Shown: piece by piece, positions 1 through 64,000 of the stretch
Position numbering within the stretch: position 1 is the first letter of the stretch
Layout of the letters: each line of letters opens with the position of its first letter
Assembly (NCBI RefSeq): GCF_963259705.1
Contig: NC_081842.1
Location: 183,896,349 to 183,960,348, forward strand
From: Myotis daubentonii
Taxonomy: Eukaryota; Chordata; Mammalia; Chiroptera; Vespertilionidae
DNA: 64,000 nucleotides
Direction: 5' to 3'
Made by a program: the position numbers and the translations under genes
Notes under the pieces: generated by a model
What the model saw: the letters and a program-made list of their open reading frames with translations, nothing else
Told to the model about the DNA's origin: nothing
The model's database searches: none

Positions 1-405
1 TCAGTTGTATAAACGTACAGCACATACAATTATGTACATACACAATACTTGATAATGATAATAAGAGACTGTTACTACACTAGTCATCATTATTTTAGGT
101 GTATTCTTTCTACTTATAAAAAGGCTACACCATGTAGGTTTGTGTAAATGCATTTAGATGTTTGCACAGCAATGAAATGCCTCATGGCAAGCATTTCTCA
201 AGAGGGTATCCCCATTGTCAACCAACACGTTAACAATGTGATAATTTATATCGGGGCTTCCTCCAGGTTCCCAACTAGGACTAAGTACTTAACTTCAAGC
301 TTAAGTCCATTCTCAGCAACGCCTTTTTTTTTTTTTTAGCTGAACACAAAATCTGTTGGTTGACATGGCAAGGGGACTCAAGGAATAAAATGATCCCTCT
401 TGTAG

Positions 406-3160
<2,755 letters not shown>

Positions 3161-3169
3161 AAATGCTGG

Positions 3170-4450
3170 AAGTAATATCAGTAATAAAGGATCCCTAGCA
3201 ATGAATAGCTAGAAAATGTACATTTTAAAAAGGTACCATATATCATAAAAACAAACCTTTAAATGAAAAAGACTTAGATGGCACAGAAAATATAAGGTTT
3301 CTAGGAATAAAGAGATGTAATTAACCTCTAAATAGAAATAAATTCCAATCAAAATCTTGGCAGGGTTTTTTTGTATAACTTTGCAAGTTAATTCTAATAT
3401 TTATTTGGAAGCCAACAATGGGACAAACTGACATCTAAAGCTTCCTCATGAGAATCACACATCATCCATGTCATAATAGTTCTGCCAGAAATGTCTGACC
3501 GATCAGACATTTGATGAGAAAATTATCAGCTAAATCAAGTTGAGGAGAAAATACTCTACAAAGCAACTTTTCCTTTTTAAAAATGTCAGTATCACAAAAG
3601 ACAAAAACAAAATGGAGGAATTATTCTAAACTAAAGGAAAATAGAGAAATGAGAGCTAACTGTACTGTGTTTCTTCATTGGGTTGTATATTTAAGAGATG
3701 CAAATAATTACATACATTGTGGACTACAGTAATATTAGTTAATAAGTATGATGTAAAGCTTAAATTTTGTAAGTGATAGTGTAGGAGAATCTCTGTTAGA
3801 ATCATGATGAAATATCTGAAACTAATTATCATAGTTCAGGAAAAGCTTACATAGGTGTATATACATATTTATAACTGCACATAATGGACTGAGGATCAGT
3901 CAGAATATTTTAAAGAATTATACAATCCGTGAATTTTATCAAAGAATTGCATAATTTTAAAAAAGGGAAAATGGTAAATAAGTAATCCACAGACTAAGAA
4001 ACAGGAATGATCAACAAAATGGAAACATAGTAAAAGAGGCCTGCAAGTCAAAACCTTTTCACATCTATTAGAAAACCTGTCACTGGTGATATGGAACAAT
4101 TGGAATACAAATGCCCCACTGATGGGAGTATAAACTGGAATAAATACTTTGTAGATAATTTGGTATTTAGTCTGGAAAATGCAGAAATCCTATGAGGCAG
4201 CAATTTCACTCGTAGGTATATACCCCAGAAAAACACGTGTACCCTAGGAGTTGTATACAAGAATGTTCATAATACTATAATGGCAAGCCATTGGAAAAGT
4301 ATATTATTTTCATACTATGAAATGCCATACAGAAATGAAAAATAATTAGATAAATTGCAAGTGTCAATGTGGATGAAGCTTACAAATAGAGTTGAGCAGA
4401 CAAATAAGTTGAAGAATATATGCAGTGATATCAGTGATATGTTAAAGCTT
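3170..4450 (+). repeat. Ancient L1 remnant, sense orientation
   Basis: The sequence near 3345-3420 resembles L1 ORF2 (an 'aattccaatcaaaat' phrase and 'atttatttggaa'). The stretch 4075-4290 resembles the common L1 phrase around 'gatgggagtataaactgg' and 'taggtatatacccca'. It is heavily diverged and has no open frame. The borders and the continuity between the two parts are approximate. Confidence 0.6.
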
Positions 4451-4474
4451 GCAAAAAGATAAGGATTATTTAAG

Positions 4475-4596
4475 ACACTGGGGGATAGGGGAGGCTAGGG
4501 GACTGTCTAGGGCGGGGGGGAAAATGGACACATATGTAATACCCTTTGTATTACTTTAAGCAATAAAAAAATAAATAAAAAATAAAAATTAAAAAA
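4475..4596 (+). mobile_element. 5'-truncated vespertilionid L1 3' end
   Basis: A short L1 tail (GGACTGTCTAGGGCGGGG, then 'aataccctttgta' and an A-rich end) is flanked by an 18-20 bp duplication containing 'ggattatttaag' at about 4453-4474 and 4597-4615, with one mismatch. The same tail recurs at 43136-43380, which confirms the family. Confidence 0.85.
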
Positions 4597-4925
4597 AAGA
4601 TATGGATTATTTAAGGGCGTATATATACATAGTAGAAATAGAAAGAAATGCTCAAGAATAACTCAGGAGAGTAAGTAGCTCTTTAGGAAAGTCTTGCACC
4701 ATGATAAGTGTATAAGTGGTTTCAACTGTATTATTGTGCTATTTTTTCTTAAACTTGTGAGTGATTGGTGCTCATGTTAATTCACACCAGGAATAGGAAC
4801 TATTTTTATTAAATGCCTACTATGTACAATGCATTGCTTTAGACACTGGGGATAACTTAGAGAACAGTGGAGGTTGCATTCTAGCAAATGTGAAATACTG
4901 TATACCTTTGAGGATATATTAAATA

Positions 4926-5257
4926 TCTCTATATATAAAAGCCTAAGCGACTGTTCAACCAGTAGCTATGATGTGCACTGACCACAAGAGGGCAGATGCT
5001 CAGTGCACAGGCATGGAAACATGGGACAGACTGATGAATCTCAGGGGGTAGGGTGGGAAGAGATTAACCAAAGATCTTATATACTGCATACTAGAGGCCT
5101 GGTGCACAGATTCATGCACCAGTGGGGTCCCTCTGCCTGGCCTGCGGGGATTGGTCTGAAACGCCTTTGACATCCCCAAGGAGTCCCAGATTGTGAGAAG
5201 GCACAGGCCAGGCCAAGGCACCCCACCAGTGCACAAATCCATGCACTGGGCCTCTAA
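4926..5257 (+). mobile_element. HeliBat-type Helitron, with an opposed second 3' end inside
   Basis: The left end is A|TCTCTATATATAAAAG. The right end is a hairpin (GTGCACAAATCCATGCAC) followed by GGGCCTCTAA|T, close to the Helitron 3' CTRR|T rule. At 5091-5125 there is a second Helitron 3' end in the opposite orientation (CTAGAGGCCTGGTGCAC on the + strand). The stretch 5091-5257 is therefore bounded by two inverted 3' ends. No protein is encoded. Confidence 0.8.
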
Positions 5258-5644
5258 TTTCATTATATTTAATGACAAAAATTGGAATGAAACTTCCGTT
5301 TTACAATGCTAATGTCAGGCTCTTTGGGCAACCAACCAACTAAAAGCAATAGGAGATGGAAAAGCTTTGTCCAAGGAAAATGAAAGATTCTTCCAATCGC
5401 TAACTACAAAACATAATTTAAAAGTTGAGATATGCAGGAGTGAGTTGCAAGGTTTGTTTTAGATGGAAGATGCTCTGTAATGCCTCTTACCGCCCCCATT
5501 TCATTGCCCTGCAGAGTAGGGGAGTAAGAACTTGGTGTTAAACGTCATGAAGAGGTGCAGTGAACACCCACTCTCGGTCATATCTTAAATATTTAACCCA
5601 CTTTCTGATTGGAAAAGGTACAGTTACTAAATGTTTAAAAATAT

Positions 5645-5862
5645 GGCCTGGCCAGTGTTGCTCAGTGGTTGAGCATCCACCTATGAACCAGGAGGTCAGG
5701 GTTGAATTCCCAATCAGGGCACATGCCAAGGTTGTGGGCTCCATCCCCAGTGTGGGGTGTGCAGGAGGCAGCTGATCAAGGATTCTCATCATTGATATTT
5801 CTACCCCTCTCTCCCTCTCCCTTCCCCTCTGAAATCAATAAAAATACTTTTAAAAAAAATAT
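5645..5862 (+). mobile_element. Ves SINE
   Basis: This is a tRNA-derived SINE with a recognisable A box (GCTCAGTGGTTGAGC), a degraded B box (GGTTGAATTCC), the conserved 'gtgcaggaggcagctgatca' core, a pyrimidine-rich tail, and 'aatcaataaaa'. It abuts the upstream edge of the CC2D1B CpG island. Confidence 0.9.
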
Positions 5863-5879
5863 GGTGCGCCCCATTTTGC

Positions 5880-7760
5880 TGGAGAAGCTCAAAGGACACC
5901 AAGAAGGTGACAAGCAGAGAAGCCCTCCCCTTGGGCGGGGTCCGCGCCAGCCCGGACCCACGCGAGAGGGCTGAGCAAGGCCGTGAGGTGAGCGTGCGCC
6001 CGGGAGCCGCCCAGGAGGCGACTTGGTGGGGAAGGTGCAATGGAGCGAGGGCAGGTGTCGCACCCACCGCCTGTGTGCAGGCCGTTTGGCTCCCCGGACC
6101 CGCCCGCAAAACCAGCCTCGCGCTGCCGGCGCGCCCAGAACTCCACCCTCGGAGTCACCTGTTGGGGAGCCACACCCGCTCCGCCTGGCGCATGCGCATT
6201 GCGTGTTGCCTGGGCGTGGAGTCACGTGTTCGGCGCGCGCGTCTCTGTGGGGGAACTTCCTGTCACGGCTGCCGCCGCCGCCCGGTGGCCACTGGAGTCC
6301 CGGGCGGTGCGGGGCGAGAGCAGGCCCGGGGTGGTGCCGGATCCGCCGCGAGGTATGCCGCGCGTCCGCCCCCCGGCGAGGGTGGCCTGGGGACGCGGGG
6401 AGACGGAGTCGGCTGGGGCAGGGCGGGGAGGCGTCCCGCCGCGAGGGATGGGGTCCCCCGGCGTCGCCGCTCCTGCGCTCTCGGCTGCCCTCCTCCTCCG
6501 GAGCTCGGGCCGGGCTCCGGCACCGACGCCCCATCCCGGGCCCCGGACCTGCAGACTCGGCGCGTCTGACGGACCTCGCCTGTTTCCCTGAGCCGCGCGC
6601 TCCGCCCCGCTCGGCGCCGGCCCGCCCCCAGCCCCGCCGCCGGAATCTGACCCCTGAAGTCACCCTGAGGCCCCCCCTCCCCCGCCCCGGGCGCCCGCAG
6701 CCTGTTCACCTCGGAGCCCTGGCGATTCCACCCGGGGCTCCGCCCTCCGGCCGCTTCTCGCCGCAGCGCGCCCCGTCGGCCGGGACCGTTGCGGCCGGGA
6801 CGGTTTGCAGCCTCCGCTCCCGCTGCCTCTTCCCGGCTGCAGCCCGCGGCGGCTCAGAATCAGAACCGCCGGCCCGGTCCCGCCGGCCCTGGCCTCGGGA
6901 TGCTGCCTGGATTCCACCGGGTGTCGAGGCGTTCACATCGGCCCTGCGCACCTTTGCAGCCGCACTTGTCCACGTCCTGCCGCGCAGTTTAGGCTCCAGG
7001 AGCCCCGGGTCCCCAGGCTCCTGCGGAGGCCAAGCCGCTTCTCCCCCCAGAACGACCCTCAGGTCGCGCCCTCGGCGTGGGCTCCTTTCCCAGCGCCCAG
7101 CGGACGCAGCGCCGAGCCTGCTCCCTCCGCCGGGGACCGGGCACCACGCCCTGCAGCGCCCGGGGGTGTGTCCACCCACGAGGCCGTCTCCCCACGTTCA
7201 TGTTCGAGAGGCTGGGGAACATGTCACTCTCACTCCTGCTCCCCCGGGGCCCTCGGGGCCTCCTGACACAGTAGGTGCTGTGGGCGGTTGTGAGGTCTCT
7301 GAACCAGGGCGCGGAGTCAGTCCTCTGGACTAGACAGAACCGCCCAAGAGGAATGTTTGTGACGATAAAAGGTCAGTGTTTGTGCCGGGCAGTACCCGAG
7401 GAACTGGGTTTTTAGTTCAGTTCACTTCGATGTAAGTAGGCACGTGTGGCCACGGTGTTTGGCAGCCCGGCCTTATACCCGCCGCCCGGCCCGGCCCGGC
7501 CCGCGGCCGCTCCTGTCTCCCGGCTCCTCCCGCTCGGGTCTGCCGTCGGGTTCGCACGCCCTCAGCCCGCCGGCGGGGGCCCTCCGCCCTCTGCCTCCTA
7601 GCGGTGGCTCCAGGGCTGCGCTTTCCGTGATCCTCCATCCTTCCATGTAAACATTGCCTTTTCCTCCTGACCAGCCGGACTCAGGGCGCGCTTTTGGGGA
7701 AGGGGCTTGCCGGCGGCTCCCGTCTGAGTCTCGTCCGTTCCCCCGGACAGGAGTCTAGGC
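5880..7760 (+). promoter_or_regulatory. CC2D1B: CpG island / CC2D1B promoter and 5' non-coding exon
   Basis: This is the only long GC- and CpG-rich block at a gene start in the window. It contains a palindromic NRF1-type site GCGCATGCGC at 6188-6197, an E-box CACGTG at 6223-6228 and an ETS-type ACTTCCTG at 6255-6262, all within 75 bp. There is no TATA box. A plausible donor (AG|GTATG) at 6352/6353 suggests a 5'UTR exon at about 6260-6352 that is spliced to the first coding exon at 7751. The exact start site is inferred. Confidence 0.75.
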
Positions 7761-10700
7761 CGCCAGGATGCCGGGGCCCAGGCCGCGGAAGGGCCCTCAG
7801 GCCCGTGGTCAGGGTGTGGCGGCGGCCAAGCAGGTATGTAAATGCCTTCACCCCTGCACCAGGGGGGCGTTCCTCCAGGGCGTGGGCCAACTGGGCCATC
7901 GGGTGGTGTCACCATTAGCGCAGACTTGGAGCCGCGGCTCCTGGAGTTGGCAGAGCCCTTAGGGACACGGCCTGGCCTCCGCCGCACACGTGTGGGGCAT
8001 GAGGCCTGCACTCAACCCAGGCACCCTCCGGCCATGGCCGCCTCCTTACAGGGCATCTGGAGGCTTCAGGAACCACCAGTTCATGGGGCACTGATGGGGC
8101 CTGGCACTCTGATGGGTTCACTTAGGGCCATAACGCTGCCTACCAGCCTCAGGTGCCAGGGCTTGAGGGCTAATCCGCTGGGAGAGCTTTGCAGCCTTAG
8201 GGGTCTGTTCCCTAATCTCTATTTATTCTGGGCTCCAGTCCTGGGACTTCTTAAAAGAGGCAGGCAAGGAAGGTGTAGGATAAAGGGCATAGACTCAAGT
8301 CCTATGACCTTATTTTAAATTCTAGTTCTGCCACTTAACAGGCTGTCTCGGTATCGTCACAAGGCTGACTGTGAGAAGGGGCCTACCTTTGTTTCGAGCA
8401 GTCAGAGTCATACAGACAGAAAGGAGAATGCGGTACTGGGCGGGGGGAGGGGAAATGGGAGTTATTGTTTAATGGGCCACAGTTTCAGTTTTGCAAGATG
8501 GAAAGAGTTCTGTGGATGGAGAGTGGTGACAGTAGCACAACAGTGTGACGTACTTAATGCCACTGAGCTGTACACTTTAAAATGGTTATGATAATAGTTT
8601 CCAGGTTATGTGTGTTTTATAATTTTTTTAAAAATAGAACCTACCCCTTAGGATTGTGAGAATTAACTAAGATAAGCACATGAGTGCTAAGTAAATACAG
8701 TGCTGTCATTGTTGTAATAATAATGGCATTGTGGTCTTACTGTCTTTATAGTCACCAGGGAGTATACCAAGGGGTAATATTGTAGGCCTCAGTTTCCCTT
8801 TCTGCACATTGGGCCTCACAGTGAAGGAGCCACTGATCTCTAGGAGCCTGGCTGTGGGGCTGGGCTACATCCTTGACCCCATTGTATGGTTCCTAAGAAA
8901 TCTTCTCTGCTCTCAGCTGGGGCTCTTTGTGGAGTTCAGCCCTGAGGACATGCTGCTGGGGGTGGAGGAGACTGAAGATGATGAGGACTTGGAGGCTGAG
9001 CTGCTGGCCCTCACTGGGGAAGCAGGGACCACAGGCAGGAAGCCAGTCCCCAAAGGGAAGGGTAAGTTGTCGGTGCTGGGCTGGACTTGGTGCTGGGACC
9101 AGATGGGCTCAAGCAGGTGGTGGAGAGTCCTCACAGCTCTGAGGATGCAGCCACACCACCTGGTCGTCCTGCTACCCATGTCCCTTCTGCAGCGCTCTCA
9201 CCAAGAGCTCGTCTTGCCCTGCTCACACACCTGTGATGGGGAGCTCACATCTTCCCTGACTGCCCCCCTTCATGTGGACAGTCAGCAGTATGGTTCTCTG
9301 GCTGACTCAGGTCTCTACCCTTAGCCCAGCCAGGGCCTGGTATAGAGTGGGGCTCAGCACAGACTGAATTGGGCACTAATAAGCGCATAGAAGTTGTATC
9401 CGATGAGTAAGCGGAGTCTTCCTGCCTAGCCTGGAAGAGGACAGAGACCTGAAGTCTGGGAGGGTCAGAGGATCTAAATCTTCCTCTTCTCACCAGGAAC
9501 CCTCAGGGAGGACCTCCCCCAACCCCTGTACCCCTGAGCTGAGGATAATGGGAGGACCATGGCCCTCCATTTTTTCTCAGTCCAAACCTTTGGGGTTAGA
9601 TGAGCCTGGGTTTGAATCATGGCTCTGCTACTTACAGGATTGCAATTAATAGGAAAATTAATATTGGTAGTTCTCAGTTTACTTCTATAAAAGGGATAAT
9701 ATGACCTATCCTACAGAATTACTGTGAAGCTCAAATGGATGTTAAAAGTCTTTACATACATGAAAGGTGTAGTTAGGAGAAAAGGATGAATGTGTCTGTG
9801 AAGAACGATAGCAAAAATGCGGAGAAGGGTCCAGGAAGGTTTCCCTGCGGAGGGTCTTTGGAGCTGGGTCATAATGGAAGAGCAGGAGTTTCCCAGGTGG
9901 GACTGGCTGTGGAAAGGCAGGGTTTCCTCCTGGGTGTAGAAATGTACAGTCATTGAAGGCTCTCCTTCACTCTTCATGGACCTTTGCTGAGGCCCTGACC
10001 CTCTGTTTCCCCAGCCCCCTTACCTATGGCCCACATCGAGAAGTTGGCAGCGGACTGTATGCGGGATGTGGAGGAGGAGGAGGAGGAAGAAGGGCTGGAG
10101 GACGATACAGACCTGCTGGTACGTCTGCCAAGCTGGTGTCCTGGGCCTGATCAAACTGCAGAGGAGGCTGGGGTTTGCCCCTGTGCGTGCTCTGAGGTTG
10201 CACAACTGCCCTGCCCTTCTTGGGGCTGTTTCCTGACTATACAGTGTGAGACTAGTTTCCTCTTTTTTTTTTTTTAATATATTTTATTAATTTTTTACAG
10301 AGAGGAAGGGAGAGGGATAGAGAGTTAGAAACATCGACCAGCTGCCTCCCGCACACCCCCGACTGGGGATGTGCCCGCACCAAGGTACATGCCCTTGACT
10401 GGAATCGAACCCGGGGCCCTTCAGTCCGCAGGCCGACGCTCTATCCACTGAGCCAAACCAGTCAGGGCAGAGACTGGTTTCCTTTGATGTCTGGTCTGCA
10501 CTCTGTACTTGGGGGTTCTCAGACTTGTGGTCTCACTGTTTTCAAGACTGTCTTCAGTCAGATTAAAGACGTGTTTTGGTAAAGGGGGCTTGCAGGCACA
10601 GTGACTGATGCTGGGAAGAGGGCCCTTTATTTTCAGATCCTGTCACAGTTTGTATGGCCATGAGGCTCCCAAGCTCCTGTGACTTGTGTCTCCCCAGACT

Positions 10701-13700
10701 GAGCTGCAAGAGGTCCTGGGTGCAGATGGGGAAGCTGGGTCCCTGCATGGCAATGAGACAGCCATCATGGGTAGCTCTGAGGATGAGAAGGGACAGGAAA
10801 TCGTTGAGCCTCCAGTGCAGACACCTCTCCCAACAGCCTCAGTCCCAGCAGCGCAGGTAGGTTCTTAAGGGACCTGACAGTCCTGCGTGCCCGTGTGTAA
10901 CATGCATACAGCATAGCTTGCATAGGAAGACGGCAGTAACCCTCGGGCCCTCCCCAGCAGTGCCCCTGCTGAAGCAGTGACTGAGCATGAGGAACTCTTT
11001 GGTGCCTGGCTGGCCTCACAGGTCTCTGTTCTCCCAGACCATCCTCTGGAGCCCTTCACAGCTGGTCTGGGCCTCTGTGTTTGCCTCTGATAGGGCCTGT
11101 TGCCTCCTCCTTGAGGCTTTGAGGAGCTCCTCCTTGAACCCAAGAGCTCCGTTTTCTGGGGCAGCTTTGTTGCAGGGAGGGAGCAGCAAGGGCCTAGCTG
11201 GCCCTGGAGTGGCCAGGCCCTGAGCTGGAGTATCTACAGGCTGGAGGGCCTCAGGGGCTGCAGGCTCTGCTGGAAGATCGGATCCGCAATTACCGGGAGG
11301 CTGCGGCCAGCGCCAAGGAGGCAGGTGAAGCAGCCAAAACCAGGCGCTGTGAGCGTGGCCTAAAGGTAGGGTGTGCCCAGCCAGGGAGCAGGGCTGGGAG
11401 GAGTGGGGCTGAGGGCAGCAGGAGGTTGGGCCAGTAGCGGGGGGAGGCCTCCCCACTGGCCTGATGGAGGTGAAGGGCCCGGCTGGGTTTCTGTTTCTCT
11501 CTCCCAGACCCTAGAGGCCCAGCTGGCTGCTGTGAGGAAAGGCAGGAAGATCAGTGAGGAGGAGATCCCACCTCCAGTGGCCTTGGGCAAGAAATCCCCG
11601 GCCTCTCAGGAAACAACCAACAGGAGCCCTGATGCAGACCCTCCCGGCCCCCCCACCATGTTGCCAGGTATCAGGAGACACTCACATCCTGTTCTAGTTC
11701 CCAAGGTCAGGGCCGTGGCCTGCTTCCCATCCCACCAGTCGATGGCCAGAGTCACACCTCCCCTGTGGGTGCCGGCAGCCCAAGGTGTGCACGTTCTTCT
11801 TTGACCTGATGGGCTTTTTGTTTCTCCATAGACAGCCCTTCCCAGCCTGAGACGAGCTTGGGCAGCCCTGGCATATCTGCCCCACCCGGTTCAGACCCAG
11901 ACCCACGGGCCCTGTTGTTGGCCCGACAAAGAGAGTACAAAGTGGCTGCCCTGAGTGCCAAGCGGGCTGGAGACCTAGACCGCGCCCGAAAGTTCATGAG
12001 GATTGGGAAGGTATGACATCTGGCTCAGGGGCCCTCTGTCCAGCCCGTTTCACAGTTGGGGGAAGTGGCCTGCTCATGGTCACGCAGCTAGACTGGGCTT
12101 GAGGGGAACTTTTTTCAGCCCAGGCTCTTGCGATTCCCCTGCTTTGCTTACTGCTGTGCAGAGATTTGGTGCCGTCCTGGAGGCCCTGGAGAAGGGGCAG
12201 CCTGTGGACCTGAGTGCCATGCCCCCAGCGCCTGAGGGTCAGTATGGGGATGGTGGAGGGAACCTGCTCAGGCTGGGACTGGCTGGGCACCCCCACCTAT
12301 ACTTCTGCTCTGGGTCCCCCAGACCTGAAGCCCCTCCCACAGGCTTCCCAGGCACCCACAGTCATACCCCCAGCAGTGGAGCGAGTGCAGCCAGTGATGG
12401 CCTCTGACACCCCAGCAACCCCAGGTAGGATGGGATGGTGGGACTGTGGAGTGGGGACTGGGGAGAGGTAGGCAGGGCTGATGCTCTCTCCTTCCTCCTC
12501 TCAAGTGGCCCCTGCTGAGCCACAGACGGTGCTGGACGCCCTGCAGCAGAGGCTGAACAAGTACCGTGAGGCAGGCATCCAGGCCCGGGCCAGTGGGGAT
12601 GAGCGCAAGGCCCGGATGCACGAGCGCATTGCCAAGGTGGGCCTGCAGCCTGAAACCCGCCTATGTCGGCCCCTCTCTGGCTGGCTGCTCTCTGCCCTTG
12701 CAGCTAGAGTTTCCATCTCTGTCTCTTTGAAGCTGTTGCTGCCTCAGGGGCTCTTTTTCCTCCTGGGCTGCTTTCAGTCTTCCTCTTCGTCTCTGTGGGA
12801 GCCTGCAGACTGCTGCAGACAGCTCCTCCTTTCCTTCCCTCGCAGCAATATCAAGATGCCATGCGAGCACACCGAGCAGGACGCAAAGTTGATTTTGCTG
12901 AGTTGCCTGTTCCTCCAGGTAAGTGGTGCTTGGCCTAGAGCAGGGGTGGGCAAACTTTTTGACTCGAGGGCCACAATGGGTTCTTAAACTGGACCGGAGG
13001 GCCGGAACAAAAGCATGGATGGAGTGTTTGTGTGAACTAATACATGTTAACACTGCTGCTGGTGATGGAGCGGAGGGGAGAGCAAGAGAACCCTCCGCTC
13101 TTTCAGCTCCGCGGGCCGGATAGAACAGCCGAACGGGCCGGAGTTTGCCCACGGCTGGCCTAGGGTCACTGTGAAATCTCTGAGGAGGGGAAATGATTCT
13201 CCGGTAGGTGCCTCCACCTGTGGGAGCCACCCATCCCAGCCATGCCCCAGAAGACCCAGCTGAGCCCACAGAGGCCACCCCAGCCCTCACGCAGCTCTCT
13301 CTCCCCTATAGGATTCCCCCCCATCCCTGGTCTGGAGCCCATCGCAGGCACTGAGGCGGATGCAGTAGCAGCTGCTTTAGCAGCTGCCCAGAAACTGGCC
13401 TCCTCCGAGGAAACAGCCCCCGCAGAGGAAGATGGGGATGAGGATGAGGTTTGGCTGAGGGCCCAAGACTCCAGGGATGGGGCGGGGGCAGCAGATGAGG
13501 GGTAAACGCAGACCCTGTTGTCCATTTTACAGAGAAAAAACTTGGCCAAGGGCACCCAGATAGGCATTGTCAGAGCTGGATTCAAAAGATGTCTTTCTGA
13601 CTCCAGAGCCCATGTTCTATCCCTAATACCCTACTGTCTGCTGTCGGGAAGGTCAGCTCAGAGCTTCGGAGGTTCTGTAGGGCCCACAAGGGGAGGCCAT

Positions 13701-16700
13701 TCATCTCAGTTCACACAGCAAGTTAGTGCAGTATTAACAAGAGAGTCCAAGCTGCTGCGGCCGGGTGGGGAGCAGATTCCCTGTGACCTCCTCCTGGGCA
13801 CCTGCAGGATGAGCCTCCAACCCAGGCCCCAGTATCTAAGAAGCCTCTGGTATCTTCCTCCCGGCCCCTGCCTGAGCCCAAGGCCTCGAGTTCTAAGGAG
13901 TCACTGAGTCCCTCTGGTGAGTTGGGGAGAAGAGGGGTGGGGGACTGAAGGCTCTAGTGAAGGGCAGGCATGGCTCTAACCAGCATTGCTCTCCCTTCAG
14001 TGCGGGAGCAGTTGGCACTGCTAGAGGCCCGCAAACTGCAGTACCAGCGGGCAGCCCTGCAGGCCAAGCGTGGCCAGGACCTGGAACAGGCCAAAGCTCA
14101 CCTGCGGACGGCCAAATGCCTCGAGGCTCAGATCATCCAGGTCCGAGCCGGCAGACCTGTGGACCTCGCCAAGGTGAGTCCCTCCTGGTTAAGCAGGACT
14201 TCTCAGGCAGAAGAGGCAGGTGGCAGGCTTGACAGCAGGGCTGTGAACCAGGCAGCTGCCTGGACGCCACTGTCCATTGCCATCAGCCATACCTTCCCTG
14301 CGGTCCTCCAGCCAACCTGAGAGGTGGGCCTGGGATAGGATGTGGTGGCCCCTGGAAAAGCCTTTTGCTTATGCGTCTCGGCCCCATGGCCCCAAGAGAG
14401 GCCAGGAAAGGCCAGGTGGGCTGCCAGTGGTCAGAGAGGACAAGCCAGTGGGAGGCAGAGCATCTCGGCAGCCTGGGACAGACGGGAGGCAATGAGTTCC
14501 CAACACTGGTGGTTAGAAGCTGGGGAACCATTCAGTTTGGGTTCCTGTATCCGTTGGGCCAGTAGGGGGGTAATCTGACTCTTGGCGCCCCTGAGGGGCG
14601 TGTGACCTTGGCAGGTGCCTTCACCCTTGACGGATGAGGAGGGTGACTTTATCCTCATTCACCATGAGGACCTGCGCCTCTCCCAGAAGGCCGAGGAAGT
14701 GTACGCTCAGCTACAAAAAATGCTTCTGGAGCAGCATGAGGTCAGTTGACTGCTGTCCCTCTTCCCTTCAGTGCCCACAGCCTCCCTTTGGGGAAAGGCA
14801 TGAGGCTCAGACCAGAGCGGCTTGGTTTCAAATTGTGCCTCTTCCACTTACTGGCTGTTGACCTGGCACAAGACACTTCCCCTCTCTGCACCACATTTTC
14901 ATCTGTAAAATGGGATGGTTAATATCCCAGGTGGTTATGAAGTTCAGACAACAGGCTGGAGGGGAAAGTACTTGGAAGGTCGGAGGAAGTGTTAGGAGAC
15001 ACATATACATATATGTATATAGGAAAATGGACATAATGTATATTTGCACATATCGATCTGAACTGCTGCCAGCAAGTCTACTTTCTGAAATGATGTTTCT
15101 CTTAGGTTTTGCACAAATATTATTGTGATTTATGAAAAAAAAAACCATAAGATAATATTCTGTAGTAAATAATTTGGGTAATAAAATAGGAGTGTGCTAA
15201 TTGAATTTTGAGGTGTGGCTATCATCAGGAAAGAAAACAGCAAAAACTTAGGGACTTGGAAAGTGATCTTGGGGAGGGTATGTGTTGGGGGAGAGAGGAG
15301 TGAGACTGTAGGAGAAGGTTGGAGCTTTCAGAAGTCAGGCCTCTAAAACCGACCTAGACCCACTCTGGGCCTCTGTTTTCAGAAGTGTCTGCTGTTCTCC
15401 AAGCAGTTCATGCACCAGGGCAATGTGGCCGAGACTACCCGGTAAATGCAGGGCTGGGCACGTGGGGCAGGGACCAGAAAAGGGGCCTGTTGAGCTAACG
15501 TGTGCACCTGGACCTGTCAGGTTTGAGACGCTTGCTCAGGACCGCAAGAAGCAGCTTGAGATCCTGCAGCTGGCCCAGGCTCGGGGCCTCGACCCTCCTA
15601 GCCACCACTTTGAGTTGAAGACATTCCAGACTGTGAGGTACCAAAGCCTGAGACAGTGGCTCCATGCAGGGATGGGCCAAGAGGCTGGGAGCCAAGGCTG
15701 GGGACTTAGGCCCCTTTAGTAAGAATTCCCGGGCTTGGTCCTGCCATAGGCACTGGGCCTAGGGATGTGGGAGGTTGGGCGTGGTGCCTGCCTGTGAGGA
15801 GCTCAGAGCTGTGGGTGGTTGAGGAAGGAGCTCTAGACCGAGGTCTTCGTACCAGCTCTGCTGCTCCTAGCCCAGACGAGCTGTTCCTCTATTCCTGCAC
15901 CCTCTGTTCCTGAGCTCTACCTGGCAGGCAGGCAGTCCCTGGAAGGGGGACCCTTTCCCACTGCATGACTTCACTTTGGGCTCTCTCTCTCCTGGCTTCC
16001 TGGCTATAGGATCTTCTCGGAACTCAACAGCACAGAAATGCATCTGATCATTGTCCGGGGAATGAACCTCCCAGCTCCTCCAGGTAGCCCTAGGGCCACC
16101 CCGACTCCAGGAGGCTCTTGATTAGACACTGTACCCCAGCCAATGGGAAGCACTGGCTCCCCTCCATCTCAGGTGCTGACCCCCATTTCTCCTTTATAGG
16201 GGTGACCCCTGATGACTTGGATGCTTTTGTGCGGTTTGAGTTCCACTACCCTAACTCGGTGAGGTTCAGGTAGAGATAGGATCCTCTGAACCCCATCTTC
16301 TGTTCGGGGACCTGGTGCTCAATTTCTCCCAGTCCCTGGAAGGTCTGGTTATAGGGAGGGGTTTGAAGATATATAGGCGACTTGGCCCAATAGACCTGTT
16401 TTTTCAAGCTGCCCACACTTCTCCCTTCTTACTGCTTTAGGACCAGGCTCAAAAAAGCAAAACAGCTGTGGTGAAGAACACAAACTCTCCAGGTGAGAGC
16501 TGCTTTCTCCTCTCATCCTCTGATATGTGTATGTGCAACATTTGTGTTTCCAGATCTATTATCTTATTTGGTACTCAACTTGGGAGAGAAAGGCAGGTAT
16601 TACCACTCCTCTTATGTAGTTGGGGAAACTGAGGCTTGGAGAAAAAGGGACTTGCCTATGGCCTCCAAGCACAAAAGTAGTGGGAATGCAATGGTGACTC

Positions 16701-19700
16701 CAAATTCCATGTCCCTCCCATTTGAGCAAAATCTGTGTCTAAGAGCACAAGAACTGTCCAAGTGGATTTGCAAGGCCAGGACCTAAGCTTTACCACCCTC
16801 TGGTGGAAGTCTCACTGAATTACAGGCAGAGTGATCCAGAGGGGCGATCAGCCCCCAGGCCTGTTACCACCGCCTCAGGAAATCCCTGGTAGCCAAGTTC
16901 CTCTTACTATCTTGCAGAATTTGATCAGCTCTTCAAATTAAACATCAACCGAAACCACCGGGGCTTCAGAAGGGTGATCCAAAGCAAAGGAATCAAGTTT
17001 GAAATCCTCCACAAAGGGTGAGCCCCCTGTCAGTCATAATGTGAGGGAGGGCTGGGAGGAAGGAAAGGCTTCTATTGCTGCCATCCCTGCTACTACTCAG
17101 TCTTCTTGTGCTGGTCTCAGCCAGCTCGTTCCTGCTTTCCCTGCCCAGTCCAACCCTCTGCTGACCCTTGGCTCCCCAGATCCTTCTTCAGAAGTGACAA
17201 GCTGGTCGGCACAGCCCACCTGAAACTGGAGCGGCTGGAGAACGAGTGTGAGATCAGAGAGATTTTGGAGGTAGGACCCAGAGATTGCAGAGGTAGGGTG
17301 GTAAGTAAAGCCCAACGTTCACTGAGCATCAGTCCATTAAAAACATCCAGAAGTGTGCTGTGCAATAGGTGTTATTCCCATTTTACAGACTGAGATTCCG
17401 AGGGTCTGACAAAACTTTATAGCATCACCCTTTCAGAAAGCAGCTATGTTCTTTCCAGGACACTCTGGGCCACTCAAGTTCCCAGGGATGGTGGCTGGCA
17501 GGGCCTGGTCATTGCTGTCACCTTGGCACATACAAACTCCTGGATACGGAAGGACAGAGTTATGGTTGGGCAGTAGTCTGGCAGCTTGACAGAATGAAAC
17601 AAGCTCTGGACATAAAGTTGATAAGGTATTTTACCATCTGGGACCTGCCACAATGAAGCCAGATTGTTAAGGAATTGGCCCCAGACAGCTCCTTAAGTTT
17701 CCATGAACTCATCAGATTTCACAGGCAGTGACTCGAAGAGCTTGCTTTTGACATGAGGAAACTGAGCTCCAGAGAGAAGGGTGTCCTCAGCAGCGTGTGG
17801 CCGAGACCCTTGCTGGTGCCTTCGTCAGTGGGGCTTTCCCACTACGGCGCACCCACCTCCCTCCACCACCTTTCCTGGGGTTTTATTAAGGGCTCTGTAT
17901 TGGCCACATTGGTGGTTAGGCTTCTCGAGGCTGCAGCACTCACTGCTTTGCACACCAGCTTCCCCCTTCCTGCCCAGGAGGGAGGCAGCATGGGGGGTAG
18001 AAAGGAACCCCTGGCCTGGGTTCTAGTCCTGGCCTTGCCACACCGGCTGTGTAATAGAACATCCACTCTCTGGGCCATCTGTGAAGGAAGGGTCTGGGCT
18101 GTGGTTATTCGGGCTGCACCTTTAAGCCAGAGAATTTCTCCCAGGAGTTTCCATGGGGAAACTGAGTGAGAACTCTTACTTGGATTAACATATTACTTCT
18201 TTCTGGTGAGACTTACCTGTGAGGTGGGCAGCTCTCTGAACCCACCACCAGGGTTGTCATGAAGTAGAGACTCCTATGTTGATAACACAGAATGTTTTAG
18301 CTCCTCATTCTTTACCTGTGAGCATAGGGAGCTGCCTGCTCCCAGCCTGTCCCCATCAGTTACCATCTCCCTCTCTGTGATCCTCAGGTCCTGGATGGAA
18401 GGAAGCCCACTGGGGGCAAGCTGGAGGTGAAGGTGAGGCTGCGGGAGCCTCTGAGTGGCCAGGACATACAGATGGTCACCGAGAACTGGCTGGTCTTGGA
18501 GCCTAGGGGCCTGTGAGGTGGGCAGCTCTCTGGACGCTCAGAACCTCCACCCCTGCTCTCTGTCCAGGCCCACAGGGCACTTCCAGGACGCAGCTCCTAT
18601 GGGGGAGAAAGCCTCAGAAGTTCTCATCTGTGAGGATGATCAAAAGGCAAAACTGTTGGGTAGGGCTTGGCCTGAGTTTCTTAGGATCCTCAGTAGACCC
18701 TGGGAGGGAAGTTAAACCCAGGTCTGTTTTCAGGAAAACCTTTCTAAACTCTATGTGTGTATTCATTGCAGTTTAGACTTACTTCCTATGCTTTGTGCCT
18801 GTGCTTCAGACGGTCAACGCTGGGAGAGGAGTCAGGCCAGGCTGTGTGCAGAAGCATACTTTTCCCAGCTTTGCTGGCTATGGAAGCCTTTGTGCCTAAG
18901 GGGCTACATGCTGCTACACAAACACCAAAGACCTGTGCGTGCATTACTGACCACGGCCTGGTCCCTCCTGCTGCTGGCTCCTCCCTAGGCCTCCACACCA
19001 AAGCAGGCTGGATTCCAGGAGGCCGCTTCCCCTTCCCTCTGGGCAAAAGCAAGAAAGCCTCATCGCTCTGTGCCATGGGGTCTTGCAGCCCCCGAACCCC
19101 TGTGTAGCAACTGTGTGCAGCTTACCCCAGCCTCTAGTTGCAACATTTCTGAATGTGCCTTTAAAAGCTCTATCTGTAAAGGATGGGAGACCCTGAAATT
19201 GGAAACGCCCCTGCTTGGGGTAGGGCAGGTTCCGTGACTCGGTGTCAGTGGTGGCCTGTGCCACAGCTCGGTTTACGCCCGTCTGCCTGTGCCTTGTTTC
19301 CTGATAGCTGCTGCACTCTTCCCCGCGCTCTCAGGGGAGGAAGGAAGTTATTTGGACTGTATGGTGGGAAGTAGGCAAGGCTGTATCTTGGGTTCGGTCT
19401 GTGCACCTAACGCAAAAAGACAGCTAACGGGGGAGGGGGGCGGTGGGAATGACACAAAAATGTAACTTTTTAAGAAACTATGTCTAATTCACTTATAGGG
19501 GTTTTATGCCCTACACGCAGAGTAACCATTAAAATCTAAACAAAAGTCCTATCACTTTTTAAAAGCCCAAGTAGCAGTAACATTTAATTGACAGAAACTG
19601 CTGCTGTGGCTTTCTCCTTTGAGAGAGGGCAGAGGAAGCCTTGCCTCTTTGGCTGATCACCGAGGGAAATCCCTTAATTCTCCCCAAGAAATTCTCCTTT

Positions 19701-19815
19701 GGCTTTGTTTTTCTGAATGGATGGAGACGGAGGGATTTGTAGTTGCAATAGGTTTAATATTCAAAACTGCAGTATTCTACATTTCTTAGAAATAAACTTT
19801 AATATCCCATTCCCT
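7751..19815 (+). CDS. CC2D1B: CC2D1B, coiled-coil and C2 domain containing 1B (complete)
   Basis: CC2D1B is the vertebrate Lgd/Freud-2 protein. It binds CHMP4-type ESCRT-III subunits through its DM14 repeats and has been reported to repress the serotonin-1A receptor gene. Twenty-three coding exons have GT/AG borders: 7768-7833, 8917-9061, 10015-10118, 10698-10856, 11240-11365, 11508-11667, 11832-12010, 12162-12237, 12323-12424, 12506-12636, 12846-12918, 13312-13448, 13808-13916, 14001-14173, 14615-14740, 15383-15441, 15521-15637, 16010-16083, 16200-16258, 16441-16492, 16918-17017, 17180-17270, 18388-18516. They sum to 2547 nt, exactly 848 codons plus stop; I recall human at about 858. The protein starts MPGPRPRKGPQARGQGVAAA and ends NWLVLEPRGL. 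The ATG at 7768 was chosen because it begins this conserved start just after an acceptor. The 3'UTR probably ends after AATAAA at 19791. ORC1 lies upstream on the same strand and ZFYVE9 is convergent. Confidence 0.96.
7768..10856 (+). CDS. CC2D1B: CC2D1B N-terminal exons 1-4 (acidic region)
   Basis: These four exons encode residues 1-158. A basic start (PRPRKG) is followed by the conserved LGLFVEFSPEDMLLG motif, an acidic stretch (ETEDDEDLEAELLAL), the MAHIEKLAADCMRD helix, and a run of seven or more Glu. Phases are consistent: exon 2 ends with the first base of an Ala codon that exon 3 completes. Low complexity in the Glu run invites length polymorphism. Confidence 0.92.
7834..8916 (+). other. 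CC2D1B first coding intron, with old repeats
   Basis: This intron contains a MIR-like piece (8276-8345, 'ttctagttctgccacttaaca') and its probable continuation (8636-8720, ending 'gtgctaagtaaatacagtgc'). Between them lies 8430-8635, which resembles an old L1 3' end around 'cttaatgccactgagctgtacac'. An older MIR split by an L1 fragment would explain the layout. Confidence 0.5.
9597..9760 (+). repeat. MIR SINE
   Basis: The order of motifs is that of a MIR: 'gggtttgaatcatggctctgc', 'acttacaggattg', 'ctcagtttacttctataaaa', 'gggataatatgacct'. It lies in intron 2 of CC2D1B and its borders are approximate. Confidence 0.7.
10263..10468 (-). mobile_element. Ves SINE, reverse orientation, in CC2D1B intron
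   Basis: The complete tRNA-like head ends in GTCAGGGC at 10461-10468, and the T-rich end is on the left. It is flanked by a 13-bp duplication (agact-R-gtttcct) with one mismatch. It is the only Ves SINE inside CC2D1B. Confidence 0.95.
11240..14740 (+). CDS. CC2D1B: CC2D1B DM14-repeat exons
   Basis: Four DM14 repeats can be read. They lie at about residues 160-215 (ALLEDRIRNYREAAASAKEA), 280-340 (LLLARQREYKVAALSAKRAG, then MRIGKRFGAVLEALEKGQPV), 380-435 (VLDALQQRLNKYREAGIQAR) and 525-585 (LLEARKLQYQRAALQAKRGQ). DM14 repeats bind ESCRT-III CHMP4 and restrain its polymerisation. Pro/Ser/Ala-rich linkers between them vary most from human. Exon 12 (13312-13448) ends in a weak donor, GAG|GTTTGG. 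Confidence 0.93.
12941..13157 (+). mobile_element. Non-autonomous hAT (CAGGGGTGGGCAAAC family)
   Basis: The terminal inverted repeats are CAGGGGTGGGCAAAC and GTTTGCCCACGGCTG. The flanking 8-bp duplication is GCCTAGAG/GCCTAGGG (7 of 8 match). The interior is GC-rich with no transposase frame. It sits only 22 bases after the end of CC2D1B exon 11. The same family recurs at 25735. Confidence 0.88.
14815..14960 (+). repeat. MIR SINE
   Basis: The series 'gtttcaaattgtgcctcttccacttactgg' (in part), 'acacttcccctctctg' and 'catctgtaaaatgggatgg' follows the MIR consensus order. It lies in CC2D1B intron 15. Confidence 0.75.
15383..18516 (+). CDS. CC2D1B: CC2D1B C-terminal C2-domain exons
   Basis: These exons encode roughly residues 642-848. 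They include the HHFELKTFQTVRIFSELN lead-in, the MHLIIVRGMNLPAPPGVTPD strand, KTAVVKNTNSPEFDQLFKLN, and the FFRSDKLVGTAHLKLERLEN segment. This is the order of a C2 beta-sandwich. A C2 domain normally places a protein at phospholipid membranes. The stop is TGA at 18514-18516. Confidence 0.94.
17271..18387 (+). other. Last CC2D1B intron, no recognised feature
   Basis: About 1.1 kb of intron. I see no gene, transposon ends or tandem repeat. Parts resemble very old MIR-like sequence ('cattttacagactgagattcc' near 17380) but not strongly enough to call. Confidence 0.6.
19791..19796 (+). terminator. CC2D1B: Likely CC2D1B poly(A) signal
   Basis: A canonical AATAAA sits about 1.27 kb after the stop codon, in an AT-rich stretch. 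It is the first canonical hexamer after the stop that I can see. The cleavage site near 19815 is inferred. Confidence 0.6.
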
Positions 19816-22800
19816 CTCCCCACACCCATATTTTAGCATTAGCTTAAGTTGTACAAAGCATTCCTTGAGGTCATCTTTTAAAGGCTCTAAGTGAAGCAGA
19901 TACATTCAGCTTACTGGTCACCACAGCACTGCGTAAGCACAGCTCAGGGATTGAGTTTTTGTTTGTGTGTGTCTTTTTCTGACGTAGGGCTGGACCGTGC
20001 TTTCCTGCCCTTTGTAGCAAATCTTTTAGAGGGTAACAGCAGGAAGGACAGACAAACGACTTTTTTCCAAGAGCTTTCTGACCAGACTTAACTTGGCCAT
20101 CAGAGTAAACTACCAAAATTTCTACAGATGTGAGATTTAACATTTGTAGTTACATCTGTGTGTCAAAGCAGCAGTGATCTAGAATGAAAAGAAGGGTGGT
20201 TAGCTTTCCTAAGATGGCCTAGAGCAAAGAAGGGTTTGCACCGCAACCAGTGCTTACTAAGAGGGCAAGGACAGCTGTGGTTACCCTTGGAGGCTCCAAC
20301 CACCTTCGGATTCCTGACCTCAGGCCTCCGCTGGAAACGCCCCGTTGCAATTTGTAGGAAGTGTTCTGTGCCTCACAGGTTTCCCTTTGCAGCTTGGTCA
20401 GTTCTCTCTCCTTCCCTGCTCTTTGCTTTTGAAAAACAAAACCTCCAGGCTGAGGGAGGCAGACAAAGCACCCACCGGACTTGGAGACTGAGGCTCCTTC
20501 TGAAAGGGCCTTTGTTGCAGCCAAGGCATGCCGGGTCACTGGGAGTGGGAGGAGCCTGCCCAGCCTCGTCTTACCCTGAGACTTGTCCAAATGCAGCAAC
20601 CGAACAGATTAGTGATTTGGGGGCAGAGAAGCTGCCATGACCCAAATTATTTTTAAATTGTAAATTCCCTCTTTAATCTAGTGCAAGGCATACTTTCTTC
20701 TGAATTAGTGAACTGAACAAAATACAGAATAAATTTTTCTTAGGAAGTCTTGCTCACAAAGGCAAACTATTTTGTGACTTTAACATTATTTTCCTTTCTT
20801 ATGCCACCATTGTTGAGAGCTTGTTTTCTGAATTTTGTGGGTAGTTCTCAAAGATCTTGCCCCTTAAATAGGCAGCTCCATTTAAGATGAAACCGTGGGA
20901 CTGAGGCTGGTGGAGCCAGGGAGTTGGTGCCTGGTCCAGCTCCAAGAATCTTCCCACGGGCTCTTCCCATGGCCTCAGCTTCCCAAACTCCAGAGTGGGC
21001 ATCATTCCTGCTCCACTCCTTAGCCTTTCAGGCTACGTGTACAATTCCTAAAATTCCCATTACTGTTTAAATTATTTTAACATTACTATTAAAATAGAAC
21101 TTAATATAAAAAGTGTCCAGCAGATTGCTTGATTATTGCATGAAATGCATTAAATGCATAAATTGCTCCCCTGATGACTAATTATGACAGAAGTAAATTT
21201 AGTTGGAAATGGTGGGCCCACCGGCATTCAGGAACCACTGGATGAGGGAAGACAGATGGGAACTTACACAAGGTAACATCCTATCTCTAGAGCCCAGTAG
21301 GTGCTCAGAAAGTTTGATAAAAATAAATGGAGAAATACCTTGTCTAGCATTTGGTAAGAGTGCAATAATTTTTAAAATTTAATGTTACCATAATGGCAGT
21401 CCTATCCCTCTTCAGTTTATAAGGATCTCTATATGCCAATCTTTAAGTTTTATGTTCTAGAAAAATTTGACATATTTAGAAATGTGGTATTTCAGCCCTC
21501 TACTTTATATACCTCTTACAATATACAGTGTATAATCCAGAGATAAAACAATTGGGGGGGGTGGTGGTGGTGGTAAACTAGCCTTGGCTCTATTATGCCC
21601 CATTCCACAAGATATTTTATGCAAATTGAGAATGGACCTGACTCTGCAGGACCAGAGTCTGTCCTCAGTGGAAGAATTTAAAAGCTTGCACGCACTGATC
21701 CAGAAGAAATACATACAATTGCAAGGTATATTTAACTGAACAGGAGGAAAGATAAATTTCTGTGGGGAAAAAAATGGGACCAGAATTTGTAGAAGCTCTA
21801 AACTTCCAAGGTATATTTAGACCAAGTTGGATGTTACACCTCAAATCCCTGCCCTATGAAATATTCCTACCAGGTTTTAGAGGGATGTGTGGTCCCAAGG
21901 CTCAGTGCATGCTGGTATTCTCTGGGCGGCATCTATGCTTTTCCCTTAGAAGCTCTGGGTGCCTCTGAGTCTGGGAAAAGGTTAAATTCACGGTACTCTG
22001 CAGCCACCGCCAGCAAAGCTTTATGGAGAGAGAGTACAGAATGTGGATCCATCACCACCGCCATGGAGAAGGGATAAACATAGGTGGACATGCTTCCAAG
22101 TGAAGGCCAGGTTGTGGGATGCCTAAACATAGCTCCACAGCCTTTAATTGCCAAGTGCTAAGCCCAGCGCTAACCACTGGGAAGCAGCCTCTCACTTCCC
22201 AGAGGCCTGCATTAGCGTCCAGAGGATTCTTGGAGCTGTGCTTGTAGCAGAGGGACCGTCTGCTGCTTGGCCTGGGCTTTTAGAAGATGACAGTGATAAG
22301 AGTGAGTTACCTTAGAGCCATGTTTTTCAAACTTTAGGTCGTGAAATCCATTAGGTCTGTGACCAAAATAAATTTTAATGGAAAAGAAGTTACTTTGACT
22401 ATATCACATATATCATGGATAAAACAAACCTTGGTTTCCAATACCACTAAAAGAAACCATGGCTGATTCAAAGGCTGGGGCAGTGTAAGCACTAGATGAG
22501 TGTGGAGAATCTTGTTAGGCCAGAAAGCAAAGTGTTAAAAAAAATGATAGAAGCATTTCACAAGGATGGGGGAGCTACCCTGAAGGCATGCTCTATGGCC
22601 AAAGCTGAGCTATCTGAGTACTCAAATAATGGGTCAGAACCATTCAAAATGGAATCCACAAGTCCACAATGAAAATTAAGTGAATAGTAAATAGGAGGAA
22701 GAGCTTTTGCTTATAATGACCAAGTGCAACTGGTAAAGGTGGAGGGAGTGCTGGAGTTGAAAAATCTGTAGCCATCATGTAAAAGATTAGTTCAGATAAG

Positions 22801-23799
22801 AAACATCCGTGGATGCTAAATCTTAGGGAAATTTTGATGAGCAAGATATTTGCAGGATCTGTAAGTGTCTGTACACATTGGTTATTCATTCCAAGGGGGG
22901 AAATACTAGAGAAATTGGACAACACTGAACAGGTGATCAAAATTTACCCTCATCAATGGTGTGCAGGCGGCTATATAACAAGCACACATCACTTAGGATT
23001 CTGGCCAGAATGCATAAATTGATTCCAATTGTGGAAAGATACCAATCACATTTTTAAAATGAGGTGAGGGACTATACTCACCGAAAGTATGGAGGACATA
23101 AAAGATACAGGTGGGTCAGCAAAGCTATTTGCCTTGTCCGATCCCAGGCGAGAAGCTTTACAGGAGGGGAGAGCCGTGCGGGACACTACTGGACGGATGC
23201 TAGAGTCAAGCAGCTGGTGTATCAGTGTTAAATTGACTAAAGTGTGAACTGTCCTGCTGCCATGGAAGAGAATGTCTTTAATTTTAGGAAATAAGCATTA
23301 AAGTATTTAGGGGTAAAGAGCTATTAGCTATGCAACTTACTCTCAAATGTCTCCATTTTTTGTGGAGAAACACTGATAATGCAAATGAGCAAAGTGTTAA
23401 CATGTGAACAATAGGTGAATCTAGGTAAAGCGTACATAGGGTTTTTTTGTACTTGCAACTTTCTTGGAAGTTTAAATTATTTCTCAATAAAATGTTTTTA
23501 AAAATACAGCTAGTGTACATTATAACTAAAAATGCCTTGAGTATATTGTCAGCTTTCACAGAAAGGCCCAATTCAGTACCTGCCGATCAGTGGGGCAGAT
23601 CTTGAGCAATCCTCAACTCGGCTCTGCTATCCAATCACCTCATTTACACTGAGGTGCCCTTCCTTGGCTAGAAGAGTAATAATCCGTTGGGTAATCTGGT
23701 AAAAACAAACAAAAAATGTGTGACTTCTACTTGTTACTGTGATGTAAATGGAACAAGATCAGTGTGTGATCCTTTTTGTATCAATTCTGTACAAAAAGT
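19816..23799. other. Gene-free DNA between convergent CC2D1B and ZFYVE9
   Basis: About 4 kb with no exon-like frame. A (GTG)n-rich patch is at about 21553-21575. A hAT-like phrase ('tttttcaaactttaggtcgtg') near 22323 may be a very old element. The short open frames here have no coding character. The spacing lets the two genes terminate without 3'UTR overlap. Confidence 0.55.
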
Positions 23800-26700
23800 A
23801 CAAGACTGATGCTTCATATTTTATTTCCTCTCTGCCCTCCCACCCCACCCTTGGTGATGGTTGTACCCATTTGAGCATTTTTGAGCACAAGGCCATAAAT
23901 AAGTCTTAAAACAGGAGCAGAATTCTTGTTTAAACAGGAACAGAAGGGGATTTAGCTTCAAGGATAATATAACGGTGGTGCAGTAATGGAAGCTGCCCAG
24001 ATCTGGTGGACAATGCATAGAAGACTTAGAATTCATGGAACATCTGTCCCCCCAGCCACCGTAATCCCCCAAACCCCACTCCCACCCCACCCCCAATTAA
24101 TAGTGTTAACAAAAGCTTAATCTTCCAGTTCTAAAGTGCAAATGACTTGGTATGACTGCTGTTGCAACAGGTCTGAACAGGAAAAAAACACGAAGTCCTC
24201 TGTCTATGCGATGTTTTCCAGAATATAAAAGATGAGTTCCATGACGATGGGTCCCTCACTGAGCTGGCAGGCCCCTCCATGGATCACTGGCACCAAAGCG
24301 CTGTCCAGGTCATTCATGTACTGCGAGGGAAGGGGCTGGCCATTGCTCCCTGCTTGATAGCCAACCTATACCACAGAGAGAAGGACGACAGGTTACTGGA
24401 TAGAGCAGCTCCCTCCAGAGAGCTGAGGGCCAAGGAGGCTGAGCAGGAAGGAGATGGGCTTCCTGGCCATGGGCTGGACACACAGCAGTTAACACAAACT
24501 TCTCTTCCCTAAGCTGTCATTTTTCATCCTGTCATTTACTCATCCTGACCCTAACACGTGGTAGCTGTGAAACCTTGGTCTCTTAAGACACTTAACCTGT
24601 TAAGGTCTTAGTTCCCCCAGAAGGGACTGAGGTGTTAGGGAGAGGCACAGAATGTCAGAAATAAAACCTAAGCCTATAGTTGTGAAAATTAAAATGAGAA
24701 CTATACTGAGTATAACTCCCTAGCACAGCAGGAACTGAACACTTGTTCTGTCAACCACTGGGCCCCACACCATATTTTGAGCATCTACTAACACAGAGAT
24801 TCAAAGATGAATGGAACAGGGCCCTGGCCATCAAGAGGCCCACTCATCAGTGAAAAATTATTTTTTAATTGTTTTATGTGAAGTAACTCCAGCCGGTACC
24901 ATTCGACAAAGAACCATGATACCTCATTTAAATTACTCTGCTATGCTTGGTATAGCATGGGGAAAGACCTTAAGTAGAAAACACACACTTCTTGATTGAT
25001 GACTAGTTAGGAAATGGAGCCAGATCCATAACCATCCACATTTTCCCTAATGATAACACAACAGCATCAAACAGGAACACTGGGACATGTCTCAGGGATC
25101 CAAAATCCAAAAGAAATGTACAGGCATACCTCATTCTGTTGTGCTTTGCTTTACTGTGCTTTGTAGATACTGAGTTTTTTAAAAATTGAAGGACTGTGGC
25201 AACACTGCATCGAGCAAGTCTATCAAGCACCATTTGCTCACCTAATGTCTGTCCCATTTTGGTAATCCTAGAAATATTTCTAACTTTATTACATTTGTTA
25301 TGGTGATCTTCGATCAGTGATCTTTGATGTTGCTTTGTAATTATTTAGGGGTGCCACAAACTGTACACACATAGGACTACGAATTTAACCAATAAATGTG
25401 TGTGTTCTGACGGCTACAATGACTGGCCATTACCCCATCTCTCTTCCTCTCCTCAGGCCTCCCTAGAGAGACAACAATATTCAAATTAGGCCAATTAATG
25501 CCTTCTAAATGTTCAAGTAAAGGGAAGAGTCTCACATCTCTCACTTTAAACCAAAAGCTAGAAATGAACAAGTGAAGAAAGCACATTCAAAGCTCAGAGA
25601 GGCCAACAGCTAGGCCTCTTGCACCATACAGCCAAGTTAATGCAAAGGAAAAGTTCTTGAAGAAAATTAAAAATGCTATGCCAGTGAATACCAATGCTTA
25701 TTGCTGATATGGAGAAAGTTTTAATGATCTGGATCAGGGGTGGGCAAACTTTTTGACTCGGCCACAATGGGTTCTTAAACTGAACCGGAGGGCCGGAACA
25801 AAAGCATGGATGGAGTGTTTGTGTGAACTAATATAAATTCAAAGTAAACATCATTACATAAAAGGGTACGGTCTTTTTTTTTTTTTTTTTTTTTTTTTTT
25901 AGTTTTATTCATTTCAAACAGCCGGGCCCGGCGGGCCATAGTTTGCCCACCGCTGGTCTAGACCTACTACTCAGAAAGACTCCTTTTAAAATATTGCTGT
26001 TCACTGACATGTATCTGGTCACCCAAGAGCTCTGATGGCTGTACAATGGGTTAATGTTTTAATGTCTGCTAATGCATCCATTATTGGTCAAGAAGTAATT
26101 TAGACTTTCAAGTCTTACTTTTTAAGAAATACATTTTGTATCTGCCATAGATAAGAGACTGTTTTGATGGTTCTGGACAAAGGAAATTGAAAATCTTCTG
26201 GAAAGAATTCACCATTCCAGGTGCCATTAAGAACATTTGTGATTCATGGAAACACTCAGAATATCAACATTAACATGAGTTTGGAAAAAGTTGGTTCCAA
26301 CCCTCATGCATGACTTTGAGGAATTTAGTGGGGGAAATAACTGCAGATGTGGTGGAAACAGCAAGAGACCTGGCATTAGAAGCGGTGCCTAAAGGCGTGA
26401 CTGAACTGTTGCAATTTCATGATAAAACTTTAATGGATGAGGAGTTGCTACTTATGCAAAGAAAGTAATCTATCCCTGGTGTGAAAACTTGAAAGGCAAC
26501 AAAGGATTTGGAGTATTTCATAAACTTAGTTGATGAAGCAGTGACAGGGTCTGACAGGGCAGACTCCAATTCTGAAAGTAGTTCTGTGGATAAAACGCTA
26601 TCAAAGAGCATCACACGTCACAGAGAAATCGTTCGTGAAAGGAAGTCAATCATCAGCTCCATTATTATCTTATTTTAAGAAGCTGCCACAGCCCACCAAT

Positions 26701-29700
26701 CTTCAGCAGCCCCTCCCTGAACAGTCAGTAGCCATCAGCACTGAGTCAAGACCCTCCCCCAGCAAAAAGATTATGATTTACTGAAAGCTAGAATTTTTTT
26801 TATCAATAAAGTATTTTTTAAATATATTTTTTATTGATTTCAGAGGAAGGGAGAGAGAGAAACATCAATGATGAGAGAGAACCACTGATAGGCTGCCTCC
26901 TGCACACTACTGGGGATCAAGCCTGCAACCCGGGCATGTGCCCTTGACTGGAATCAAACCCGAGACCTTTCAGTCCTCAGGCTGACACTCTATCCACTGA
27001 GCAAAACCAGCCAGGGCAATGAAGTACTTTTTAAGCAAGGTGTGCACATTGATTTTAGACATATTACTACTGAACACTTAATGAAAGGGCGAGTCGTCGC
27101 GGGGCCTGACCACGCTGCTGGTGGCCTCGGGCACCGACTCCCCAGCCCACGGCGGGAGCCCGGCGCAGGCTGCCACCCGCCCGCCACCCCCGGAATGGAC
27201 CCACGCGGCAGCAGCGGCAGGGCGGGTGCCCTCTCCCGAGGAGATAGTGGAGGCAGCGATTGCCGGCGCCCCTGGGAACGAGACGGAGGACGTGGACTTC
27301 CTGCCTGGGCTGGAACTGGTCGATCTGCTGGACCCCCAGCAACCGGACTGGCCCCTGGAGCCCGGGCTCAGCTCGCCCTGGGGGGCGGCTAGGACTGCGC
27401 CCTCCATCTTGCCCTGGGTCCTCCATTTTTGGGGCAGCCGCCATGTGCTCAGGAGAGTGCCTTCTTCCCGGAAGCCCAGGCCCCTGCTGGCCACGCCCAG
27501 GATTTCTTTAAACTAACCAATGACAATCAGGGGACGTGCGCGCCATAGAGATGACCACATCCTGTGTACCAAGACCCGACTTGGGCCTGGCCACTCGGCG
27601 GGGCCCACAGTCCCCTCCCCTGCCGTTACTATAAAACCCACAATCCCATCAGGCCTCGCTCTCTCGGCCACTGGGCTACCGTTGCATCGGTGAGTGTGGT
27701 CGGGGAGCCGAACTAGTTCGAGATGAAGGACTCTTCGCTTTTGCATCGGACTGACGGGCTCCCTGGGGGTCCTGGGAACCTTGAAATCTGGGCACAACAT
27801 AAACAGACTACAGTACAGTGTAAATGTAACTTCTATATGCACTGGGAAACCCAAAAGTTCATGTGACTCACTTTACTGCAGTATTCACTTACTGCTGTGG
27901 TCTGGAGTGGAACCCACAATATATCTGAGGTATATCTTGTAGAGAGATTAGATGCTAGGCCATGGGAAAGAGGCAATGGGATGAGGGACTGGGGGAGAGT
28001 GGGGCACATGTGCTAAGAATGGATTATTGCTGCCTGGCTGGGATGGCTCAGTGGTTGAGTGTCTACCTATGAACCAGGAGGTCACAGTTCTATTCCCAGT
28101 CAAGGCACATGCCCGGGTTGTGAGCTCTATCCCCAGTGGGGGGGCATGCAGGAGGCAGCCAATCAATGATTCTCTTTCATCACTGATGTTTGTATCTCTC
28201 CCTCTCCGAAATCAATACAAAATTTTTTTAAAGTGGATTATTGCTACTAACAGCACCAAAAAATCTGAGTAAGAAAGGGAGAGAAGCTTGACTATAGGAG
28301 ACGTGAGCTGACAGGGAATGAGGAAATAGCTCAAGTCCCATCTACTAACAAACATGGAAATGTTCGCAGTAAGAAAACCGTAAGGAGTGGGAGCTGCAGA
28401 GGCCAGTCAGCAGAGGCCTGCTGTGGTCAACAGGACAAAGGACAGCTGGGCCCTGCTCTCTAAGGGCAGAATGACTCCTGAAGGGTGGGACTGAGGAGTC
28501 TCAATGGGCAGCATCGATATCATTCACACAGGGGTGGCGGGTCTTCACAACACCCTTCTCCTAACCCTAAAAAGAAAACCAAGTCCTTGGAACACTTTCA
28601 GGTGAGGAAGCCAAAGTGCAAATGATTCAGGGTCTGATCAAACAGCACAGCAAGGTGTAGTTTTAATAGAGGGAAGGCCTGCCCTAACCGGTTTGGCTCG
28701 GTGGATAGAGTGTCGACCTGCGGACTGAAGGGTCCCGGGTTCGATTCCAGTCAAGGGCATGTACCTTGCTTGCAGGCACATCCCCAGTGGGGGGTGTGCA
28801 GGAGGCAGCTGATTGATGTTTCTAACTATCCCTCTCCCTTCCTCTCTGTAAAAAAAAAATAAAATATGTTTTAAAAAAAACAGAGGGAAAGCCAAAGTGC
28901 TATATCTGGTCAGACCCAGGGTCCAAAGAAAGGCCGAGTTGATGCAGGGAAACTCACATGTTGGAAAACAGAAACTGACCAACTTCCAAGGCCAGCTTCA
29001 GAGGCTGCCTCAGAATCTCTTACCTGATCTGAGTCCAGTGTCACACGAAGTCCCAGCTTAGTCATTCCATCTTCCTTCAGGAGCTTCAGGTGGGGACAGA
29101 GAGCAAGGCAAAAAGCCTTGGCTATGTGCTCGGTCAGCCGGCTATGATCTGCTGGATCACTCAGGCAACTGTGCTGGTCATCATTTTCTAGGAAAAACAC
29201 CTGTTGCCCGAACATAAGAGACTTAACCTTGTGCCCAGGAGATTGGGAAGAAACAAGTGTATCAGCTCACTGTGCATGAGCACCCTGACCCACAGAGATG
29301 TGCAAAAAGACCTGACAGGGTACCTCAAAGTCCCTGGGACAAAAGGGGGACACTAACATCTTACATCCAAGAAACAATCTCAGTCTCTGCATCTACAAAA
29401 TGGTAGCAGCAACCTGCCTATTTCCCTGGAAGCCATAGTCAGGGTCATCCTGGTACAATCTACTCAAAAAAGGCTTACATTTTGCATTGTGCATGTCTAA
29501 AAGGTAATTCCTGTATGTGGACGATTTTCTTAGGAACTGATCTTAGAATCTAAGAGAATGGCTCCTATAGCTTAGGTGACCCAAACCCTTCATGTTACAG
29601 ATTACTTATAGAAGGGAGGTGATTCACCCAAGTGTACATAAGGATTTAGAGACAGAGACGGGGTAAACCCAGAATCCAGGTCTTCTGTCTCTTATCACAG

Positions 29701-32700
29701 AGCTTTCCCCAACATATAGCTCCGCCTTTGCTGAGGTCAGAGCTATGCCAGTGTGCACACACTGGGAATAGGGAGAACATAGCAAATTTGGAACTGAGAG
29801 ACCTGAGTCCTAGTCGCATAGAGGAAGGTGATGAACAAGTCCTTTGGCTTCTGAATGCCCAATCTGGATTTATAAAATGGAAAGCACCTGTCTTCTCTAG
29901 TTACTATAAAAAATGATATATAAGCAAAATATGCTTATCTATACCAACCCTGAGCTTAGTGCTCAATAAGCAGCTTATACTAAGAATACTAACAAGGAGT
30001 CAGCTCTGAAGCCCCGTGACGCATGCACAGGTGAGAGTGCCAGCATGGAATGAGGGAAACGCTCTGGAGTCGGAGTCAGGAGGCCCTGGCCTCTACTCAG
30101 TAACTAGCATCAGGAAGGTCAGTCTCACAGCCTTTCAGAGCCTTTCTCATTATGCAAATTTATGGGTCGCCACCGTGCCTCACTGGGTTACTTACTAGGG
30201 AGCAAAAAGGAGGGAATGGAGGTCAAACTATTTTATAAGCAATAGAGTTTTTTATGTTCCAGTGTCTGAACTGCTCAAAATATGTCAAAGGAATAGTCAT
30301 AAAGCAAGCGGCTAAGACCACTGAACTGTGTATGAAAACACTGGGCCTGGTATGAAGGACCTCACTGGAACAACAGCTCAAGAACTGCAGGACTAGACTC
30401 TCTGCTCTCAGGAACCAGCTATGTGAACTTGGGTAGGGCACTTAACCTCTCCTGCCTCAGTTACCTTGTGTGTAACATAGAAAAGCTAGAAGTCACAGAA
30501 CTTTTAAAAAATTACTTCTAAAGTTGCAAGGAATCTTAGAAATCTTTAACTTAACAGTGTATTTTGTAGATAAGTATAAATAAGATTCAAAACAAATTGG
30601 GAGACCTAGGACCCACCTGTTTATTCTCGGAGAATAAACTTTCTGATTTGTCTGAGATGTACACACACACAGGGTCTCTGCCCTGCTCCTCTTGCTCCAG
30701 GTTAGCCTCTAATACAGCTTTCGAGTTAAGGAGCAATACAGTGGAAAAGAGCTTAGGAGTTATCCAGATCAGGGTTTGAATCAGGACTTTGATATTACTT
30801 ATTTGCCATGTAAGCTTGGACAAGCTACTCAGTCTCCAAACTTTAGTTTTCTTTTGTTCTTTTTAAATTATAGTTGACACACTAGTTTTCTATTGATGAA
30901 ATGAGTCAATTCTTAAAAACCATGTTATCTAAAGATAATTTAACTGGGAGTGCAGCATAACTAGCCCAGCTTTCTAAATCATACAGCAAAGATGGTATGT
31001 ACCATTCAGAGATGTAGCCTTCGTGAATTCCAGTGCAAACAAATCCCTAATACAGTGGTTCTCAACCTTCCTAATGCCATGACCCTTTAATACAGTTCCT
31101 CATGTTGTGGTGACCCCCAATCATAAAATTATTTTCGTTGCTAATTCATAACTGTAATCTTGCTACTGTAAATAATATGTAATTATATATGTGTTTTCCA
31201 ATGGTCTTAGGCCAGTGGTCAGCAAACTCATTAGTCAACAGAGCCAAATATCAACAGTACAACGATTGAAATTTCTTTTGAGAGCCAAATTTTTTAAACT
31301 TACTATATAGGTAGGTACATTGTTATTAATTTAATTAGGGTACTCCTAAGCTGGCCTTTGCTAAAATAATAATAAAGCCACCAACACAAAATAATTACAA
31401 TTCTTAAACTGATGACAAAAATACCTGTAGTATTTGCAGCTGGTTGGAAAAATACAGGTAACTTTATGCTTCGAGTAGGTACTTTTGCCACCCGCGCGGG
31501 ATGTGCAGACGCGACTAGCACTAACCACTGCACATGAGACTGCTGACTGACGGGCTCACTCAACTCGTGCGTGAATCGCGTGCGCCTCCCCAGCGCTGCA
31601 TATCCCGAGGCCGCCTGAGCCACGTCTTCTGTCGCCTGACCAACCGACACCCCCCACTTCTTCTAATGCCACTTCTTCAAAACAGACTCACCCAGGCCGA
31701 AAACCAACTTCTGCGCATGCGCCACGAAGTTTCAATCGCACTGTACGTGCACACCCACACGTGGTATTTTGTGAAAAAGCCACACTCAAGGGGCCAAAGA
31801 GCCGCGTGTGGCTCACGAGCCACGGTTTGCCGACCACTGTCTTAGGCGACCCCTGTGAAAGGGTCGTTAGACTCCCAAAGGGGTCGCGACCCACAAGTTG
31901 AGAACCGCTGCCCTAACAGCTGTGCACGGGCAGCAGCAGACATCAGTGCTGCGGCCTGCACTTGGTGGCATTTCTTGCCGGTGAGCTCAGACAGACCAGA
32001 GGGAACTGCAGTATAGTAGACAGACAGACTTTTTTATTATCCTCCAGAATCAGACCAGAATGTGTCTGTGGACCTATTAAAAGTTGTGCTCAACGCGGGT
32101 CAAGAATGTCAAGTTTTATCTCCTTACCTCTGTCCATCTGATGACTTTTCCATTTGCCTTATACTCTGATCCATGGAATATCTTCACACTTGTTATAGAC
32201 TCCATTAACTTCCCATCTATAGGACTTATGACACTGAAATAGAGGCAAAGAAGAGAGATGGAAGCAGCTCTGAAGTCAGAAGAGCCACTTCTCTTATCAA
32301 ATCTTGCAACAAATTATATTGGGCACCTTGCCAAACACATCTGATCAACATATCACAGCAAGAAGCCACTACACAAACATGTATGAACAGAGTGCTCATG
32401 CAAAGGCTCACTAAAATAATTCAAAGAACACACATACAAAGTAGGACTCATGATTCCAGGAGCTGGTTATTTTAATATGAAGAACTGTTTACTCAAACCT
32501 GCTCTCTCCTTGCAGCATTCCTTCCTTCAGTGAATGCACAGCCGCCCTGTCCCTCAATCTTGCTCTCCCCTCAGCTCTGTCACAGTGCTCTGCTCCTGAC
32601 TATAATGACACCCATCATGTTATACTCACCACACATTTTGTGTATCCGTCTTACAAATGAACTTCTGAAAGGGAGGGATATGATATACTTACCTTTGTGT

Positions 32701-35700
32701 GCTATATTCTCAGTTTGGACACATTACTTGGAACATAGGAGTTTAATAAATGTTTTTTGATTAAAAGAATTATTTAACCGAGTATATTCATTATGACAGT
32801 GCTGATGTGAACTGGTGAACAAGTATCTGTTTTATTTATCACAACAAATTCCCTTTAGTGCTAAATTATCATTCCTAGATTCCTGAATAGAAAGGCCCAC
32901 TTTTTAGTCATTTCCTCTCCAAAATATAACAAGTATAAATAACTGGAGATGCACACTCATTGGTGATAAGGATTAACAATGGAATCACAAAGATTCCAAA
33001 CTCTTCCTAACAATTTTGAAACCTGTTTATGTTTTCCAATCTTTAAGTATGTAAGATGAAATTTAACTTAAATTTCAGTATCAGGGATTCACGTCATTCA
33101 CTTGAATTAAAATTATTTAAACAATGTTAAGTTTAATTGCTAATTCATCAGAAAGAACACTCTTAGTTGATGAGTACTTTTTTAAGAGAGGATATGCAGA
33201 CAGAAGTACAAGCTGGAAAATGTTCCATTTGTACACTACAAACTAAACTCCTGCGTTCCAGTCTTCCGTGACTAGTTCTTGTCCTGTTTCCTAAGATGCT
33301 GCCAATGGCACTTGTTGTAGAAAGAAGCCGCCTGCTTGTTTTTAGTCAGCAATATGTTATGGCATCAGATTTTCAGATGATCAATTTTTTGGTCCTAATA
33401 ATCATGTTCATTTCCAACTATAATGGAGAATTAAACAAACTGAATTTGAAATTAAATTTGCCAGTGAAGTACGGGAAGATAAAGGGTTATTTGTAAAACA
33501 GTCAAATGTACTCAATGCTTTAGAAATTGCTTCTTTTTGTTCAGTAAGTCTTTGTGCCGTGTTGTAAACGCCCTCTACCTACCTTTGGGTCTGCTATTCC
33601 CTCAGACTGGAATGCCTTCTCTCCCAGAGCTATGTGGCCAACACCCACGCATCTTACCAGATTCGGCTAAAGCAACAGCCGTTTCTCTACGGAGTTGTTC
33701 TCGAATGCTGCCCTATCACTTCTGCTAAGCTTCCACCCTCCTTTTCGTTAATCTTCACTGCACCCTACAGTGTTTTCTATGAGCATTTTCCATACTGTGA
33801 TGCACTTATAACTATTTCAAAACGAGACTGAGCCACTTATCAGCTGGAACCACATGTAATTCATTTTTGTATCTCCGCACGTGGAATTATTATTGCCCAA
33901 AGGATGGATGGGTGGATGGATAGAGGATGGATGGGAGAAAGCTTAATACAATGAGGTATAATATATTCATTTATTCAATCAATGTTTAAAGTAACTGCTG
34001 GTACCAGACAGTGCTTTGGGTGCTGGTAATATACTGGTAGCAGTAAATAAAACAGACAAAAGTCCCTGTCCTCATGGAGCTTACATCCCAGGAACAATAT
34101 AGTAAGTAAAAATTTTTGTCTGTTAGAAACTTATAAGTGCTCTTAGAACTATTCTGCACAGACAGGGGATAGGAATTGGGGGGTGGGAGGGAAGAATGTG
34201 TATGACTGTTATTACTTACACAGGTTGGCCACAGAAGGCCTTCTGAAGGCAGTGAGGGAGTGACTCAGGTGGCTACCCAGGGGCAAAACATAAGCTGAGA
34301 GAATAGCACGTGCCAGGACAGAAGTCTAGTTGACATGTCCCCACAAGAAGGCAGGTGTTGCTTGAGAAGTAAGAGTGGGGTGGGGGACGCAGATTGTGTA
34401 AGGCCTTAGAGGTCGCAAAGACTTTGATTTTGACCCTGAATGGAAGTCAGTGGTGGGTTTTGAGCAGAGGAGCAACACTGTAGAATTGGAAACAGATTAG
34501 GCGGGGAAGAAGGAACAGGCCAAGACTAGAAACAAAGGAACCAATTAGGAGGCTACTGCAATAATGCAGACCAAACAATGGTGGCCTGAACTGGGATGAT
34601 GGCAGTGGAGGTAGGAAGAAGCAGTAATAAGAGTCTATATGTCCTTTGAAGTACAGCGAACAGCATTTACTGTTAGATGAGGTACAGGGCATGAGATACA
34701 GGCGGCTCCAGGGTCTGGGCCTGAACCTTCAGAACAAGAGCTGCCCTGACTGGGAAAGAGGCCAGCATCTGCAGCCCAGGGAGGCGGTCCCGCCGGCCAC
34801 TCCCTCGCTTTGTGGAGGCGGTTAGCCTTGCGGTGCTAGTTTACTCCTCTGGAATACTACTAACACTAGTTCTATCCGATTGAACAATGTTAGCAAAAGT
34901 GCTTTGCAAACCACACAAGTCTTAGGTATTACTATTATCTCAGTAACTTTAGAGAAATTGTTTTGTAAAACAGTCAGTTTCCTCCCTTCAAAAATATGCA
35001 CAGAAACTCCTTCAGAAATGAAGCCAAGAAACCGGAAGTTTAAAGGCAGCCTCTCAGGCAGGGCCCCCAGTGAAGCTGTGACACACCAGTGCAGACAGGC
35101 CCGGAGCCCAGCCGTAACTACATGCCTCAGGGGAGTTTGCCGCCTTTACCCCTTGTTGACGTTCTTGTCGTCATCCACCCACTGGATGTGGATGTGCTCC
35201 TGGGGGTCCTCGCCGTCTGCCTTGCCACAGGTGATGGTGAAGTCCTTCATCTCCCGCAGTGCCTGCCTCAAGGCATCCATGTTCTCTGCAGTGATCTGGA
35301 CCATGACGCCGTCTGAGGATCAGCACCAGATAATACCGATGAAAACAATGAAAAGCCAGGGAGAGAGGCAGTGAAAAGCGGATCTGGAACCTAGCAAACC
35401 CCTCTACGTTAAATGTGAAACTCTGCTCTGCTCTCTACAGCAGACAGACAAAAGCAGGTGTTGTGCTTTGAGCTGAGCTCTTCCTCACTGAAAGTGCTAT
35501 GAGGAGCGAGTGCCGAGATATGTTCTGTTTAAAACACTTGCCTGTTGATTTCACTTTAGACACAAGGAAGAGTTTCTCCTTATCCCAAATGATGACTGCA
35601 ACATTCATGTGGGTAACATCCACATGTTTACAGATTCACGCCCAATGATATATTTAAACTTAGACTATGTCCCCTTCGGTACCTTATCCCAAAGCTCTGA

Positions 35701-38700
35701 AAGGCCATCTCTTAAATAATTAGTGCCATTCCACACACGTTTATTCCCTCCCACCCCCCAATTCCTACCCCCTTCTGTGCAGGGTAGTTCTAAGAGCACC
35801 GTCCCACAAGTATCTCTATCACTTACTTCCTTCTTTGGAGAACTAACCACTATATGACAGTTTTAAGTAGCTGACGAGTGAGATGCTACGGAATAAATAA
35901 TGAGTCCTGAACTCTATGGCAAAAATGTCAAAGCTTCCTTTAGTATCCTTTGCTTTTCAGTTGTACAAATAGGACTGAACTACTGTATGTGCAGTAAGTA
36001 ACTCATTCTTTACCTTCCACAATACTGGACTTGGCAAGATAGCCTGAAGAGGATTTCAGAGCGCCACTGAACACAAAGAAACTGGCACCAGTCACTAAAA
36101 CAAAAGAAATAGTTTGATGAAGACAGACCCTGAGATTGAGAGACTGAGAACAATAATAAAATATTTAGTCATTGGGAATCCAACCATCATCATCCAGAAG
36201 ACAAGAAACAACAACTCTGTACACCATAATACACAAGTAACCAATAATCCTGATGCTTGTGATAGGCAGGGAATGAGGTTTTAAGATACACGCTCCCACC
36301 CAGCCAGCGTGGCTCAGTGGTTGAGCATCGACCTATGAACCAGGAGGTCCTGGTTTGCTTCCCCATCAGGGCACAAGCCTGGGTTACAGGCTCGATCCCT
36401 AGTGGGGGGCGTGCAGGAGGCAGCCAACCAGTGATTCTCTCTCATCACTGATGTTTCTATCTTTCTCTCCCTCTCCTTTCCTCTCTGAAATCAATAAAAA
36501 ATATATTAAAAAAATAAAAAAAGATACACGCTCCCATTTTTTTGTTTTTTTTGTTCTTCCTACAATCAAGAATCAAAGAATTTTACAGGCAGAGAAATCT
36601 TAGTGGTCAAGTCCTGGGCTTGGACTGAAGCCTGTTTTTCTAAATAAAATTATATTGGAACACAGCCATGTCCATTCATATACACATTGTCTATGACAGT
36701 TTTTGAAATATGATGTCACAGAGCTGAGTAGTTCTGTGACAAAAAAGACTACAGGCCTGCAAAGCCTAAAATATACAGAAAAAGTCTTCTGACCCCTGAT
36801 CTAAAGTCACTAATTTCCAGGTGTGTGTTTTTTAGGTCAAATATATTTTAAATATTGACATATGGTTGCCAACTATTTTATTTACGAAGTGGAGCTATTA
36901 AAAACACAAGCACCTATTTGAAAGGCAAACACCTGATACCACTGACTCTTCATAAAAGAATAGATATTTAATACATTTAGGTTCATGAAAACTTCTCTAC
37001 ACTCTATATCTCCACATCTTAAATTGGACTGAGCTGTTCAAGCTCCCTACCCACTGGCCCCCAGTATTTCTAATAGGTAGGTCAGCCAGGCTTTGATGAG
37101 GCTCCTACTGACAAGGAGCCCACAACAGCACACGGCAGTCCATTCTACTCCTGGGTAACTCTCAGTTATAGAGAGTGCTCTCAAATTGAGCCTAAATCTA
37201 GATCCTTGTTACTTTCACCCAATGGTGCTGGTGTTGGCCTTTTGTAGCTATTCAGAAAAAGTTGAATCTTATTTCCACATAACAGAAAACCTTAAAAATA
37301 GAGATAGCTATTTGTACTTTTTCAGGTAAAAACATTTATACTTCAGTCAGGATGTCTTCCTTTGACCTAGTTTCCAGATTTCTCACATGCCTTGAATCAT
37401 CCTCTGAAGATCATCCAGTTTTACCAATGGACATCATCAATTGCATTAAAGATCTCCAGAACTTATTAAATATTCTAAGTAAGATTTGACTAGTAGGGAG
37501 CTCTGTGGACTTATCACCTACCTTATTTTGGATATGGTATTTGAATATATATGTGCTACATACCTTTTATACCTTTACTAACTAAATAACTGGTTTTAAA
37601 TATATATTAAAGAAATTGACTTACAGTATGTCTTCTAGAGAAGTGTTTCATAAAGCATACTAAAGAAAGCTAGTTTTAGGAGATATTCTGAGGGGAAAGA
37701 GACTTATGGTCAAATAAATTTAGGAAGGGCTCCACACTACCCGCCTTTTGGAAAATCACAGTATACACTGCTCGTTAAAGTCTCTGAAAAAGAACTGTAG
37801 TAAAAAATCTGTTTAAACTGATTTATCTCGGGATTTCTCAGTTTAATGTATTAAGCAAAACTTTCATCTATTCATATGAATATATTTTAAAATCATAGAA
37901 CCTGATAAGACACTTGAGAAAATGTCACACTGAACAGTGATTCTTAAATTCTAATGTGTATTTGAATTGCATAGGGATTGTGTTAAAATGCAAATTCTGA
38001 TTTAGCAGATCTGGTGAGTGGACTCTTCATTTCTAACAACCTCCTAAGTGATGGGACCACAATCCAAGTGTCACTGAACCTAGAAACCTTCCTTCCTGTC
38101 GACCTACTAATTAACATTCTTTGCGTGTGGTCATTCAACAAGCCCCAAATCTAAGTATATTTTCACCATGGGGCCTAGTCTCCTCCCTTCAGATAGCAAT
38201 GCTGGCCCTGTCAGTACCCTGAGGCAGTACTTTTGAATGTTCCCCTCAATAACAGAGATGCCATTTGCAACTCTGCGTGTGGCTACTGGGGAGCCAATGT
38301 AACCTGGAAAATAAGGTTGGAAATGTTAACTTAATCAGGTTGTTTGTGGTCACCCTTCTAGAAAGTACATGTGATGGGGCTGAGATAACCAATCTCCAAG
38401 TCCAGTACAATCTTCCATTCTCATCATCTCCATCAGCACAATGACTCACCCTTCCTGGGCTGGTTGTGAATACTGATGGCCTGGGTCTGATAGTTTCCAT
38501 CATCGTTCTGCACACACACGAGATGAGAGTCTGCCTTCTCATTGAAGCAGGCACCTCCTGCCAGGACATGCTCATTAGACTTGTTCATGGCTTTCATCAC
38601 CTGCAACCAAAAAAGAGGGTTAGCTTTCTTCTCCGCCAAGGATGGGCTTTTTTTTGGTCAGATATGGCACAACTCCTTTACCTTCTCAAAGACAAAACAG

Positions 38701-41700
38701 AGTATTATTATTTATTACAGTGATAAAGGGGCTACCAAATAATGAAAACAGAGTGAAAGATCAGTCACTGTTAGCCCAAAAATCAACACACATACAAAAA
38801 TTCCCTGTATAGTTTATAGGAGATTCGTATTACAACTTAGGCATATGACACATTTTGCATTCTTTTGTCTTTTATTGCTGCACTGAACACAAGCAACTAA
38901 AATGAGTTTAGCGAACTTCAGCAGTTTCTATCATTCAGTGGGTTCTCTGAAGATATAAATACTGAAATTCTAAGTCAAAAGAATGTCCCATATTAAAATG
39001 TATCCGCCTTCTTTTTCCACATCCATACTAAGGAGTGAGGCCTTTCCTCTAAAAGATGTAAACTCCATTGTTTCTTAGTTTTACTAATTTATGCTTGACA
39101 TCTTCAATGAGTCATTTACCAAAATTTTGCTTTGTTCTTATCAAAATATTTTAAATAATTCTGAAGCTAACCTAAAAATTCACAGGCCATCATTTTGTGT
39201 CTAATAAACAAAACTGAGCTTATATTATCTTGATGCTGAACTCTGGCTTCTGGTTGAAAGAAGCTAATAATAATTTGTTTTTATTTCCCATTTTTTCTTC
39301 CATGCCATCCCATTTGTCCAACTTTCTGATCCAATCCTTTAAAATGGCTTTGATCTTTTGAAAAACTAGTCCAAAATTTGTATTTTGTTTTACTCCCCTA
39401 TCCCTCTTATGTTATAAAATGCATTGCCACAGTGTTAAAAATATCAGATGAGTGTTTGCATACCTTTTATATTCCTGTATCAATATACTAAAAAGAACAT
39501 TACTGAGGTGAAATTTACATGACATAAAGTTAACCATTTTAAAGTGAGTTCAGTGGTATTTAATACATTCACAGTGTTGGGCAACCACCACCTTACCCAG
39601 TTCCAAATCATTCCCATCACCAGAAGTACAACCCCTCGCTCGTGAACCAGTGTCTCCTCACTCCCCCTCCAAACACCGATCTGCACTCTGTCTCCACGCA
39701 TTTATTCTGGATGGTTCATATCATGGAACATTACAGCATGTGACCATTACGTCTGGCTTTTTTCACTTAGAATAAAGTTTTTGAAGCTCTTCTGTGGTGC
39801 AACATATATCGGTACTTCATTTATTTTTATGGCTGAATAATATTTCATTATATATACAGCTGACCTTTGAACAACAGAGGGGTTACTGATCCCTTGTGCA
39901 GTCAAAAGTACACCTATAACTTTTGGCTCCCCCCAAAATTAAGTACAGTCCCTTGGTATCCATGAGGGATTGATTCCAGGACCCCTGTGAATAACAAAAT
40001 CTGTGGATTCTCAAGTAGAACAATGCTGACAGTTGGACCTCCACATTCACGGATACCAATTACAGATCGAAAGTACTGTTTTGGACCTGCAGTTAGTTGA
40101 ATCCTCAGATACGAAGCTTGGGGATACAGAGGAATGACTATATTTATTTAAAAATGCACATATAAACAGACTCCCCTCCCCCCCAGTTAAAACCTCTGTT
40201 GTTCAAAGGTTAGATGTATATATAACACAATTTATTTATTTATCCTTCCACCCATGGGCCTTTGGGCTATGTCCACTTTTTTACTACCATGAATAGTGCT
40301 ACTGTGAACACATGTGTAAATGTACTTGTTATGAGTACCCTTTTCCAATTCTTTTTTTAAAAATATATTTTTATTGATTTCAGAGAGGAAGGGAGAGGGA
40401 GAGGGAGAGTAGAAACACAAAATACCGACTTCTGCGCATGGGCCACAAAGTTTCAGTCGCGCTGTACGTGCGCGCCCACACGTGGTATTTTGTGGAAGAG
40501 CCACACTCAAGGGGCCAAAGAGCCGCATGTGGCTCGCGAGCGCGGTTTGCCGACCATGGACTTAGGGACTGCTACATCAAGAGCAGGTTTTGAGGGAAGA
40601 GTAAGAGGTCAGAGTTGAACTTGCTAAGCTTGAGATGCCTACTCAAATAGAGCTGTCAAGTGGGCAGTAAGCACTCAAGTCTACAAAACAGGAGAGAGAT
40701 TCAGGCTGGAGAACGACACTTAGAAGACATCAGCAGAGAGACAGTATTTAAGGCCAGAGGACTGGACAGATCACCAAGGAAATGGTCAGAGACAAATGAA
40801 CTTAAAAGGACTAAGCTTTGGGTATTCTGAAATGAGTGAGAGGTTCAGGGAGATGAACACAGACAGATATTACAATTGTGAGAGATGAAGGATGATGCCT
40901 CAGGAGCCCAGGACTTCTTATGGATTCTTGACCATCTGAGATCAGAGCTGGTGGTTTCAAGACCAAAAGTGGCAGCAAAGTTGGGAGGGATTTGGCTAGC
41001 AGCAGTGTTCTGGAGCCACTGTTCATGGTGGACGGGACAATCTTATTCTGAACATGCAGTGTTCAGCCATGACTTCCTGTTGCAGTCAGTGGAGGCACAA
41101 CATCTAGGGCTCCTTCTTGGGGATCCTTTTATTTTAATTTATGTGGAGAGTGGCCACAGCATTTAGACAGGTTCAAGCCTGGGACTAATGAGAGGGCAAG
41201 ATCCTCTCGTGGCAAAGCCATGTACAAGTCCCAGCACAATTAAAACCAAAGGCTATAGTTGTAAGCTTGAACCTATAGTCCGAACACGTGGCCCCACGTG
41301 TCTGAGTAATGTGGGCTTGATAGAGTTCAGGTGCATGTAACTGAGTAGATTCGAAACCCATGAGAATGTTGTAAACATCTTGACCACACCCTTACTTTGC
41401 CTCATGGAATCTGGCTATAAAATAAAGACTCGGCTTGTAGTCTGTGTCGCTGTTGCTAGCTCTCCATCAGAGAGGACAGCATCCCACCCAGACCCAGCTT
41501 TTCTCTCGTCTGTCTTTTCTCAATCCTTCACGGCCCTCTCAGGCTCACCAAACCTGGCTGAGCTGGCTCGGCACAAATTTATACCTGTGGTTAAATATTG
41601 TCTTCCACATATAGCACTAGGGACAGCTAACCAATAGTCAATGAAATACCACTTCTATGCCCTGTTTTGCATATTTCACCAACTCCTATTATTCTTTTGA

Positions 41701-44700
41701 AAAGAGAATAAGAAATGTATTCCTAAGAGAAAAGAAATGTATTCCTTGAAATCCAGAAAATATAATACTCCTCAGATTTTAGGGCCATCTGTAGTGAGTA
41801 CTGCATACAGGATGTGTGGAATTCTAGGGATGCTTATAACAAGGATTATCCCAGTTGGCAGTTAAACAAAAGCCTATCTAAGAAAATGTTATTGAAACTG
41901 ACACCGGAAAAATTAGCCCTGGCAGATTTGGCTCAGTGGATAGAGCACTGGCCTGTGGACTGAAGGGTCCTGGGTTGGATTCCGGTCAAGGGCACGTACT
42001 TTGATTGCAGGCTCAATCCCTGGCCCCAGTTGGGGCGCATGCAGGAGGCAACCAATCAATGTGACTCTTTCACATCAATGTTTCTCTCTCAGTCTCTCCC
42101 CCTCCCTTTCACACTCTCTAAAAATCAATGGATATTTATCCTCGGGTGAGGGTTAACAAAAATAAAAATTTTAAAAAGTGAGTGAGCGTTAGGCAGGTGA
42201 AGAGGAGGGGAAGTGTGCATCAATAAAATAGCTTGTGCAAGGGCTATAAAGCAAAAAAAAGAACATAGTTTAGGAAGTAATAAGAAAGACTATGGGTATA
42301 AATGAAAAAATGAATGAGAGGAAAAGTAGAATGTTGTGGTTGATTAAAGAAATAATGTATATAATGAAATATGCTTTTTCAAATATGAAGTGAAGATTTA
42401 TTAGACACAACACAGTTCAATTCTCCAAGGCTGTGAGAGATACAATTATGTTGAATTGAAACTAAATTAGAAGTCAGTCTGCTAAATCAGGTAAGAAAAA
42501 TAAGTGATAATAAATTGGTGAACTTCATTGAAAATGAAATGTAATAAATGATAAGAAATGCAGTTACTATTTTTGAACAAAGATTTCTGAAACTGCACAA
42601 CCATAAACCCAGAAGACAGAATTCAGATAAAGACAAATAATATGAATGACAGCTGTTGTCATGAATGTCATCAGTCAATACTGAAATAACTGGGGAGCCT
42701 CATAGCTTTCGCAGATATATTAAGCAGACCCAATTCCCAACACAAAGCACCATCTTGCAAACACCAAGGATAGTAATATACTATGTTAGCGGTTTGGGGA
42801 TGACCTCTGATCATTTTACTTCTGGACAGTAAGCTCCCACAAGGCAAGCAAAATGTTCTTACTCATCTTTGTATTTCGTAACAAAGAATATGCTTAATCA
42901 ATGTTTATGAATCAAATAATAAAATTTCAAATATGAGAAATAAAACAAGTTTTCAAAGCATACTCTCTTTATAGTTCACTTTGAAGATTTGCCTCTACCT
43001 AGTCTAGTATATTAATGCTTGATATTTCTTTCCATGTAGGGCTAAAAGCTAAAAACTGCTAATCGTATCCCAGAAAAAAAATTAAGCATACACTAGCTAC
43101 TATTTTCCATTCTCCTGAAAAAAGCCAACACAGAGATACAGAGGCAGAGCTGCCTCAAACAGATTGTCGAGCTGCAGCGGGAAGGCCGGGGAGGGTTGGG
43201 GGGCAGGAGGTAGGGGGGTAAGAGATCAACTAAAGGACTTGTATGCATGCATATAAGCATAACCAATGGACATAAGACACTGGGTGATAGGGGAGGCTAG
43301 GGGACTGTCTAGGGCGGGGGGATAAAATGGATACATATGTAATACCCTTTGTAATACTTTAAGCAATAAAAAAAAAAAAAAAAAAAGCCAACACAGAGAA
43401 AACCATGGGTAAAGGCTTTCTTAACATAGGTCACACTCACACATAGCAATGCGGAGCCCTGAGCTTCTAAGTCCAGTAAAACATTTGTGTGATTCTAAGT
43501 GCATAACAAGTACACAATGTTTACTGAATGTACAAATGAGTAAGTAAATAGAAGTTTGAATAAAGAAAGAAGAAAGAAAAAAAAAGAGAGAGAAGGAGGA
43601 AATTATTTCATACCAAGAAGTAGTGAAAGAAGTAATCAGGGAGATACCACCCTGCCTAATAACACAAGTTTAAAGAAATAACACATTTTAACCATTATAA
43701 TATCAAGCTAAGTTTTAAAATAACACTTATTTTAAACCACAATGTTTACTACTAGACATTTCAGAAATTATTTTAAGAAAATTTTAAATTCAAGAAAGAT
43801 TTCACATGACAAATAGATAAAGGTTTATGCAGCTGTTAATATGTATATAGTATGCACAATTTCGTTTTAGTTACAAAATACAGCTTAATTTAAGATGCAA
43901 TCATTTGCTTCTGGAACCTTACTTAAATGTCATTTCAGGACTTAAAGTGACTTGTGCTTAAACATTAAGGACAGTCAAACATAACATGTTTTGACAGTAA
44001 AGGAAAAATGAAGAGATTCCACCATGAATATATAAAGTTTATTTTATATACTGATCAGAATGCAAATCTATCACTGATTATCACAACATCCAAAGGTCAA
44101 AAGCACAACCAATGACTAAATAAGTCACAAATTTAATATCTTGCTAATTATAAATTTCCCCATTATTGATCTAAAGGTCAGTGGTCGGAAAACTCATTAG
44201 TCAACAGAGCCAAATAGCAACAGTACAACGACTGAAATTTCTTTTGAGAGCCAAATTTTTTAAACTTAAACTATATAGGTAGGTACATTGTTATTAACTT
44301 AATTAGGGTACTCCTAAGGCTTAGGAAGAGCCACACTCAACAGGCCAAAGAGGCACATGTGGCTCACGAGCCACAGTTTGCAGACCACGGATCTAGCTCA
44401 TACGTTATTATAAACTGATTTCACTGTCAATTAATTAAAAATAAACTTTATAAATAATCCTCTATTTTTCAACTTCATTGAACTATGAAAAATACACCTT
44501 CATGATAAATCTTTTTTAAAAATATATATATTTTACTGATTTTTTACAGAGAGGAAGGGAGAGGGATAGAGAGTTAGAAACATCGATGAGAGAGAAACAT
44601 CGATCAGCTGCCTCCTGCACACCCCCTACTGGGGATGTGCCCGCAACCAAGGTACATGCCCTTGACTGGAATCGAACCTGGGACCCTTTAGTCCACAGGC

Positions 44701-45522
44701 CGACGTTCTACCCACTAAGCCAAACTGGTCAGGGCTTCATGATAAATCTTACCTCATTGTATCTGTTGCTGGGAATTTTGATGCTGGTTTTCCGAACTTC
44801 CATATCAACCACCAAACCTTGAACTATTGGCAATGTATACTGGTAATTTCTGAAGTCCTGGGCAAAAGCAGATTGAAGTGGAATAAAGAAGTAATCAATG
44901 ACAGGATTCCATTTATAGAAATAAAATTAGCAAAAATGGAAACAATGTCAAATGAAAAGCTTCAATTCATCTAAATAATAATAATAATAATGAGAGCTCC
45001 ATTGTGTACTGGTATGTGTACTCCAGCTCTTCATTAAACTGTAAACTCTTAGAAGTAAATTTAAGTTTCATATACCTCTTATATACAATATTAAACAAAT
45101 ATCTGAACACTTACCCTGCTTTAACACCACTTAACACTTTCCATGTTTATTTTTTAAGAGGTCCAGTGCACAGATTTGTGCACTGGTGGGAGCATGGCCT
45201 GCGGGGATCAGCCCGCTGTGGGAGCACCGCTCATCCCAGTCAGCCAAGTGGCGCTCCCACTGTGGGAGCACACTGACCATCAGGGGGCAGCTCATGCGTT
45301 GAGTGTCTGCCCCCGGTGGTCCGTGCACGTCATAGCGACTGGTTGATGAGTCATTCTGATCATTCCACTGTTCGGTTGCTGGGCTTTTCTATAGATAGAT
45401 AGATTAACTGCCTCCTCCTGTTAAGGAAAGCTCCAAGAGGGTAAGAACTCTCTCTTGTTTTGTTCTAATTATATTCCAAATACCTGGAACAACCTAGGCC
45501 CTGAATGAATATTTGCAGGGTA

Positions 45523-45571
<49 letters not shown>

Positions 45572-48500
45572 CATCTAGTCTGGCTGAAGCAAAATGAGCA
45601 AGAGGGTTAGGAGTCGAGGTCAAAGTGACAGCAAACAGCTAGATTTCACAGGGTCTTACAGGCCACCATATGGACCTCTACATTTTCTTTTTTTTGGCCA
45701 GGTTTGTGCTTGGACAGTATTCACACAAAGATGTGTGTTGGCTTTACATTTAACGAAATGAGTAATTAAAAATTTGGTTTTAAATATGAAAAAAACCAAG
45801 ACCAGTATCCCATGCTATCACAACACTGAGGCCAGGATGACCATCACCATCTGGGGGCGGGGGAGGGGGAAAGATTAATGCTGAGCACACGTGTCTGTTG
45901 TTATAGGGGATTCTGGAATGTTTGAGGGCTACCCAGGGACGTGGGAAGGAGATCGGATAAACATAATAAAAATAATCAAGGCAAGAGACAGTGATAATTT
46001 CAACCCAGACGTTAACAGTTCAAAAGGTTGTGAGAAGTTTTCAGATTCTAGATATATTCTAGATACACTCCAGAATGCTTAGCTTAAAATAAAAACAAGA
46101 CAGAATGCTCTATGCTTTATTTATTTTTTAAATTAAATCTTTATTGTTCAGATTATTACAGTTGTTCCTCTTTTTCCCCCCATAGCTCCCCTCCACCCAG
46201 TTCCCACCCCAACCTCTGCCCTTACCGCCCACCCCCATCCTCATCCATAGGTGTATGATTTTTGTCCAGTCTCTTCCCGCACCCCCCAAACCCCTTTCCC
46301 CCCTGAGAATAGTCAGTCCACTCCCTTTCTATGCCCCTGATTCTATTATATTCACCAGTTTATTCTGTTCATCAGATTATTTATTCACTTGATTTTTAGA
46401 TTCACTTGTTGATAGATGTGTATTTGTTGTTCATGATTTGTATCTTTACCTTTTTCTTCTTCTTCCTCTTCTTAAAGGATACCTTTCAGCATTTCATATA
46501 ATACTGGTTTGGTGGTGATGAACTCCTTTAGCTTTTTCTTATCTATGAAGCTCTTTATCTGACCTTCAATTCTGAATGATAGCTTTGCTGGATAAAGTAA
46601 TCTTGGTTGTAGGTTCTTGGTATTCATCACTTTGAATATTTCTTGCCCCTCCCTTCTGGCCTGCATAGTTTCTGTTGAGAAATCAGCTGACAGTCGTATG
46701 GGTACTCCCTTGTAGGTAACTGACTTTCTTTCTCTTGCTGCTTTTAAGATTCTCTTTGTCTTTTGCTTTTGGCATTTTAATTATGATGTGTCTTGGTGTG
46801 GACCTCTTTGTATTCCTTTTGTTTGGTGTTCTCTGCGCTTCCTGGACTTGTAAGTCTATTTCTTTCACCAGGTGGGGGAAGTTTTCTGTCATTATTTCTT
46901 CAAATAGGTTTTCAATATCTTGCTCTCTCTCTTCTTCTGGCACCCCCATAATTCGGATGTTGGTACGCTTGAAGATGTCCCAGAGGCTCCTTACACTATC
47001 TTCATATTTTTGGATTCTTTTTTCTTTTTGTTTTTCCAGTTGGGTGATTTTTTCTTCTTCGTATTTCAAATTGTTCACTTGATTCTTGCGATCCTCTAGT
47101 CTGCTGTTGGAACTCTGTATAATATTCTTTATTGCAGTCAGTGTATGCTTAATTTCTAGTTGGTCCTTGTTCATATCCTCGAGGGTCTTACTAGATTTCT
47201 TGAGGGTCTCACTAAATTTATCGGCAGTTTCTAGAAAATTCTTGAAAAACCTTATGAATTTGGTTTTGAACTCTATATCCAGTAGTTTGCTTTCCTCCAT
47301 TTCTGTTCTTTGTGACCAGTTTCTTTTTTTAAAAAATTTATTTATTTAATTATACAGCCCGCATACCATAGTACATTCTTATCATGAATCCACATTTACT
47401 TAGATTACAATGCACTGGTGAAGTTGCAAGCTTATCACTGCGTTATACATTTATAATGACCTGTTTCTTTGTCTCCACAGTTTTTATGCTTCCCTGTGTT
47501 GGTAGAGTGGCTTTGTGTGCTAGGTGTCCTATAGGGCCCAGTGGTTCAGCCTCACAATTACCTGAGGTGGACACTCTTGGTGCACCCCCTTGTGGGCTTT
47601 GTGCACAGTCTTGTTGTAGTTAAGCCTTGATTGTTGTAGGTATCACTGGGAGGAATTGACCTCCAGGCCAATTGGCTGTGAGAATCAGCTGTGTCTACAG
47701 TGGGAGAACTTCTGTGCTGGAGACAGCCTTATAGGGCAAGACTTGCTTCAGTGGGGCTTTGGTGCTCACTGAGTCTGCCCCCTGAATGTGTCCCTTATAG
47801 ATCTGAGGAGTTGTAATCTGGAAGGTCCCACTCTGACCACTGGGTACACTGGCTCTTGGATCTCTAAGGAGGTGCTAATTTAGCCTCTGCCTGAGGCTAC
47901 CCAGCAGGAGCTACGGAGAGATCTGCAGATTCCTCTTCTTTGTTTGGGATTTGGTGCCCAGATGGGGCCCAGCTGTGAAGCAATGCAAGCTGCTGTGGGG
48001 CCTTGGACCTTCTTTTGGAAGTTCTGGGTCTGTCTAGCCCAGCTGCAGTTTGTTAGGTAATTTTCAGATTGCAAAGGGCCAGGCCTTTCATATGCAAAAG
48101 CCTCTGTGCACAGCTTGGGTGGGGCGGAGTCTCAGGAGATCAACAGGGTGGAGCAAACAGCTCTGGCAGATCCTCAGTCCCACCCTAAGAGGTCCTGAAT
48201 CTCAGTGTCCCAGTAATCGCTGCAAGCACCTCTCAGAGAAAGCCACCCTCGAGTTCCGACCGATTTCAGACAGTCCAGTTTCTCCCGGTATGAGTCTGGG
48301 TCCCCAGAGACTCACCCAGAACTGGAGTTCAGAGCAGTCGGGAGCTTGAGACTTACTCCTGATTGAAAAAGACAACCGCATCCTCAGTTGCCAGCCCTTT
48401 CCGCATGCGCCTCCGTACCTCTGCACTTTACTTCCGCACCTCCTGAGTCTCAGTGTGCTTTTCTCTTTCCTTCTAGTTGTAGAATTCCACTCAGCCAGCC

Positions 48501-50676
48501 TTCCTGTGGTTCTGGATGATTTCCATTTTGTCTTTTATTTATTTATTTTTTTTTTATTTTTTTTAATTAAATCTTTATTGTTCAGATTATTACATTTGTT
48601 CCTTTTTTTCCCCCCCCCATAACTCCCCTCCTCCCAGTTCCCGCCCCACCCTCCGCCCTCACTCCCCACCCACTGTCCTCATCCATAGGTGCACGATTTT
48701 TGTCCAGTCTCTTCCCACATCTCCCACACCCCTTTCCCCCCCAAGAATAGTCAGTCCATTCCCTTTCTATGTCCCTGATTCTATTATAATCAACAGTTCA
48801 TTCTGTTCATCAGATTATTTATTCACTTGATTCTTAGATTCACTTGTTGATAGATGCATATTTGTTGTTCATAATTTGTATCTTTACCTTTTTCTTCCTC
48901 TTCCTCTTCTTAAAGGATACCTTTCAGCATTTCATAGAATCCTGGTTTGGTGGTGATGAACTCCTTTAGCTTTTCCTTATCTGTGAAGCTCTTTATCTGA
49001 CCTTCAATTCTGAATGATAGCTTTGCTGGATAAAGTAATCTTGGTTGTAGGTTCTTGGCGTTCATCACTTTGAATATTTCTTGCCACTCCCTTCTGGCCT
49101 GCAAAGTTTCTGTTGAGAAATCAGCTGACAGTCGTATGGGTATTCCCTTGTAGGTAACTGAGTTACTTTCTCTTGCTGTTTTTAAGATTCTCTCTTTATC
49201 TTTTGCTCTTGGCATTTTAATTATGATGTGTCTTGGTGTGGTCCTCTTTGGATTCCTTTTGTTTGGGGTTCTCCGCGCTTCTTGGACCTGTAAGTCCATT
49301 TCTTTCACCAGGTGGGGGAAGTTTTCTGTCATTATTTCTTCAAATAGGTTTTCAATATCTTGCTCTCTCTCATCTTCTGGCACCCCTATAATTCTGATGT
49401 TGGTACGCTTGAAGCTGTCCCAGAGGCTCCTTACACTATCCTCGCATTTTTGGATTCTTTTTTCATTTAGCTTTTCCCGTTGGATGTTTTTTGCTTCCTC
49501 GCAATTCAAATCATTGACTTGATTCTTGCGCTCCTCTGGTCTGCTGTCGGGCGTCTGTTTAATATTCGTTATTTCAGACCGTGTGTGCTTAATTTCTAGT
49601 TGGTTCCCCAATATAAGATCGAGGGTCTTATTAGTTTTCGTGTAGATCTCATTAAGTCTATGGGCAGCTTCTAAACAGTTCTTGAGAGACCTTAAAAGTG
49701 TGGTTCTGAACTCTATTTCTTCCATTGACAATTTTGTCCTGTTTCTTTGTCTCCGCATTTTGTTATGCTTCTTTGGTGCACCCCCTAGTGGTCTTTGTTC
49801 GCAGTCTTATAGATAAATCTTGATTGTTGTAGCTAATTCCAGGGAGGGTTTGACCTCCAGGCCAAGTGGCTATGAGAATCAGCTGTGTCAGCAGTGAGAG
49901 AACTTCTGTCCTCTAGGGAGGTGCTAATCTAGCCTTTGCCTGAGGCTATCCGGTAAATGTCTCTGTGCAGGGCTTGGGCAGGGCGGGTCGCACAGGATCA
50001 ACAGGGTGGGCCGGAGAGAGCAGTTATGGCGGCTCTCAGTCCTGTCCCCAGGGGCTCTGCCTCTCTGAGTCCCAGCACCCGCTGCAAAGCTCGGAGAGAA
50101 AGCTGCACTCGCTCTGACCGAAGCCAGACAGTCCCGCTTCTCCCGTTTGAGCCTGGGTCCCTAAAGACTCGCCTGTATCTGGAGCTCAGAGTCTGCGACT
50201 CCCTCCCGATTGAAAACAACAACCGCGCCCTCGCCGCCAGCCCACTCCGCGCACTCCGCACCTCAGAATTTGACTTCAGCACTGCGCCTCCTCTGAGTGT
50301 CCGTATGCGTTTCTCTTTCCTCCTAGTTGTAGGACTTCCACTCAGCTAGCGTTCCTGTGGTTCTGGGCGATGTCCGTTCTGTGTTTTAGTTTCACTTTTG
50401 AAGTAGTTGTTCAAAGCAGCAAACTCCGGCGTTAACCTATGCCGCCATCTTGGTTCTCCCATTTTGTCTTTTAGTTGTATTTTTGAAGTGGTTGTGCGAG
50501 GCAGCAATTTTCGGTGTTTCCCTATGCCACCATCTTGGTTTCTCGCTCTGTGCTTTAATTATTCATTACCTCTAGTCCTCATAATAATCCTGCAAGGTCA
50601 CTTAGATAATAAGTGTACAATCAGGGGCTAGAATCCTATACTATTTCATTCCAAGGCTCCCTGTACTTGGAAAAGA

Positions 50677-50729
<53 letters not shown>

Positions 50730-53700
50730 CTAGAGGCCCGGTGCACTCGGGGGGGAGGGGGGTCCCTCAGCCTGGCCTGTGCCCTCTCGCAGTCTGGGAC
50801 CCCTCGAGAGATAACGACCTGCTGGCTTAGGCCTGCTCCCGGGTGGCAGAGGGCAGGCCCAATCCCTAGGTGCAGCCCCTGGTCAGGCTCAGAGCAGGGC
50901 CAATTGGGGGGTTGGGGCGCTGCCCCCTGTCAAGCACAGAGCAGGGCGGATCAGGGGTTTGGGGCACTGACCTCCATCACCCACAGAGCAGGCCCGATCA
51001 GGGGGTTGGGGTCCTGCCACTTTCACACTCAGGGCAGGGCCGATGGGGAGGTTATGGATCTACCCCATCACACACAGAGCAGGGCCCGTGGGGGGGGGGG
51101 GGGGGGCGCGGGTTGGAGCGCCGCACCTTGTCACACACAGAGCCGCAGGGCGATCAGGGGGTGGGGAGCTCCCCCCTATCAGGCACAGAACAGGGCTGAT
51201 CAGGGGGTGGGGGCGCCTTCCCCTGTCACTAACAGAGCAGGGCGGATAGGAAGGCTGTGGCCCCACCCCGTCACACACAGAGCCGCAGGGCGATCAGGGG
51301 GTTTGGGCGTTGCCCCCTGTCACACTGATCCCGGTGCCAGGAGGCCTCTCAGCTCCGCTGATCCCAGTGCTGGGAGGCATATTACCCTTTTACTATATAG
51401 GATAGAGGCCTGGTGCATGGGTGGGGGCCGGCTGGTTTGCCCTGAAGGGTGTCCTGGATCAGGCACTGGGGTGCCTGGCCAGCCTGGGTAAGGGGATGAT
51501 GGCTATTTGCAGCTGGTCATACATCCTTCAGGGTGGGGGTCCCCACTGGGGTGCCTGGCCAGTCTGGGTGAGGGGCTGAGGGCTGTTTTCAGGCTGGCGG
51601 GTGACTGAAGCTCCCAACTGCTCCTTTTTTTCTTTATTTTTTTTTTATTCTGGGCCATCTTTAGCTCTGGCTCCAGCTCTGAGGCCTCTGCTGCTGAAAG
51701 CAGGTATCTGGTTTGTTTGGGTTCTATAATCGAAACACTGTATCGACTCCAGCTCTGAGATCCCGGCAGGCTGAAAGCAGGTTTCTGGGGTTTTGTTTAG
51801 CTTCTATATTTGTAACAATGTTTCAAACTGCAAGCTCAGAGGCCGGCAAGGCAGGCGGGGAACGTTGGTTTCCTCCGTCACTGAAGCAAGCAAGCCTCAT
51901 GTTAGCTTCAAGGTGCCTGGCTGCCGGCCGCCATCCTGGCTAGCAGTTAATTTGCATATCTCGCTGATTAGCCAATGGGAAGGGTAGCGGATGTACGCTA
52001 ATTACCATGTTTCTCTTTTATTAGATAGGATATATAAATATATATATATATACACATTGTAACATAAACCCTCAAATGCCTGAAGCAGCAGAGGCATTGC
52101 TATCAACAGAATAATAAAATCCTTCTCTTCCTTCACCCATACAAATCCCAGTAAGGAAAAAGAAAGCAAAAATTCCCAACTTACCGAAAGAAGATTCATG
52201 ATGGTATGTCCTGTCTCTCCAAACAATGGCTTCCGAAATCTGACGCTGAACAGTGGGCATGGATAAACTATGGAAATGGGAAATGATCAAACTAAATCTG
52301 GCAGCTTAAAATTTGGATAAAAGAGATATCATGGTTGATACAGTTTTCAAAATATAATGGCCCATTAGAGCATATGAAATTTAGAGCTCAAAAAGTTTTT
52401 AGCGTCTTGTCTGGTTGGGCTCAGTGGTTGGAGCATCGGCCCGCGGAGTGAAGGGTCTCGGGTTCGATTCCCAGTCAAAGGCATGTACCTCAGTTTCAGG
52501 CTCAATCCCAGCCCCTGTTGGGCACGTGCAGGAGGCAATCAATCTATGTGTGTCTCTCTCTCTCCAACTCCCTCTCTCCACTCCTTTAAAAAAAAAAAAA
52601 GTCAATGGAAAAAATATCCTTGGTGAGGATTAAAAAAAAAAAATTATTTAGCATGGTAACATCACAGGCAAATCCTGAGCCTTCTACAAACTATACCAAT
52701 CATTCTGATGACCATAAGAAGCCTTTTGATGCAGTGTTTTCGAAAATGACCCCAAGGTCTTAGGAAGCACTGTTCTTCAAAGTGGATTAATATGATCCAG
52801 GAAATATGTATCTTCTGATTCCTATGTGCTCAAGCAGTCTAAAAGAATTCACTCTTAGACATCTCCCAGCCAGGACCCTCCTTAGGGGAGTCAAATACAA
52901 GGTGATCCTATTAGCTGGCTCACTCCTTGAACTTTATGGTCTGAATTGTCTGTTCAAGACAAGAAATTATACATGCTGGTTCATTTGCAAACAACCCCTT
53001 TCCTTTTCCTACTTCACTAGGCTGATGGATATGCTTCCTTCACAGTTCAGTCCAAGACATATTTCTTATCTAATTCCTTCATTCTTAGTGATGTTAGAGC
53101 CCATCTTGGAGCTCCCACAGAACTCTGTTAACTTTGAATATGTGTTTTAATACAATACGCTACTTCATGATTTCTGTATATCTTCCTTACAAAGGTTCCA
53201 AGGGCCTATAACGGGTCTTGGCCATTTCTAAATTCCCAGAATTTATGACACATGGTAGGCCTTTATGAATTTCTTGTTGAATTAATGAATAAATAAGTGA
53301 ACTGATGAAGCTGACCTGCTGAGAACATATATATTTTATGGTTTATAAAATAATTTTTCATTTCATTTGATCCTCTTAAAAATCCTATATAATATAAAAG
53401 GCAGGCCTTATTATCACCAGTTGCAAACGAAACTGACAATCAGACAACTTGAGTGATTTAACCAAAGTTACAGAGCTAGTAAGTGGTAGCATTATGAACC
53501 TATTCAAGTGGTCTAGACCAGGATGCTTTCAATTAGGTGAAGATATAAAGTTTAAAATAAAGCTTGCATTTAGTCCTTGTTGTCTTTAAAAAAAAAATCA
53601 CAACTTAGTTGCATTGCTACAATCATGGGAAGGAAGGTCTTCTGTTGCTTACCTTATAAACTGAGACTGATCTCTATACCATTAGTTTACAGTATCTGTT

Positions 53701-56700
53701 AGGCTACATAAAATATAATTTGCAATAACTATTTTCCAACCAAGTGACAAAAAATATACCCACTAAATATGGACAACATAAAAAATAAAGTTAGCCCTGG
53801 CAGGTGGCTCAGCTGGTTGTAGTGCTATCCCATGCACCAAAAGGTTGCAGGTTTGATTCCTCGTCAGGGCACATATCCAGGTTTTGGGTTCGATGCCTGT
53901 TTAGGACACATAAGGGTGGCAACAGACCGATGTTTGTCTTTCACATCAACGTTTCTCTCTCTCCCTCTCCTTTTCTCTCTCTCTAAAAAAAAAATCAATA
54001 AAATAAAAAACATATCCTCAGGTTTAAAAAATAATAATAAAGTTACTTCTTAAATTCAAATTCTTTTTTTTTTCTCAAGATGATTATGTATTTATCAATG
54101 AATTATAAAACCATTAAGTTTAGAAGGTAATAAATAATCACCAATTTTCTCATTTGATATTTGTAAGTTCTTCCCATTCTAGGCAAAATGAGTAGAGAAA
54201 ATGGCTAAGTTTAGCTTAGCTATTTCAAAATACTACTCCTGCTGAATTGTATCAGTATCACAAGGGGCGAGGGGACTCTGAATATTTCAGAACTTTATTT
54301 AGTCATCATGACTTGCTCATGTGTTTTAGAAGAAAGTATGTTATTACTTACGTCGATATTCAGCTCCAAGTCTCAACATTAGTCGAATGGGAAACACTTT
54401 GGCCCAAGGAGTTTCCCATTTCTGGATGAGAATCCCAAATAAATAAGGTGGGGTTGGGAGTATAAGGTCTTGCAGTGACTGGTAAGTAGATGTCACATAT
54501 AAGAATCCACCATGTTCTTTACTGCCAAGGAAACTTTGACTGAAGAAGGAATGTCCTAAGTTACCCACAACATTCCCTAAAACAAAAAAGTTCACTAATT
54601 ACTAAAAATATTATTGATTTATTAATAGAAAGTAATCATTGTTACTCGATACTAGGCCAGACACTACTGAATACTAATTCCTAACTTTTTACCACGAAAC
54701 AGCCATGTTTAGAAAGTTTTTAAATAAATAAATGGCATTTATTAAATAAAAAACTTTTTGCCAATGTTATCAGGGCTTCCATGAGCATGGTATATATATC
54801 TTGTATTATCACTATAGAAGTTTGTCTAGATCAGGAGTGGGGAACCTTTTTTCTGCCAAGCGGTATGTAGATATTTATAACTTAATTTGCTTAATATAAT
54901 TCACTTAATATAAATGTATGTTGCCATGAAAAAAGCTCCTAGATTTATTGAATTTCAAGTCCTGCCTGTGGTTGCCTTGGCAGGGCCAAACCAAATGATT
55001 TCGCAGGCCTTACGCAGTCTGAGGGCTGGACATTCCCCACCCCTGGTCTAGAGTAAAGCCAAAAAATATTGATGGCTTCCCTTGTTAGATGGTGCAACTT
55101 TACTATATGAATCAAAATAACAATTACTGTCTTAAAGGTCGTGAAAATATGTTAAGATTAGGTACCTGCTCTCACAGAGCTTACAATCTCACTGGGTGAA
55201 AAAAGTTAATTCATGAACATAATGAATTAAGACAATAAAGTTATGTATGAGACATTGAGGGGAAAAGAAAATTTATAGAGAAGGTAGTGCCTTTGTAATT
55301 TTGGTGGAGACAAATATGAAAAATAAACAACGTAGGGCTTACTTAAATTCATATTAGGCGGGGATTTTTTCTTTTACCTGAAAATGCTCTTTATTAAGCA
55401 CTTTCTAATTTAAGTATTTTTTAAATGAAACAGTAACAAATCAGCCCTTCATTAATGAGATATTTTCCTCATTTCAGAATTACAAAAGAACCTTCTGAGC
55501 AGAGCTGTTCAATAATGTAAGAGCAGATATGTTCACTAGAATGTGCAAGCTTCCTTTGATGTCTCTGAAAGAAGTAAGACAAAATAAAAAAATCCCCATC
55601 ACAAATGTTAGTGCTTACTTTTTTGAAAACTGGAGTCTGTTCACAGAACAGTTCAGTGATGGGTCATAGAATCCTTGAATGAAGGTGGGAAGCTATGTTG
55701 ATAGTAGGGTCTACAAGTGAAGGGAACACCTCCCCACAAAACTCAGAAAAATTCTGTGGATGAGAGCCATGTTCACCTGGACATCTTCATCATTTTGGGG
55801 TAGTAAGTACTCTTGCTGCAGGATTAACTGAAACTGGCTGCACATTTAAACTGTTGGGCCAGATGTATTAAAAAAATATCTCCGAGAGAACCAAGATGGC
55901 GGCATAGGTAATCACCTGTACTTGCTGCTTTGCACAACCACATCAAAACTACAACTAAAAGATAAAACGGATATCATCCAGAACCACAGGAAGGCTGGCT
56001 GAGTGGAAGTTCTACAACTAGAACAGTGGTTCTCAACCTTCTGGCCCTTTAAATACAGTTCCTCATGTTGTGACCCCAACCATAAAATTATTTTCGTTGC
56101 TACTTCATAACTGTAATTTTGCTACTGTTATGAATCGTAATGTAAATATCTGATATGCAGGATGGTCTTAGGTGACCCCTGTGAAAGGGTCGTTCGACTG
56201 CCAAAGGGGTCGCGACCCACAGGTTGAGAACCGCTGAACTAGAAGGAAAGAGAAAAGTGCATTGAGACTGGTAGGAGGTGCGGTGGTGCAGAAGTGCGGA
56301 GGTATGGAGGAGCACACAACGGGCTGGCAACTGGGTGCACTGTTGTCTTTTTCATTTGGGAGGGAGATACAAGCTCCCGATTGCTCTGAAGTCCAGTTCC
56401 GGGTGAGACTCTGGGGACCCAGACTCATACGGGGAGAAACTGGACTGTCTGGCATTGGGCTGGAACACGAGGGCAGCTTTCTCTCAGAGGTGCTTGCAGC
56501 AATCACAGAGACCCTGGGACCTCTCCAGGGCAGGGCTGACTGGCAGCCATTGCTGTTTGCTCCGCCCTGGTGATTCCCTGAGACCCCGCCCCACTCAATT
56601 TACAACCCCACACAAGCTGTGCACAGAGGCTTTTGCATATGAATGGCCTGTCCTTTTGTAATCTAAAACCTAACAAACTGCAACTGGGTCAGAGAACTCC

Positions 56701-59700
56701 AAAGCTTCCAAAAGAAGGCCTAAGGCTCCACAGCAGCCTGCATTGCTTCACAGCTGGGCCTCATCTGGGGACCTCCAAACCCAAACAAAGAGGAGGAATC
56801 TGCAGATCTCTCTGTAGCTCCTGCTGGGTGGCCTCAGGCAGTGGCTAACTTTGCACCTCTCCCTCTCCCTCTCCCTTCCTCTCTGAAATTATATACATAT
56901 TTTAAAATCCCCATATCAAGAAAGTAGTATGGTATTTTGAGAAAAAGTCACAGATTTGGGAGTTTCAGAGATATGAGTTTGAATACTAGTTCGATCACTC
57001 ATTATTGTGTGATTTGGGGGAAAGTTACTTAACTTCTGTGAGCCTCAACATCTGTGTAAAATGGAATAAATTATACTAAACTTCTGACCTGCTGGGAAGA
57101 ATAAATGATAGACTATACTATGTAGAATGCCTATCAGTACCTGGCATACAGTGTGTCTCAAAACATACCTATTAGTTATAATGCAAATATACATATAATA
57201 ATCAGCCAAACATTTCAGGATTTTCTTTGCTTTATCAAAGGTTTTAGAGTAAGGTTTATATAAATCTTCATCTTTTTATCTCGAAGGGTGGGGAGGAGGA
57301 GGAATAGGAGAGAGAAGAGATGGAAGATTTCTCCCCCACCTCTGCAATGGAAAGTACACAATAGCATTCCTCTAAAGCTCTAATGACAGCATGTTTATGT
57401 TTCATAAGAATGCCCTAGTGCAGTGGTCGGCAAACTGCGGCTCGGCAAACCGCAGCTCGTGAGCCACATGTGGCTCTTTGGCCCCTTGAGTTTGGCTCTT
57501 CCAAAAAATACCGACTTCTGCGCATGGGCCACAAAGTTTCAATCGCACTGTACGTGTGCGCCCGCACATGGTATTTGTGGAAGAGCCACACTCAAGGGGC
57601 CAAAGAGCCGCATGTGGCTCGCGAGCCGCGGTTTGCCGACCACGGCCCTAGTGAATACAGCTCAGAGGTGAAAAATGCTGGCTTGGAACTCAAGGCATTC
57701 ATTAATTATTCCTTTGGAATCTATTATTGGTTATTTTCCTACAGATATTACCTTTCTGCCCCCATACACTCAAAATTTACAGTATGTCCCTTTCCATTAC
57801 AAAAAATATCTTTTATGCTTTAAACATTTACTTTCTTTTAAAAAAAATTTTAAGTAGACTTTTATCAATCCAAAGAGTAAGTTAGTTTACATTGTCATTT
57901 ACTACCTCATCAAATAAAGGGTAACATTCCACAGATATCAGCAAAAATAACACACTGGACATAAGAATTTGATAAAGAAAAGCTTTCATTTGAAGACTTA
58001 ATCTGGGGCTCCTGAGTTCATAAAGTCTCTTATATACTAATTTATAGAGAATATTTCTCAATGGAAACATTCAATACAATGAATCCACTGAACTAATTCT
58101 ACATACCCCAAGACCACTCAAGAATCTATATAGTGATTAAAACAGACAACAACTCTTGCTTCTGAGCATAAACGATCTGGCAATAATGTCAAATGCTTTA
58201 AATCAGTAGTTTACAAAGCAATTCAGGTAATTATCAGACCAGTGCTCTAGCTTAACAGAGTTAGTACCATCTCTGAAATTATGGGTTTTATTTTACAGAT
58301 GAACAAATTGAAGCTTATGGGTAGAGGTTAGGTGACTCTCAAAGACACTGGGTAAATAAGTGGCAGAATAAGATCTAAAAAGCAGATCTTTCAATCTCCT
58401 GATCTTTTGATATACCACAATTTCTTTAAAATATATATAATTTGCAATTTTCTATCTTAAATTTGGAACTAAAATTTTGTTTTTCAAAGTGCTCACAAAT
58501 AACCATCTTTAAATTCAATTTAAATACAACTTAAATATCTATGACAACAGCTTCCTTTGTTTCAAAGCATATTTATCAATCCTTATATCAACTCAAATGG
58601 AACAATTTCCAAGCAAACAGTTCACTTACTTCAAGAAATACTAATATTTTAGGCATTAATATATCTTAAAAAAGCCCAAGTCATCAAAAGAATTTAGATA
58701 GTCCTTTGGAGTTCTCTGTAGTACAATTCACTACAGTTAAGCATGAGTACTTCATAAAAGATCATTTCCTCAGTTCAGAGCATCTGTGAGATTTACCATG
58801 TACCTTCAAAAAGCTCAAGAGGCAGTTTATTGCATTTTATGATTCAAAAAATGAGATTTAGAGAAAACACAGCTGAATTCAAACCTGGGTCCAACCACTT
58901 ACCAGCTATGTGTGTGATTGTGGGTAAGTTATTATGCCCTCAGTGCCTTTCAGTTTCCTCATATGTACAATGGGAACAGGAACAGTATAAACTTTATAGT
59001 TAAGAAGAAGTGAAATAGTGCACTTAAAGCAATGAATACATTGCCTATCATGTAGCAAGTGCTCAGTAAATATTAATGATTAATCTTAAATCATGTCTTC
59101 ATAAATAATTCCATATTACTTTCTCATCAGTTGAAAAATTACTCTGCAAAGCATCAATACTTTGGCTCCTCTGTTCACAGAAAGATAAAATAAATGTAAT
59201 TTATCAAAAAGGTTCAAAATTAGCTGGAAAAATAAAATAAAAACCTGTTCCATCTATAATAATAAAAGGGTAATATACTAATTAGACGGGACGTCCTTCC
59301 GGACAAAGCCGGGCAGAGGAAGCCCAGGTCCCAGGTGCCAGAGGGAAGCCGGTGCCGGCAGCCAGGGGAAGGAAGGCCTACTCTTGCACAAATTTCGTGC
59401 ATCAGGCCTCTAGTAAGATAATATTCTTTAACTGGTAAAACAATACAAAAAAATCATTGATGATGGTGAAAACACCAGTGAGGTTCCTCTTTCCCTGGAA
59501 ACACATTAGTTAGGAAACCTTTTGTTTTACAGGTAAAAAAGTGACTTGCTTCAAAAATACTATATACAATTTAAAATCTTCCATGGCATTATGATAATCA
59601 AAAGGCATCCTGAAACTCTCAAATGTTATGTCTCACAAAATATAATTTTCGCCAAAACCGGTTTGGCTCAGTGGATAGAGCGTCGGCCTGCGGACTGAAG

Positions 59701-62700
59701 GGTCCCAGGTTCGATTCCGGTCAAGGGCATGTACCTTGGTTGCGGGCACATCCCCAGTAGGAGGTGTGCAGGAGGCAGCTGATCGATGTTTCTAACTCTC
59801 TATCTCTCTCCCTTCCTCTCTGTAAAAAATCAATAAAATATATTTTTTTAAAAAAAATAATAATTTTCCCCCTCACTGTGGAAAGCATAACCAATTATAT
59901 ATGACAAATATATATATACTAAATAAGAAACATATATACATACATATATTATTAAATACTTATAGGTTGCAGAGAGGAAGGGAGAGGGATAGAGAGTTAG
60001 AAACATCGATGAAAGAGAAACATCGATCAGCTGCCTCCTGCACACCTCCTACTGGGGATGTGCCCACAACCAAGGTACATGCCCTTTACCGGAATCGAAC
60101 CTTGGACCCTTCAGTCTGCAGGCCGATGCTCTATCCGCTGAGCCAAATTGGTCAGGGCAATACTTGTTATTTAGATGAAAATTTCAGATTAAATTATAAA
60201 GTTCATTCAAGGGTTTTTAAGGTTTTATTAGTGATTTGTGGCAGAGGAACCACTAAGCAAGTGGTAGAGTATTCAAAGCTGTCATACTCAGGGGAAATTT
60301 AAGATACAATTTGCCAATTCCATTCACTATGCTACACAAAGGAGAAAAATAATGAATTGGGGTCATTTTAGAACACTTAAAATATGTTTCCACCTATTAA
60401 AAAAATCATAGCGAAATAATAACGCAAGTTGCTACCTTCATTATCTAAAAACAGGATTCATAGTAAAACATGCATATCACAGATATTTTGCATATCTGTT
60501 TTTTTTTAAACTGCTGTACTATTAATAGTACAGTTTTATGCTTTATTGACATAAACTAAAGAACACTGGTCGGGGAGCTTTAGACCTAATTCTGCCACCA
60601 ACTAGGCCTGTGATTTAGACAAGCCATCAACACCTCCAGGTTCATTAGAGCTGTACTAGATAATTGAAGATACTTTTCTAGGCCTGTATTCCTGAGCTGT
60701 GAAATGATTCCTATTCAAGGAGAGACTTTTATAGCTCATTTGTTTATGCTGTTGAAATGTTATTTACTTAGGTATTTATGTACATGCCCTCATCCAATAT
60801 ACATGTATTTAAGATGGCTTAGATGTATTATAGGCAGACGTTAGGCTATCACCATTATCTTACTATCAGTTCCAAGTAATTTTTTGTTGCAGACTTTTTG
60901 CATTTCGATTTAATAATGGACTCTACTGCTATCAATCCCCAGAAGGAAAGTAGGGGAGGGCGGGGGTAAGGGGAAGAGATCAACCGAAGGACTTGTATAC
61001 ATGTATGTAAGCCAAACCAATGGACATGGACAACAGGGGGATGGGAGCATGAGTTTGTGTGTGGGGGGGAGGTTGGGGGTTAATGGGGGGGATGAGGACA
61101 CATTTGTAATACCTTAACTAATAATAAAAAAAATAATAATAATGGACTCTACTGATATATAAGGATACTTTTTAAAAATAAGTAACTATATATGCTAAAC
61201 ATATATTTTAATGACTCCTATAATGATTCATGCCTTTCCTTGTAGGTATTTCTCAGAATTCAATTCACAGCTCTAGTCTCTTCACACTGGCCCATCTTAT
61301 TCACAACCGTAGTTTCAACTTTCACATAAACACTGGGTCTCCCAGATCTACCTCCTGAGATCATTTCAATTTACTTATCATCTGTTGTCATTATTTCAAA
61401 TTCAACGCAATGAACAAAGACTTCAGCTGCCATATTTGTTCTCCTTCTATTTACTATCTTAATGAATAAGAACAACATCACTCAGGTGCCCATGCCAGAA
61501 ATCTGAAGTCAACTTTCCACTTGTTCCCTCTCACTCCTCACATCCAATTAGTTAACTAATCCTATTGAACTAAAGCATCACTGTCATTTATATCTCCTCA
61601 ACATTCTTTATTGCCATTGTCATTAGTAAACTTAAACCCTATTAATTTCTTGCTCAATTCCTACAACAGCTTTTTATTTTTTTTTTTTAGATATATTTTA
61701 TTGATGTTTTACAGAGAGGAAGGGAGAAGGATAGAGAGCTAGAAACATCATCGATCAGCAGCCTCCTGCACACACCCCACTGGGGATGTGCCTGCAACCA
61801 AGGTGCATGCCCTTGACCGGAATAGAACCTGGGACCCTTCAGTCCGCAGGCTGACGCTCTATCCACTGAGCCAAACCAGTTAGGGCAACACAACAGCTTT
61901 TTAAAAAAATCAATTTTAAAATACCAAATATTGGTGAAAATGTGGAGAAAAAGGAACCCTTATGCACTGTAGGTGGGAATGTAAATTGGTGTAGTCACTA
62001 TGAAAAATAGTATGGAGGTTCCTCAAAAATTAAAAATATGACTACTATATGATTACTTCTCCAGTTTCTAATAGCTATGCACTTACTTTTAGATTGTTAC
62101 AGTAAATAATTTTTATAATTTATTTTGAAACCATAATAAAGATATCTATGCTTGATTCTTGAAACTTGAAAATTAAATGTAGAGTACTTTTACATTATGA
62201 ATATATAAATATTAACTGAAGAAACAAATAATAAGCTATGATTAAGCTTTCTTCTACTGGGTACCAATATCATGATCCCTAAGCTACTCGAAGAAAAATA
62301 TTCTTACATCAAGCTCAATGGATTCTCTTACAACTTTTGATTCTAGCCTTTGTAAAATAACAAACACACCAGGTAAAGTACTAAAATTTATAATTCCTCA
62401 GATCAAAGCATGTTCTAACTTGCCACTAATATCAACGTCCAACGTCAGGCTTCCAAATTTAACACAATTATTCTGCATCTGTTTCTAAGTTTTATCACCT
62501 TTAAAGGGTGCATATTAAATCATAAGGATTCCCACCTGCCAGAGCATCGCGATAAAGCTGTACAAAATGGTTAAAGATATCCTTCGGCAGACACTTTTCA
62601 TCAGGCAGACATTGTAGAAGAATGACGATCTCGGACTGACCCACTGCATGCATTCCCTTGGTTGTGAAACACCAGCACTTCCTGTTCACATCTACAGATG

Positions 62701-64000
62701 GAATAAAAATATAACAAAGACATCTCTCTCAATTCTTAACCTTTGAAAAATGCACAAAAGTCTGTTATAATACAGCAAAGAATAAAATAGATCATACTGT
62801 CTGTATAATTCAACCTGCGATTTGTGCTGCATTGAGCCAAAGAACTACTGTAGAAAATAAAATATACCGATGCCTCTGGCCCTCGGCAAACTCTTAGAAA
62901 AACAATTGCAAGGGGAGTTAAAGAAGTAATAGTGAAAAAAGACACACTGAAAACTTTTAACTGCTATTATTAAAATAGTGTAATTATCAAAAGAAACAAT
63001 GTTCCTTTAAAAATAAATGCAGTCTACACATCCTTAGCTATAATGATCAAAAATCTATTTCCCCATCTTTATTTAAAAAACAACACACACTTCAACATAG
63101 GAATTACTTATGTAAGGCTTAAAACAACAACAATAGAAGCCAATATTACAGCTTTGAATTCAGGTTGTGGCCTAAAATATATTTTTTATGTGTACATTAA
63201 TCTATGACTAAAAGATTCTAGCTATTCTAATTATAGACCTTTCTACAAGAAAATCCTAGATCATCAACATGACTTTACTTAGCTTCATGCTGTAAAAAGT
63301 GATGAAAAAGATGGCTTGTCTGGACTACTTACTTCCATTTCTTCACTATAAGGCTCTGTAGAGTCCTAATAGCATAAGCAATATATACTTAAAAATGTAG
63401 TTAAAAATAATGTTCAGTCTTTGGCACTTTTATCATTTATACTCCAACATAGTGGGATCCCCAAAGGAATTGAAAAAGGATTCTAATAAAATTATAAATA
63501 CCACAATGTAAATCAAACTAACAAAAGATCCCTTCTTTCACTTTGGCAATTGTTACTTTATATACCTAAACAGATGGTGAGCTGGTTTGGCTCAATAGAT
63601 AGAGCATCAGCCTGGGACTGAAGGGTCCCAGGTTCGATTTCAGTCAAGGGCACATGCCCGGGTTGCAGGCTCAAACCTCAGTAGAAGGCATGCAGGAGGC
63701 AGCCAATCAATGATTCTCATCATTGATGTTTCTATCTCTCTCCCTCTCCCTTTCTCTCTGAAATCAATAAAAAATATATATATAAGAGGAATTCTAGGTT
63801 AGCCTTGGCTGATTTGGCTCAATGGATAGACCGTTGGCCCGAGGACTGAGGGGTCTCAGGTTCAATTCTGGTCAAGGCACACAGACTCAATCCCCAGCAG
63901 GTTGGTGCGTGTGCAGGAGGCAACCAATCAATGTGTCTCTCTCACATCTATTTTTCTCTATGCCTCTTCCCCTCCCTTCCACTGTCTCTAAAAATCAATG
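23800..64000 (-). CDS. ZFYVE9: ZFYVE9 (SARA), C-terminal part
   Basis: ZFYVE9 is the Smad anchor for receptor activation. It sits on early endosomes through a PI3P-binding FYVE finger and presents SMAD2/3 to the TGF-beta receptor. Ten coding exons on the minus strand, in gene order, are 62536-62691, 54352-54576, 52185-52267, 44753-44857, 38450-38600, 36014-36094, 35150-35312, 32128-32233, 29024-29200 and 24204-24365. They total 1409 nt, have consistent phases, and match the last roughly 469 residues of human ZFYVE9 (about 1425). This is the conserved C-terminal domain (DUF3480 / SARA C-terminal) and the receptor-binding part. The FYVE finger and Smad-binding domain lie beyond the window. The product ends [10 protein letters not shown], where I recall Val as the human last residue. 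A probable poly(A) signal (AATAAA on the minus strand) is at 23820-23825. Confidence 0.95.
24204..24365 (-). CDS. ZFYVE9: ZFYVE9 terminal coding exon
   Basis: The acceptor is GTATAG. The exon encodes [37 protein letters not shown] and [16 protein letters not shown], then TAG. The 3'UTR continues to about 23800. Confidence 0.94.
   Translation of the reverse strand, partial: VGYQAGSNGQPLPSQYMNDLDSALVPVIHGGACQLSEGPIVMELIFYILENIA
25735..25955 (+). mobile_element. Non-autonomous hAT (CAGGGGTGGGCAAAC family)
   Basis: Same ends and left body as the element at 12941. The flanks ATCTGGAT/GTCTAGAC are a degenerate 8-bp duplication (5 of 8). It contains a pure T run of about 30 near 25873-25902 that the other copy lacks. 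Confidence 0.82.
26820..27017 (-). mobile_element. Ves SINE, reverse orientation, inside Tigger
   Basis: The A/T-rich end is on the left and the tRNA-like head on the right (ending CAGCCAGGGC). It is flanked by a duplicated 'aataaagtattttttaa' / 'aatgaagtactttttaag', with two differences. Confidence 0.92.
27082..27799 (+). mobile_element. Solo LTR (ERV1/gammaretrovirus-like) carrying CREBZF-like sequence
   Basis: The element runs TGAAAGGGCG to GGCACAACA. It replaces what would be continuous Tigger sequence, with 4-bp flanks TTAA/TAAA (3 of 4). From about 27395 it has LTR architecture: 'ccctccatcttg', 'aactaaccaatgac', a TATAAA at about 27631, then an R/U5-like stretch with 'tttgcatcgg' and 'ggctccctgggggtcctggg'. 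The expected AATAAA position reads GATGAA, so the poly(A) signal looks decayed. No viral gene is present. It lies in antisense orientation in the last ZFYVE9 intron. Confidence 0.75.
27085..27395 (+). pseudogene. CREBZF: CREBZF-like N-terminal coding fragment
   Basis: Frame 1 from 27085 reads [48 protein letters not shown] and [13 protein letters not shown]. These match, in order, the N-terminal region of CREBZF (Zhangfei, a bZIP corepressor) as I recall it: SLTKLLAASGSNSP, SPEEMEEEAIASLPGEETED, FLSGLELADLLDPRQPDWH. About 35 residues in the middle are missing and no in-frame ATG remains. The frame stays open to a TAA at 27514-27516, beyond the match. The bZIP domain is absent, so this cannot make a working CREBZF. 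Confidence 0.8.
28032..28235 (+). mobile_element. Ves SINE
   Basis: Complete tRNA-derived copy with the 'ggcatgcaggaggcagccaat' core and an A-rich end. It is flanked by the duplicated 'tggattattgctrc'. Confidence 0.93.
28681..28880 (+). mobile_element. Ves SINE
   Basis: GCCCTAACCGGTTTGGCTC head with a perfect B box GGTTCGATTCC. The tail is 'ctctgtaaaaaaaaaataaa'. It is flanked by 'agagggaaRgcc' duplications. It is close to the Ves consensus and therefore probably one of the younger copies. Confidence 0.95.
29024..29200 (-). CDS. ZFYVE9: ZFYVE9 exon
   Basis: The acceptor is CAACAG and the donor is GTAAGA. The exon encodes [39 protein letters not shown] and [20 protein letters not shown] (59 codons). 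Confidence 0.94.
31053..31910 (+). mobile_element. SPIN hAT transposon, interrupted by another hAT
   Basis: The ends are CAGTGGTTCTCAACCTTCC and GGTTGAGAACCGCTG, flanked by CCCTAATA/CCCTAACA (7 of 8). Internal phrases ('cagttcctcatgttgtgg', 'cataaaattattttcgttgc', 'gggtcgcgaccca') are those of SPIN, a hAT family known for horizontal transfer among tetrapods. There is no transposase frame. The element at 31213-31839 is inserted in it. Confidence 0.93.
31213..31839 (+). mobile_element. Non-autonomous hAT (CAGTGGTCRGCAAAC family), longest copy
   Basis: The ends are CAGTGGTCAGCAAAC and GTTTGCCGACCACTG. A perfect 8-bp duplication TCTTAGGC (31205-31212, 31840-31847) splits the SPIN sequence. At 627 bp it retains a unique middle part that the other copies here lack. 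No transposase motif was recognised. Confidence 0.93.
32128..32233 (-). CDS. ZFYVE9: ZFYVE9 exon
   Basis: The acceptor is TTTCAG and the donor is GTAAGG. The exon encodes [19 protein letters not shown] followed by [16 protein letters not shown]. It joins in frame to both neighbours. Confidence 0.92.
32234..35149 (-). other. ZFYVE9 intron, mostly unassigned
   Basis: This intron holds a GGAT-rich simple repeat at about 33903-33935. It also holds a stretch near 33985-34090 ('cctcatggagcttacat') typical of an old mammalian interspersed repeat that I cannot name. I see no other feature. Confidence 0.5.
35150..35312 (-). CDS. ZFYVE9: ZFYVE9 exon
   Basis: The acceptor is CCTCAG and the donor is GTAAAG. 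The exon encodes [38 protein letters not shown] and [17 protein letters not shown]. It is GC-richer than the surrounding intron, as expected for a conserved exon. Confidence 0.93.
36014..36094 (-). CDS. ZFYVE9: ZFYVE9 exon
   Basis: The acceptor is TTTTAG and the donor is GTAAAG. It encodes [18 protein letters not shown] followed by YLAKSSIVE. The open frame was too short to stand out; the exon was found from the flanking phases and sequence. Confidence 0.92.
36298..36520 (+). mobile_element. Ves SINE
   Basis: Complete copy with 'gtgcaggaggcagccaacca' and a long A-rich tail. A perfect 15-bp duplication AAGATACACGCTCCC (36283-36297, 36521-36535) frames it. Confidence 0.96.
36620..36810 (-). 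repeat. Old hAT-Charlie-like element
   Basis: The phrases 'attggaacacagccatg', 'gcctgcaaagcctaaaata' and 'agaaaaagtcttctgacccc' match, in reverse, a common ancient mammalian hAT-type repeat. The exact family is not recalled. Confidence 0.5.
36811..38449 (-). other. ZFYVE9 intron, no recognised feature
   Basis: AT-rich intronic DNA between the exons at 36014 and 38450. I see no transposon ends, tandem repeat or coding character. Confidence 0.55.
38450..38600 (-). CDS. ZFYVE9: ZFYVE9 exon
   Basis: The acceptor is TTGCAG and the donor is GTGAGT. The exon encodes [19 protein letters not shown], then [18 protein letters not shown] and [13 protein letters not shown]. It ends one base into a Val codon. 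Confidence 0.93.
39478..40350. repeat. Old L1-type sequence interrupted by a DNA transposon
   Basis: 39478-39856 ('gttaaccattttaaagtgag', 'ggctgaataatatttcatta') and 40215-40350 ('gggctatgtccactttttta', 'tgaatagtgctactgtg') are adjoining parts of a common old L1-related sequence. The element at 39857-40214 splits it. Confidence 0.65.
39857..40214. mobile_element. Palindrome-ended DNA transposon remnant (Tigger-like), itself interrupted
   Basis: The inverted ends GACCTTTGAACAACAGAGG and CCTCTGTTGTTCAAAGGT are clearly visible. A second element, 39946-40139, begins CAGTCCCTTGGTATCC and ends near GGAATGACTAT with TA flanks; it looks like a MER2-type Tigger relative. The family assignments are tentative; the inverted repeats are direct. 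Confidence 0.7.
40357..40417 (-). mobile_element. Ves SINE fragment (tail half only)
   Basis: It has the reverse-oriented tail 'tttttattgatttcagagag' and 'gaagggagagggag'. The tRNA-like head is missing. It is joined directly to the right half of a hAT at 40419. Confidence 0.8.
40419..40558 (+). mobile_element. hAT (CAGTGGTCRGCAAAC family), right-end fragment
   Basis: It matches the right half of the elements at 31213 and 57421 ('ccgacttctgcgcatgggcc', 'aagagccgcatgtggctcg') and ends GGTTTGCCGACCATGG. The left half is missing. Confidence 0.88.
41142..41575 (+). mobile_element. Solo LTR, class II (ERV2/betaretrovirus-like)
   Basis: A 434-bp TG...CA unit is flanked by a perfect 6-bp duplication AATTTA (41136-41141, 41576-41581). 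TATAAA (41416) and AATAAA (41421) overlap, then a short R/U5 with 'tctgtcttttctcaatcc' follows. Six-base duplications and overlapping TATA/poly(A) signals are typical of class II ERVs. No internal viral sequence remains. Confidence 0.88.
41916..42175 (+). mobile_element. Ves SINE (older subfamily)
   Basis: GCCCTGGCAGATTTGGCTC head, 'gcatgcaggaggcaaccaat' core, and a tail of 'tctctaaaaatcaatgg' followed by 'atatttatcctcgg'. It differs from the GCCCTAACCGG type. Similar tails occur at 52404 and 53793. Confidence 0.9.
42180..43116 (-). other. ZFYVE9 intron, no recognised feature
   Basis: AT-rich intronic DNA. No element ends, tandem repeats or exon-like frames were seen. Confidence 0.5.
43136..43380 (+). 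mobile_element. 5'-truncated L1 3' end with clean target duplication
   Basis: The vespertilionid L1 tail ('ggactgtctagggcgggggg', 'gtaataccctttgtaatac', 'aataaa' plus a pure A tail) is flanked by a duplication of about 17 bp (AAAAAGCCAACACAGAGA). The pure tail and matching flanks suggest a young insertion. Confidence 0.93.
44179..44390 (+). mobile_element. hAT (CAGTGGTCRGCAAAC family), internally deleted
   Basis: The left part is nearly identical to 31213 up to 'agggtactcctaag'. It then jumps to the right-end segment 'gaagagccacactcaacagg'. It is 212 bp long, and the right end reads CAGACCACGG. The flanking duplication is unclear. Confidence 0.88.
44514..44734 (-). mobile_element. Ves SINE at a ZFYVE9 splice donor
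   Basis: Complete reverse-oriented copy, so it is in the same sense as ZFYVE9. A perfect 16-bp duplication CTTCATGATAAATCTT flanks it at 44498-44513 and 44735-44750. The right copy ends two bases from the exon at 44753, and those two bases are the intron's GT. Confidence 0.97.
44753..44857 (-). CDS. ZFYVE9: ZFYVE9 exon with a SINE next to its donor
   Basis: The acceptor is CCCAG and the donor is GTAAGA. The exon encodes [19 protein letters not shown] followed by [16 protein letters not shown] (35 codons). The intron's bases +3 to +18 are one copy of a Ves SINE target-site duplication, so the SINE starts at +19. Confidence 0.93.
45157..45403 (-). mobile_element. HeliBat-type Helitron
   Basis: Read on the minus strand, it starts TCTATCTATAGAAAAGCCC and ends with the hairpin GTGCACAAATCTGTGCAC and GGACCTC. 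It shares the 'agtcgctatgacgtgcac' motif with the Helitron at 4926. The terminal CTAG is degraded. Confidence 0.8.
45526..45571. repeat. (CA)n microsatellite
   Basis: Pure run of about 22 CA units in a ZFYVE9 intron. Confidence 0.95.
46472..47300 (-). pseudogene. HAL1 copy 1 ORF1, frameshifted
   Basis: L1 ORF1-type RNA-binding protein. From 47300 the frame reads an acidic and coiled-coil N-terminal part, then the family motif [18 protein letters not shown] and [17 protein letters not shown] one-base shift near 46745 sends it to a stop. The last part ([17 protein letters not shown], ending EMLKGIL) continues in another frame at 46666-46472. This copy is dead. Confidence 0.88.
48538..50458 (-). 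mobile_element. HAL1 copy 2, inserted into copy 1
   Basis: A 1921-bp element is flanked by a perfect 15-bp duplication CCATTTTGTCTTTTA (48523-48537, 50459-50473). On the minus strand it starts GGGAGAACCAAGATGGCGGC and has a 5'UTR of about 700 bp. ORF1 is at 49758-48910, followed by about 370 bp of 3'UTR, AATAAAG and an A-rich tail. ORF2 is absent by design of the family. Confidence 0.93.
48910..49758 (-). CDS. HAL1 ORF1 (LINE-1 ORF1p-like), open frame of 282 codons
   Basis: The frame starts [18 protein letters not shown]. It shows a helical/coiled-coil N-terminal part, the RRM-like motif [20 protein letters not shown], then [19 protein letters not shown] and the C-terminal domain ([44 protein letters not shown]). 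L1 ORF1p is a trimeric RNA chaperone that coats its own RNA. The frame is uninterrupted and a little shorter than human L1 ORF1p (338). It is in the same sense as ZFYVE9. Whether it is expressed is unknown. Confidence 0.88.
   Translation of the reverse strand: MRRQRNRTKLSMEEIEFRTTLLRSLKNCLEAAHRLNEIYTKTNKTLDLILGNQLEIKHTRSEITNIKQTPDSRPEERKNQVNDLNCEEAKNIQREKLNEKRIQKCEDSVRSLWDSFKRTNIRIIGVPEDEREQDIENLFEEIMTENFPHLVKEMDLQVQEARRTPNKRNPKRTTPRHIIIKMPRAKDKERILKTARESNSVTYKGIPIRLSADFSTETLQARREWQEIFKVMNAKNLQPRLLYPAKLSFRIEGQIKSFTDKEKLKEFITTKPGFYEMLKGIL
50685..50728. repeat. (TG)n microsatellite beside a Helitron
   Basis: A pure TG run ends at 'gtgtatac', exactly where the Helitron 3' CTAG (50730-50733) begins. 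Confidence 0.95.
50730..51402 (-). mobile_element. Helitron A (HeliBat type) with internal tandem repeats
   Basis: On the minus strand it starts A|TCCTATATAGTAAAAGGG at 51402 and ends GTGCACCGGGCCTCTAG|T at 50730, following the A|T insertion rule. The middle holds about nine diverged copies of a roughly 48-bp unit. It abuts Helitron B head to tail. Confidence 0.88.
50878..51330. repeat. Minisatellite of about 48 bp, about 9 copies, within Helitron A
   Basis: Each unit follows the pattern 'ctgtcacacacagagcaggg' then a 'gatcagggggttgggg' part. Units start near 50878, 50925, 50972, 51019, 51065, 51124, 51173, 51221 and 51269. One unit carries a G run (about 51090-51107). Units differ by several bases each. 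Confidence 0.85.
51403..52030 (-). mobile_element. Helitron B (HeliBat type)
   Basis: On the minus strand it starts A|TCCTATCTAATAAAAGAG at 52030 and ends near CATGCACCAGGCCTCTA at 51403, where Helitron A begins. It carries an internal near-duplicate ('gctgaaagcaggtatctgg' and 'gctgaaagcaggtttctgg'). It may include captured sequence, but I do not recognise a source gene. It ends 155 bp from the ZFYVE9 exon at 52185. Confidence 0.83.
52185..52267 (-). CDS. ZFYVE9: ZFYVE9 exon
   Basis: The acceptor is CCATAG and the donor is GTAAGT. The exon encodes [18 protein letters not shown] followed by [10 protein letters not shown]. The 83-bp length returns the frame to a codon border. A Helitron ends 155 bp downstream of the donor, at 52030. 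Confidence 0.93.
52404..52645 (+). mobile_element. Ves SINE (older subfamily)
   Basis: tRNA-like head with a perfect B box (GGTTCGATTCC), 'gtgcaggaggcaatcaatc' core, and a double A-rich tail with 'atatccttggtgaggatt'. It has approximate 'ttttagc' / 'atttagc' flanks. Confidence 0.88.
53793..54045 (+). mobile_element. Ves SINE (divergent subfamily)
   Basis: AGCCCTGGCAGGTGGCTCAG head, B box GGTTTGATTCC, a core ending 'agggtggcaacagaccgatg', and a 'atatcctcaggtt' tail. Flanks 'aataaagtta' are duplicated. Confidence 0.87.
54352..54576 (-). CDS. ZFYVE9: ZFYVE9 exon
   Basis: The acceptor is TTTTAG and the donor is GTAAGT. The exon encodes [18 protein letters not shown] through [19 protein letters not shown] to [11 protein letters not shown]. 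At 225 bp it is the longest ZFYVE9 exon here. It completes the Gly codon left open by the previous exon. Confidence 0.93.
54832..55045 (+). mobile_element. Non-autonomous hAT (CAGGRGTGGGGAAC family)
   Basis: The ends are CAGGAGTGGGGAACC and CATTCCCCACCCCTG. The 8-bp duplication is GTCTAGAT/GTCTAGAG (7 of 8). It is a third hAT family, distinct from SPIN and the two others here. Confidence 0.85.
55882..56856 (+). mobile_element. HAL1 5' fragment, split by SPIN
   Basis: It begins GAGAACCAAGATGGCGGCAT and is colinear with the 5'UTR of the HAL1 copies at 46-50 kb ('cagaaccacaggaaggctgg', 'ctgcagatctctctgtagct'). It stops within the 5'UTR at about 56856, where a Ves tail follows. It has no ORF1. 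Confidence 0.88.
56024..56236 (+). mobile_element. SPIN hAT, short internally deleted copy
   Basis: 213 bp, from CAGTGGTTCTCAACC to GGTTGAGAACCGCTG. A perfect 8-bp duplication AACTAGAA (56016-56023, 56237-56244) splits the HAL1 5'UTR, in which AACTAGAA occurs once in the other copies. Confidence 0.95.
56857..56905 (+). mobile_element. Ves SINE tail fragment
   Basis: 'ctctccctctccctctccc' followed by 'ttcctctctgaaat' is the 3' part of a Ves SINE without its head. It is joined to truncated HAL1. Confidence 0.6.
56925..57175 (+). repeat. MIR SINE
   Basis: MIR order of motifs: 'gagtttgaatactagttcg', 'gggaaagttacttaacttc', 'gtgtaaaatggaataaatt', 'gtacctggcatacagtg'. Confidence 0.75.
57421..57645 (+). 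mobile_element. hAT (CAGTGGTCRGCAAAC family), foldback form
   Basis: A perfect 8-bp duplication CCCTAGTG (57413-57420, 57646-57653) frames it. The left arm is an inverted copy of the right end ('gagccacatgtggctctttg' against 'caaagagccgcatgtggctc'), giving arms of about 70 bp. The usual left end 'actcattagtcaacagagcc' is absent. Confidence 0.93.
57660..58867 (-). other. ZFYVE9 intron, no recognised feature
   Basis: AT-rich intronic DNA within the large intron between the exons at 54352 and 62536. I see nothing I can name. Confidence 0.5.
58868..59090 (+). repeat. MIR SINE
   Basis: Clear MIR sequence: 'aattcaaacctgggtccaac', 'cacttaccagctatgtg', 'cagtttcctcatatgtaca', 'agcaagtgctcagtaaat'. 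Confidence 0.85.
59253..59413 (+). mobile_element. Short non-autonomous Helitron (HeliBatN type)
   Basis: 161 bp, A|TCTATAATAATAAAAGGG to GGCCTCTAG|T. The 3' hairpin GCACAAATTTCGTGC lies 10 bases before the CTAG end. The body includes 'gacgtccttccggac' and 'gccggtgccggcagcc', typical of the abundant bat family. No gene is encoded. Confidence 0.95.
59651..59860 (+). mobile_element. Ves SINE
   Basis: CAAAACCGGTTTGGCTCAG head, a perfect B box and the young-type core. Flanks 'aatataatttt' / 'aataataatttt' are duplicated with small differences. Confidence 0.94.
59965..60158 (-). mobile_element. Ves SINE, reverse orientation
   Basis: Complete head at the right end (GTCAGGGC at 60151-60158). It lies 105 bp from the opposite-oriented copy at 59651, so the pair forms a potential RNA hairpin in the ZFYVE9 transcript. 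Confidence 0.93.
60310..60910 (-). other. ZFYVE9 intron, no recognised feature
   Basis: About 600 bp of AT-rich intron with no element ends, tandem repeat or exon-like frame. Confidence 0.5.
60929..61137 (+). mobile_element. 5'-truncated L1 3' end
   Basis: L1 tail of a second subtype ('gggaagagatcaaccgaagg', 'acttgtatacatgtatgtaa', 'aataccttaactaataataa'). A perfect duplication AATAATGGACTCTACTG flanks it. Confidence 0.92.
61677..61889 (-). mobile_element. Ves SINE, reverse orientation
   Basis: Complete copy ending AGTTAGGGCA. A perfect 14-bp duplication ACAACAGCTTTTTA (61663-61676, 61890-61903) flanks it. Confidence 0.96.
61909..62055 (+). repeat. Old L1 fragment
   Basis: 'gtggagaaaaaggaaccctt', 'ggtgggaatgtaaattggtg' and 'agtatggaggttcctcaaaa' are a familiar phrase of mammalian L1 ORF2/3' sequence. 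Confidence 0.8.
62536..62691 (-). CDS. ZFYVE9: ZFYVE9 exon
   Basis: The acceptor is CTGTAG and the donor is GTGGGA. The exon encodes [18 protein letters not shown] followed by [19 protein letters not shown] and [10 protein letters not shown]. The Cys/Trp-rich start is strongly conserved. It is the first ZFYVE9 exon in the window; the gene continues past 64000. Confidence 0.93.
62692..63576 (-). other. ZFYVE9 intron, no recognised feature
   Basis: AT-rich intron upstream of the first ZFYVE9 exon in the window. Nothing recognisable apart from short A-rich runs. Confidence 0.5.
63577..63785 (+). mobile_element. Ves SINE
   Basis: Head 'gctggtttggctcaatagat', B box GGTTCGATTTC, core 'gcatgcaggaggcagccaat', and a tail ending in (AT)n. 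Confidence 0.92.
63801..64000 (+). mobile_element. Ves SINE, cut by the window end
   Basis: AGCCTTGGCTGATTTGGCTC head and 'gtgcaggaggcaaccaatca' core. The tail 'tctctaaaaatcaatg' runs off the end. It belongs to the same older type as the copy at 41916. Confidence 0.92.

Follow-up and report, generated by a model that had tools for sequence, protein, structure and literature searches.

A gammaretrovirus-like LTR family of a Myotis-type bat in which the upstream part of U3 derives from the host gene CREBZF

Introduction

How does a piece of a host gene come to lie inside the control region of a retroviral element, and does it do anything there? Retroviral capture of host genes is usually regarded as an addition between the LTRs that yields protein. 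In the window (the whole 64,000-nucleotide stretch of DNA analysed here), the original prediction read a TG...CA unit at 27082..27799 as an ERV1-type LTR that had taken part of the bZIP gene CREBZF into its own U3, with a one-off chimeric insertion or a recombined provirus as alternatives. We consider it very probable that the unit belongs to a gammaretrovirus-like family in which the upstream part of U3 was replaced by CREBZF sequence, presumably captured by template switching and then fixed in the LTR.

Results

The window's genome (2.13 Gb, 121 contigs) was searched with the full LTR, and the best 40 of 2172 first-look candidates, at 89-100% identity, were all fetched as loci L001-L040. Further queries were the promoter/R/U5 half (27405-27799; best 40 of 2167, of which 20 were already in hand and 20 were newly fetched), the CREBZF block by itself (best 40 of 653) and a CREBZF-less block of the type found in locus L060 (best 40 of 43). 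The figures 2172, 2167, 653 and 43 are first-look candidates and not copy counts, and since only the best 40 per query were scored, the samples lean towards close relatives of the window LTR.

The predicted unit is present where it had been placed, starting with TGAAAG and finishing with ACAACA, and is single-copy within the window. Its outer borders coincide with the ends of a family: among the 40 best full-LTR matches the left end recurs (within 3 edits) in all 40 and the right end in 39, being missing in L009. The 4-bp duplications looked for just outside the unit are found as ttaa and taaa flanking 27082-27799, although imperfectly, with one mismatch. The clean TG...CA family ends, the proviruses that carry such LTRs at both ends and the gammaretroviral domains described below uphold the ERV1 assignment, and the unit at 27082-27799 represents a solo LTR from a gammaretrovirus-like family of endogenous retroviruses in a Myotis-type bat. 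Its features are listed below; L072 is the CREBZF gene of the same genome, and the motif names in the viral U3 (YY1-like, CCAAT, TATA) are those that we take to apply.

27078..27081, + strand: left target-site duplication ttaa, 3/4 bases equal to the right copy taaa
27082..27799, + strand: solo LTR (U3-R-U5), gammaretrovirus-like (ERV1), with CREBZF-derived U3, delimited by the ends of fetched copies
27082..27093, + strand: retained viral left end TGAAAGGGCGAG, the same 12 bases that open CREBZF-less LTRs
27086..27107, + strand: CREBZF upstream piece, 201-222 bp before the ATG, 21/22 bases matching L072:688-709
27104..27218, + strand: CREBZF coding sequence, about codon 4 to codon 42, 105/115 bases matching L072:920-1034
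27204..27381, + strand: CREBZF coding sequence downstream of an internal deletion, ending at about codon 131, 159/183 aligned positions matching L072:1120-1302
27382..27390, + strand: right CREBZF/virus junction, a G run, from comparison of the gene with chimeric and CREBZF-less LTRs
27391..27659, + strand: retained viral U3, by motif scan and similarity to the CREBZF-less L060
27404, 27423 and 27437, + strand: YY1-like motifs CCATCTT, CCATTTT and GCCGCCAT, in that order, by motif scan
27517 and 27630, + strand: CCAAT and TATAAAA in the retained viral U3, by motif scan
27660..27799, + strand: R and U5, the boundary placed from the TATA box; in proviruses the primer-binding site lies directly 3'
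27800..27803, + strand: right target-site duplication taaa, paired with ttaa at one mismatch

Rfam gave no match at gathering scores in 26000-29000, and Pfam none in the window's CREBZF frame. A PDB match to 7onh (E 2.6e-5 summed) was set aside, as it consists of weak matches repeated along a designed repeat protein. Two sequences flank the LTR at about 26810-27020 and 28030-28235 of the window, and both look like Ves SINEs.

The source of the upstream block is the host's own CREBZF. The predicted protein match is real, the frame at 27106-27396 aligning with CREBZF of Myotis myotis (E 8e-30), Desmodus (2e-25) and Pipistrellus (6e-16), but the CREBZF-derived part is not confined to coding sequence: it begins at about 27086 and includes a piece from 201-222 bp upstream of the ATG. 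The genome's own gene lies at C10:31720521, where L072 holds an intact 352-codon frame with its ATG at L072:910 and is 97% identical to CREBZF of Myotis myotis and 82% to that of Pipistrellus over the aligned region, which places the genome in or close to Myotis. Against this gene the window DNA scores E 1.7e-61 and 1.4e-43, and the alignment proposed in the original prediction for measuring divergence gives 87-95% identity. At the DNA level, LTR copies match L072:688-709, about 880-1036 and 1118-1302, so that the aligned extent reaches from 222 bp before the ATG as far as about codon 131 and fills roughly the first 300 bp of the LTR in sense orientation. The region that gave rise to 27086..27107 is 5'UTR or promoter-proximal CREBZF sequence, and this 22-bp piece may lie outside the CREBZF mRNA. 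As CREBZF is present across mammals and other vertebrates, the direction of transfer was from host to virus, and the reverse route from LTR to gene is ruled out. The 3.5 kb surrounding CREBZF contain no match to the viral half of the LTR (best E 0.17). With no GT-AG-like gap to mark what was captured, a source in RNA and one in DNA look alike here.

The chimeric LTR was found as a multicopy family in its own genome, in line with the many copies that the original prediction called for. Target-site duplications among the 40 best full-LTR matches are perfect over 4-5 bp in 29 and one base off in 4 (the window's included); one copy is without the right end, and six have no duplication at the single LTR. 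Among these six, L034 pairs as 5' LTR with the 3' LTR L042 in one provirus, and a GCAAG duplication flanks the pair; L024 and L025 lie directly behind the 3' internal sequence of that type and its purine tract; the others are L008, L038 and L039. L025 (G000:C24:421233) and L024 (C24:16698628) have the same LTR and the same flanks on one contig, and represent a large duplication or an assembly duplicate. The block is also present in 39/40 copies picked by the promoter/R/U5 half (19/20 of the new ones), and 17 of the 20 newly fetched copies have perfect duplications. The chimeric junction, predicted near 27395, does recur in many copies, although it maps to the G run at 27382..27390. Capture into the LTR itself, copied on insertion, is borne out by this shared junction, by the duplications and by the presence of the block in both LTRs of eight proviruses, whereas a one-off chimera and a single recombined provirus are excluded by the family and by these proviruses. 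Across 38 aligned copies, mean pairwise K2P is 0.102 in the block and 0.063 in the rest (0.044 and 0.035 outside CpG), and indels vary within the block. AATAAA, a usual though not defining signal, occurs in R of 0/38.

The block-only query yielded, among its best 40 of 653 candidates, seven pairs of hits 3.2-4.0 kb apart on the same strand, which are proviruses, with the CREBZF match in all 14 of their LTRs. The two LTRs differ by 0/723, 0/672, 2/700, 0/721, 2/721, 2/718 and 1/706 substitutions, with 0, 3, 0, 0, 2, 5 and 8 gap columns in the same order. Duplications flank six of the seven, one of them within a TA repeat and hence not conclusive. The sequence TTTTGGGGGCTCGTCCGGGATT, which we take to be a primer-binding site of the tRNA-Pro type, follows the 5' LTR in four of the proviruses and a two-base variant follows it in the other three; a purine tract, AAGGGGGGAA or AAGGGGGGAT, precedes the 3' LTR in all seven. 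LTR pairs that differ at 0-2 sites indicate that the family was active very recently. At a rate of 2.7e-9 substitutions per site per year (given in the part of PMC4643047 consulted) the seven insertions would be at most about 0.5 million years old, with the caveat, raised in the same source, that identical LTR pairs can also stem from gene conversion. An older provirus, L034/L042, has the block in both LTRs as well, at a K2P of 0.074 and with 33/53 differences at CpG.

The young lineage may itself be recombinant. Compared with four older CREBZF-bearing LTRs, the young LTR L087 is 96-99% identical in the 120 aligned columns next to the junction on its right side and 83-89% in the last 204. Its promoter insertion (CTCCACCC or close to it) also occurs in 6/8 CREBZF-less LTRs aligned, and its R/U5 is no closer to CREBZF-less LTRs (74-90%) than to the older CREBZF-bearing ones. 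We read the young lineage as probably the same block and adjoining U3 recombined onto a differing promoter, R and U5; faster change of the R/U5 part is a possible alternative for L087.

The captured sequence carries several deletions. Relative to L072, by alignment offsets, the common form is without 177 bp between GGGGCCT repeats, and GCGGC-type repeats border a second loss, of 97 coding bp (94 bp in L012), which leaves this form frameshifted after about 45 codons. The subfamily of the window has lost a further 37 bp between GCCT repeats, and with them the start codon; copies without this deletion retain ATGAGGCACAGC. The 37-bp deletion is present in 7/38 aligned copies and absent in 31/38 (split support 0.96), L009 and L018 standing outside this alignment and both beginning as the 37-bp-deletion copies do, and it is found in 20/20 copies fetched by the CREBZF-block query. 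It is later than the two deletions common to the inspected copies.

The single open frame described in the original prediction proved accidental, being the product of a loss of 8 bp beyond the common 97-bp internal deletion in the window copy. At that deletion the frameshifted length class comprises 30/38 copies and the window's frame 3/38. Long frames are cheap in such GC-rich DNA, as 192/1000 shuffles open more than 130 codons. In the second block, non-CpG variants read in the CREBZF frame divide into 12 nonsynonymous and 3 synonymous among those shared by at least two copies and 26 and 15 among singletons, set against 296 and 73 possible changes; shared variants are thus not depleted of amino-acid changes. 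Exact ATGAGGCAC is present in 28/38 copies and opens a frame of at least 139 codons in 17/38, mostly a shifted one. Since the common form is frameshifted and the young lineage has no start codon, the block is not a gene. Judged by its sequence, the captured piece shows no sign of protein expression (frameshift; young-lineage start codon lost), and no conserved U3 open reading frame of the MMTV sag type was found.

What the block replaced can be seen in CREBZF-less relatives. L060 (G000:C16:5713430-5714827) shares the first 12 bases and is 94% identical to a CREBZF-bearing copy in its right half, with about 245 bp of unrelated GC-rich sequence in the middle, where the CREBZF block sits in the family. 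This join of an old-type left half to a family-like right half marks L060 as either the nearest CREBZF-less relative or a recombinant, and not necessarily an ancestor. The loci compared were L073-L080 (L073 being the place of L060) and L101-L110, in which no CREBZF match was found (0/8 and 0/10). The right halves of L073-L080 are 79-94% identical to the window in the six that aligned whole and match piecewise in L076 and L078, and the seven loci other than L073 all have perfect duplications. CREBZF-less LTRs that open with TGAAAGGGCGAG are L060, L074, L075, L077, L102 and L104.

Both junctions can be followed in these comparisons. At the left end the old type reads TGAAAGGGCGAG followed by ACCTCAACC, the gene GGCGAGGGCGAG followed by TCATCGCGG, and the chimera TGAAAGGGCGAG followed by TCGTCGCGG, the crossover being hidden within AGGGCGAG, an 8-base stretch that virus and gene share and that forms the end of TGAAAGGGCGAG. 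At the right junction the gene's CTCAGCTCGCCC passes through the G run into viral GGCTAGGACTGC. The old block, delimited in 10/13 CREBZF-less LTRs (3 could not be delimited), measures 231-306 bp with GC 0.74-0.76, 1-3 GC boxes and a CpG o/e of 0.55-0.76; the blocks of the seven young proviruses measure 300-305 bp with GC 0.75-0.77, 2-3 GC boxes and a CpG o/e of 0.78-0.82. As old and young blocks measure alike, the swap was like for like in length and composition, and the capture replaced about 230-300 bp of existing, equally GC-rich U3 rather than adding to it. The prediction that the piece brought a GC-rich block upstream of the promoter therefore does not stand: the replaced U3 was equally GC-rich (74-76%), with no compositional gain.

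The interiors point to a non-coding element with gammaretroviral kin. In the older CREBZF-bearing provirus (locus L041) the integrase end matches MLVIN_C (E 6.6e-31). A CREBZF-less element at G000:C12:15648200-15657750, both ends of which were located with the CREBZF-less block, contains Gag_MA, Gag_p30, RVP, RVT_1, RNase H, rve and MLVIN_C in separate frames. L117, the interior of one young provirus and the only young interior examined, has longest stop-to-stop frames of 87 codons in sense and 108 in antisense, and hence no autonomous coding capacity; its 3' part has the older provirus' integrase end and downstream region in common. The interior filler (about 746-3231 of L041 and 1-1280 of L117, both reverse-complemented) has no long frame and no match to the gag-pol pieces of the C12 element, and could be a second capture. 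The non-coding CREBZF-bearing provirus was presumably moved by the proteins of relatives.

Discussion

A single capture event, which we infer, could have proceeded as follows. During minus-strand synthesis, reverse transcriptase would have jumped from viral U3 to a co-packaged RNA containing CREBZF, copied towards the 5' end of that RNA and jumped back at AGGGCGAG, beside the end of U3. Reverse transcriptase jumps typically occur at short repeats, and the 8 shared bases at the left junction are as expected for template switching. Slippage at short direct repeats, during capture or later, would account for the deletions. As every replication cycle places a copy of U3 at either end of the element, the CREBZF piece would then be fixed as part of every new insertion.

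Recombination at the DNA level, for instance by integration of a provirus or gene conversion near CREBZF, is an unlikely substitute for template switching, though one to be taken seriously: the captured stretch reaches 222 bp upstream of the ATG and may there be untranscribed, and such an event could leave similar junctions, which are all that the recombination route is read from. Yet the two outer junctions and the three deletions all coincide with short repeats or the G run, and no stretch of the 3.5 kb surrounding the gene matches the viral LTR half (best E 0.17). The chance that the locus is a one-off chimeric insertion, a processed pseudogene hit by an LTR or a fortuitous GC-rich similarity is negligible, given the recurrence of one junction in many copies that each have their own target duplication, and the E of 1.7e-61 to the gene. 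We likewise regard as very improbable, though less so, that the U3 piece is a captured gene whose N-terminal CREBZF-like product came from the 3' LTR, comparable to MMTV sag, which is likewise encoded in U3. The 31/38 copies without the 37-bp deletion, the 28/38 with exact ATGAGGCAC and the 17/38 with a frame of at least 139 codons would suit such a protein, but against it stand the frameshift after about 45 codons, with 30/38 copies in the shifted length class, the start codon deleted in 20/20 block-query copies, the occurrence of such frames in 192/1000 shuffles and the lack of depletion of amino-acid changes among shared variants.

Whether the block, captured by template switching as we prefer, has any effect is a separate matter. 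GC boxes are found in the block in 38/38 copies (mean 2.1, against 0.5 downstream), but the old block also had them, so a gain of promoter strength is not implied. The likeliest effect, if any, would be in cis: an upstream stretch kept while its sequence changed, for example away from host silencers. We put this at somewhat below an even chance, its odds being lowered by the GC-rich block that CREBZF-less LTRs also carry. Even chances, by our estimate, go to the block being a neutral passenger that rides along without effect on expression or silencing, a rival to the cis role only, and at least as likely as escape from silencers of the old U3. A passenger would fit the broken frame, the variable indels of the block, the shared variants of the second block, which are at least as rich in nonsynonymous changes (12/3) as its singletons (26/15), and the same GC content and GC boxes in the replaced U3. 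On the other side, the block is kept in 20/20 block-query copies and in three more provirus pairs, though the block was itself the query. A more specific proposal, that the element owes its present success to trading its U3 enhancer stretch for CREBZF's CpG-rich 5' portion, which would shield it, we hold to be improbable. Under it, zinc-finger or small-RNA silencing aimed at the block would also strike CREBZF; if true, CREBZF-like blocks would now be scattered through Myotis genomes with the needed GC-rich upstream sites kept.

The family has partial parallels. Oncogene-transducing retroviruses are single isolates with a host gene placed between their LTRs, in most cases so that its protein is made; there too a piece of a host gene was captured, probably by template switching, but here CREBZF replaces part of U3 in a multicopy germline family. 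Polytropic endogenous murine leukaemia proviruses likewise have a foreign block fixed in an endogenous gammaretrovirus U3; to our knowledge, that insertion has not been traced to a host coding exon. VL30-type retroelements are non-autonomous, non-coding and gammaretrovirus-like and need a relative's proteins, as inferred for the CREBZF family, and we know of no CREBZF-derived U3 among them. In the part of a VL30 study consulted, Crebzf is only listed as the neighbour of one VL30 copy (PMC4859993). MMTV sag and sag-bearing endogenous retroviral LTRs, as described in the portion of PMC4667437 consulted, also have extra U3 sequence, which consequently lies in each LTR of a provirus and survives in solo LTRs; sag, however, is a conserved coding gene, whereas the CREBZF piece is host sequence with a broken frame. 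In the CREBZF family a host exon and its upstream DNA lie inside the control region, are inherited by every insertion and occur in proviruses with near-identical LTRs. Swapped and unswapped LTRs in one genome, with the donor gene known to the base, amount to a natural experiment in which the effect of the swap on transcription and silencing is directly measurable.

A candidate kin of the CREBZF-LTR family is MLERV1, a gammaretroviral family of vespertilionid bats (grouped with felid FcERV-gamma6 and pangolin MPERV1) with more than 1600 solo LTRs in M. lucifugus, according to the part of PMC4643047 consulted. The two are alike, by description only, in being Myotis gammaretroviral endogenous retroviruses with many solo LTRs. 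In the consulted text of that paper, an envelope-less MLERV1 subfamily is reported to have amplified with many species-specific insertions, MLERV1 LTRs are aligned with felid and pangolin ones, and the word CREB does not occur in the main text (PMC4643047). In the open literature (subscription papers being outside our scope) we found no account of a CREBZF-bearing LTR, and no open paper in which CREBZF and Myotis come together.

The evidence on range comes from Myotis. Protein look-ups with two LTR frames, which cover predicted proteins only, returned four distinct proteins; Myotis is the source of three and an ENA contig that of the fourth. P0121 and P0123 of Myotis davidii, both named CREB/ATF bZIP transcription factor, have the LTR-type internal deletion, and P0121 continues into the LTR tail; P0124, an uncharacterised protein of Myotis myotis, begins like the LTR left end with the 37-bp deletion. 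All three gene models look like copies of the CREBZF LTR annotated in error, and the LTR would thus explain two wrong CREB/ATF bZIP gene models in Myotis davidii.
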